Made by a program: the position numbers and the translations under genes
Shown: one piece after another, positions 1-42,769 of the stretch
Layout of the letters: every line of letters begins with the position of its first letter
Position numbering within the stretch: the stretch's first letter is position 1
Assembly: GCA_016188575.1 (NCBI GenBank)
Contig: JACPHN010000048.1
Span: 1-42,769 of the forward strand
Origin: Candidatus Schekmanbacteria bacterium
GTDB taxonomy: Bacteria; CSSED10-310; JACPHN01
DNA: 42,769 nucleotides
Reading direction: 5' to 3'
Notes under the pieces: generated by a model
What the model saw: only the letters and a program-made list of their open reading frames with translations
The model's database searches: none
Told to the model about the DNA's origin: nothing

Positions 1-61
1 GCTGTGCCAGCACCACTCTGAAGAAGCGGTCGTGGGGGTCGGTGATGGCGCTGCTCGACAT
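1..61 (-). CDS. Rpn-family recombination-promoting nuclease / putative transposase (N-terminus only)
   Basis: Only the first 20 codons lie in the window; the gene continues past the left edge. The peptide begins MSSSAITDPHDRFFRVVLAQ. The HDRFF-x-x-VL pattern right after the start is the hallmark N-terminus of the Rpn/YhgA family (PD-(D/E)XK nuclease fold), which nick DNA and promote RecA-independent recombination. A purine-rich GAGG lies about 13 bases upstream of the ATG at 59-61. The catalytic residues are outside the window, so activity cannot be judged. Family call is moderately sure; everything beyond that is unknown. Confidence 0.6.
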   Translation of the reverse strand, partial: MSSSAITDPHDRFFRVVLAQ

Positions 62-240
62 CGGCTCGGCGGCCTCGGAGTGAGTGCGAAAGAGCTGTTC
101 TTGCCGCAATTCTAGCAGCTCGCCGGGGGGCTGGGAAGGTGTGTGGCGGCGCGGAAGAACGTCCGCCGCACGCACGGGTGGTGTTGCCTGGACGCGCTGG
201 CGTGGGCCCAGGAGGTCAGGAGCACGAGAGGGCGCGAGGG

Positions 241-262
241 CAACTCCTTGTACAAGAAGTGA
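241..262. repeat. TTGTACAA palindrome, copy 1
   Basis: A 22-bp imperfect inverted repeat centred on TTGTACAA; 8 of 11 positions pair. Its left 15 bases, CAACTCCTTGTACAA, are identical to the copy at 599-620. It lies about 180 bp upstream of the minus-strand nuclease start, so it could be an operator or a mobile-element scar. The sequence does not decide between these. Confidence 0.45.
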
Positions 263-598
263 CTGCAACTCTTGGCCGGCGAGCACCTGGAAGGGCAGGG
301 TTGCCGCCGACGTTCCGGTCGAGGGCTGGCCGGCGCGTGCGGCTTGCCGAAGCCCGGGGCAAGCAGATGAACGCGCGCAGGCGCCCTCTACCTGCCGCCG
401 CCGCGGTCGCCCGGGAAGTCTTACGCAGATCCCGCCGCGTTCAGATCGTACGCGGGGCGGCGCCCGTGGCACCGCGCTGCGCAAAATCTCCCGACCTGGA
501 CTCGCGAGGCAAGCTCAGAATGCTGCGCCGCCACCTCTTCGCGCTGTCGTATTCGCTTCGGCGTCCATCGCTCTCGCCGACCCGATCCTCCGTCGAGC

Positions 599-620
599 CA
601 ACTCCTTGTACAAAGAGTTG
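599..620. repeat. TTGTACAA palindrome, copy 2
   Basis: A 22-bp inverted repeat, 10 of 11 positions paired, starting CAACTCCTTGTACAA and ending in GAGTTG. It is a better dyad than the copy at 241-262 and shares its left 15 bases exactly. Such a dyad suits a dimeric repressor, but no regulator gene is adjacent. Confidence 0.5.
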
Positions 621-872
621 ACCTCGGCGGCAAATGTTGACCGGGTGCCGACTGTACCGCCTGGACCGGTCGATGGCGTAGTCATCGTCATTGCGGCTGC
701 AGCCGCAATCCCGTAAGCCCCCCAACAATGTTTGTGGCGACCAGGTCTGTACCGCTCCCGGCGAAATCCCCGCCTTCGCCCGGAGGAATCGCGCCGGAGG
801 GACGGAGTAGAAGTCAGCGACGAGTTGGTCTCGGCCTCGCGGTGGATTCCGTCCCATTCCCCCGCACCCGAC

Positions 873-896
873 CCTCCTCCCGCGAGCGGGAGGAGG
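873..896. repeat. GC-rich hairpin (CTCCCGC/GCGGGAG family)
   Basis: Perfect 11-bp stem CCTCCTCCCGC with its complement and a 2-base GA loop. Similar hairpins with a CTCCCGC core lie in two other intergenic gaps (9160-9194 and about 24815-24840), so this looks like a dispersed intergenic palindrome of the REP kind rather than a gene-specific structure. There is no T-run, so it is not an obvious terminator. Confidence 0.5.
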
Positions 897-1021
897 GGAG
901 ATTGCGCCGCTATCGGCCTGATCCGAGCGCCGATGCGCCCGTCCCGCACCGCTCCGCAACTCGGCATCGTCCTTGCAACTCCAGGCGACAGACACCGCAC
1001 GACACGCAGGAGGACACCACA

Positions 1022-1366
1022 ATGAGGCCCATTCCGCTCGCCGCAGCCATCGTCGCCACCGCAGCCACCGTGGCGACAGGTCCGGTGCTGCCCTGGCACG
1101 TAACGCCGACCCCGTATCTCCCGTGCAGCTCCGCGCCGAGACTTTCACCGGTGAGCGCCGCGGCGATCGCCCTGCCGAGCCGCCCTGCCCACGCGGGCGA
1201 GGCGGACCTCGCCGGTGCTCCCGGAGGCTTGCCCGGAACGAGCCAGGCTCCGGCTGGCGCGCTCTGGCAGCTTCCTCCCTTCGGGCCCTCGCGCCCCGTC
1301 TTTCCCCCGGCCCCTGATGCCGTCGTTCCCGTTCAACCCGACGTCTGTCCGCTCGCCGCGAGCTGA
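1022..1366 (+). CDS. Small proline-rich putatively exported protein
   Basis: 114 residues. The ATG follows a strong AGGAGG at 1007-1012, which supports translation. The N-terminus (MRPIPLAAAIVATAATVA) is a short basic start plus a hydrophobic alanine-rich stretch, read as a signal peptide or single membrane anchor. The remainder is rich in Pro, Ala and Gly with few charged residues and two Cys (one near residue 34, one near the C-terminus). No family recognised. It is the first of four small co-directional genes with gaps of 52, 106 and 23 bp, likely one transcript. The composition leaves some chance that the frame is not a functional protein. Confidence 0.5.
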   Translation: MRPIPLAAAIVATAATVATGPVLPWHVTPTPYLPCSSAPRLSPVSAAAIALPSRPAHAGEADLAGAPGGLPGTSQAPAGALWQLPPFGPSRPVFPPAPDAVVPVQPDVCPLAAS

Positions 1367-1418
1367 GCGCGCGCGTCCGCCTCGCCACTGTCCCAAACCC
1401 AACAACAAGGAGCCCACC

Positions 1419-1859
1419 ATGAAGCAAGGAATCGCACTGATCGCACTGCTGGCGCTGAGCGCCCCGCTGTTCGAGGTCGCCATCGCCCGCGCCGAAGGCG
1501 ACGGCCTGGACGCGCTCCTCGGCGCGCTCACGGAGAATCTGATGGACGAGCACAACGCGCGCAACGACAAGGACAAGGAGGCGACCGTCAACCTCCGCGA
1601 CGAGCGGCGGCAAATTGCCGTAGACGTTCTCCTGGGCAATGACCCGCTGCTCGCCGAGATCGGACAGCGGATCGCCGAACACGAGTATCGCAAGGACCAG
1701 GTGGACAAGGGAGCTCCCTGCTGGAGCCCAGACGGCAGGTCCAAGTCGGTCGAGTACTGCAAGCAGTATCAGGAAGACGCGCGCCGGAAAAACCGCAGAG
1801 ATGCAGCCAAGCTCGGCGCCGGAATCCTGTCCACAATTCTTTCGAGCAATCCCGAGTAG
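1419..1859 (+). CDS. Small exported charged protein of unknown function
   Basis: 146 residues. The start was set by AAGGAG at 1407-1412, six bases upstream of the ATG. A clear signal peptide is visible (MKQGIALIALLALSAPLF..., likely cleavage after ARA near residue 24). The mature part is highly charged and probably helical (segments such as LMDEHNARNDKDKEA and RRQIAVDVLLG), with one Cys pair (PCW and YCK, about 14 residues apart) that could form a disulfide in the periplasm. The C-terminus, KLGAGILSTILSSNPE, looks amphipathic. No family recognised. It sits inside the four-gene cluster of exported proteins. Confidence 0.65.
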   Translation: MKQGIALIALLALSAPLFEVAIARAEGDGLDALLGALTENLMDEHNARNDKDKEATVNLRDERRQIAVDVLLGNDPLLAEIGQRIAEHEYRKDQVDKGAPCWSPDGRSKSVEYCKQYQEDARRKNRRDAAKLGAGILSTILSSNPE

Positions 1860-1965
1860 GTGCGTTGCCGGCGGCACCGCGCGCCGGTGCCGGCCGACCG
1901 CCCGTCGCGCCGCCGGCGATCGCGCCCCCGGCCCAGCGCCAACGCCAACGAGAGGTATCCTGGCC

Positions 1966-2388
1966 ATGAGTACAGTGCGTCCGCTATTCATTACCGCCAT
2001 CCTGCTTAGTACCCTGACCGCGTCAGCCGCCGCCGCCGGCTTCTCCGGCGAGCAGTGGAAGTGGCGAGGCGTCGCCACCGCCGCCAGCGACTTCGCCGCG
2101 GCCGCATCGGCGTTCAGAAGAGTCGCGAACCGCCATGACTGGGCGTCCCCGATGGCCGCTATGGGCCGGCGCCTCGAAGTCACCGCCGAGCGCTTCAGCC
2201 GAGCCGTCGAATGGGCGTCATTCAGTGACGACCTGGAACGCGACTACGACGACCTGGAGCGGCTCCTGGACCGCATGCGCGAGGTGGCCTTTCGCGGTCT
2301 CCACGGCGAGCGCCGTGACCGTGGCTACGAGGCCTGGAAAAGAGTGGAGGAGAGCTTTCGTCAGCTTCGCTGGCGCATGTCCGAATGA
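1966..2388 (+). CDS. Small exported helical protein of unknown function
   Basis: 140 residues. GAGAGG lies about ten bases before the ATG. The signal peptide reads MSTVRPLFITAILLSTLTAS followed by AAAA, with likely cleavage near residue 24. The mature chain is Cys-free, rich in Arg, Glu and Trp, and has the heptad-like pattern of a helical bundle (DDLERDYDDLERLLDRMREV). No catalytic motif or family recognised. Its TGA stop overlaps an ATG at 2385 that is in frame with the next gene, so the two may be translationally coupled. Confidence 0.6.
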   Translation: MSTVRPLFITAILLSTLTASAAAAGFSGEQWKWRGVATAASDFAAAASAFRRVANRHDWASPMAAMGRRLEVTAERFSRAVEWASFSDDLERDYDDLERLLDRMREVAFRGLHGERRDRGYEAWKRVEESFRQLRWRMSE

Positions 2389-2411
2389 GTCCGACCGTGT
2401 GGAGATGCCTC

Positions 2412-2957
2412 ATGAGAGAACAAATTTCTCCCGTAATTGCCCTCATTGCGTTGCTGATCGTGGTCTCGGGTGCACAACCCAAGGCTGATGCCGGCGATCG
2501 TGCGCTGGCACTGGGCAGGAGCTTTGGCTCCTTCCTGGAAGGAGTCGACAGCGCGGTGCAAGAGCAGCTCGACAACCGCGCCGAAATCCGCCAGAGCGTG
2601 AACCGAGCGATCGACAGTGTCGCCGACTTCGGCGTCGGTCTCGCCACTCCCGACGCCTCGCCGGAGCAGCGGCAGCTTTGCCGGGACGCCTTGCAACTCG
2701 GTTTCAATCCGAGCGAGCTCGAAACCGAGGCCGCGCTGCAGCGGATCGGCGCCTGGGCCGAAAACGGCATGCACGAATATCCGGATCGCCCGGGCATGTC
2801 GAAGGTGACCGCCGCCACTCCGCTGTCGCCCGCTTTCGAGGCCGCCGAGGAGGTGCCGCTGGCGGTTCGGCCCCTGCCGGAAGCCGCGGTTGGTCGGCCC
2901 AAGCGCATCTCGCAAAAGGACATCATCAGACGGCTGATCGGAATCTCGGGTCGTTGA
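2412..2957 (+). CDS. Small exported protein of unknown function
   Basis: 181 residues from the chosen ATG. An in-frame ATG at 2385 overlaps the upstream stop, but a GGAG just before 2412 and a signal-peptide-like N-terminus there (MREQISPVIALIALLIVVSG) favour 2412. The mature region is helical and acidic, with patterns such as GSFLEGVDSAVQEQL and a single Cys. The C-terminus is basic (GRPKRISQKDIIRRLIG). No family recognised. Last of the four small exported-protein genes; the next gene runs convergently. Confidence 0.6.
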   Translation: MREQISPVIALIALLIVVSGAQPKADAGDRALALGRSFGSFLEGVDSAVQEQLDNRAEIRQSVNRAIDSVADFGVGLATPDASPEQRQLCRDALQLGFNPSELETEAALQRIGAWAENGMHEYPDRPGMSKVTAATPLSPAFEAAEEVPLAVRPLPEAAVGRPKRISQKDIIRRLIGISGR

Positions 2958-2968
2958 GCGGCTGCGTA

Positions 2969-3015
2969 GCACCTCCTGGGCCGCCCGCGAGGTGCGGGCG
3001 CCACCTGTGGTGGCG
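2969..3015. terminator. Tandem hairpins between convergent genes
   Basis: Two hairpins in the 86-bp gap between convergent genes: GCACCTC (2969-2975) with GAGGTGC (2989-2995), then CGCCACC (2999-3005) with GGTGGCG (3009-3015) and a 3-base loop. Neither is followed by a clear T-run, so they could be a bidirectional transcription barrier or simply GC-rich dyads. Confidence 0.35.
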
Positions 3016-3043
3016 GTCGCGCTGCACGCAGAAGAACAGGCTG

Positions 3044-4441
3044 TTACTTGTCCTCAGGCGCACTCGTAGCCTGCCCTGCTGCCCCGACACCGGCTACCGA
3101 ATTCTCCCGGGGCGATGCTGCTGCAGCCGCCGCCACTTGCGTGGCCGCCTTCCACTTCATTGCGGTGAGGATTCTCACCCGGCCGCTCGGATGATCGAAG
3201 AAGATGATCTCCTCGATTGGTCCGGGAGCCAGCTTGCGGTAGTCGGCCAACTTGAGCGCGACCTGGGCGGCGGCGTCCGGCTCGCGCGCCGCGTTCAAAG
3301 CAAAGTAGTCCGCCTCCTGCTCGTTGGTCCGGGTGACCGTGCTCATTACCGGCGTCATCGCGAAGAAGTACAGGCTGACGAGTATCTGCAGCAGCGGCAG
3401 CCCCGCCACGTCGCCCACGGCGCGCACGCCCCAGCGCCGGCCGATGCCCAGCCTCACCCGATCGAAACATCGGCTGACCAGCCAGAAGCCTGCTGCGATG
3501 ATCACGCCGAAGGTTACGATCATCTCGTAGCCGTGGTTGAGTACGTAGTGACCGAGCTCGTGACCCATGACGTGCCGAATTTCGGGCAACGAGCAGCGCT
3601 TCAGCAGGTTGTCGTTGAGTGTGATGCGGTCTGTCCCCATGAAGCCGGAGACGTTCGCGCTGATTTTGGTGGTCTGGCGCGAAGCATCCACTTGGTAGAC
3701 GGCCTCGGTGTCCACGCCATTGGCGTGAGCCATCTGCAAGATCGGGTCGCGGACGGCGGCGGTCTGCAGCGGCGCATAGGTGTTGAAGAGCGGTGCGATG
3801 AACACCGGGCCGATGGTGGCTACGAAGGCGAAGAAGGTGGTAACCACGGCGGCGCCCCACAGCCACCAGGAACGCTCCATGCGGCGTAGCACGGCGTACA
3901 GGACGGTGAACAATACCCCTCCCAGGACGATTCCGACGCCGAGGCCTTTCGCGTCGTCGAGCAGCCATTCCGCAAAAGTCTGGGTCGCCAGGCCGTACTG
4001 CCACTCTCGGTAGAAATCCGCATAGACAAGCAATGGGAAGGCCGCGACCTCGGTGACGACCGAATATTGTACCCAGTATGGAAAGGACTGCAGTAGCGGC
4101 CGGCGGCTCAGGTGCTCGGCGCGGTCGCGCATGCGAGCTGACCAGCCGCTGGCGAGCAGCGTCCAATTGACGAGGATCGCGACGAGCGTCTTCACGAGCA
4201 TCAGCCAGTAGCCGCCCTCGAAGTAAGCGTCGGAGCGGGCGCGCACCTCGGATGGCACGCTCGACAGATACGCCTGGGTTGCCGCTTCGGGGTCCAGGGG
4301 CACACGCGCCGCGGCGGATGGGATCGGCGCCAGCGTCGGAACGGCAACGGCAGCCACGGCCGGTGGCTCCTGGGCGCGGCCCTCAGGTGCCGCAAGAAAC
4401 AGCGCGAGCACGGCGAAGATCGCGAGGCTCCACGGGCGCAT
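3044..4441 (-). CDS. M48-family (Ste24-like) membrane metalloprotease module, possible independent gene
   Basis: 465 residues if started at the ATG 4439-4441, in the same frame as the upstream heparinase-like protein. It begins with a signal/anchor (MRPWSLAIFAVLALFLAAP), then several membrane segments between residues about 75 and 220. The zinc site HELGH (about 292-296), followed by YVLNHGYE, and the downstream glutamate motif NEQEAD (about 372-377) are intact. This is the CAAX-protease/Ste24 layout: a membrane protein that cleaves small or misfolded membrane peptides. No clear Shine-Dalgarno precedes 4441, so translation may depend on read-through from the upstream domain. Protease family call is firm; the start is not. 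Confidence 0.75.
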   Translation of the reverse strand: MRPWSLAIFAVLALFLAAPEGRAQEPPAVAAVAVPTLAPIPSAAARVPLDPEAATQAYLSSVPSEVRARSDAYFEGGYWLMLVKTLVAILVNWTLLASGWSARMRDRAEHLSRRPLLQSFPYWVQYSVVTEVAAFPLLVYADFYREWQYGLATQTFAEWLLDDAKGLGVGIVLGGVLFTVLYAVLRRMERSWWLWGAAVVTTFFAFVATIGPVFIAPLFNTYAPLQTAAVRDPILQMAHANGVDTEAVYQVDASRQTTKISANVSGFMGTDRITLNDNLLKRCSLPEIRHVMGHELGHYVLNHGYEMIVTFGVIIAAGFWLVSRCFDRVRLGIGRRWGVRAVGDVAGLPLLQILVSLYFFAMTPVMSTVTRTNEQEADYFALNAAREPDAAAQVALKLADYRKLAPGPIEEIIFFDHPSGRVRILTAMKWKAATQVAAAAAASPRENSVAGVGAAGQATSAPEDK

Positions 4442-7069
4442 CGGGGATCGCGAAGCGACCCGTCCGTGCGAAATCGTGCTTCGTAGCTCCCGGCGTCGGA
4501 CAAGCCGCCAGCGCGCCAGCAAAGCGTGGAGCCCAAGCAAGCAACTGCTCATCGCGACGGGTCCGATTGGTGTGGGCGTGGTCGTTACCAGCAGCACACC
4601 GGCGGCGTCGGCGCTCCAGGTCTGGCCCGCGGTGATCGCAACGTCCACGCCATTCGGGCCGGAGATGATGAGGGCGTCATACGTGGCGTTCGGAGCCAAT
4701 CCCGTGATCAGGTGACGGGTGGTGCCCTCCGGTGCCGTGTAGGCGAGCCCGTCAAAGGGAGATTCGAGGTCAACCGGGAACAGGACGGTGGTCTCGCGCA
4801 CCGCAGCGCCCTCGTATGCGGTGCCCGTCATCGCCCGCAGCAAGGTTGCGGGATCGGCTGTGCTCCCCGCATCCGCGCCCTGAAGGACGTTGAGAAATCG
4901 CACGTCAGTCGGGTTCGCCGGGTCTTCGATCACCAGGCGCGACGTGGAGGGTTCGAGCTCCGCCAGTACTGCGAAGGATTCCGCCGGCGACGAGGTCAAG
5001 ATCGCATTCGGCGGCAACAGGTTTTGCATGTACAGTTTCTGCCCGTTTGGAGTCTCTACCGTGGCCTGCTGACCCTCGACCGTGGCGAGCGCGGTCAACG
5101 TGACGTTGAAGCGCTTGAAGCGGTTGGCGGTAAGCGACGTCGCACGGTCGTAAACGATCACGTGGTCGGGCTTGAGCCACAAGATCGCGCGGCTGGCGTG
5201 CTGAATATCCACGGCCGCGTTGTTCGGATCCCACTGGTTGGGTCGGTTGTAGAGATTTGTCGCATCTGCCTGGGCATAGGCGTAGGTCGCGGACGTGCTC
5301 ATCAGTACTGTGGGGTCGCCGGCGGCGAGGCCCTCGGTCCACTGGCCACCGCGCTCGGAAACCGGTCCCTCGAACCACTGCAAGTTGGCAGGAACGTCGT
5401 TTTGCAGCGACAGAGTATTGTGGTAGTCGGCAGTGGCCATGGCGATGTCCGCGGCGTTGGATGGGTAGCCGCTGCGCTCCTTGGTCAGCCACTCGCCCTT
5501 GCGGTAGAGCTCGAACTGGCCGCAATCTCCATGCTGGTGGTTGATGGTGGTCCAGTGGCAGAGAAAGTCGAACCAGGTGGCTTCGGGTGTAAAGTCGGTA
5601 CGCGCCAGCAGGCGCCCGAAGGGCTGGTCGACGAAGCTCACCGGCAGGGCGAGCCGCGGATCGGCCGTGACGGCAGGAGCTTCGGGATCGAAGAGCAGGA
5701 AGTACAGGATGGCCTGCGAGGCGTTGGCATTGCCCCAGATGCGACCCGCGCGCTCGTACAGACGGTCCTGGCCACCGGCCAGGATGTTCGTGGCCGCCCA
5801 CCGCAGGGTCGCGAGCCGGTCGGTTCTTCCCGTCGCCTGGTCCAGAGCGCCGATCGACCCCAAGGTCTCGACGTAGTCGTCGTAGATCCAGAAACGCAGG
5901 AGATCTCCGTAATTGGCCATCGCGAACAGTGGCCCAAGATAGCTATATGCCGGGTCCTCCGGCGTTTTTCCGGCAGGAGCGGCAGAATGCAGAAACCCGG
6001 CCAAGAAGCGGTCCCAGGTGCTGCTGGTGATCAGCCCCGCCTGTGGGCCGATGGCGTCCGGATCACCGTAGCCCGCCGTATACAGCGCCAGTAGTGTCTG
6101 ATGCAGGTAGCCCATGGCGTGCCCGTACAGGAAACCCTCTACCGGCAGGCCGCCGCTTGCAAGTCCCAGTCCATTCGGGTCGACGCGCAGCTCATTGGCT
6201 ACCACCGAGGAGTCCTCGAACATGCTGTAGGTCTGGTACAGCCAGGCACCCACCGCATTGACCAGGTAGCTGCGCATGGTGTTGCCGAGCTCGTCGATCG
6301 GATGCCCGGGCTGAACAGGCGGGTCGTCCTCCGCATCCAGGGCCAGAGACATCAGCGTCAACACGCGCTGGTGGCCGAGAAAGTAGTTGTTCATGGCCCA
6401 CCGTAACTGCTTGCGGTCCGACAAGAGCTGCGGGTCGTTCGTGACGCCGATCGGCTGCGGGTGCTCGTTGCCGGCGGTGGAGGCGTTGACGCACCGGTCC
6501 GACCACAGCAGGAACACTTTCTGGATCGTCTCCTTATCCTGAGCCGACAAGTAAGGGTAGATCCAATCCACCGTCAGCCCAAATGCCTCTCCCCAGTAGT
6601 TCGCGCGGTTATAGGTAGCGAACGCTCGACTGCGGAACGGCGCCTGAGGGTCATCCGGATCCGGGCCTTTCACGGCCTCGTTCATCACGTGCATGAGGAG
6701 GTTGAGCGCCCGTTGCGCGTGTACCGGGCGCGCGGCAGGATCCGGGTCGATCAATGACCAGAAGGCGAAAAATTCAGCGTACGCCTCGGTCGTGTACTGC
6801 ACCCAATTGTCGATGCCAGGATCGGGCCAGGTGGGGTTGGGCTGACCGCCCGGGAAAAACCTGGTGTCATACGTGTTGATGGCCTCCTGCAGAGCTGGCA
6901 ACAGGGCGTTCTGGTACATCGGGTTCGCGGCCGTGGCCCAGGCGCGCAGCCGCGGCAGGTCCTCGGCGCGGACCCACAGGCGAGGATGGCCCGTCACAGG
7001 TGCAGCGCTGACCGAGATGGGCCAGCCGATTGCGAGGAGCAGCAACAGCGCGAGCTTGCAGTAGAACAT
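3044..7069 (-). CDS. Heparinase II/III-like secreted protein fused in frame to M48 metalloprotease
   Basis: One open frame of 1341 residues. The ATG at 7067-7069 has GGAG eight bases upstream and a good signal peptide (MFYCKLALLLLLAIGWPISV). Residues about 30-480 are the alpha/alpha-toroid region of heparinase II/III and alginate-lyase-like enzymes, beginning with HPRLWVRAEDLPRLRAWA. Around residues 509-521 is NHQHGDCGQFELY, the His-rich start of the heparinase II/III beta-domain. These enzymes eliminate uronate-containing polysaccharides; the substrate cannot be told. Near residue 850 a hydrophobic segment plus RRR (LLGLHALLARWRLVRRRE) looks like a C-terminal membrane tail, yet no stop follows. 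The frame runs on about 13 residues into a second signal-peptide-like start (MRPWSL) and a complete M48 protease. This is either a true fusion, a lost stop codon, or two genes of which the second has its own start at 4441. Confidence 0.7.
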   Translation of the reverse strand: MFYCKLALLLLLAIGWPISVSAAPVTGHPRLWVRAEDLPRLRAWATAANPMYQNALLPALQEAINTYDTRFFPGGQPNPTWPDPGIDNWVQYTTEAYAEFFAFWSLIDPDPAARPVHAQRALNLLMHVMNEAVKGPDPDDPQAPFRSRAFATYNRANYWGEAFGLTVDWIYPYLSAQDKETIQKVFLLWSDRCVNASTAGNEHPQPIGVTNDPQLLSDRKQLRWAMNNYFLGHQRVLTLMSLALDAEDDPPVQPGHPIDELGNTMRSYLVNAVGAWLYQTYSMFEDSSVVANELRVDPNGLGLASGGLPVEGFLYGHAMGYLHQTLLALYTAGYGDPDAIGPQAGLITSSTWDRFLAGFLHSAAPAGKTPEDPAYSYLGPLFAMANYGDLLRFWIYDDYVETLGSIGALDQATGRTDRLATLRWAATNILAGGQDRLYERAGRIWGNANASQAILYFLLFDPEAPAVTADPRLALPVSFVDQPFGRLLARTDFTPEATWFDFLCHWTTINHQHGDCGQFELYRKGEWLTKERSGYPSNAADIAMATADYHNTLSLQNDVPANLQWFEGPVSERGGQWTEGLAAGDPTVLMSTSATYAYAQADATNLYNRPNQWDPNNAAVDIQHASRAILWLKPDHVIVYDRATSLTANRFKRFNVTLTALATVEGQQATVETPNGQKLYMQNLLPPNAILTSSPAESFAVLAELEPSTSRLVIEDPANPTDVRFLNVLQGADAGSTADPATLLRAMTGTAYEGAAVRETTVLFPVDLESPFDGLAYTAPEGTTRHLITGLAPNATYDALIISGPNGVDVAITAGQTWSADAAGVLLVTTTPTPIGPVAMSSCLLGLHALLARWRLVRRRELRSTISHGRVASRSPMRPWSLAIFAVLALFLAAPEGRAQEPPAVAAVAVPTLAPIPSAAARVPLDPEAATQAYLSSVPSEVRARSDAYFEGGYWLMLVKTLVAILVNWTLLASGWSARMRDRAEHLSRRPLLQSFPYWVQYSVVTEVAAFPLLVYADFYREWQYGLATQTFAEWLLDDAKGLGVGIVLGGVLFTVLYAVLRRMERSWWLWGAAVVTTFFAFVATIGPVFIAPLFNTYAPLQTAAVRDPILQMAHANGVDTEAVYQVDASRQTTKISANVSGFMGTDRITLNDNLLKRCSLPEIRHVMGHELGHYVLNHGYEMIVTFGVIIAAGFWLVSRCFDRVRLGIGRRWGVRAVGDVAGLPLLQILVSLYFFAMTPVMSTVTRTNEQEADYFALNAAREPDAAAQVALKLADYRKLAPGPIEEIIFFDHPSGRVRILTAMKWKAATQVAAAAAASPRENSVAGVGAAGQATSAPEDK

Positions 7070-7673
7070 TCCGAATTCTCCAACCAGCAGCCAGGATCGG
7101 GAGTCGTATCGGCGTCTTCCCTTTCTCCTGGACCGTCGAGTAGGGGCGGAAGGTGCCGCTTGTGCTGTCGTTGTACTCCGTGGCCATTGCCGCCCGCAAC
7201 GCCGTGACCCCCAGCTCGCCCGCCAGATTCGCGCGAGGGCACCATCACCGTCATGCGGGTGAAAGCCAGGATCCACGATTGGGCCTAAGCAAGATGCCGG
7301 AAGGCGCTCCCTTACAAGCTGGGCGTTCGGAACTGCCTGGCCTGCGTGCGCGGACCTCTGGTCCGCGTCGTCCAACGACAGTGAGCCCGACCGTCCCGCT
7401 TCCGCCAGTTCCCGCCGGCGGCACGGGCGCGCCCTTGCTTGCGCTCGCCTTGCTTGCCGGGTCAGGGGCGAGGCGCCGGGGGCGTGCTGGGTGACAAGCT
7501 CCCGGTGTCCTCTCGCGTGCGGTGCACCTGGGTCTTGCAATCGTCGCGACGCAACGGTAGATTCGCCCCAATTGACGCAGTGCGCCGGGTCGAAAGGACG
7601 GCCCCGAGGCGAGGAATGCCCGGGTGCGGCTCGACGCCCAACAAGGACATCTCTCTGAATGGAGGCGTACCGC
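7070..7673. other. Divergent intergenic region between heparinase-like gene and glnA
   Basis: About 600 bp without a convincing gene. It must hold the promoters of both flanking divergent genes. A degenerate copy of the common GAAAGC-GGATCCA-type intergenic repeat may lie at about 7250-7280. I searched by eye for a -24/-12 (sigma-54) promoter in front of glnA and found none. One plausible sigma-70-like site is listed separately. Confidence 0.4.
7535..7563 (+). promoter_or_regulatory. Possible sigma-70-type promoter for glnA
   Basis: TTGCAA at 7535-7540, a 17-base spacer and TAGATT at 7558-7563, each matching four of six consensus positions. It lies about 110 bp upstream of the glnA start. 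In GC-rich DNA such a match may be chance. Confidence 0.3.
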
Positions 7674-9086
7674 ATGACCCCTAGGGAAGTGGTCAAGCTC
7701 GTCGAAGACAACAACGTACAGTTCATCGACTTCAAATTCATGGACTTTCCCGGCCTCTGGCAGCACTTCAGCGTGCCCGCCAGGCAGCTCACCGAAGATT
7801 CGTTTCAGGATGGGTTCGGGTTTGACGGCTCGAGCATTCGCGGCTGGAAGTCGATCGATGAAAGCGACATGCTGCTGCTGCCCGATCCGACCACAGCGTT
7901 CATCGACCCGTTTGCGAAGTACCCCACGGTCAGCCTCATCGGCAACGTCGTCGATCCGGTGACGCGCGAGCCGTACAACCTGGATCCGCGCCACGTCGCT
8001 CAGAAGGCCGAAAAGGCGCTGGCCGCCACCGGGATCGCCGACACCGTCTTCTTTGGGCCGGAGGCCGAGTTTTTTATTCTGGACGACATCCGGTTCGACA
8101 CCAACGAGCACTCCTCGTACTATTACGTAGACTCGGACGAAGGCAAGTGGAACTCTGGAAGGCAGGAAAGCCCGAACCTCGGGTACAAGCCGCGCTACAA
8201 GGAAGGCTACTTCCCGGTGCCGCCGTCGGACACGCTGGCAGACTTGCGCAGCGAGATGACGTTCATCATGCAGAGCATCGGCATCGACGTCGAGTGCCAC
8301 CACCACGAAGTCGCAACCGCCGGTCAGACCGAGATCGACATGCGGTTCGACCAGCTCACGGCGATGGCCGACAAGCTGATGGTGTTCAAGTACATCATCA
8401 AGAACGTCGCGCGGCGGGCTGGCAAGACCGTCACGTTCATGCCCAAGCCGCTCTTCGGCGACAACGGCTCTGGCATGCACTGCCATCAGAGCCTCTGGAA
8501 GGACGGCAAGCCGCTGTTCGCCGGTGAATCGTATGCCGGCCTGAGCGAGATGGCGCTGCACTACATCGGTGGATTGCTCAAGCACGCTCCCGCCATTCTG
8601 GCGTTCGCGGCGCCGACGACCAACAGTTACAAGCGGCTCGTTCCCGGCTACGAGGCGCCGATCAACCTCGCGTATTCGCGCCGCAATCGCAGCGCCGCCG
8701 TGCGCATCCCGCTGTATTCGACATCGCCGAAAGCCAAACGCCTGGAGTTCCGCCCGCCGGATCCGAGCTGCAACCCCTACCTCGCCTTCAGCGCGATGCT
8801 GCTTGCGGGCATCGATGGGGTGCTCAACCGCATCGATCCCGGCGATCCGCTCGACAAGGACATCTACGCGCTCAGCCCCGAGGAGCTCAAGAACGTGCCG
8901 AAGCTACCCGGGTCGCTCGACGAGGCGTTGCAGGCGCTCGAGATGGACCACGAGTTCCTCATGCGCGGAAACGTATTCACCGAGGACGTGATCGATGGCT
9001 GGATCCGCTACAAGCGGAAACACGAGATTCTGGCCATCGCGATGCGGCCTCACCCCTACGAGTTCGCGTTGTACTTCGACATCTAG
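7674..9086 (+). CDS. glnA: Type I glutamine synthetase
   Basis: 470 residues, nearly the same as the 469-residue E. coli GlnA. It makes glutamine from glutamate, ammonia and ATP as a cytosolic dodecamer. The in-frame ATG at 7659 is less likely than 7674, because GGAGG at 7661-7665 sits eight bases before the latter. Visible family signatures: [13 protein letters not shown] (N-terminal beta-grasp), [11 protein letters not shown] (metal-binding Glu), [10 protein letters not shown], the ATP-site region [20 protein letters not shown] and [20 protein letters not shown]. Tyr398 in DIYALSPEE matches the tyrosine adenylylated by GlnE in proteobacterial enzymes, so control by adenylylation is likely. 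Monocistronic: divergent from the upstream gene and followed by terminator-like dyads. Confidence 0.97.
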
Positions 9087-9159
9087 AGAGCTCGCGCTCC
9101 TGAATCCACCGCCGGTACGACTCCAGGCTGTGCGGAAAGCGCATCAGGAAGACCCCCCA

Positions 9160-9194
9160 CCTCCCTCCCCCCGCAAGCGGGGGAGGGACGGAGG
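9160..9194. repeat. GC-rich hairpin downstream of glnA (CTCCCGC family)
   Basis: Stem of about 13 bp with one bulge, built from CTCCCTCCCCCCGC and GCGGGGGAGGGACGG around a 2-base AA loop. Same type as the dyad at 873-896. It may help end the glnA transcript. Confidence 0.5.
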
Positions 9195-9237
9195 GGGGCA
9201 CTGTCACGCCGACGGCGGCCTGGCGGTGGATCCAGGC

Positions 9238-9257
9238 GCTGTCAATGCGTTGACAGC
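9238..9257. promoter_or_regulatory. Perfect 8-bp dyad GCTGTCAA-TGCG-TTGACAGC
   Basis: A perfect inverted repeat with a 4-base loop, lying between glnA and the flagellar promoter. It could be an operator, a small terminator stem or part of the intergenic repeat structure. Nothing adjacent identifies a binding protein. Confidence 0.35.
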
Positions 9258-9271
9258 CCTCGGCTCGTGAC

Positions 9272-9296
9272 GGGCGACCCGCCCTCGGGGTCGCCC
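9272..9296 (+). terminator. Terminator-like hairpin after glnA
   Basis: Perfect 9-bp stem GGGCGACCC / GGGTCGCCC with a 7-base loop, followed by TTCGTGTTT, a weak T-rich tail. It sits between glnA and the flagellar operon promoter, which fits a role in insulating the two. Confidence 0.5.
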
Positions 9297-9396
9297 TTCG
9301 TGTTTCCGGACGCCACCACCGCGCTGCCACGCCGCCGCGCCGCCACGCCGCCGTGCCGCGGTCGGGCGTGGTCGCCGTTCTTTTCCGGTCCTTTCG

Positions 9397-9412
9397 TGGC
9401 ACAATTGTTGCT
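9397..9412 (+). promoter_or_regulatory. Sigma-54 (-24/-12) promoter of the flagellar operon
   Basis: The sequence TGGCACAATTGTTGCT matches the sigma-54 consensus (TGGCAC-N5-TTGCW), with the key GG and GC exactly ten bases apart. The predicted transcript start is about 12 bases past the GC, near 9423, giving a leader of about 90 bases before the motA ATG at 9517. Flagellar genes of many polarly flagellated bacteria are sigma-54 dependent with a FleQ/FlrA/FlrC-type activator; no complete activator is found in this window. Confidence 0.8.
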
Positions 9413-9516
9413 ATAATGAGCGAGCGAGGATGCCCGGTCTCTCCGGACGGCGTCCTCAGCCGTGGAGCTCCCAGACGCTAGTCCCCTCCGCTACCCTGGT
9501 CTACCGGAACCTCGCA

Positions 9517-10284
9517 ATGGATATCGCGACAATTATCGGCATCGTAGCCGCATTTGGCCTCGTTTTGGCCTCGATTTTCATGGGCGGCAATCCCCTGGCT
9601 TTTCTTGACATCCCCTCAGTCCTCATCGTCTTCGGCGGCACGATAGGCGCCGTGCTGATAAACTACCCCATGGGAACCGTCATCGGCGTCATCGGGGTGG
9701 TGAAAAACGCTTTTTTTCACACGGAGGACGCACTCGGGGAAGTCGTCACCAAGATGGTGGAGTTCGCCAAGGTTGCCCGCCGCGATGGCGTTCTGGCCCT
9801 GGAGGCCGCGGCGGAGAAGGAATCGGACGCCTTTCTGGTGAAAGGCCTGAGCCTCGTCGTGGACGGCACCGAGCCCGAGCTGACGCGACAGATTCTCGAC
9901 ACCGAGCTCGAGTACAAGGCCTCACGCCACAAGGTAGGGGCCGGAGTCTTCGAGGCCATGGGCAATTTCGCGCCGGCACTGGGCATGATCGGCACGCTCA
10001 TCGGGCTGGTGCAGATGCTCCAGAATATGTCCGATCCGACCTCGATCGGCCCGGCGATGGCGGTCGCGCTGATCACCACGCTGTACGGCGCCGTGATTGC
10101 CAACCTCGTCTGCATCCCGATCGCCGGCAAGCTGAAGAAACGCAGCGACGAAGAACAGTTGGCGGGCGAGATGGTGATCGCCGGCATCATGTCGATTCAG
10201 TCCGGCGATAACCCGCGCATCGTCGAGCAGAAGCTCAACACCTTCCTGCCCCCGGCGGCGCGGCAGCTTTCCCAGGAGAAGTAA
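9517..10284 (+). CDS. motA: Flagellar stator protein MotA
   Basis: 255 residues, typical for MotA/PomA. It forms the five-subunit ring around MotB that turns ion flow into torque on FliG. The start at 9517 (MDIATIIGIVAAFG) gives the usual N-terminal membrane helix; an in-frame ATG at 9430 would begin only a few bases after the predicted transcript start. Four membrane segments are visible, with a large cytoplasmic loop between the second and third, and the diagnostic PALGMIGTLIGLVQML and GAVIANLVCIPIAGKL in the last two helices. First gene of the operon, five bases before motB-like 1. Confidence 0.95.
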   Translation: MDIATIIGIVAAFGLVLASIFMGGNPLAFLDIPSVLIVFGGTIGAVLINYPMGTVIGVIGVVKNAFFHTEDALGEVVTKMVEFAKVARRDGVLALEAAAEKESDAFLVKGLSLVVDGTEPELTRQILDTELEYKASRHKVGAGVFEAMGNFAPALGMIGTLIGLVQMLQNMSDPTSIGPAMAVALITTLYGAVIANLVCIPIAGKLKKRSDEEQLAGEMVIAGIMSIQSGDNPRIVEQKLNTFLPPAARQLSQEK

Positions 10285-10289
10285 GAGCG

Positions 10290-11186
10290 ATGGGAAAAAC
10301 GAGAGGGAGCGTGCGGCCGAAGCTCCCGGGCTGGGTGCCTCTCTTTACCTCACTGATGATCATCATGCTCGCCTTTTTTATTCTCCTGACGACCTATACC
10401 CAGTTCGAGGAAAAGAAGACGGTCGACGCGCTCGGCTCCATTCACGGCAAGTTCGGACCCTTCGACGCCGAAGGCGGAGAGGGCTCGAGCGGGAAGCCCG
10501 GGATTCGCACGCCAGGTGATTCGCTGGTCGGCGCCGACGCGGGCAACGCGGTCACCTCGGCGGAGGTGGCCGAATTCCAGGAAGCGCGGTTGAAAGAAAA
10601 GTTGGAGCAGGCGCTCGCGCAGGCCGGGATCGAAGGCGAGGTCGAGGTTGCGGAGACGGCGCGCGGCGTGGAGCTGAGCGTGGGGGAGACGGTGTTTTTC
10701 GAGCCGGGGTCGGCGGCGCTTTTGGCTTCGGCCGGCACCCGGGTCGATGCGCTATGCAAGGTGATCGCGACGACACCGAACGACCTGCTCGTAGAGGGGC
10801 ACACCGATTCGACACGCCCGTCGCCGTCGGCACGGTACAAGACGAACTGGGAGCTGTCCACGGCAAGAGCGGTGGCGGTTCTACGGTACCTGGTCGAGTC
10901 CTGCGGCCTGGCGCCGAAAAGGGTGTCGGCGGCGGGGCGGTCCGATCTGTTCCCCAAGGAAGACAATGGCACGACTGCTGGACGAGCGGCAAATCGGCGC
11001 GTGGAGATTATTCTTGTCGGTGCGTCGCTGAACGACCGAGCGGATCAGATGGGTGACGGACAAGCGAACCCCGGCTCGCCTGGTGGCGGAAAACCGGGCG
11101 TGGGACCGCGGCCGCGCGGCACCGGTCCGCGCGGGGGTCAGGGCCGGCTGGATCCGGAAGGATTCGATACGATGGAGGCGATTTGA
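10290..11186 (+). CDS. MotB-like OmpA-family protein lacking the proton-binding Asp
   Basis: 298 residues. Layout: a short cytoplasmic N-terminus, one membrane helix (about 15-34), a linker, an OmpA/MotB peptidoglycan-binding domain (about 150-250, with VEGHTDS, NWELSTARA and ANRRVEI intact) and a Gly/Pro-rich tail of about 45 residues not usual in MotB. In MotB the helix carries an invariant Asp in the S-D-M/L motif; here the motif reads LFTSLMIIMLAFF with Ser21 at the Asp position. It follows motA by five bases and is followed at once by a second, canonical motB. It may form a mixed stator with that protein, or serve as a wall anchor without ion conduction. Confidence 0.85.
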   Translation: MGKTRGSVRPKLPGWVPLFTSLMIIMLAFFILLTTYTQFEEKKTVDALGSIHGKFGPFDAEGGEGSSGKPGIRTPGDSLVGADAGNAVTSAEVAEFQEARLKEKLEQALAQAGIEGEVEVAETARGVELSVGETVFFEPGSAALLASAGTRVDALCKVIATTPNDLLVEGHTDSTRPSPSARYKTNWELSTARAVAVLRYLVESCGLAPKRVSAAGRSDLFPKEDNGTTAGRAANRRVEIILVGASLNDRADQMGDGQANPGSPGGGKPGVGPRPRGTGPRGGQGRLDPEGFDTMEAI

Positions 11187-11188
11187 CC

Positions 11189-11932
11189 ATGGCCGATGAT
11201 CGCGAACCGGCCGTCGAAGGAGCTCCGGATGGTGCCTGGATGCTGACGTTTTCCGACATGACGACGCTGTTGCTCACCTTTTTCGTCATGCTGGTGGGCA
11301 TGGGCTCCATGAAAGAGGAGAAGCTCGCGAAGCTTTCCTCGGAGTTTCGCCAGCAGGCAATCTCATTCGGCGTGGCCATGGCCGTGTCCTCCGAATTCAG
11401 AATGGAAAACCCGATCGCCCCGATCGTGCCGGCGCAGGTCGATCTCAAGGCGTCGGAGGCGAGGATCAAGGCGTTTCTGGAGGACGAAGCCGACCCCGGC
11501 GACGGCGTCTCCGCGTACTATCAGGGAGGCCGAGGTCTGGTGATCTCGCTCGAAGAAGGCGTGGCCTTTCCCGCGGGCAGGGCCGAGGTGGCGCCGGGCG
11601 CAAAGGAGCAGTTGGACAAGATCGCCAAGGTCATCAAGAGCCTTCCGGGCGAGGTCAAAGTGGAAGGTCACACCGACAACAAACCGATTCACTCCGCGCA
11701 GTATGGTTCGAACTGGGAGCTTTCAACGGCGCGAGCGGTGGCGGTGGTGCAGTATCTGGCGGATCGGGAGGGCATCGACCCGCAGCGGCTTTCCGCGGTC
11801 GGGTACGGCGAGTATCGACCGGCCGACCGAAACGACACGGAGGCGGGTCGAGCCGCAAATCGCCGCGTGGAAATCGTGATTCCCGAAGGCGGGCGAAGGG
11901 CGCAAGTGGGAGGCGACAATGGCAATCGATGA
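11189..11932 (+). CDS. motB: Flagellar stator protein MotB (canonical)
   Basis: 247 residues. The start ATG at 11189 is ten bases after GGAGG inside the end of the preceding gene; a TTG at 11183 would be too close to that site. The membrane helix contains the conserved channel aspartate, Asp23, in TFSDMTTLLLTFF. The periplasmic OmpA-like domain has VEGHTDNKP, NWELSTARA and ANRRVEI for peptidoglycan binding. With MotA it forms the ion-driven stator. Its 3' end overlaps fliL by 14 bases. Confidence 0.93.
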   Translation: MADDREPAVEGAPDGAWMLTFSDMTTLLLTFFVMLVGMGSMKEEKLAKLSSEFRQQAISFGVAMAVSSEFRMENPIAPIVPAQVDLKASEARIKAFLEDEADPGDGVSAYYQGGRGLVISLEEGVAFPAGRAEVAPGAKEQLDKIAKVIKSLPGEVKVEGHTDNKPIHSAQYGSNWELSTARAVAVVQYLADREGIDPQRLSAVGYGEYRPADRNDTEAGRAANRRVEIVIPEGGRRAQVGGDNGNR

Positions 11933-12503
11933 AGAAGAGGTCGTATCCGGCAAAGAGGAAAGCGGGAGCAAGAAACCGATCTTTCTCATCGTCGCCGTGC
12001 TTGGCGCGGCGGGGCTCTTCGCGGCGGGGTTCTTCGGCTACAACATGCTCATGAAGGGCGATGATTCCCATGCGCCGGGCGCCGAGGGGCAGCCCACGGC
12101 CGTGCAGGCCGCCCCCGCCGCCACCGAGGACGCCGTCACGGAGCCTGCGGCGGAGGGTACGGAGGCCGCAGCAGGTGGCGAGTCCGCCGTCCTGCCGTTG
12201 AAGCCATTCATCGTCAACGTCGGCCCCAAGGCAGACCGCTACCTCAAGGTCACCGTCAGCCTCGAAATGAACAACAAGCTTTTCGTGGAGCAGGTGGTGA
12301 AGGAGGCTGACGCCAGCCTGGCCCAGGCGAAGATTCGCGATCAGATCATTCGCACCTTGACCCGCGAGCAGCTCGATACGCTGCTCAGCGACCGCGGTAA
12401 GGCCAAGCTCGGCGGCGCGATCATGCAGCGCGTCAACGTGGTGCTCAAGGCTGACAATGTGAAGGTGAAGGCCGTGTATTTCCAGGAGTTCATGTTGCAG
12501 TGA
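11919..12503 (+). CDS. fliL: Flagellar basal body-associated protein FliL
   Basis: 194 residues. Single membrane helix (about 20-45, KKPIFLIVAVLGAAGLFAAG), an Ala/Glu-rich linker and the FliL periplasmic domain (about 88-194: LKPFIVNVG, YLKVTVSLEM, IRDQIIRTLT, VKAVYFQEFMLQ). FliL rings surround stators and support torque. It overlaps motB upstream and fliN downstream, so translational coupling is likely. Confidence 0.93.
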   Translation: MAIDEEEVVSGKEESGSKKPIFLIVAVLGAAGLFAAGFFGYNMLMKGDDSHAPGAEGQPTAVQAAPAATEDAVTEPAAEGTEAAAGGESAVLPLKPFIVNVGPKADRYLKVTVSLEMNNKLFVEQVVKEADASLAQAKIRDQIIRTLTREQLDTLLSDRGKAKLGGAIMQRVNVVLKADNVKVKAVYFQEFMLQ

Positions 12504-12835
12504 GCGAGGGGCGCGAACCGCTACCACCGGCCCGCGCCGGCGACAAGAAAGTCACCGGGCCGCGCACCGCCAATGATCTCCTTGACGAGTTTCGCGTCCT
12601 GCTCGACGTCCCGATGCACGTCGTGGTGGAGCTTGGCAGGACGAACATGACGGTGCGGGAAATCCTCGAGCTCGACCGCGGCTCGATCGTGCAGCTCCCC
12701 AAGAGCGCCGGCGAGCGGGTGGACATTTACGTCAGCGGCCGGCTCACCGCGAAGGGGGAGGTCACGGTGCTCGACAATCTATTCGCCGTCCGCGTCAGCG
12801 ACCTCGTCGCGACCAAGGAGAGGAGAGAAGAATGA
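12500..12835 (+). CDS. fliN: Flagellar C-ring protein FliN (short form)
   Basis: 111 residues. Start is GTG at 12500, overlapping the fliL stop. After about 28 residues comes a single SpoA/FliN domain: LLDVPMHVVVELGRTNMTV, LELDRGSIVQL, ERVDIYVSGRLTAKGEV and FAVRVSDL. FliN forms the bottom of the switch complex and docks the FliH export ATPase partner. A second, longer FliN-domain gene occurs at 22600 in the same operon. Confidence 0.92.
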   Translation: MSEGREPLPPARAGDKKVTGPRTANDLLDEFRVLLDVPMHVVVELGRTNMTVREILELDRGSIVQLPKSAGERVDIYVSGRLTAKGEVTVLDNLFAVRVSDLVATKERREE

Positions 12836-13407
12836 GCGGTAGGTGGCGACTCCTGCTCGCCGCTGTCATGTCGCTGGCGCTGGCGCTGTGGGGGGCGCTT
12901 GCCGGCGCCGGGGCCCAGCAGACCGGCGGCGGTGCGGGGTCCCCCAAGATCCAGGACATGGTTGGCCAGGGGGTTCCCGACCTGTGGGACGTCGCCGGCC
13001 GCGGTCTGGTCGCGCTGCTTTTTGTGCTCGGCCTGATCCTGGTGGCGGCGGCGGTTGCACGCCGGCTCAACCTCGGCGGTGCCGCCGGCGCCGCGGCCCG
13101 TCGCGATCTGCACGTCGCCGCCCGCCGCCTGCTCGGCGACCGCCGCGAGCTGCTGATCGTCGAGGCGCGCGGGAAGTCGTTTCTGCTCGGGAGCACCCAG
13201 CACGGCATTACTCTGGTGTCTGAGCTTCCTCTGAGCGAGTCGATGGTCGGCTCCGACGGGTCGGGGGCAGTGCCGCCGCCGGTCACCGGCAGTGGCGACG
13301 CCACCGGTGCGGAACCAGCGGCTTCGGCCGCCGCAGGATTTCGCTCGTCGCTCCGCCGCGCGATCAGTGGTCTTGGCGCGGTGGCCCGCCAGGAGAAAGG
13401 CGAATGA
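12832..13407 (+). CDS. fliO: Flagellar export assembly factor FliO
   Basis: 191 residues. A signal-peptide-like N-terminus, then one strong membrane helix (about 57-78, LVALLFVLGLILVAAAVARR) and the FliO cytoplasmic domain with DLHVAARRLLGDRRELLIVEARGKSFLLG split over residues about 90-122. FliO is a chaperone for assembling the FliP ring. Overlaps fliN and fliP by four bases each. Confidence 0.9.
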   Translation: MSGRWRLLLAAVMSLALALWGALAGAGAQQTGGGAGSPKIQDMVGQGVPDLWDVAGRGLVALLFVLGLILVAAAVARRLNLGGAAGAAARRDLHVAARRLLGDRRELLIVEARGKSFLLGSTQHGITLVSELPLSESMVGSDGSGAVPPPVTGSGDATGAEPAASAAAGFRSSLRRAISGLGAVARQEKGE

Positions 13408-14189
13408 AGGCGCTCGTCGTGGCAGTCTGCATGCTTGCCTTTGGGGCTCTCGCGCTGGCGCCGCCGCGCGCCGCCGCGCAGGCGCCGGCGCCGGCCGCTG
13501 CCGCGGCGCCGAGCATGCCGAAAATCACGGTCGACTTCGGAACCGGCGCCGAGGGCGACCGCGTGGCGCTCGGTCTGCGCATCCTCCTCGTCTTCACGGT
13601 GCTCACCGTCTTGCCGTCCATCATCCTGATGATGACCTCCTTCACGCGTCTGATCATTGTGTTTCATTTCCTCCGCCAGGCGCTGGGGACACAGCAGATG
13701 CCGCCAAACCAGATCTTGCTCTCCCTGGCAATTTTTCTTACCTTCTTCATCATGGCACCGGTGGGACAGAAGGTCTTCGATGACGCCTACGTGCCCTATC
13801 GCGAGGGCAAAATGACGCTTGCGGAGGCGGCGAAGGCCGCCGAGCAGCCCGTGCGGACCTTTCTGCTCAAGCAGACCCGGGAAAAGGACCTGGCGCTTTT
13901 CGTCAACCTGGCGCGCCTGGAGCGTCCCGAGTCGCCGGCCGACGTGCCGCTGCACGTGATTATCCCGGCCTTCATGACCAGCGAGGTGACCACGGGGTTC
14001 AAGATCGGCTTCTTGCTCTACCTGCCCTTCCTGGTTGTCGACATGGTCGTGGCGTCGATCTTGCTTTCCATGGGCATGATGATGCTCCCGCCCATCATGA
14101 TTTCCCTGCCCTTCAAGATCTTGCTGTTCGTCATGGTCGACGGGTGGTTTCTGCTGATCGGCTCGCTCGTGCGGAGCTTTGGCACATGA
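13404..14189 (+). CDS. fliP: Flagellar export gate protein FliP
   Basis: 261 residues. Cleavable signal peptide (FliP is unusual in having one), then the FliP family landmarks: VLPSIILMMTSFTRLIIVFHFLRQALGTQQ in two adjoining stretches, MPPNQILLSLAIFLTFFIM, VIIPAFMTSEVTTGFKIGF and MMMLPPIMISLPFKI. Five copies with FliQ and FliR form the export gate in the inner membrane. Four-base overlaps on both sides. Confidence 0.97.
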   Translation: MKALVVAVCMLAFGALALAPPRAAAQAPAPAAAAAPSMPKITVDFGTGAEGDRVALGLRILLVFTVLTVLPSIILMMTSFTRLIIVFHFLRQALGTQQMPPNQILLSLAIFLTFFIMAPVGQKVFDDAYVPYREGKMTLAEAAKAAEQPVRTFLLKQTREKDLALFVNLARLERPESPADVPLHVIIPAFMTSEVTTGFKIGFLLYLPFLVVDMVVASILLSMGMMMLPPIMISLPFKILLFVMVDGWFLLIGSLVRSFGT

Positions 14190-14455
14190 CCGAGGAGCTG
14201 GTCATGGAGCTGGCCAAGAGGACGCTGGAGACCGCCCTGCTGGTCGCTGCCCCCATGTTGCTCGGTGGCCTCGTCATCGGTGTGGCCGTGAGCCTCTTCC
14301 AGGCGGTGACGTCGATTCAGGACATGACGCTGGCGTTTGTCCCCAAGATCCTCACGGTGTTCGTGATCACGCTGGCGCTCCTGCCGTGGATGCTCAGCGT
14401 GCTCGCCTCCTTCATGACCTTCATCTTCGACACCATCCCGCGGGCCGTGTACTGA
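14186..14455 (+). CDS. fliQ: Flagellar export gate protein FliQ
   Basis: 89 residues, the usual FliQ length. Start ATG overlaps the fliP stop in an ATGA arrangement. Two membrane hairpin helices with typical TALLVAAPMLLGGLVIGVAV and VTSIQDMTLAFVPKI. Four copies wrap the FliP-FliR core of the export gate. Confidence 0.96.
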   Translation: MTEELVMELAKRTLETALLVAAPMLLGGLVIGVAVSLFQAVTSIQDMTLAFVPKILTVFVITLALLPWMLSVLASFMTFIFDTIPRAVY

Positions 14456-14480
14456 AGATGGACAGCGGGAAGGGCGCGGC

Positions 14481-15263
14481 GTGTTGACGGAGCTGTTTGC
14501 CGAAGCGGTGGTGGCGAAGTGGCTGTTCGCCCTGCTGCGCACGTCGGGCATCATCTTTTTCGCTCCGATCTTCGGCAATGAAGCGGTGCCCCTGCAGGTT
14601 CGCGCCGCCTTTACTCTGCTGGTGACGGCGCTGCTCGGGCCGACGCTGGACAACGTCTCGATCCCGGTCCCCGCGACCCTGTTCGGTTTTGTGGGGATCG
14701 CGGTTGCGGAGCTGCTGATCGGCATGGCGATCGGCTTCGTCGCTCGCGCGTTTTTCGCGGCGTTCCTGTTCGGTGCGCAGCTCATGGACTTCCAGGTCGG
14801 CTTTGCCATGGTCAACATCCTCGACCCCGAGCTCGGGACGCAGGTGTCGCTGTTGGCGGTGGTGACCAATATTATGGCGATCCTGCTTTTTCTGGCCGGT
14901 AACGGCCACCACTGGTTTCTGATGGCGGCGCGGGACAGCTTCGCGCTGCTTCCCATTGGCGAGGCCCACATCGGCGCCGGGGTGATGGAGCTGCTGATCC
15001 GCGTGGGTGGCAGCATTTTTGCACTGGGTCTGCAAGTGTCGAGTCCCATCCTCGTCGTCCTGATTCTCCTGGACCTGGCAATGGGTTTGATTGCGCGGAC
15101 CGTGCCTCAGATTCAGATCCTCATCGTCGGTTTTCCTCTGAAGATCGGCGGCGGTATGATCGTCTTCAGCATGAGCCTGGCCGCGTTCAGCGCGGTCATG
15201 AAATCCGGCTTTCGCCAGATCCTCGAACAAATCGGTGAGACGCTGAGACTGTTGGCCTTTTGA
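14481..15263 (+). CDS. fliR: Flagellar export gate protein FliR
   Basis: 260 residues. Starts at GTG 14481, preceded by GGGAAGGG; an ATG at 14458 opens only a nine-codon frame that ends over the fliR start, possibly a coupling leader. About six membrane helices; typical patterns are FFAPIFGNEAVPLQVR, ELLIGMAIGFVARAFFAA and MDFQVGFAMVNILDPE. One copy of FliR completes the FliP5-FliQ4-FliR1 gate. Confidence 0.95.
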   Translation: MLTELFAEAVVAKWLFALLRTSGIIFFAPIFGNEAVPLQVRAAFTLLVTALLGPTLDNVSIPVPATLFGFVGIAVAELLIGMAIGFVARAFFAAFLFGAQLMDFQVGFAMVNILDPELGTQVSLLAVVTNIMAILLFLAGNGHHWFLMAARDSFALLPIGEAHIGAGVMELLIRVGGSIFALGLQVSSPILVVLILLDLAMGLIARTVPQIQILIVGFPLKIGGGMIVFSMSLAAFSAVMKSGFRQILEQIGETLRLLAF

Positions 15264-15278
15264 CGCCGAGGTGACGGA

Positions 15279-16355
15279 ATGGCGTCAGCCGAAAGTCAAG
15301 GCCGTACCGAGCAAGGGACTACCCGCAGGCGGCGGGACGCCAAGGAAAAAGGCCAGGTTGCGCGGTCCAAGGAGATTCCCATGGCCGCGACCCTGCTCGT
15401 CGCCACCGCGCTCCTCTCCGTGGGAACCGCTTCCGCCGTCGACGTGCTTGGCGAGCTCACGCGCGAGTTTCTGCAGCGGTGCGGCCAGCTCGAGCTGAAC
15501 CCGGCGGAGCTGTGGCGCCTCGCGGTCGTCTCCTCGTACTACCTCGGGCTGATTCTCGTGCCGTTTTTCCTGGTGTTGGTGGTTACCGTGCTCGTGGTTG
15601 ACCACCAGCAGGATGCCATCCAGGTGAGTTGGCAAGCCATTCGCATAGACTTCTCGAAGCTCAACCCCGTGAGCGGGTTGACGAGGATGTTCTCGCCAGG
15701 CAAGCAGCTCGTCAGCATCCTGCAAAACCTGGCCAAGGTCGGACTGATCGGCTACGTCGTGTATTTGACAGTGCGAAATGAGGCGGTGGTGATTCCGCAG
15801 TTGGCGATGTGGCCGCTGCCGGACGTGCTCGCGTTTACCGGCGACGTCGCCATGCGCATGCTGTGGCGCGTCGGCATGGTCGCCTGCCTGATCGCCGTCA
15901 TCGACTACGCGCTCACCAAGCACCGCTACGAAGAGAGCCTGAAGATGACCAAGCAGGAGGTCAAGGAAGAGTTCAAGATGCTCGAAGGCGACCCCCTGGT
16001 CAAGGGCAAGATCCGGCAAATCCAGCGGGAGCGGGCGCTGCGCCGCATGCTCCAGGCCGTCCCCGAGGCCGACGTGGTGATCACCAACCCGGTCCACTAC
16101 GCGGTGGCGCTGCGGTATAACCTCGAGCAGCAGGGCGGCGCTCCGGTCGTCGTCGCCAAGGGGCAACGCAAGCTGGCGCAGAGAATCAAGGAGATCGCGC
16201 GCGAGCACGGCGTGCCGGTGATCGAAAATCCCCCCGTAGCCCGCGCTCTCTATGCGGGGACCGAAGTCGGCGAGCAGATCCCATTCGAGCTTTATCAGGC
16301 GGTCGCCGAGATCCTGGCGCACGTCTACAAGATGAAGGGCCTCGTCCATGGCTGA
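15279..16355 (+). CDS. flhB: Flagellar export switch protein FlhB with NPVH cleavage motif
   Basis: 358 residues. The basic N-terminus RRRRDAKEKGQVARSKE and four membrane helices (about 30-210) are typical. The cytoplasmic domain contains VVITNPVHYAVALRY, in which the family's autocleavage site NPTH reads N270-P271-V272-H273. Cleavage after the Asn switches export from rod/hook to filament substrates. Asn and Pro, the chemically required pair, are kept; the Thr is changed to Val. The rest of the domain (APVVVAKGQ, PVIENPPVARALY) is normal. Overlaps flhA by eight bases. Confidence 0.95.
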   Translation: MASAESQGRTEQGTTRRRRDAKEKGQVARSKEIPMAATLLVATALLSVGTASAVDVLGELTREFLQRCGQLELNPAELWRLAVVSSYYLGLILVPFFLVLVVTVLVVDHQQDAIQVSWQAIRIDFSKLNPVSGLTRMFSPGKQLVSILQNLAKVGLIGYVVYLTVRNEAVVIPQLAMWPLPDVLAFTGDVAMRMLWRVGMVACLIAVIDYALTKHRYEESLKMTKQEVKEEFKMLEGDPLVKGKIRQIQRERALRRMLQAVPEADVVITNPVHYAVALRYNLEQQGGAPVVVAKGQRKLAQRIKEIAREHGVPVIENPPVARALYAGTEVGEQIPFELYQAVAEILAHVYKMKGLVHG

Positions 16356-18441
16356 TCTCACGCTGCAGCGCGCGCTTAACATGCTGAGCAAGCAGCTTCC
16401 CGAGCAGCAGCACCTGCTCATTCCGGCGGCGATCGTCGCGATTCTCTTCCTGATGTTGGTGCCGCTACCCACGCCGATCATGGATCTGTTTATCGGCATC
16501 AACCTGACGATCAGCATGCTCGTCATGTTCGTGGCGGTCTACGTGTTGCGGCCGGTCGAGTTTCACGTTTTTCCCAGCATGCTGCTGATGCTGACGCTGT
16601 ATCGGTTGAGCCTCAACGTCGCGTCGACCCGCCTGATCCTGACGCGCGGTCACGAGGGCACGGATGCTGCCGGCGTGGTCATCGAGGCTTTCGGCCAGTT
16701 CGTCGTCGGCGGCAACTATCTTGTCGGCGCAGTGATGTTCCTGGTCATGCTCGCGATTCAGTACATCGTCATCAACCACGGCGCGACCCGCATCGCCGAG
16801 GTCACCGCGCGCTTCACCCTCGACGCGATGCCGGGCAAGCAGATGGCGATCGATGCGGACCTCAACGCGGGCATCATCGACGAGACGGAAGCCAAGCAGC
16901 GGCGGGAGCAGATTCGGCGCGAGTCGGAGTTCTACGGTGCGATGGACGGCGCGGTGCGGTTTGTGCAGCGGGACGCGGTGGCCTCCGTGCTCATCACGCT
17001 GATCAACATCGGCGGCGGATTTGTCATCGGTGTGCTGCAGCGGGGGATGCCCATCGAAGAGGCACTGAAGACCTTTACCATGCTGACGATCGGCGACGGG
17101 CTGGTGAGCGCCGTCCCCGCTCTGCTGATATCGGTGTCGGGCGCCTTGATCACGACGCGGGCCTCGGGCGAGCGCACCCTCGGTGAGGATATTATCAGCC
17201 GGGTCACTGCGGATCCGCGGCCGGTGGTCATCGCCGCCTCGCTGCTGTTCCTCTTCGCGTTGATCCCCGGCCTGCCGAAGATCTCGTTTCTCACGCTCGC
17301 CATCGCGTTTGGCGGCATCGCGTATCTGACGGTGCGGCATCATCAGCGCCTCAAGAAGACGGAAACGGACCTCGCGAAGGGCAAGGCAGAACGCGTTCCC
17401 GACGAGCCCGAGCGCGTCGAAGCGCTGCTCAAGGTCGACATTCTCGGGCTCGAGGTCGGCTACGGCCTGGTGCCGCTGGTGGACGTGAATCAGGGCGGCG
17501 ATTTGCTGGACCGCATCCGCTCGTTGCGCCGGCAGCTTGCGCTCGAGCTCGGGGTGCTGGTGCCCCCCATCCGCATTCGCGACAACCTGCAACTGCACCC
17601 GAATCAGTACCAGATTCTCCTGAAAGGCGTGAACATCGCCCGCGGCGAGGCCTTCCCAGCGCAGTTCCTGGCCATGGACCCGGGGACGGCGCGCGAGAAG
17701 ATCGAGGGCACCGAGACGCGAGAACCGGCGTTCGGTCTGCCGGCGCGCTGGATCCGGGCGGATCAGCGCGAGCGCGCGCAATTCGCGGGATACACCGTGG
17801 TCGACAGCGCAACCGTGATCTCGACGCATCTCAACGAGACGATCAAGTCGATCGCCCACGAGCTTCTCGGGCGCCAGGAAACGCAGGCGCTGCTGGACAA
17901 CATCAAGCAGGATTACCCCAAGCTCGTCGAAGACCTGGTGCCGGGAATCATGGGCATCGGAGTCGTGCAGAAGGTGCTGCAGAACTTGTTGCGCGAGCGC
18001 GTAAGCGTGCGCGATCTGCGGACGATCCTGGAGGCGCTGGCGGAGTACGGTCCCTATCTGAAAGACCCCAACGGCCTTACGGAGTTCGTGCGCCAGGAGC
18101 TCGGCCGCGCCATCTGCTCGACCTACGAGACGGATGGCGGCGAGCTTCCGGTGATCACCTTGGCGCCGGAGACGGAGCAGCAGCTCGCGCAGGCCGTCGA
18201 GGACAGCGACGCCGGCAGCTACCTCGCAATCGCGCCGGAGCGGGCGCAGCGCCTCTTCGGCAGCTTGCGGCAGGCGATCGAGCACGCATCGCTGAGCGGC
18301 GAACCGGTGCTGCTCACCTCCTCGCGAGTGCGCCGGCACCTGAAGTCGCTGACCGAGCGCATGTTACCCAGACTCGCGGTGCTGGCGCACAACGAAATCC
18401 CACCTGCTACTCAGGTCGTTTCCCTTGGAGTCGTAAGTTGA
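16348..18441 (+). CDS. flhA: Flagellar export gate protein FlhA
   Basis: 697 residues, normal length. Eight membrane helices in the first about 330 residues, with the family block around LTLYRLSLNVASTRLIL and the FHIPEP-like loop ARFTLDAMPGKQMAIDADLN (ion-use region), then a large cytoplasmic domain (about 350-697) that binds chaperone-filament protein complexes (GYGLVPLVD, IRIRDNLQL, LVPGIMGIGVVQKVLQNLL). It forms the nine-subunit ring under the export gate. Confidence 0.97.
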   Translation: MADLTLQRALNMLSKQLPEQQHLLIPAAIVAILFLMLVPLPTPIMDLFIGINLTISMLVMFVAVYVLRPVEFHVFPSMLLMLTLYRLSLNVASTRLILTRGHEGTDAAGVVIEAFGQFVVGGNYLVGAVMFLVMLAIQYIVINHGATRIAEVTARFTLDAMPGKQMAIDADLNAGIIDETEAKQRREQIRRESEFYGAMDGAVRFVQRDAVASVLITLINIGGGFVIGVLQRGMPIEEALKTFTMLTIGDGLVSAVPALLISVSGALITTRASGERTLGEDIISRVTADPRPVVIAASLLFLFALIPGLPKISFLTLAIAFGGIAYLTVRHHQRLKKTETDLAKGKAERVPDEPERVEALLKVDILGLEVGYGLVPLVDVNQGGDLLDRIRSLRRQLALELGVLVPPIRIRDNLQLHPNQYQILLKGVNIARGEAFPAQFLAMDPGTAREKIEGTETREPAFGLPARWIRADQRERAQFAGYTVVDSATVISTHLNETIKSIAHELLGRQETQALLDNIKQDYPKLVEDLVPGIMGIGVVQKVLQNLLRERVSVRDLRTILEALAEYGPYLKDPNGLTEFVRQELGRAICSTYETDGGELPVITLAPETEQQLAQAVEDSDAGSYLAIAPERAQRLFGSLRQAIEHASLSGEPVLLTSSRVRRHLKSLTERMLPRLAVLAHNEIPPATQVVSLGVVS

Positions 18442-18469
18442 ACGCACGGTACGAAACTTGGAGCCGGCA

Positions 18470-19864
18470 ATGAACGTGAAGACCTACCAGGCGCCCGACA
18501 TGCGTAGCGCGATCGCGATGGTGAAAGCGGATCTCGGGGACGAGGCGTACATTCTGTCGACCAAGCGCGTGCGCAAGCGCACGCTCGGGTACCCGCTCGG
18601 GCGACCGATGCTGGAGGTATGCGCGGCGGTGGATCCGGAAGGGCCGCAGTCGCCGGCGACCGCCGCGCGCCGCACCGCATCCCCCGTCGCCGCTGACCGG
18701 CTGCCGCCCGTTGCGCCGGTGCCCGAGGCTGCCCCGGCGCCTGGAGCGCCGGCGCCCTTCTTCGAGCGAATCGTTGCGGAGCTCGCGGCGCAGGAGCCGC
18801 CCACGGCGACGCCGAGGCACGCCCAGGGCGTGAGCTCGCGCCCGTCCCGGCACGGGCAGCAGGCCGAGGTCGCGGTCGCCGGTCACGCCGCGTCGCCGCG
18901 GCGTGCTCGGGAAGCCGTTGCACCGGAGACAGGCGCCGGCGCGGCGGTGGCGACTGCGCCCGCGTGGGGCGATGAGGGGGAAGGGGAAGTCGCCAGCGAA
19001 GCTCGCCACGTCGTCGGCGAGCTCGAACGCATGGTCTCTTTCCTGACGACGTCGGGCTTCGCCTGGCTCGGTCTTCCCGGCAGCACCGACTCCTTTCGCG
19101 CCTATGCCGAGCTGGTCGAGAACGGCGTGCTTCCCCGGTACGCGCGCAAGATTGTGCACACGGCATGCCAGTTCGGCGGCGATGAGCCCGCGACCGGAGA
19201 GGAGCTGGATCGGCGGATTCGCCAGGCGCTGACCCAGCACGTCTCGGTCAGCGGCCCACTGCGAACCCGCGGTGGCAAGGGGCCGACTGCTCTGGCTCTC
19301 GTAGGCCCGACGGGCGTCGGCAAGACCACGACACTGGCCAAGCTGGCCGCGCGCTTCGCACTTTGCAAACGGCTGCGGATTTCCTTCGTGACCGTGGACA
19401 CCTATCGCGTCGCGGCGGTCGAGCAGCTCCAGGTCTACGCCCGCATCCTCGGCGTGCCCGTGGACGTCGCGCGCAGCCGTGCCGACCTCGAGTCGATCAT
19501 GGCAGCCCGCCGCGACCGCGACCTCATTCTCATTGACACCGCCGGACGCAGCCCGCGGGACGAGCGGATCGGCGAGCTGGCGAAGATCCTGGAAGCTCCC
19601 GGCGTGGAAAAGTGGCTGGTCACCGCCGCCACCACCAAGGCCGAAGACTACCAGCTCGTGGCCTCGGCGTTTCGTTGCCTCGAGCCCTCGCGGCTCATTC
19701 TCACCAAGGTGGACGAGACGACCAGCCCCGGCTTCTTTGTAAACAGCCTCATGGCCAGCGGTCTACCGCTGTCGTACGTGACCACTGGACAAAACGTTCC
19801 GGACGACATCGAAGCCGCGACACTCAAGGATATCTGCAACCGCCTCTTGGCTGGAGGGTTGTGA
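18470..19864 (+). CDS. flhF: Flagellar SRP-like GTPase FlhF
   Basis: 464 residues. ATG at 18470 has GGAG six bases upstream; a TTG at 18458 is in frame but lies within that site. N-terminal B domain (MNVKTYQAPDMRSAIAMVKADLG split over 1-23, then EAYILSTKRV), a long Ala/Pro-rich linker (about 60-175), an N domain of helices, and the SRP-type GTPase G domain from about 270: P-loop VGPTGVGKTTT, TVDTYRVAAVEQL, LIDTAGRSPRDE and ILTKVDET. FlhF fixes the polar site where new flagella are built. Its TGA overlaps the flhG ATG. Confidence 0.96.
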   Translation: MNVKTYQAPDMRSAIAMVKADLGDEAYILSTKRVRKRTLGYPLGRPMLEVCAAVDPEGPQSPATAARRTASPVAADRLPPVAPVPEAAPAPGAPAPFFERIVAELAAQEPPTATPRHAQGVSSRPSRHGQQAEVAVAGHAASPRRAREAVAPETGAGAAVATAPAWGDEGEGEVASEARHVVGELERMVSFLTTSGFAWLGLPGSTDSFRAYAELVENGVLPRYARKIVHTACQFGGDEPATGEELDRRIRQALTQHVSVSGPLRTRGGKGPTALALVGPTGVGKTTTLAKLAARFALCKRLRISFVTVDTYRVAAVEQLQVYARILGVPVDVARSRADLESIMAARRDRDLILIDTAGRSPRDERIGELAKILEAPGVEKWLVTAATTKAEDYQLVASAFRCLEPSRLILTKVDETTSPGFFVNSLMASGLPLSYVTTGQNVPDDIEAATLKDICNRLLAGGL

Positions 19865-20730
19865 TGACGGATCAGGCGGGAAGATTGCGCGAGCTGACAG
19901 GGCGCGGCGGGGGGCCTTCGCCGCGCGTGCTCGCGATTTCCAGTGGCAAGGGGGGCGTTGGCAAGACCAACGTGGTGGTCAATCTCTCTTTGGCGTTTGC
20001 CGGCATGAACCAGCGGGTCGTCGTCATGGACGCCGACTTCGGCCTGGCAAACGTCGATATCTTGCTCGGCCTTGCGCCCAAATACACACTGCGCCACGTC
20101 CTGTTCGGCAGCGACGAGGAGCGCATGCGCCTCGAGGACATCATCATCGAGGGGCCCGCAGGGATTCGCATCATTCCCGCGAGCTCCGGCATGCAGGAGC
20201 TGACGAACCTCAACGACGAGCAGCGCAGCCGGTTGTTCGGAGCGTTGTCGCGCCTGGCGACGCAAACCGACATCCTGGTGCTCGACACCGCCGCCGGCAT
20301 TTCCGACAACGTGGTCCAACTGCTGCTCGCGGCGAACGAGATCATCCTGGTTACGTGCCCGGAACCTACGGCCATCGTGGACGCGTACGCTCTGGTCAAG
20401 GTCGTGTCGGGGTACGAGTTCGACAAGAAAATTCAGGTCGTGGTGAATATGGCAAACTCAGACGCAGAGGGGCAGGCCGTGTTTGAGCAGCTCGACGCAG
20501 TAGTTGACAAGTTTTTGGGGCGCCGCCTAGACTATTTGGGAGCAGTAGCCCGCGACGACCACGTCTTGCGGGCCGTGCGCCAGCAACAGCCGCTCTTGGG
20601 TCTGTATCCCAACTCGGCTTCGGCGCGCGGATTTGTCGCGCTCGCGCGGCAGCTCCTCCATGAGCCGCCCCAGCAATCGAAAGCTGGTGGTTTCCGGCGC
20701 TTCGTGCGCCAGTTGGTGGGCCGGCGATAA
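19864..20730 (+). CDS. flhG: Flagellar number regulator FlhG (FleN, MinD-like ATPase)
   Basis: 288 residues. Deviant Walker A SSGKGGVGKTN near residues 27-37, VVMDADFGLANVD and LVLDTAAGISDNV place it in the ParA/MinD group. FlhG limits flagellar number by stimulating FlhF GTPase activity and, in several genera, by holding back the sigma-54 activator FleQ/FlrA. A DQAGRLRELTG segment precedes the ATPase domain, matching the N-terminal FlhF-activating motif region (DQAxxLR). The C-terminus is basic and probably amphipathic (GFRRFVRQLVGRR), as in MinD membrane targeting. Confidence 0.95.
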   Translation: MTDQAGRLRELTGRGGGPSPRVLAISSGKGGVGKTNVVVNLSLAFAGMNQRVVVMDADFGLANVDILLGLAPKYTLRHVLFGSDEERMRLEDIIIEGPAGIRIIPASSGMQELTNLNDEQRSRLFGALSRLATQTDILVLDTAAGISDNVVQLLLAANEIILVTCPEPTAIVDAYALVKVVSGYEFDKKIQVVVNMANSDAEGQAVFEQLDAVVDKFLGRRLDYLGAVARDDHVLRAVRQQQPLLGLYPNSASARGFVALARQLLHEPPQQSKAGGFRRFVRQLVGRR

Positions 20731-20746
20731 AAGGGAGGAGGACATT

Positions 20747-21529
20747 ATGGGATCGGCAGCGCATGCCGTGAGAATCAACGAGATTTGGCATTCCAAGGTT
20801 GAGGGGGCACTGTCTCTGGTGGATCGCGACGAGCTGATACTGGAATACGCGCCGCTTGTGAAGTATGTCGCGCAGCGGGTGAGCTCGCGGCTGCCGCGTC
20901 AGGTCGAGCTCGACGACCTGGTGTGTGCCGGAGTCCTCGGGCTGATCGACGCCATCGACAAGTTTGACCCGAGCCGGGGGATCGCTTTCAAGACGTATGC
21001 CGAGCTGCGCATCCGGGGAGCGATTCTCGACGAGCTCCGCGACATGGACTGGGTGCCCCGCTCGATTCGCAAGAAGCGGCGCGAGGTCGAGCAGGCGTAC
21101 CGGGAAGTGGAGCAGCGCCTTGGGCGTCCCGCCGAGGACGTCGAAGTGGCGCAGGAGCTGGGAATTCCGGTGGCGGAGCTACACGAGCTGCTGGAGGAAG
21201 TGCGCGGCCTGACGCTCGGGAGCTTCCAGGAGATAGGCGCCATGGGCGGTGCCGAGGAGGCGGGCGACGAAGGTCTGCTGCGGTTCATTGCGGATCCCGA
21301 AGCCGAAGATCCGGTCGCGGTGTGCCACCGCGAGCAGCTTGTCGAGCTGATCGGCCAGGCCATCGACGCGCTGCCGGAGAAGGAGCGGGAAGTCATGCTG
21401 CTGTACTATCAGCACGAGCTGACCATGAAAGAGGCCGGAGAGGCGCTGAACGTCACCGAGAGTCGCGTGAGTCAGCTTCATACCAAGGCCATCATCCGCA
21501 TCCGCAAGTACCTGGCCAATCTGGTCTGA
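20747..21529 (+). CDS. fliA: Flagellar sigma factor FliA (sigma-28)
   Basis: 260 residues. The ATG at 20747 follows a strong GGGAGGAGG. Sigma-70 family regions in order: region 2 (LVKYVAQRVSSRLP, LDDLVCAGVLGLIDAIDKFD, FKTYAELRIRGAILDELR), region 3 (VPRSIRKKRREVEQAY) and region 4 (ALPEKEREVMLLYYQHE, LTMKEAGEALNVTESRVSQL). This is the FliA/WhiG type that reads late flagellar and chemotaxis promoters. No anti-sigma gene flgM is seen in the window. It sits between flhG and fliM, so it is produced with the early/middle genes. Confidence 0.96.
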   Translation: MGSAAHAVRINEIWHSKVEGALSLVDRDELILEYAPLVKYVAQRVSSRLPRQVELDDLVCAGVLGLIDAIDKFDPSRGIAFKTYAELRIRGAILDELRDMDWVPRSIRKKRREVEQAYREVEQRLGRPAEDVEVAQELGIPVAELHELLEEVRGLTLGSFQEIGAMGGAEEAGDEGLLRFIADPEAEDPVAVCHREQLVELIGQAIDALPEKEREVMLLYYQHELTMKEAGEALNVTESRVSQLHTKAIIRIRKYLANLV

Positions 21530-21544
21530 CGAGGAGCATCGTTC

Positions 21545-22597
21545 GTGGCGACTCAAGAGATCCTCAGCCAGGCGGAAATCGATTCGCTGCTGACGACGAT
21601 GAACCTCGGCATGGATCAGCCGCCGGGGCCGCCGCAGCCGCCCTCGCGGTCTGCGGCGTTTCCCGGGGGCGCGGAACCGCCGCCACCACCGCCGCCGTCC
21701 GGCAAGGCGCCGATACCGCACAAGGTCGCCAACTACAACTTCCGCCGGCCGGATCGGGTGTCAAAAGAGCAGATCCGGGCGCTCAACTACCTGCACGATC
21801 GCTTCGCCCGTAACTTCTCGTCGTCGCTCTCCGCCTATCTCCGCAGCATCGCCGAGGTCAACCTGGTGAGCGTGGAGCAGCTCACCTACGCCGAGTTCAT
21901 CCTCTCGATTCCCGATCCCACGAGCTTCAATACCATCGCCATGAGACCGCTCGATGGTAGCGTCGCTCTGGAGCTCAATCCGTCCCTGGTGTTTCCGCTC
22001 ATCGATCGGCTCCTCGGCGGCCCGGGCAACCCTGTTACCGAAGAGCGCACGCTCACCGAAATCGAGCAGAACGTCATCGACGGCGTCATTCGTCTGGCCC
22101 TGGACGACCTGCGGACGGTGTGGCGCAGCGTCCTTGACATCGACCTGCAAATCCTCGCTCGGGAAACCTCACCGAAACTGGTGCAGATCGTGGTATCGAG
22201 CGAGGTGGTCATCCTGATCGTGTTCGAAATCAAGGTGGGTAACGCCATCGGCATGATGAACTTCTGCATTCCCGCCTTCGTCATCGAGCCGGTGGGGGAG
22301 AAGTTCGTACAGCAGACACACACCGAGCACAAGAAGATCAGCACGCCTGCCGACATCCGCCGACTCGCCGATCACGTCCGGCGGGCCCGCATGCACGTCA
22401 GCGCCGAGCTCATGGGCACGCACATCACCGTTCGCGACCTGATCGATCTGCGCGCCGACGATCTTATCCGGCTCGAGCAGCGCGTCACCGATCCCGCCAC
22501 CATTCTCGTCAACCTTCGCCCGAAATACGAAGGCGCGATCGGGCTGCGCGGCAATAGCCGTGCCGTGCAGATTCTCCGCTTTCAGCAGGAGGAGTGA
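21545..22597 (+). CDS. fliM: Flagellar motor switch protein FliM
   Basis: 350 residues. GTG start with GAGGAG about eight bases upstream. The N-terminal peptide EILSQAEIDSLL binds phospho-CheY. A Pro-rich stretch (about 25-58), the CheC-like middle domain that meets FliG (about 65-245, e.g. YNFRRPDRVSKEQIRAL) and the C-terminal SpoA domain (about 270-345) follow. Part of the C-ring; four genes of the switch lie in this operon except fliG, which is absent here. Confidence 0.97.
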   Translation: MATQEILSQAEIDSLLTTMNLGMDQPPGPPQPPSRSAAFPGGAEPPPPPPPSGKAPIPHKVANYNFRRPDRVSKEQIRALNYLHDRFARNFSSSLSAYLRSIAEVNLVSVEQLTYAEFILSIPDPTSFNTIAMRPLDGSVALELNPSLVFPLIDRLLGGPGNPVTEERTLTEIEQNVIDGVIRLALDDLRTVWRSVLDIDLQILARETSPKLVQIVVSSEVVILIVFEIKVGNAIGMMNFCIPAFVIEPVGEKFVQQTHTEHKKISTPADIRRLADHVRRARMHVSAELMGTHITVRDLIDLRADDLIRLEQRVTDPATILVNLRPKYEGAIGLRGNSRAVQILRFQQEE

Positions 22598-22599
22598 CG

Positions 22600-23688
22600 G
22601 TGGCCAAACTCGACCAGCGCCGTTCGGAAGGGCTCTTCGAGCTTGCGGAGATCGTGGCCTGGAGCTCCGAATCCGTGCTGTCGACCTTGCTGCAATGCCA
22701 GGTGGAGATTCGCCCCGTCGAGGTGCGGGCGGCGAGCCTCGAGGACATCAAGAACGAGCTCCGGGGGCGATGCGCGGCGATGAAGACATCCTTCGTGCGC
22801 GGGCTCGTGGGGGATCTGCTCTTTCTGATGTACATCCCCGACGCTTCGGCCGTTGTCAACCTGATGATGGGCGGCGAGCCGACGCGTTCGGAAGATCTCC
22901 CCGAGGACGGCCTGGACGCCTTGACCGAGGCCACCAATCAGATCATGGGAACGTGCTCCACGGGCCTCGGAGATCGCCTCCGCGACTCGATTTCCAACGG
23001 CCCGGCCGAGGTTCAGGAGGTCGATTTGTCCGACCCCGACGAGAACCTGGGGTACATGATCGCCGAAGACAATGTCGCGCTCATCCAGTACACCCTGTCC
23101 ATCGAGGGGATGCTGCCGACAGAGTACTTCCAGCTCATCCCCATGTCTGCGGCGACGGTGATGGCGGACGCGTTTCGGCCGTCCGAGGAGATGAGCCAGG
23201 CGATGATCGACGACATCTTCCAGAGCAAGGAAGAGGCGACGTCGCCGCGCACACAGCACGTCCCATTGCCGGCGGCGCCCGCCGCTGCGGCGCCGCGACC
23301 CGCGGGGGCTGCAGCGCCGGTGCCGCAACCGGCCGCCGCGGCCGGCGGCGCCGCCGCTTCCTTCGCCGCGCCAGGAGCCGCTGGCGCGGTACCTCAGGTG
23401 CAATACGCACCTGCTCCCACCTTCGAGGCGCCCAACATCCAGCTCATCCTCGACATCGAGCTGCCGATCTCGGTCCGCCTCGGCGAAGCCGAGATGCTCC
23501 TGGAGGACGTGCTCCGGCTGTCTCCCGGCTCCATCATCGAGCTCGGCCAGTCCGCCGACGAACCCGTGGATCTGCTGGTCAATAACAGGCGCATCGCGCG
23601 CGGCGAAGTGGTCGTCGTGGACAGCAACTTCGGCCTGCGGATCACTTCTGTCGAGAGCGCGCTCGAGCGCATCAAGAGCCTGCGATGA
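22600..23688 (+). CDS. fliY: FliY-like switch protein: CheC-type phosphatase domain plus FliN domain
   Basis: 362 residues. AGGAGG at 22587-22592 puts the start at GTG 22600; GTG 22594, overlapping the fliM stop, is too close to it. Domains: a CheC/CheX/FliY-like region (about 1-205), an Ala/Pro-rich linker (about 210-270), and a FliN/SpoA domain (about 280-358: LDIELPISVRLGEAEMLLED, LSPGSIIELGQ, IARGEVVVVDSNFGLRI). In the CheC-type part, Asp106, Glu110 and Asn113 (DALTEATN) and Pro135 fit the D/S-x3-E-x2-N-x22-P phosphatase signature, except that 21 residues separate Asn and Pro. It may dephosphorylate CheY at the switch. Second FliN domain of the operon. Confidence 0.85.
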   Translation: MAKLDQRRSEGLFELAEIVAWSSESVLSTLLQCQVEIRPVEVRAASLEDIKNELRGRCAAMKTSFVRGLVGDLLFLMYIPDASAVVNLMMGGEPTRSEDLPEDGLDALTEATNQIMGTCSTGLGDRLRDSISNGPAEVQEVDLSDPDENLGYMIAEDNVALIQYTLSIEGMLPTEYFQLIPMSAATVMADAFRPSEEMSQAMIDDIFQSKEEATSPRTQHVPLPAAPAAAAPRPAGAAAPVPQPAAAAGGAAASFAAPGAAGAVPQVQYAPAPTFEAPNIQLILDIELPISVRLGEAEMLLEDVLRLSPGSIIELGQSADEPVDLLVNNRRIARGEVVVVDSNFGLRITSVESALERIKSLR

Positions 23689-24752
23689 TGGATCCGTGGT
23701 GCCTTGGCCAGATCGTGCTCGATCTCGTCTTGCTGGGTCTGATAGTCTATCTCTGGCGGCGGGTACGATCGGGGGCACAGCTCGAGCTGTTGCGCAGTTA
23801 CAAGGAGGAGCTCGGCCAGCTTGCGCTCGAGCTCGAGCAGCTCACGGAAGAGGCGAACGAGGCGATCAAGACGCTGTCCGCGCGGCGCCGTGAGGTCGCG
23901 GCCGCGGAGCCGGCGCTGCCCGTGCCGGCGCTCGCGCCCGCCAGCAGCACTGTGACGCGTCCCGGCGAGCGGCCGGCCGTCGCGCGCGAGGGAATTCCGG
24001 TGTTGCCGTGGGAAAACGACGAGCCGCCGGCGCCGCGGCTGCCCGTTGCGGCAGCGCCCGCCCAGAGGCCCGCACCGCCGATGCCGCCGGCGCGCGCCAC
24101 CGGGCCCGCAGCGCCGCTTGCGGCGCCACCGACCTCAGCGCCGCCGCGAGCTCAGTTGATTTCCCCGCCCCGCCGGCCCGAAGCCGATGTCGTGGCACTC
24201 CGCGACGAGCTGGTGCGGGCGCTGTCGGAGCAGGCCGGCCTGCAGCCGGCGGAAATCGCCGCCTTGCAGGCTGCCAGCGTTTCGGTGGCCTCGGGAAAGC
24301 TGTATTTGTTGGTGCCCGGCATCCGCCCCGGCCAGGAACAGCGCGTGCCCGTCCCGCCCGCGGCGATCGGGACGTTTCGACAGTATCTGGAGCTGCGGGT
24401 CGAAGCGCACGCCGGTGACCCGCTGTTCTGCAATCGCAACAATAATCCGCTTTCCGTGCGCGCCATTCGCGACATTCTGGGCGGCGCCTCCGAGCAGGAT
24501 ACCTATTCCGCACCGCTGATGCCGGCGCGCTCCGCGCTCGCGCGCCACGACGACAACAAGCCGCCGCAACCGGCGCCCGCAGCGGAGGCATCCCAAGGGG
24601 TTGAGGCGGAAGCGGAGGCGTCGCGCCGCGCCGTGTACGGCCTTGCCGACACCGGCCTGAGCGTCGAGGAGATTGCGCGCCGCATGCAGCGCGATCCGGC
24701 CGAGGTCCGGCTCATCCTCGCCTTTCGGCGGGCCGAGGAGAGCACGCGGTAG
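23685..24752 (+). CDS. DUF2802-like flagellar-operon protein with an inserted, apparently dead tyrosine-recombinase-like domain
   Basis: 355 residues; ATG overlaps the fliY stop. Order: membrane helix (about 9-24), coiled coil (about 30-70), Pro/Ala-rich linker (about 73-165), a globular part (about 169-268), another linker, and a C-terminal helix-turn-helix-like segment (about 316-350, VYGLADTGLSVEEIARRMQ, then AEVRLILAFRR). The anchor, coiled coil and C-terminus match DUF2802 proteins, commonly encoded in flagellar clusters. The globular part resembles the first half of a tyrosine recombinase catalytic domain: AGLQPAEIAALQ (normally GLRxxEIxxL), a beta-hairpin ending QRVPVPPAA, and GDPLFCNRNNNPLSVRAIR. 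Gln187 replaces the catalytic Arg; the H-x-x-R and Tyr parts are absent. I infer a binding role, not recombination. Confidence 0.7.
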   Translation: MMDPWCLGQIVLDLVLLGLIVYLWRRVRSGAQLELLRSYKEELGQLALELEQLTEEANEAIKTLSARRREVAAAEPALPVPALAPASSTVTRPGERPAVAREGIPVLPWENDEPPAPRLPVAAAPAQRPAPPMPPARATGPAAPLAAPPTSAPPRAQLISPPRRPEADVVALRDELVRALSEQAGLQPAEIAALQAASVSVASGKLYLLVPGIRPGQEQRVPVPPAAIGTFRQYLELRVEAHAGDPLFCNRNNNPLSVRAIRDILGGASEQDTYSAPLMPARSALARHDDNKPPQPAPAAEASQGVEAEAEASRRAVYGLADTGLSVEEIARRMQRDPAEVRLILAFRRAEESTR

Positions 24753-24814
24753 GCGGGCGTGACGTCTTGGTTCACCGCCGGTCCGACGTCGACGCGACAG
24801 CGCCCCACTCCGTG

Positions 24815-24840
24815 CCTTCTCCCGCTGGCGCGGGGAGGTG
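24815..24840. repeat. Degenerate GC-rich hairpin (CTCCCGC family)
   Basis: CTCCCGC and GCGGGGAG pair around a short loop with one bulge, resembling the dyads at 873-896 and 9160-9194. It lies just after the flagellar operon and may contribute to its termination. Confidence 0.4.
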
Positions 24841-25073
24841 AGGTCGGGAGTGTTACGACCCGCGTAGTCTCCGGTCTTTCAGCCCCGCTTGTCCTGGGTT
24901 TCGCCCGTGAATTCAGAGGAGGATCTGCGGGCTGAATTCGAGACGGGGGGCGGTTGCTCGGAGCGAGGGCAGGCTCAGGCTGTGCTGGTGGGGTCGACGT
25001 CATTGAAAGAGCGGGGGTGAACAGATAATTTGGCGTCGGCCGAATGTGGTCTACACCTGAGGCCGCCACGCAG

Positions 25074-25093
25074 GGGCGCGATTTATCGCGCCC
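25074..25093. repeat. Hairpin GGGCGCGAT-TT-ATCGCGCCC
   Basis: Perfect 9-bp stem with a 2-base loop, nearly identical to the dyad at 25156-25177. Being between convergent genes, it could also act as a transcription barrier. Confidence 0.6.
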
Positions 25094-25121
25094 GGTCGTC
25101 GCGGCCGGCAATCGGGGCGGA

Positions 25122-27617
25122 TCATTCTCGGCCCGATGATCCCCGGCCCGGCATTGGGGCGCGATGAATCGCGCCCCTCGCCGCCGAACCTGCGGCGTGA
25201 AGAAGTGTAATGGACGAAACCGGACATTCGGCCGATGCCGGTAGTTTGGGCCGATCTCCTCCGGCCCGCCAGGCCATCGCTATCGCCATCGCCATCGCCG
25301 ATGCGAGCCAGGGAACGTCCGAGACCGGGACAGGGTTTGCGGCTGCGACCTTCCAGACGTAGATCATGCTGCGTTTCTGATACGCCGCCTCACCATCGGT
25401 GTTGTCACTGTTGGATTCGATGAAGTAGAGATACCCGTTGTCGGCATCATAAGCAATCGCGCCGATTTGCGGGAACCGGCGGTCGGTGCCGCCAAAGAGG
25501 ATTCCCTTGAAATCGTAGACCGCGTACGGCTGCGGCTCCCACTGATCGAGCTGCCCCTCTGCGACCTTTGCAAGGTCATCGGGGTCATAGAAGTATAGCG
25601 AGGCCTCGCGTTCGGTCGCTGTTGGTCCGCGAGTGTCGGAGGTGCGTGTGCTCGGCAGGTCGAGATCCGAAGTGTAGGGGACGGTGCCGTCGGTGCCTCC
25701 GTACCACTCATCGCCAAGCGGCCGGGAGGCGCAGACTACAATTGCTGCCTTGGAGCCCACGCCAAGCCAGGCGGCGCCCGAGTAGCCGAGGCTCAGCGAC
25801 CAGTTGGTGAGCCAGCGGTCGACCTCCCAGTCGCCGCCATATCGCAGCAGCGCCTTCGCCGTCACGACTTCTTCGTCCGCGGGCAGGGAGCCCGACGCCC
25901 ACGGCGCGATCGCATACAGGGCCGGCCCGTGTGACGGCACGCCGACGCCGCTCTGGTAGCCCTGACCGACAAGCAGACTGCGTCCGCCCGTATGCTGATC
26001 GGCCCATGCCTGGGGTACGGCGAAGATCAGCTTGTCCGTCAACACCGGCGGCACGTGCTCGGGTGAGCCCGGAGCGCCGCCGATGTACCAGGCGCCGGCG
26101 CTCGCGGCGAGGTCCAGCGCGACTGCCCCGTGCGCCTTCGCCGAGGACGAGGAGTAGTCGCGGTAGATGCCGTAGTAAAGACGCCCATCCACATCGCCGC
26201 CGCCCGGGTGGTAGCCGATGCCCATGCTAACGTCGCCGGAACCCTCGGGCCGCCACGTCAGGCCACCGGCTCCATCGGGGTAGACAGCGGGCCAGACGTC
26301 GGTGGAGAAGGGGCGCAGCAGCCGGGCTCGGGGAAGACCGGCTGGCGTGCTCGCGACTTGCGGGCGGGGAATGGAGACCTCGGCGATCTGTGGATACAGG
26401 GAGTGGCCGATTGCGTAGAGCGATCCCGGAAGCTCGGTCGCGGAGTCGTGGCCGGGATTGCCCACTGGGTAGTAGGCCAGCCCCTTGTAGGCGTAGCCGA
26501 AGTCGGAGGACGAGCCCTCGGCGACCGCCGGCAGGCGGAAGGCGCCGGCGAAGTGGAGCTCACCGTGCGGATCGACCAATGTCGGCGCGGTGAACACCGG
26601 CGTTGTCACTTCGATGGTCGCCGGGGCACTTTCATTGCCGAGCTTGATCGCGTTGTCGGGAACGCGGAAATGCCCGGTGACCGCCGCGTCCACTGCCGTC
26701 ACGGCGTAGCTGTAGGTCGTCCTGGGCGATACCGAGAAGTCCTGATAGCGCAGGTCGTCGCCGTAATAGAGAATCCAGTCGCGTGAGACCGTGGCGATGA
26801 AGGCGCCATTGCGGTAGACGTTGTAGCGGGCAACGCCGGTTGCCTTGCCGCTACCGGCGGTTGGATCGGTGGCGACGTTCCATCGCAGCTCGACGAGATT
26901 GGGAGTCACACCGGCGGTCGCCGCGACGAGCTGAGCACTGAGGTTTGCTGGGGGTGTCGGGGGGGTGAGGTCGGCTTCGTCCGTAAGCTCGATCCTGGTC
27001 AGAACAAAGGCACCGTGCCAGGAATTGTAGGTGGGATCGACGGCGATGTTGACGAGTCGCCGATCGCCCGCGGTGGGAATCGCCAGAGGGCCGGCGATGC
27101 TCGAGGCGTCCGTGATGTTGTAGACGAGCTCGAAGAGCGCGCCCGATGCGACGAAGTCGTTGTGATCCGGGTCCTCGGCGTACATCGTGTTCCATGGCGC
27201 GTCCCAGGTTGCGTCCGCGGGTTGGTCAGCGTCAGAGAAGCTGATGCGGGCTTGCAGGCGCAGGCGTAGCTCGGTGCGATTGAAGAACGTGGCGATGATC
27301 TTGTGGCCGCGCGCGAGATTGACGGGCGTCGTGCCGCGGATGCCGTGATAGGCCGTGTAGGCATTCGGCGTGGTCGCGGTGGCGGTGATCCCCCAATGCT
27401 CGGGGTTCTCGTCTGGACGGACGAATTCGGTGTAGGTCGGATGCCGCAGCAGCTCGGTCCAGTCGCCGTAGGGGGTCATGGTCGTCTGGGCCGAGTCGCC
27501 GAAATCGACGAGCACAGCGCGCTCAGCGTGGGCTGACGGCAGGCCGAACACGAGCGCAGCAGCGAGCAGCAGCGCAGCTCGGATCCCCGCACCCATGTGC
27601 TCGATCTGTTTCCTCAT
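25122..27617 (-). CDS. Large secreted protein with a fibronectin type III domain
   Basis: 831 residues. Start ATG at 27617 gives the signal peptide MRKQIEHMGAGIRAALLLAA...SAHA; ATG 27596 is an alternative. Residues about 32-220 form a beta-rich domain, then a fibronectin type III domain (about 225-345: PPTPPANLSAQLV, NLVELRWNV, ARYNVYRNGAFIATV, TTYSYAVTAVD), then a long region with Gly/Tyr/Asp-rich repeats that may be a propeller (about 360-775). Near residue 780 the motif PVPVSDVPW plus a hydrophobic run and Arg resembles a C-terminal sorting/anchor tail. The frame then continues about 40 residues through repeat DNA before stopping, so the native stop was probably lost. Function unknown; likely surface or extracellular. 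Confidence 0.75.
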   Translation of the reverse strand: MRKQIEHMGAGIRAALLLAAALVFGLPSAHAERAVLVDFGDSAQTTMTPYGDWTELLRHPTYTEFVRPDENPEHWGITATATTPNAYTAYHGIRGTTPVNLARGHKIIATFFNRTELRLRLQARISFSDADQPADATWDAPWNTMYAEDPDHNDFVASGALFELVYNITDASSIAGPLAIPTAGDRRLVNIAVDPTYNSWHGAFVLTRIELTDEADLTPPTPPANLSAQLVAATAGVTPNLVELRWNVATDPTAGSGKATGVARYNVYRNGAFIATVSRDWILYYGDDLRYQDFSVSPRTTYSYAVTAVDAAVTGHFRVPDNAIKLGNESAPATIEVTTPVFTAPTLVDPHGELHFAGAFRLPAVAEGSSSDFGYAYKGLAYYPVGNPGHDSATELPGSLYAIGHSLYPQIAEVSIPRPQVASTPAGLPRARLLRPFSTDVWPAVYPDGAGGLTWRPEGSGDVSMGIGYHPGGGDVDGRLYYGIYRDYSSSSAKAHGAVALDLAASAGAWYIGGAPGSPEHVPPVLTDKLIFAVPQAWADQHTGGRSLLVGQGYQSGVGVPSHGPALYAIAPWASGSLPADEEVVTAKALLRYGGDWEVDRWLTNWSLSLGYSGAAWLGVGSKAAIVVCASRPLGDEWYGGTDGTVPYTSDLDLPSTRTSDTRGPTATEREASLYFYDPDDLAKVAEGQLDQWEPQPYAVYDFKGILFGGTDRRFPQIGAIAYDADNGYLYFIESNSDNTDGEAAYQKRSMIYVWKVAAANPVPVSDVPWLASAMAMAIAMAWRAGGDRPKLPASAECPVSSITLLHAAGSAARGAIHRAPMPGRGSSGRE
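25156..25177. repeat. Hairpin GGGGCGCGAT-GA-ATCGCGCCCC
   Basis: Perfect 10-bp stem with a 2-base loop; second copy of the dyad at 25074-25093. It is read through in frame by the minus-strand gene as GAIHRAP near that gene's C-terminus. Confidence 0.6.
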
Positions 27618-27774
27618 GATTCCCAGAGGGAATATCGGCACTCCCGCTGTCCAGGGCAAGGGACGCGTGGGCGCACGGTATGCACAGCTCTACAGCCACC
27701 AACAACACCGCCTGTGCAACCGCAAGGCCAGTGCCACACGCACCAACAGCTCCACGGAGACCGCCGCCGGGACG

Positions 27775-28527
27775 TTACGGGCGCATGGCAAGTTGCCACG
27801 CCACCCGGGCTGCGAGCGCCAGGCTGATTACTACCGCGGCCGCGCGCACGAGGCGCTGGCCGCGGCGGACCACGAGATGCGTGCCGACGATCCCACCGGC
27901 GACCTGTCCTGCCGCCATGACCAGCGCCACGCGCCATTGGACGTCACCGGCGCAAGCGAACACCATCAGTGCGCCCCAGTTGCTTGCACAGTTGACGACT
28001 TTCGCATTGGCGCTGGCGCGGTCGTATGGGTGTCGCCAAAACAGCACATCGGCCAGAATCAGCAGGGTCCCGGTTCCGGGACCGAAGAAACCATCGTACA
28101 TGCCGATTGCCCCGGCCACTATCAGCGTCCAGCGCAATCCGCGCTGCCGCTCTACCCCGCGCGGCCGTGGCCGGACGGCAAGCACCATGAAGGCGGCGCC
28201 GAGCAGCAAGCCAAGGACCAGCGGCTGCAGCACGTCGCTCGGCACGCTACGCAACAGCAGAACGCCCGCCAGCGAGCCGAAAAAACCACAGGGGAATGCC
28301 CATGGAGCGCGCTTGCGATCAAGCAGGTCGGTGCGGCTGAAGCGAGCGAGCGCGGTTGTCGATCCCCACACGCTCTGCCCCTTGTTGGTGGCGAGCGCGG
28401 ACAGCGGGGGCAATCCCGCCGCAAGCAAGGCGGGCAAGGTGATCAGGCCACCTCCGCCCGCGATCGTGTCCATCACACTTGCGCCCAGTGCGGCCAGACC
28501 CAGAAACAGCAAGGTCGAGACGCTCAC
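27775..28527 (-). CDS. TauE/SafE-family membrane permease
   Basis: 250 residues. The start is GTG at 28525-28527, with AAGGAG six bases upstream. Seven to eight membrane helices. The family repeats are visible: AALGASVMDTIAGGGGLITL with PALLAAGLPPLSALATNK in the N-terminal half and GAIGMYDGFFGPGTGTLLIL with a following ANAKVVNCASN in the C-terminal half. Members export sulfite, sulfoacetate or related organic anions; the substrate here is unknown. It lies between a secreted protein gene and a histidine kinase gene, all on the minus strand. Confidence 0.9.
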   Translation of the reverse strand: MSVSTLLFLGLAALGASVMDTIAGGGGLITLPALLAAGLPPLSALATNKGQSVWGSTTALARFSRTDLLDRKRAPWAFPCGFFGSLAGVLLLRSVPSDVLQPLVLGLLLGAAFMVLAVRPRPRGVERQRGLRWTLIVAGAIGMYDGFFGPGTGTLLILADVLFWRHPYDRASANAKVVNCASNWGALMVFACAGDVQWRVALVMAAGQVAGGIVGTHLVVRRGQRLVRAAAVVISLALAARVAWQLAMRP

Positions 28528-28705
28528 GAGGAGCTCCTTCCGCGGCGCGGCGCTGGCACCGCAAGCAGTCCGGGCAACGCCGCCATCCGGCATACGCCGC
28601 CGCAGGACGCCAGGCGGACGACGGGAGATCGGTCATGTCGCTGACCTTGAAGGGTAGCTCCGTCGTCGCCGTCCTGAGCTCTGTACCGCACACCGCACAT
28701 TTCAT
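28528..28705 (-). pseudogene. Possible YgiT-type zinc-finger fragment
   Basis: From an ATG at 28703-28705 the frame reads MKCAVCGTELRTATTELPFK, a good match to the N-terminal CxxC half of YgiT/MqsA-type zinc fingers. The expected second CxxCG half is not in the same frame; it appears only partly as ASCGGVC in another frame. The open frame continues over the permease start to 28319. No good ribosome binding site. I read it as a short gene remnant or a frameshifted gene; low certainty. Confidence 0.3.
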
Positions 28706-28716
28706 ACGTTTCGTGC

Positions 28717-31038
28717 TCAATGCTCGCCGGACCCGTCGACAGCCAGCTTGATGATGAACGTGGTGCCTTTTCCCACTTCGCTTTCGAAGGTGAGCGACCC
28801 GGCCAACCGGTCGACGACGATCGTGCGAGCCAGCGTCAGGCCCTGGCCGGTGCCCGAACCGACCTCCTTGGTAGTGAAGAACGGGTCGAAGATCTTGTCT
28901 CGGATCGGTTCCGGAATTCCGGTGCCGGTGTCGCGGATGCGGATCTCGACCCATTCGCCGCGCCGGTTGGTGCTGATGGCGATAGTTCCTTTGGCGCCGG
29001 GTTGGTCGCGGAGCGAGTCCGCGATCGCGCCTGCGGCGTTGACGATGATGTTCAGCAGCACCTGGTTGAGCTCACCGGGAAGGCACGGCACCGGAGGCAG
29101 GGCGGGATCGAGGTCGAGCTCGCTGTCCGCGACGTATTTCCACTCGTTGCGCGACACCTCCACGGTGCTGCGGATCGCCCGGTTAATATCGACGAGCCGC
29201 TTTTCAGCGTTCCCCGGATGCGAGAAGTCCTTCATGGCGCGCACGATCGTGGCGACGCGCTCGATCCCCTCCAGCGACTGAGCGAGCGCGGTTGGGACCT
29301 CCTGGACGAGGTAGTCGATGTCGAGGTCGCGGATGGCGTCTTCGAGCTCGGTGATCAGCTCGGCAGAGAGCGCCCCGGCGCGCGCCGTCGCGATCAGCTC
29401 CACGCAGCGCCGGCACAGCTCGCTCATGCCGCGGAACGCTTCCTGCAAGAACGTCGTGTTGTCCCCGACATACTGGATAGGGGTGTTGATCTCGTGGGCG
29501 ATCCCGGCGGCGAGCCGGCCGAGGGATTCGAGCTTCTTGGTCTGCTGCAGCTCGCTCTCGATTTTCCTGCGCTCGGTGACGTCGGCGCCGAACCAGAGCT
29601 GGCCGCACCGCTGGCCGCTGTCGCCCCAGATCCAGCAGACCGTGAAGCCCGCCAGCCGCTTCTGGCCATCGGCGCGCGTATAGCGGAGGTCGGGCAAGGT
29701 CTTCGGCAACTGCAGCGACCGCGGGTCACCGAGATGGCGCTCCACCTCACTCCATTGCCACGGGATGGCGACTTCGCGGAAGGGTCGGCCGAGCACCTGC
29801 GCGGCCCGGAGGCCGAAGGCCTTCTCGGCAACCGCGCTCCACAAGGTCACGCGCGAGGCCTCGTCGAGCGCGATGATCATGGAGGGGATGGCCGAGAGCA
29901 ACTGGAAGGTGGCGCGATGCGCGCGCAGAAGATCCTCTTCCGCTCGCCGACGTTCCGTCAGGTCGAGCGCCACGCCGATCACCGCGGTGACCTTGCCGGC
30001 GGGATCGCACACCGGTCGAAACCGGCATTCGAAGGCGATGCCATTCACCTCCACGTTGACATCGACGTCCTCTCCACCGAGGGCGCGGCGCTGGGCGTCG
30101 ACGATGAGCGGATAGTCTCGGTACAGCTCGAAGAGGTCCTGGCCGACCACTTCCCCCGGCTTGAGCCCAAGATGCTCGAGTGATCTGCCGTCCGAGGACG
30201 TGAAGATGCTGTTTTCGTCGGTAGACCACAGCACCACCGGAGCGGTGGCGATAATGGTGCGCGTCCACTTGTCGGCCTGGCGGATGGCGTCCTCCATGCG
30301 CTTTCGTTCCGTCACATCGGTGACGACGCCGACCAACAGCAGGCTCCCGTCCGGCGCCGCGGCCCGCGCCTTGCTGACCAGGTGCCAGCGCTCCTTTCCC
30401 GGAGCGAGGGTGATCGCGTGCTCGGCCTGGAAGCTCGTCCCCGTGGCGAAGAGCTCGTTGTCTTCCCGCCGGAACGACTCCGCCTGCTCGCGCGGAAAGA
30501 GCTCGAAGGGGCTCTTGCCGACGATCTGCGCGCGCGGCCGGCCCAGAGAGGCGCACATTCCGTCGTTGACGAACACCAGCCGGTGCTCTTGGCTGGCGAC
30601 GAAGATCGGGTTGGGCAAGGCGTTGAGCACCGATTCGAGAAAGCGATCGGAGTGCTCGGGTGGCGACGGCGGCGCCTTGGGTGCGCGGCTGGCGTGGGCG
30701 ATGAGCAGCAGTAGGGTGCGCATCGAGAAGGGCGCGACCAGGTAGTCAAACGCTCCGGCGGACACGGCCACCGTCGCCTTTCCGACCGCTGCGGCAGCCG
30801 CCGTCACGATCACCGCGACTTCCGCCGCCCAGGAGCGAACGATCGCCACGAGGTCCGCGCTCTCGGCGGTGGGGGCGTCGACGTCGGCGACCATGACCTC
30901 AATCGCGCGCGAGCTCAGATGGCCCAGTGCCTCGCCCAGTGTCGCCGCTGCGCGCACATCATGCCCTTCTGCGCCAAGGGCGGCAGACATCTGACCCAAG
31001 AGGTCGCTGCCATAATGCACGAGCAAGACACGCGCCAT
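28717..31038 (-). CDS. Multi-PAS sensor histidine kinase with a degenerate receiver domain
   Basis: 773 residues, no membrane segment, so probably cytosolic. Order: receiver-like domain (1-120), three PAS domains with PAC ends (about 130-245, 258-370, 385-500; each ends in a DVTERK- or DLTERR-like motif), the HisKA dimer domain with phospho-accepting His about 514 (GIAHEINTPIQYVGDN), and the HATPase domain (N box NIIVNAAGAIAD, about 660; G1 RDTGTGIP, about 700; FDPFFTTKE; GSGTGQGLTLA). The receiver lacks the N-terminal acidic pair (MARVLLVHYGSD) and has Ala102 in place of the conserved Lys before the Pro-Phe. An Asp (52 or 54) at the phosphorylation strand remains. No partner response regulator is adjacent. 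Confidence 0.9.
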   Translation of the reverse strand: MARVLLVHYGSDLLGQMSAALGAEGHDVRAAATLGEALGHLSSRAIEVMVADVDAPTAESADLVAIVRSWAAEVAVIVTAAAAAVGKATVAVSAGAFDYLVAPFSMRTLLLLIAHASRAPKAPPSPPEHSDRFLESVLNALPNPIFVASQEHRLVFVNDGMCASLGRPRAQIVGKSPFELFPREQAESFRREDNELFATGTSFQAEHAITLAPGKERWHLVSKARAAAPDGSLLLVGVVTDVTERKRMEDAIRQADKWTRTIIATAPVVLWSTDENSIFTSSDGRSLEHLGLKPGEVVGQDLFELYRDYPLIVDAQRRALGGEDVDVNVEVNGIAFECRFRPVCDPAGKVTAVIGVALDLTERRRAEEDLLRAHRATFQLLSAIPSMIIALDEASRVTLWSAVAEKAFGLRAAQVLGRPFREVAIPWQWSEVERHLGDPRSLQLPKTLPDLRYTRADGQKRLAGFTVCWIWGDSGQRCGQLWFGADVTERRKIESELQQTKKLESLGRLAAGIAHEINTPIQYVGDNTTFLQEAFRGMSELCRRCVELIATARAGALSAELITELEDAIRDLDIDYLVQEVPTALAQSLEGIERVATIVRAMKDFSHPGNAEKRLVDINRAIRSTVEVSRNEWKYVADSELDLDPALPPVPCLPGELNQVLLNIIVNAAGAIADSLRDQPGAKGTIAISTNRRGEWVEIRIRDTGTGIPEPIRDKIFDPFFTTKEVGSGTGQGLTLARTIVVDRLAGSLTFESEVGKGTTFIIKLAVDGSGEH

Positions 31039-31323
31039 GTTCCGTTATCCGGGCGGGGCGCGTGGCTCGTATCGAGGAGGCGAGGAAGTGCGCCCCTTGC
31101 GGCTTCCATGTTAGTGGCCCGGCGGGACCGTGTCAAGCGCGCGGCGGAGGTGGTGGATTCAGGGTGGGCTGGGGGCGGCGCCTCTGGAAACGCTCGGGAC
31201 CCTGCGATACAGTCGCCTTGCTTCCTCACGCCGGTCCGCGGCGCAGCTCGGTTGTCGCGGCGCGGACTTCCTTCTCCGTCTGGTCTCCTCTTGCGCCGCC
31301 GCCTCGGCGGCAACGGGGCTTGC
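31039..31323. other. Divergent intergenic region
   Basis: About 285 bp between the divergent kinase and transporter genes. It must carry both promoters, but I could not pick a convincing -35/-10 pair or operator. Confidence 0.4.
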
Positions 31324-32256
31324 ATGTTGTCGCGGTTTGTTCGGACGCGCCGTGGCCTTGCGCACATGGCGCTGGCCTCGCTGTTTTTCAGCTCCATGAC
31401 CCTTCTCGTAAAGCTCGGCGGGAAGCGGTTTCCGGTGTTCGAGCTGGTTTTTGTCCGCAGCCTCGTCTCGCTGGTCATCGCCGGCTGGGTCCTGCGCCGT
31501 GCAGGCATACCGCGTTGGGGGCACAATCGCCGGCTCTTGTTTCTCCGCGGCGCGTTTGGCATGACCGCGCTCTGCTGCTATTTTTTCGCGGTCACGCACC
31601 TGCCGCTCGCGGAGGCCACCGTGATCCAGTTTACCAATCCGCTATTCACGGCGCTGATGGCAGCGTTGATCCTGAATGAGCGCCTCTACGCCTACGAGCT
31701 GGGGTGCGCGCTGCTGAGCCTCGCCGGCGTCGCGCTCGTCGCCCGACCGGGGCACCTGTTTTCGGCCGCGGCCATGCCTCTCGATTTGCTGGCGCTGGGC
31801 GTCGCTCTCGGTGGCGCCGTCCTCAGTGCCGCCGCCTACACATCCGTGCGCAAGCTCCGGGAGACAGATCACCCGATGGTGGTGGTATGGTACCTGCCGC
31901 TGGTTTCCACCCCGATGATACTGCCGTTGGCGGTCCGGGATTGGGTCTGGCCGACGCTCGCCGAATGGTTGTTGCTCGCCGCGATCGGCGTGTTTGCTCA
32001 GCTCGGGCAGATTCACATGACCCGCAGCTTGCACCTGGAAACGGCGGCGCGCGCAACTGCAGTCAGCTATCTGCAGATCGCTTTCGCCATCGGGCTCGGT
32101 CTTGCCGTCTTCCGCGAAACGCCCGCCTGGAGCACGCTGGTGGGCGCCGCGCTGGTGATCGCCGGGACCCTCGCGCTGGCGGCACGCCGCGGCCGCGGCG
32201 CTGCTGGCACGGCTGCGCGGGAGCCGGCGCTGGAAGCGGCGACGGTGGCGCCGTGA
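31324..32256 (+). CDS. EamA/DMT-superfamily transporter
   Basis: 310 residues. About ten membrane helices in two EamA repeats (about 12-140 and 155-292). Family patterns: ALASLFFSSMTLLVKLGGKR, FELVFVRSLVSLV, LPLAEATVIQFTNPLFTALM, and ATAVSYLQIAFAIGLG in the second half. Such proteins move metabolites or amino acids across the inner membrane; substrate unknown. The ATG at 31324 lacks a strong ribosome binding site; ATG 31366 is an alternative. Gap of 28 bp to the epimerase gene, so probably one transcript. Confidence 0.9.
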   Translation: MLSRFVRTRRGLAHMALASLFFSSMTLLVKLGGKRFPVFELVFVRSLVSLVIAGWVLRRAGIPRWGHNRRLLFLRGAFGMTALCCYFFAVTHLPLAEATVIQFTNPLFTALMAALILNERLYAYELGCALLSLAGVALVARPGHLFSAAAMPLDLLALGVALGGAVLSAAAYTSVRKLRETDHPMVVVWYLPLVSTPMILPLAVRDWVWPTLAEWLLLAAIGVFAQLGQIHMTRSLHLETAARATAVSYLQIAFAIGLGLAVFRETPAWSTLVGAALVIAGTLALAARRGRGAAGTAAREPALEAATVAP

Positions 32257-32284
32257 CTCGGAACATACCACGCCAGACATCAGC

Positions 32285-33328
32285 ATGCCACACATCCTGA
32301 TCCTCGGAGGAAGCCTCTTTCTCGGCCGGCACCTTGTCGAAACCGCGGTGCCCCTCGGCTGGAACGTGACCGTATTCAATCGCGGCAAGACCCGGCCCGA
32401 ACCTCTGCCGGGAGCCGAGCACGTGCAGGGCGACCGCGTCGCCGATCTGGGCCGCCTGGCGGGACGGCGCTGGGACGCGATCATCGACACGTGCGGCTAC
32501 ATCCCGGCCGCCGTGAGCGTGGCCGGCCGCACGCTACGGGATGCCGCGGAGCTTTACGTGTTCATTTCCTCCATCTCGGCCTACGCCACTTTTCGCCCTT
32601 GGGGAGATGAAACCGACGCGCTTGCGGAGCTCGCGCCCGGGGCCGCGGCCGACGTGGTCACGGCCCACACCTACGGCTCCCTCAAGGTCTTGTGCGAACG
32701 AGAAGCGCATCGCGCGTTTCCCGGCGGCACGCTCATCGTGCGGCCGGGGTTCATCGTAGGACCCTATGACCCGACGGGGCGCTTTTCGTACTGGGTGCAC
32801 CGCATCGCCGCAGGGGGGCAGGTGCTCGTGCCGGCGGTGCCGGAGCAGCCCTTGCAGCTCATCGATGCTCGCGACCTCGCAAGCTGGATCCTCGGGTGCA
32901 TCGCCGAGCGCACGGTCGGGACTTTCGATGTGGTCGGTCCCGCTGCGGCGGGCGCGCCGCGCGCGTATCGATTCGCTGACGTCATGCACGCCATCGCTCG
33001 GGTGGCCGGGGCCAACGCCGCGGAGCTCGTGTGGGCGGACACTGCCTGGTTGTCGCGCATGGGCGTATCGCCGGAAGACCTTCCCTTCTGGGAGGACGTC
33101 ACGGACTGGGATGCCGAACGGCGCAATCCGGCGCGGGCGCTGGCTCGCGGGCTGCGGACGCGGCCGCTCGCAGAGACGATCGCCGACACGCTGGCCTGGT
33201 TGCGCGCGGGAACTGACTCACGGTCGACCGACGCTGGCAACCGCCGCTCCGGGAGCATGACGCGCGATCGCGAGGCCGCGGTCGTGGCCGCGTGCCTGGC
33301 GCAGAGGGGCCCTCATGCCACCGCCTAG
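32285..33328 (+). CDS. NAD-dependent epimerase/reductase (extended SDR)
   Basis: 347 residues. The Rossmann start is MPHILILGGSLFLGRHLVE, with the cofactor motif GGSxFLG. IDTCGYIP, FISSISAYATF and HTYGSLKVLCE supply the Ser and Tyr-x3-Lys (YGSLK) catalytic set. VRPGFIVGPYDPTGRFSYW and a C-terminal substrate domain follow. The layout is close to bacterial proteins annotated as NAD-dependent epimerases or isoflavone-reductase-like; substrate unknown. The last about 35 residues are low-complexity and may be an extension past the usual end. Confidence 0.88.
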   Translation: MPHILILGGSLFLGRHLVETAVPLGWNVTVFNRGKTRPEPLPGAEHVQGDRVADLGRLAGRRWDAIIDTCGYIPAAVSVAGRTLRDAAELYVFISSISAYATFRPWGDETDALAELAPGAAADVVTAHTYGSLKVLCEREAHRAFPGGTLIVRPGFIVGPYDPTGRFSYWVHRIAAGGQVLVPAVPEQPLQLIDARDLASWILGCIAERTVGTFDVVGPAAAGAPRAYRFADVMHAIARVAGANAAELVWADTAWLSRMGVSPEDLPFWEDVTDWDAERRNPARALARGLRTRPLAETIADTLAWLRAGTDSRSTDAGNRRSGSMTRDREAAVVAACLAQRGPHATA

Positions 33329-33424
33329 TCTACTGTAAGCTGCGCGGAATGCGCATTACGAAAACCCCCACCCCACCTACGCCCGCCAGCGGCTCAGCAC
33401 CATGTCTGCACTCATCTTCCCTGA

Positions 33425-34623
33425 TCAATCCGTCGGTGACCTGTTCGTCATCGACACCTCAGGCGAGCTCGAGTTTCTCGCCGAAGCGCGAAGGTCACGG
33501 ATCGGGGCGTCGCCCGCCTCGGTCGCCTGACGGCGTTGCGAGCGCTGAACCTCGTCGGCCTCGATCAGGTGCTCCGCCGCCTTGTCAGAAAGCTTCGCCA
33601 TGACCTTCCGGCGAAGCTCGGGAGAATAATGGAGGCTTTCCGCGAGCTTGAGCTGGCCATCATCATCCAGATCGTTCTCCACGAGCTTGCTGAGGTCCCG
33701 GCTCGGCATGCTCGGCCGGATGTGCTCGAGCGTGCTCAGGCCCCCGGTCGTGTCGTGGTGATCGAGGAGCGCCGCCGCGAGCTTTTTTTCGTGGCCGGAG
33801 AGGCCTTTTTCGCGACCTCGCTCGCCAGATTCTTCCCCGCCGGGTCGGCCAGGAGCTTGGCCGCGCTGCTGGGATCCGCGGAGCTCAGGACCTGGTCCAG
33901 CGTCACGGCGTCGCGACCCGAGCCGACAACCAGCGTCGACAATATTTCCGCCTTTTCTGCGGACCCGAGCGTGGCGTCGTCGAGGGCGGCGTGGGCGAGG
34001 GCGAGCTTGTTCTCCCGGCTACCTTCCCTGGCGAATCGCAGGAGTAAGGGGCTGTCGGAAAGGCGATTGACGATGGCGGAAGCAGCCTGGGACCACGCAC
34101 CATCCTTGACCTTGCGCAGCAGCTTGGCGCTGATCCTGTTGAATTCGGCTTTCGTGAACCCTTGCTGAAGATCCCCCGCCGAATCGCCCGTGCTCTCGAA
34201 GGGCCGAGACTGGCTTATGGCGAGCGCGTCGATCGCGCCATCTCGCTGCGCTTTGCCCTCCCCGATCTCCCACGCGATGGTGACGGCGGCTTCTTCCGCT
34301 CGGTCTGGGAGCTTCGGGAGCGGACCCCGACCAAAAGCGGCGTTCTGCCAGAGCTGCGAAGCAGGCATGCGGGCGCCGGCCCCCCCAGCGCCCGCCGCCC
34401 GGGGCTCCCACCCCGCGATCAAGACTGCCCCGCCGCTGCTGCCGATCGCACTCACGTCCCAGGCCACCTGATCGAACGTCTCGTAGCCATCGGCCGGCGC
34501 CGGCTCTTTCTCGACGGGGGCGGGTTCCCGAGGGGTGGTGTACGGCTCCCCGCACAACCCCTCGAGCTCATGGTAGAACCTCGTGCGCGACGTCGAAATT
34601 GCGGTGATGCTCATGTCTGACAT
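33425..34623 (-). pseudogene. Unknown protein gene with a frameshift at an A7 tract
   Basis: Start ATG at 34621-34623 (MSDMSITAISTSRTRFYHEL) with GGAG five bases upstream. Frame 0 stops at 33736 after 295 codons. Reading one base back at an A7 run (complement of 33783-33789) continues the protein smoothly: PATKKKLAAALLDHHD ... SMPSRDLSKLVENDL ... to a stop at 33425, about 399 residues. Both parts have the same helical, Ala/Leu/Lys/Glu-rich character and codon bias, so they belong to one protein. The cause is a real mutation, a homopolymer read error, or -1 slippage on AAAAAAAG. No family recognised; the C-terminal half looks like helical repeats. No signal peptide. Confidence 0.6.
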
Positions 34624-35333
34624 CTGCTCTCCTTTTCGGTGTCGACCGGACAGCTCCCGGTGCCCGGCCGACGTGGTGAGAATGCTCTGGTTTTCGTTTG
34701 CGGGGATGCACGGATCCGGGTGATTCGCTTGCCCGCGTCGCCGCGGAGCGAGCCGACCTCGGCGGCTTCCGCGACCTGACAGAAGCAAGCGCCGTGCCAG
34801 GAGCCAAAGGGAGCGGCGGAGGACGGCGTCGACGCCACGAATAGCGAGATCTTCAGATCCAGCAGAGGAGCAACAAGGGGCGGAGACCAGCGGGGACCCT
34901 CTGTCTGGCCCCCGAAACGAGCCTCCCGTCGCGATGGCACCGGAGCCGCGTCAGGTCTCGCCTGACTCCGCCCGACCGCCCGCCCGGATAGCGTGCCCAT
35001 GCCGCTCTCGACCTGCGGCTGGCCGGCCCGCAACAGTTGCCGGCGGCCTTGCGTCAGGGGATGGCTGCCCTCGCAATCCCGGCCGGTCAGTACCGGCCGT
35101 ACCGCCCTCAGCGCGCCGACCGCCCCTGGGCCACCCGCCGAACGGCGTGGCCGGAACGCGGATCTACCGACGCCGTGATGGTTCATGAGCCGTTGAAAAC
35201 TGCCTCGACACGCCCGTCGCCAGGGCGGCCGCCGCTCGGGCCACCGCTACGCACCCGATGAGCCCGATGCTGGTACTTTCGGGAAGCACTTCTTGGCGCG
35301 CTTTGGACTTGCGCATCGCCTCCCGCGACGGGT
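34624..35333. other. Intergenic region with a GGCCGGT dyad
   Basis: About 700 bp with no convincing gene; open frames here are Arg/Pro-rich shadows without ribosome binding sites. A 7-bp perfect dyad, GGCCGGT-CAGT-ACCGGCC, lies at 35081-35098. The promoter of the frameshifted minus-strand gene should be near 34630-34750. Confidence 0.4.
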
Positions 35334-36590
35334 ATGACGGCACAGGGCGATCCAGCCGGGGTCCAGCGGAGGCAATTGGCTACCATGCGCAGCGGTGACA
35401 GCTCGGAATGCGGTGCGGCTGCCGGGCATGGAGAATCCACGGCGGAAGACGCGCTCGCGGGACGGGCCGGGCGGCCACCCGCGGTCGCGGCCATCAACCC
35501 CGCGCGGGCGCTCGAAGCGCTCCGAGAAGCCACCATCGCCTTCGCCGAAGCGGATCTGGACTCGCAGCGCGCCCTTGCCACGGGGCTCGGATGGCTGATC
35601 GAGGTGACAGGAGCCAGCGCGGGTGGGGTCGCGATCCCTGGCGAGGACGGCGTGCCTCGGCTCGTCGCTTCGCGGCAGCTCCAGGGCGCGGCGCCGTTCA
35701 GCAAGACAGTTCTCGCCGCGGCTCTCGCGACCGATCACCCGCGGGCGCTGGTCACCGAGGTGCCGCCTTCGCCAAGCGTTTGCACCGCCGACATCGTGTC
35801 GGTCCTCTGCGCCCCTGTCCGCCGCCACGGCCACACTCTCGCCGCCCTCTATCTCGACCGCCGCGGACTGTCGCCACCGTTCGACGAGACTGCCAAGGAC
35901 GTGGTCACGACGTTTTCGGCCATGCTCGCCCTCGTTCTCGACCTGAGCGCGGTTGCGGCCTCCGCGATGGCGCGCTGCCGGCAGGCCGAAGAGCAGGCGC
36001 AACAGGCACTCGCTGTCGCCGCGCACGTGCGCGACTGGTGGGAATTCGGCACGATCCGCACCCGCAATCGCCGGTTCACCGAGTGCCTGCGGATCGCGCA
36101 GCGCATCGCGAAGTCGGACCTCAGCGTGCTGGTCCAGGGCGAGACCGGCACCGGCAAGGAGCACCTTGCTCGCTGCATCCATGCGGAATCGCCGCGCCGA
36201 GCTCAACCGTTCGTGGCGGTGAATTGCGCCGCGATCCCCGAGTCGTTATTCGAAAGCGAGCTCTTTGGCCACGAGCGTGGCGCCTTCACCGGGGCGATCG
36301 AGCGCCGGCGCGGCCTGATCGAGCAGGCCCACGCAGGGACGCTCCTCCTCGACGAAATCGGCGACCTTCGCGACGAGGCCATCACGCTGTTCGAGAGGGC
36401 GGTGGTGGAACGGCGGGTGCGTGGTGACCTCGACCGCGCGGAAGGCCTGCTCGCGGATGCCGAGGCCGTGGCCCGGCGTTTTGGCAGCAAGGTCATCGCC
36501 GCCTCCGAGTCCGGATGCCCACTTTTCCGGGAAGAGCGCCCAGAGGACGTGCCGGACGTACTGCGATGGCAGGTAGGCCTGACGGCGTGA
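35334..36590 (+). CDS. Truncated sigma-54 activator: GAF-like domain plus part of the AAA+ domain
   Basis: 418 residues. A GAF-like sensory part (about 60-205: [40 protein letters not shown]) is followed by the sigma-54 AAA+ domain with Walker A GETGTGKE (269-276), the RNA-polymerase contact loop GAFTGA (316-321) and Walker [11 protein letters not shown] (336-344 or so). After that the family pattern is lost: no normal sensor I, arginine finger, lid or Fis-type helix-turn-helix. Only KVIAAS and [13 protein letters not shown] recall the missing part. So ATPase function and DNA binding are doubtful. Start at 35334 is weakly supported; ATG 35385 has a GGAGG 12 bases upstream. It may be a decaying gene or a decoy regulator. 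Confidence 0.7.
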
Positions 36591-36906
36591 TGGGTCCGGG
36601 GGGCCTGGCGCGCCGTCACCCTGCCGGCGAGGCGGCTGCCAGCCTCCTGTGGTGGTACGGCCGACACTGACCATCGGGCGGCAACCGCGACAGCAGGTCC
36701 CTGACACCCGGTGGCCGAGCAACGGCAAAATCACGGCTCATCGCCCCCAAAAACCGCATGGCTGCTCCTTTCGGGCGGACGCTCCCGCGAGTCAGGGCGC
36801 TGCTGACTTCTCGCGGCGAAGTGCGAGCCCCAGATCGCCTCTCAATCGATGCGGGCGTGGAAAGGCCGCCCTGCAGGCGCCGCGATGTCGCCGGTGGATG
36901 TGACCA
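36591..36906. other. Gap after the truncated activator
   Basis: About 315 bp with no supported gene. It may hold the remains of the activator's lost C-terminal part, but I could not recognise a Fis-like helix-turn-helix in any frame. Confidence 0.35.
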
Positions 36907-37800
36907 TTGAGCGGTTTGCCAGAAGGACCGGGCCGCTCGACTCGGCTCCGGCACCTGCTCTCCGACGAGCGATGCTGGCCGCGGCGCCCCCGGATCGTCT
37001 GGCGGCGCGCGGCGCTCTTCGTGCGGGCGACCGTCGCCGCCAACCACCCACAGGGCCGCGACGCCGAGGCCGAGGAAGCGCTGCGGATCGCCTACGACAG
37101 GGAAGCGGACCGGGAGATGCGCGCCTGCATCGGCCTGTACCGGGGGCTGGCGCTTCACGATCTCGGTCGGCACCAGGACGCTCTGCAGCTCTACCGCGCC
37201 ATGGCCGAACAGGGACCCCGCCCGGCCGGGCACAGCATCGAGATCTTGGGCCACCGCTCCGCCGCTCATCAGCTCCTCCATTACCTGGAGCAGCCGGTGG
37301 AGGCGGTGGATGAGCTCGCCAAGGTCGTGTCTCTGGCCGCGCGCCAGCGGCCGCATGCCGACCACGGGGCCGATCACCTGGAGCTCGGCAGCGCGCTCCT
37401 CCGCATGGAGCGCTACGAAGAGGCGCTCGACGCTCTGGACTTAGTCGCCCGCCGTTGGCGGAACCCGGCGGTGGCCACTTCGCCCATCTGGATCGAGCAA
37501 TGGTGCGATGGCTCGCTGATCAGGAAAGAGCTCCTTCCCCTGGCGGCTCGGCGCGCGGAGGCGAAGGCTTGCGCCGAGGCAGGCTCGCCCAAGCACCTCA
37601 TCATCCGCATCGAGGCCGCGCGAAGCTCGGTGCTGCGACTGCTCGGTCGCCCAGACGAAGCCGCCCGAGCAGCCCGCGAGGCTCATTACAAGATCAAGGA
37701 AGCGCTGCTATTGGGCGAAGAGGTGGAGGATGCCGTGCGCACGGTAGCGTGGCGAGCCCTCGAGGCGGCGGCGACGGGCGAGATGGCCACCGCCTCGTAA
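36907..37800 (+). CDS. TPR-like repeat protein (start uncertain)
   Basis: Up to 297 residues. No good start codon: the frame opens with TTG at 36907, while recognisable protein begins about residue 38 (ALFVRATVAANHPQG). Helical hairpins with TPR character: ACIGLYRGLALHDLGRHQDA, HLELGSALLRMERYEEALDA and EAARSSVLRLLGRPDEAARA. Similar repeats are found in the large kinase protein downstream. No enzyme motif. It probably mediates protein contacts in the same signalling neighbourhood; it could be a 5'-truncated gene. Confidence 0.55.
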   Translation: MSGLPEGPGRSTRLRHLLSDERCWPRRPRIVWRRAALFVRATVAANHPQGRDAEAEEALRIAYDREADREMRACIGLYRGLALHDLGRHQDALQLYRAMAEQGPRPAGHSIEILGHRSAAHQLLHYLEQPVEAVDELAKVVSLAARQRPHADHGADHLELGSALLRMERYEEALDALDLVARRWRNPAVATSPIWIEQWCDGSLIRKELLPLAARRAEAKACAEAGSPKHLIIRIEAARSSVLRLLGRPDEAARAAREAHYKIKEALLLGEEVEDAVRTVAWRALEAAATGEMATAS

Positions 37801-37864
37801 CCGATGAGCCTGCCGCCGGCGGCCTCGCGCAGGACCGGTCTGTCGCACCGGTCCCGCGTCACCA

Positions 37865-38149
37865 TCAAGGACGGCCGCGATTCATCCTCCCGCCGCGGTG
37901 GGATCCCCTCAGCACGAGGCCCAGGGCGCTCCCCAGGGCCAACACCAACATCGAGGTGCCGCCAGGTGACTGCGCCGGCACCACCGGACCCCCCGTCGGC
38001 GTGGCCGTTGCCGTCGGCGTCACGGTCGCGGTGGGCCTGGCGGCAACCCCAGTGCCCGTGACCGGGATCACCATCTGACGAGCGGTCGGGCTATCGTTGA
38101 CATCCACTCCGGTCAGAAGGCCGAGAGATTCCTCGGAGCCAAGCCGCAA
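37865..38149 (-). CDS. Small protein with PT-rich stretch and hydrophobic C-terminal tail
   Basis: 94 residues. The middle is a Pro/Thr repeat (TATVTPTATATPTGGP), followed by PGGTSMLVLALGSALGLVLR and a basic end. That layout, a PT-rich linker, hydrophobic segment and arginine cluster, is that of the C-terminal anchor of an exported protein, so this may be the 3' remnant of a larger surface-protein gene. No signal peptide and no clear ribosome binding site. It lies divergent to the kinase gene. Confidence 0.35.
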   Translation of the reverse strand: MRLGSEESLGLLTGVDVNDSPTARQMVIPVTGTGVAARPTATVTPTATATPTGGPVVPAQSPGGTSMLVLALGSALGLVLRGSHRGGRMNRGRP

Positions 38150-38214
38150 CCGGCAGATGCGATACGAGATCTGCTCGATGCGGGAAGGTGCTATGCTGGA
38201 GGAGGAGGCAGCAG

Positions 38215-41200
38215 GTGGGATGCTTTGGTCCTTATGAGGTTATCGAGCCGCTCGGCCGTGGCGGGATGGGAGTCGTCTACCGCGCGCGCCACCGCAGCTC
38301 GGGCGCGCAGGTGGCCCTGAAGACGCTGCGGTTGCACAGCGAAAGCTTGCTCTACTGCCTCCGGCGAGAAATCACGGCGCTCTCGCGCCTCCATCACCCC
38401 GGTATCGTCCGCATTCGCGAGCACGGTGTGCGCGAGGGCGTGCCGTGGTATGCGATGGACCTGCTTGCCGGCGCAACTCTGCGTCATTTCCTCGACGAAA
38501 AGCTGGCCGAAGAGGCGGAGACACTGGGCCGGACTCGCGAGTCACCGGTGGTAGGGAGGGACAGCGCGCTGCGCCCCGGAGCCGCCGGGCCAGTCCCGGA
38601 GCCGGCACCGCCGGGGTCCAGCGCTCCCCCGCAGCGCGCACTGGAGCTCCCTGAGCTGCTCTCGGTGACCGCGCGGGTTTGCGACGCCCTGGCCTTTCTG
38701 CACGGGGAGGGCATCGTTCACCGCGACCTCAAGCCTGAAAACATCTGTCTCGAGCGCGCCGATTCGCCGATTCTTTTCGACTTCGGCCTGAGCTCCCTGG
38801 CGCGAGCGGGCGGCACGCGCGAGCAGCTCGAGCTCTCGGGGGACCTGGTGGGAAGCGCTCCCTACGTGTCTCCGGAACAGATTCGCGGGGAGCCTCCGGA
38901 CGCTCGCGCTGACCTGTATTCGCTGGGTTGCATACTTTACGAGCTGTTGACCGGTCGCCCGCCGTTTCGGCGCCCGACCGCCTCCGAGACCTTCCAGGCC
39001 CACCTCGGCGAGCCGGTCCTCGCACCATCCGCGCTGACCGCCGGGATTCCCGGAAGCCTCGACCAGCTCGTTCTCATGTTGCTCCAGAAAGACCGGCGAG
39101 ATCGCCTTGGATACGCCGTCGATGTCGCGGCGCGACTGCGGCGCATCGGCAACGTGCCGGCGCCGCGAGGAACCGAGCCAAAAGCCAGGGTTTACCTGTA
39201 CAGACCGGGTTTTGTCGGCCGCCAGCAGCAGATGGAGAGGCTGCTGGGGGAGCTCGGCCGCGCCGCGGCGACGGGTCGCGGCTCCTGGCTGGTCTCGGGA
39301 GCCAGCGGTGTCGGCAAGACCCGGTTTCTCGCCGAGATGGCGCACGCTGCCAGGCAGGGCGGCATGCGGGTCGTCACGGGGGAATGCGTACCGCTGTCGA
39401 GCTCGACCAGTCCTGGCATGAAAACCGTGGGAAGGCCGCTTGGCGCCTTTCAGTCCTTTCTCGAGGCGGTGACGGATCGGTGCGTGGTCTATGGGCCGAA
39501 GGAAACCTGCCGGCTGCTCGGCGAACGCGGGGCCTTGCTATTCCCGTTCTGTCCAGCCATGGCCGCGCTGGCGCGCGACGAGGCGGAACCTACGGCGGTC
39601 GCGCTCCCTGCCGACCTGGCGCGCGGCGCCATCTGCAAGGTGATGTGCGACTTGCTGGCGGCCATGGCGGACGAGCTCCCGTTGTTGCTGGTGCTCGACG
39701 ACTTGCAGTGGGCAGACGAGCTTTCCCTGGTCGTCCTGCGGCACGCAAGCGGGCAGGGAGCGCTGGCAAGTGGCAGAGCAATGATCTGCGGCGCGTTCCG
39801 CGCGGGAGGCGACGCGCCGGCGCTGGGTGAGCTGATTTCGACCATGGCCGATCGCATCACGCATCTCGAGCGCCTGGAAAGCCGCGACATCGGCGCGATG
39901 ATCGGAGCAATGCTGGCGATGGCGAGGCCTCCCGCGGATCTAATCCATCACGTGCACCATCATGCGGAGGGCAATCCGCTCTTCGTCGTCGAGTACCTGC
40001 ATGCGGCGGTCACGGCAGGCATCCTGCGCCGCAGCGACCGCGGCCGATGGGAGCTTCAGGCGCGCGACGCCGGCGGCCGTCCGGCACCGGAAGGGCTGCG
40101 GGATCTGCCGCTTCCGGCCAGTTTGCGCGACCTGATCGTGCGGGATCTTGGCGGACTGTCGGAGGAGGCGGCGAGCTTGCTGGAAGGCGCGGCGATCCTG
40201 GGCCGGAGCGTGAGCGGCCCCCTTCTCGGGCAACTCGTGGACAGCGCTGAAGAAGTGACTCTGGCGGCGCTGGACGAGCTGTTGCGGCGAGGCATGCTGC
40301 AGGAGGTGCGTCCGAGCTGGTTCCGCTTCGGCCATGACAAGATTCGCGAGGTCGTCGAGGCGTCGCTTTCCTCCGCGCGGCGCCGCTGCCTCCACGAGCG
40401 AGCGGCACGGGCGCTCGAGCAGCGCACCGACAGTGCGGCCGAGTTTTCTGATGCCGCGCTGGCAAGCCATTGGGAGGAAGCGGGAGAGCGCGCGCGGGCG
40501 CGGCCGTACTATCTGTCAGCGGCGCGGCGGGCGGCAGGGTCCTACGCCTATGCCGAGGCGAAAACGCTCTACGAGGCGTATTCGTCTACCGCGGAGGGGA
40601 CGGATGCCGAGACGGATGCGGAGTCGATTGAGGCGAGGCTCGAGCTCGCGCGGACGGTGCTGACCCCGTGCGGCGAGCTCGACGGGGCGCAGCGCGAGTA
40701 CGAGGCGGCGCTAAACGCGGCGCGGACCCGGCACCTGCAAGCGATCGCGGCGACCGCGCTGCACGGTCTGGGCGGGCTGGCGCTGTTGCGGGGTCGGCTA
40801 TCCGAGGCGCGGGATTACCTCGAGCAGGCGCTCGCGATTCAGCAGATGGTCGGCGACCCGGCGTCCCAGGGGAAAACGCTCAGCAACCTCGCCAACCTCT
40901 ACCGTCTCGAGGGCGTGGACCTGCGGCAGGCTCAGCAGCTCTTCGAGCGCGCGCTGGAGCTGCATCGGGCCGCAGGCGACCAGCGCTCCGAGGGGCTGAC
41001 GCTGAGCAACCTCGCCTACCTCTGCGCGAACCGGGGTGACACCGCCAAGGGACGAGAGCTGCTCGGGCGAGCGATCTGTCTGCATCGGGAAACCGGAGAC
41101 GCGCGGGCGCTGGGCCTGGCGCTGGGCAGCCTCGCGGTGATGAGCTCCACGCAGGGCGATCTGGAAGCAGCCGACGCCCTGTTCGACGAGGCGCTGGGGT

Positions 41201-41859
41201 TGCTGCGCAAGGTCGGCGATCGCCGGGCCGAAGGCGACACGCTGCAAAACCTGGCGGTAGTTCAGCACGCGCAGGGCCACCTTGGCGTCGCGCTCGCGAT
41301 CTACCGCGAGGCCCTCGAGCTTCACCGGCAGGTCGGCAATCGGCGAACCGAGGCGCACACGCTCGGAGCCATGGCCGCGGCGTCCGCCGCTCAGGGCGAC
41401 AGCGCGGCGGCTCGCCGCCTGTTCGCCGCGGCGCTCGAGCTTCAGCGACGGGTCGGGGAGCCGCGCTACGAGGCGCACCTGCTCACCGATTGGGCCGTCA
41501 TGGAGCGCCGCATCGCCGCGGGCGGAGCCAGTGCGACACCGCTGCTGGAGCGCGCCGAGGAGATCTTTTTGGCGCAAGGGGATCGGCTCGGAGTCGGCCT
41601 GTGTCGGTGCGAGCGCGGTCATCACGCGATTGCGGCCGGGGACGACGGGCGCGCGGCGCTCGACGAGGTCGAAAAGATCGCTGCAGCGCTGCAGCTCGGG
41701 CCCACCAGCGAGCTTGCCAAGGCGATGCGGCGATTGCGTGAAGCGCATGAGGCGGTCATGCGGGGAGAGCGACAATCGCTGCAGCAGGGCGAGCTGGCGA
41801 CCAGCATGCCCGCAGGAATTCGGCGCCACGCCGCCGAACCAAACGATGAGCAAAAATGA
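38215..41859 (+). CDS. Ser/Thr protein kinase - AAA ATPase - TPR multidomain signalling protein
   Basis: 1214 residues from GTG 38215, preceded by a GGAGGAGGAGG tract; GTG 38188 is an alternative. The Hanks-type kinase domain (about 5-290) has GRGGMGVVY, VALK (Lys36), HRDLKPEN (near 169-176), DFGLSS and SPEQIRGEPPDARADLYSLG, with an Ala/Pro-rich insert of about 50 residues before the HRD helix. An ORC/AAA-type ATPase follows: FVGRQQQMERLL, Walker A GASGVGKTR (about 361-369), Walker B LLLVLDDLQWADE (about 485-497). The C-terminus has TPR repeats of about 40 residues from about 845 (GKTLSNLANLYRLEG, GLTLSNLAYLCANRG, GDTLQNLAVVQHAQG and others). This PknK-like layout is common in Myxococcota. 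No membrane segment; the target is unknown. Confidence 0.92.
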   Translation: MGCFGPYEVIEPLGRGGMGVVYRARHRSSGAQVALKTLRLHSESLLYCLRREITALSRLHHPGIVRIREHGVREGVPWYAMDLLAGATLRHFLDEKLAEEAETLGRTRESPVVGRDSALRPGAAGPVPEPAPPGSSAPPQRALELPELLSVTARVCDALAFLHGEGIVHRDLKPENICLERADSPILFDFGLSSLARAGGTREQLELSGDLVGSAPYVSPEQIRGEPPDARADLYSLGCILYELLTGRPPFRRPTASETFQAHLGEPVLAPSALTAGIPGSLDQLVLMLLQKDRRDRLGYAVDVAARLRRIGNVPAPRGTEPKARVYLYRPGFVGRQQQMERLLGELGRAAATGRGSWLVSGASGVGKTRFLAEMAHAARQGGMRVVTGECVPLSSSTSPGMKTVGRPLGAFQSFLEAVTDRCVVYGPKETCRLLGERGALLFPFCPAMAALARDEAEPTAVALPADLARGAICKVMCDLLAAMADELPLLLVLDDLQWADELSLVVLRHASGQGALASGRAMICGAFRAGGDAPALGELISTMADRITHLERLESRDIGAMIGAMLAMARPPADLIHHVHHHAEGNPLFVVEYLHAAVTAGILRRSDRGRWELQARDAGGRPAPEGLRDLPLPASLRDLIVRDLGGLSEEAASLLEGAAILGRSVSGPLLGQLVDSAEEVTLAALDELLRRGMLQEVRPSWFRFGHDKIREVVEASLSSARRRCLHERAARALEQRTDSAAEFSDAALASHWEEAGERARARPYYLSAARRAAGSYAYAEAKTLYEAYSSTAEGTDAETDAESIEARLELARTVLTPCGELDGAQREYEAALNAARTRHLQAIAATALHGLGGLALLRGRLSEARDYLEQALAIQQMVGDPASQGKTLSNLANLYRLEGVDLRQAQQLFERALELHRAAGDQRSEGLTLSNLAYLCANRGDTAKGRELLGRAICLHRETGDARALGLALGSLAVMSSTQGDLEAADALFDEALGLLRKVGDRRAEGDTLQNLAVVQHAQGHLGVALAIYREALELHRQVGNRRTEAHTLGAMAAASAAQGDSAAARRLFAAALELQRRVGEPRYEAHLLTDWAVMERRIAAGGASATPLLERAEEIFLAQGDRLGVGLCRCERGHHAIAAGDDGRAALDEVEKIAAALQLGPTSELAKAMRRLREAHEAVMRGERQSLQQGELATSMPAGIRRHAAEPNDEQK

Positions 41860-41957
41860 CTTGAACAATTCGGGTCAGGTTGCCGGGACCCTTGGCTCTG
41901 GCACGAGCTTACGAGCGCCGCACCGCTTTCCCCTCACCAGCATGAGCAGAAAAGGGC
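41860..41957. other. Short gap between kinase gene and mobile-element remnants
   Basis: No gene or clear signal seen. It marks the boundary between ordinary chromosomal genes and the fragment cluster at the right end. Confidence 0.4.
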
Positions 41958-42163
41958 ATGGCTGCGCCGATTCCCAGTCGTTTCCACCTCGGGCGCTCTT
42001 TCAGCGAGCGCTGTGATCTGCCCCAATGGGGAAAGAACAAGCAACGTCGGATCGATCTCCGCCAGGTAGGTCTGGCGCTGCTGGTTACCCGCGGCAGCCG
42101 GGCGCCACTCTCGCATCAGCTCTACCGAGAGGACCGACCAGATGTCAAGATTTTCCCGGAAAT
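41958..42163 (+). pseudogene. Transposase fragment, IS1634/IS4-like DDE type
   Basis: The frame reads WGKNKQRRIDLRQVGLALLV, then TRGSRAPLSHQLYREDRPDVKIF, split here for length. The DLRQVGLALLVTR...PLxHxLYxxxRPDVxxF pattern is typical of the catalytic core of IS1634/IS4-type transposases, where DLRQ marks the second catalytic Asp region. Only about 60 residues remain. The match stops at about 42160, exactly where the repeat at 42164-42189 begins. Confidence 0.6.
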
Positions 42164-42189
42164 CCGGCGTCGGCCGAATGTCCGGTTTC
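42164..42189. repeat. Copy of the repeat also found at 25216-25241
   Basis: 26 bases that match 25216-25241 in inverted orientation at 25 of 26 positions; the core is GGCGTCGGCCGAATGT, also at 25032-25047. It lies exactly at the joint of two different transposase fragments, which suggests the end of an insertion sequence. Confidence 0.65.
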
Positions 42190-42345
42190 GGCCTTGCCCT
42201 TGCTTTGGGGATGGTAAGGAGCGGCATGGGCCAGAGCCACGCCGAGCTCGGCGCAGATGCGCCCGAGCTGCCGGCTGACGTAGACCCTGCCGTTGTCGGC
42301 AAAGACGAGATGAGGGCAGCCCCAGATGGCGACGGCGCGCCGCAA
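42187..42345 (-). pseudogene. Transposase fragment, rve/integrase-core type
   Basis: About 53 residues: WGCPHLVFADNGRVYVSRQL, then ICAELGVALAHAAPYHPQSKGKAE over two stretches. The DNG, APYHPQSKGKAE pattern is the central part of an integrase-core (rve) transposase, with the second catalytic Asp in ADNG and the Glu in KGKAE. The N- and C-terminal parts are missing; homology ends right at KGKAE where the repeat begins. Confidence 0.7.
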
Positions 42346-42769
42346 TGATACGGTACGCGGATGACGCGATCATACTCTGCCAAGATCCCGAACAAGCTCG
42401 ACGAGCCCTGGAACGGGTGCAGACCTGGGCGGCTGCGGCCGGCCTGACGCTGCACCCCACCAAGACCACGATCGTGGACGCGACCCAACGCGGCGGCTTC
42501 GACTTTCTGGGCTATCACTTCGAACGAGGCTACCGATGGCCCCGCAAGAAGAGCCTGAAGAAGCTGAAGGATGCGATACGATGTGTAGATGATATGCTCA
42601 AGAAAGGATATCATTACGTAGTGGACCTTGACTACAAGAGCTACTTTTACAGCATACCGCATGGGCAACTGCTCGCACGGATGAAAGAGAAGATAGCAGA
42701 CGGCAGAATTTTGTCGCTGGTTGATGCGTATCTGACGCAGGAGATCATGGATACGACAAACGGATGGAC
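42345..42769 (+). pseudogene. Rearranged group II intron reverse transcriptase/maturase fragments (runs off right edge)
   Basis: One open frame to the window end, in two parts in the wrong order. First, 42345 to about 42570: IRYADDAIILCQDPEQARRA, then LTLHPTKTTIVDATQRGGFD, FLGYHFERGYRWPRKKSLKK, the YADD catalytic motif and the following thumb-side region of a group II intron reverse transcriptase. Second, from about 42582: VDDMLKKGYHYVVDLDYKSY, FYSIPHGQLLARMKEKIADG, a block that normally lies well before YADD. The joint is at KDAIR, which both blocks can share. The second part is clearly lower in GC than the first, so the two come from different copies. Either real recombination or a chimeric contig end. 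Confidence 0.7.

Follow-up and report, generated by a model that had tools for sequence, protein, structure and literature searches.

FipA, a gammaproteobacterial protein of the DUF2802 family (PF10975), binds and recruits the flagellar GTPase FlhF and is needed for the polar placement of FlhF (PMC11620751). In Vibrio parahaemolyticus it has 163 amino acids and is composed of a transmembrane (TM) helix, a coiled region and a single DUF2802. Residues G110, E126 and L129 of Vibrio FipA are reported to be invariant, and the substitutions G110A and L129A abolish FlhF binding (PMC11620751). SwrB of Bacillus subtilis, a monotopic protein of the flagellum, acts via FliP to activate the export apparatus and is also connected with the C-ring (PMC4526659). 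Among the tyrosine recombinases, the roles of R213, K239, H309, R312, H335 and Y344 have been described for XerH (PMC5241119). In MrpR of phage SPbeta, a tyrosine recombinase fold that does not act as a recombinase has taken on the role of a DNA-binding repressor (PMC10516654). In the literature searched, we found no report of a tyrosine recombinase fold fused into a flagellar protein.

Such a fusion is apparently encoded by a contig of Candidatus Schekmanbacteria bacterium (JACPHN010000048.1, assembly GCA_016188575.1), of which positions 1 to 42,769 are called the window below. One run of flagellar genes in it is ordered flhB (15279), flhA (16348), flhF, flhG, fliA, fliM, fliY and then a fipA-like gene, the product of which is designated P0001:

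18458..19864, plus strand: flhF, the expected partner (TIGR03499 above cut-off)
19612..20730, plus strand: flhG, MinD-like ATPase (ORF as listed; the match begins at residue 105)
20633..21529, plus strand: fliA-type flagellar sigma factor (ORF as listed)
21545..22597, plus strand: fliM
22594..23688, plus strand: fliY/fliN with a CheC-like part
23685..24752, plus strand: fipA-like gene with an inserted Xer half-domain (355 amino acids, P0001; its ATG overlaps the fliY stop)

The true start of flhG is probably further in than that of the listed ORF, after flhF, and the same probably applies to fliA. Complementary flagellar genes (fliF, fliG and others) are carried by another contig of the same genome.

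Several other features of this genome were recorded. The window contains a motA-like gene followed by two consecutive motB-like genes (9430-11932 in all; motB-like 10290-11186 and 11183-11932). The minus strand at 3044-7792 carries an ORF of 1582 amino acids with an M48 CAAX-type peptidase at its end; the N-terminal 1100 residues have no Pfam match, so the start may be misplaced. A second type III secretion cluster of non-flagellar appearance, with FliF-like and FliG-like proteins, is present on contig C93 (14000-33500). It includes a sigma-factor-like gene, and a topA–xer–hslU block, recognized by eye from ORF starts, is situated within a few kilobases.

The ORF of the fipA-like gene (23685-24752) is intact, and its start overlaps the stop of fliY in the sequence ATGATGG. 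The protein can be divided into the following regions, all on the plus strand:

23700..23756, plus strand: N-terminal membrane helix, residues 6–24 (Kyte–Doolittle mean 2.14 over 19 residues)
23772..23909, plus strand: coiled-coil region, residues about 30–75 (77% of heptad a/d positions hydrophobic)
23910..24179, plus strand: Pro/Ala-rich linker, residues 76–165
24180..24488, plus strand: dead first half of an Xer-type tyrosine recombinase catalytic domain, residues about 166–268 (the module)
24243..24245, plus strand: Gln187, aligned with the first catalytic Arg (R173 of Cre, R213 of XerH)
24489..24614, plus strand: second linker, residues 269–310 (predicted confidence low at its start)
24624..24728, plus strand: C-terminal FipA/DUF2802/DUF6115-like end, residues about 314–348, with G324, E340 and L343

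The C-terminal end is helix–turn–helix-like. A preliminary description of this DNA had noticed the membrane helix, the coiled coil and the HTH-like end in the last gene of the flagellar operon, and these are placed here at residues 6–24, 30–75 and 314–348.

P0001 resembles FipA in its membrane helix, its coiled coil and the position of its gene, which is found in or directly after a flhA–flhF–flhG–fliA operon. The spacing of G324, E340 and L343 is identical to that of FipA G110/E126/L129 (16 and 3). It differs from FipA in its length, its long linkers, the recombinase half-domain and the lack of a Pfam DUF2802 score (no match up to E 1). DUF6115 (PF19610) matched P0001 with 15.5 bits (E 0.024), below the curated cut-off of 27 bits. 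DUF6115 tail proteins occur in the flagellar operons of genomes labelled Poribacteria, Abyssobacteria and Hydrogenedentes. Like P0001, they have fliM, fliY and fliA as neighbours and combine a TM helix with a coiled coil; unlike P0001, they have about 178–314 amino acids and no recombinase module. The C-terminal end of P0001 is 58% identical to that of an Abyssobacteria protein over 33 residues.

Five sister proteins from similar operons of other phyla (L057, L058, L082, L083 and L090) have the membrane helix, the coiled coil and the C-terminal end, and one of them, L057, is above the cut-off for both DUF6115 and DUF2802. On the basis of this DUF2802 score, the G/E/L spacing and the presence of flhF in the operon, we read P0001 as a FipA-type protein, one that has no DUF2802 score of its own and whose G/E/L motif is common to many DUF6115-type tail proteins. 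It had been described at first as a DUF2802 protein: the kinship stands, through the sister proteins and the motif residues rather than a direct Pfam match. The connection to flagellum placement made at the same time has become more concrete, with a FipA-like protein and flhF in one operon. In three of the sister operons, a long gene of about 400–520 amino acids, perhaps FliK-like as judged by eye, lies 3' of the tail protein gene (L057:9840-11396, L058:10182-11417 and L120:4226-5416). There is no such gene after the fipA-like gene of the window, where the next ORF is on the opposite strand.

The module has an above-chance relationship to the front half of the tyrosine recombinase catalytic domain. 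The NCBIfam XerC model matched residues 158–274 with E 1.7e-6 (model positions 115–232 of 295), far under the equivalog cut-off, and the archaeal XerA model matched the isolated module with E 4.4e-4. Pfam Phage_integrase (PF00589) matched with E 1.7e-4 when the module was searched by itself and 4.3e-4 when the entire protein was used (20.5–21.8 bits, below the Pfam cut-off of 27.1 bits), and PHROG integrase families matched the same stretch weakly. Sixteen Xer and integrase proteins were combined into a local profile; it scored the module at 42.1 bits, and the best of 5000 shuffles reached 7.5 bits. When this profile was applied to 60 flagellar loci of other genomes and to the window, the sole match was the fipA-like protein (E 1.4e-11). 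The module is 22–28% identical to the Xer sequences compared. Its codon-position GC resembles that of the rest of the gene, and the reading frame is continuous across the module and its flanks. The resemblance of residues about 169–268 to a recombinase half, first noticed by reading the translation, is thus confirmed by the XerC match and the local profile.

The half-domain is predicted still to fold. A single-sequence AlphaFold model (AF2) of residues 161–288 consists, in this order, of two helices, three strands, a helix, two short strands and a last helix, and its pLDDT is about 70–77 across most of the core. Foldseek against the PDB placed XerH at ranks 1–3 with weak scores (E 0.05–0.23), and with a second aligner the best recombinase reached Z 3.5 (rmsd 7.3, 77 residues). 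A model based on an alignment with 22 viral integrase halves has a mean pLDDT of 80 (core blocks 76–92), and recombinases are at the top of its list of matches: Cre with Z 12.3 (rmsd 3.8, 111 residues), XerH with Z 10.5 and XerD with Z 9.4, the matches spanning 105–113 residues at rmsd of about 4. Because recombinase sequences made up its alignment, this second model is partly circular and serves as support but not as independent evidence. Structure prediction with a fold search, which the preliminary description had proposed as a check, thus returned XerH as the top three matches (weakly) and Cre and Xer proteins at Z 9–12 once an alignment was used. The structural match stops at Cre residue 277, before H289 and R292.

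What the module has in common with XerC, XerD, XerH and Cre is about 100 residues forming the front half of the catalytic domain, the fold and several structural residues. It differs from them in being tethered to the membrane, in having neither the core-binding domain nor the second half, and in the replacement of the catalytic Arg and Lys. Positions shared with Xer proteins are Arg173 (LRD), Gly185, Glu190, Tyr-Leu at about 234–235 in the following helix, and Phe248; the pattern PLFxN...LSVRxIRxIL is kept as well. Where Xer proteins have G-L-R, P0001 has G185-L186-Q187. The position of the hairpin Lys falls on Arg214 in one alignment and on Pro211 in another, and is Lys in neither. The recombinase alignment ends ahead of H-x-x-R; alignment with Xer proteins and an Xer tail profile revealed no recognizable H-x-x-R, H/W or Tyr segment after the module. 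There is no N-terminal core-binding domain either, the XerC model being matched only from position 115 of 295 and a Pro/Ala linker preceding the module. DNA recombination by the fipA-like protein is therefore excluded on its sequence, with Gln187 in place of Arg, the hairpin Lys lost, and the second-half segments and core-binding domain missing. The losses of the Arg, the hairpin Lys, H-x-x-R and Tyr had been listed in the preliminary description, and its picture of a recombinase fold without chemistry in a membrane-anchored flagellar-operon protein is upheld. An internal deletion joining the first half directly to the catalytic Tyr was also considered, as ILGGASEQDTY resembles LLGHASLSTTQIY. 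It was rejected because the Tyr274 region scored 0.9 bits against the Xer tail profile, under many shuffles.

There is no Xer signal in 114 flagellar or tail loci, which include 46 distinct tail proteins from many families, and in an alignment with the five sister tail proteins the module is found in P0001 alone. In the phyla of two sister proteins, the matches were confined to Xer recombinases, tails lacking the module and weak hits to unrelated sequences. Xer recombinases were the only matches to the module in the few same-phylum genomes sampled. The plasmid collection had no match to P0001, and the genome collection no close relatives by FliM. The same architecture next to fliM/fliN, which it had been suggested to look for in related genomes, is thus absent from every other genome sampled. 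Since all 46 sampled tail proteins of this kind lack it, the module is, as far as the sequences compared indicate, an insertion, seen in one draft genome.

The genome itself has 13 further matches to the recombinase family, 11 of them above cut-off. Foreign XerC proteins are better matches to the module than these are, and by this comparison the module does not closely replicate an integrase gene from its own genome. Across 60 genomes, the two top-scoring matches are Xer proteins from its own phylum. A half-domain tree has little resolution and puts the module on a long branch (2.79 changes per site). The module looks like a real one-off domain recruitment. Among seven other genomes of the same phylum, a weak FliM match was observed in just one, and flagella may therefore be rare or recently acquired in the phylum.

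We give an even chance to the reading that P0001 is a FipA-type protein of the FlhF/FlhG system in which the inserted Xer half serves as an interaction or spacer domain and the C-terminal end binds FlhF. The N-terminal helix would anchor P0001 in the inner membrane, and the coiled coil would probably self-associate. By analogy with FipA of Vibrio, Pseudomonas and Shewanella, the C-terminal DUF2802/DUF6115-like end would probably bind FlhF, and P0001 would help to recruit or activate FlhF at the site of flagellum assembly. The first half of an Xer-type catalytic domain would have been inserted in the linker between the coiled coil and this end. There it would most likely be a protein-interaction or spacer domain that alters the reach, oligomerization or partners of the FlhF-binding end. 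That P0001 binds FlhF, that it acts at the pole and that the module has this function is what we infer.

It is somewhat unlikely, in our estimate, that the module is a passive or decaying xer fragment fused into a FipA-like linker, its frame kept solely because the C-terminal end must be translated. Its presence in one genome only, its position between two low-complexity, insertion-tolerant linkers and its long branch are all consistent with such an insert. Unconstrained decay, however, would be expected to damage the core too, whereas the module scores 42 bits at 22–28% identity, with the structural positions and foldable core kept and the catalytic Arg and Lys lost. A predicted foldable core at such identity without catalytic residues argues for some retained use, although a single sequence is no proof of selection. 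A more specific use, the dead half-domain being a working part of a flagellum-placement protein that adds a partner (DNA, a polar protein or a cell-division protein), is doubtful.

P0001 could also work like SwrB, activating flagellar export, and not like FipA. Both are membrane-attached proteins of flagellar assembly, a likeness by description only, and the fipA-like gene lies directly after fliM–fliY; SwrB, in contrast, acts through FliP on the export apparatus. The retention of the FipA motif residues and the presence of flhF–flhG in the same operon speak against a SwrB-like role, which we consider unlikely.

Even less probable is a DNA-binding role of the module, either as a tether between the chromosome and the complex at the flagellar pole, the link first put forward for this gene, or as a regulator of transcription. 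MrpR is a precedent, and the operon encodes FlhG, an ATPase of the MinD/ParA type. However, MrpR retains the whole fold, whereas P0001 is a membrane protein that has half of a single domain. The core-binding domain and catalytic second half are absent, the Arg and Lys contacting the scissile phosphate or a nearby base are gone, and a single Lys is left in the module. The net charge (+1 in the trimmed register, −3 with wider edges; median of viral halves about +6) is at the low end for real recombinase halves but within their range, a weak and not decisive argument against DNA binding since the ranges overlap. DNA binding by the module is possible; the proposed link to the chromosome is unsupported, with the phosphate-contacting Arg, the hairpin Lys, the second half and the core-binding domain all missing.

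Chance or convergence, suggested by the Pfam score below the curated cut-off and by the weak Foldseek match of the single-sequence model (E 0.05), is very improbable against independent profiles that converge on one stretch, none of 5000 shuffles near the module score and a predicted secondary-structure order equal to that of a recombinase half. An assembly or binning artefact is just as hard to credit: the draft genome has 275 contigs and 3.68% contamination, but reading frame and codon-position GC run on over the module and flanks, and the complementary flagellar genes on another contig also led us to reject a contaminant contig, an idea raised by the mostly FliM-less phylum.

The FipA-type reading of P0001 and its sister proteins suggests that FipA-like proteins extend well beyond the gammaproteobacteria, to several phyla with FliM–FliY–FliA operons. 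A module without function would reduce the case to a curious fusion in a single draft genome. A working one would show that half of a recombinase domain can serve as an independent binding module, whereas MrpR, the precedent found among dead recombinases for a new role, keeps the whole fold. The FipA linker would then be a site where lineages add domains, retuning flagellar siting, and if the module does bring in a new partner, flagellar siting in this lineage would be tied to an input that other FipA proteins do not perceive.
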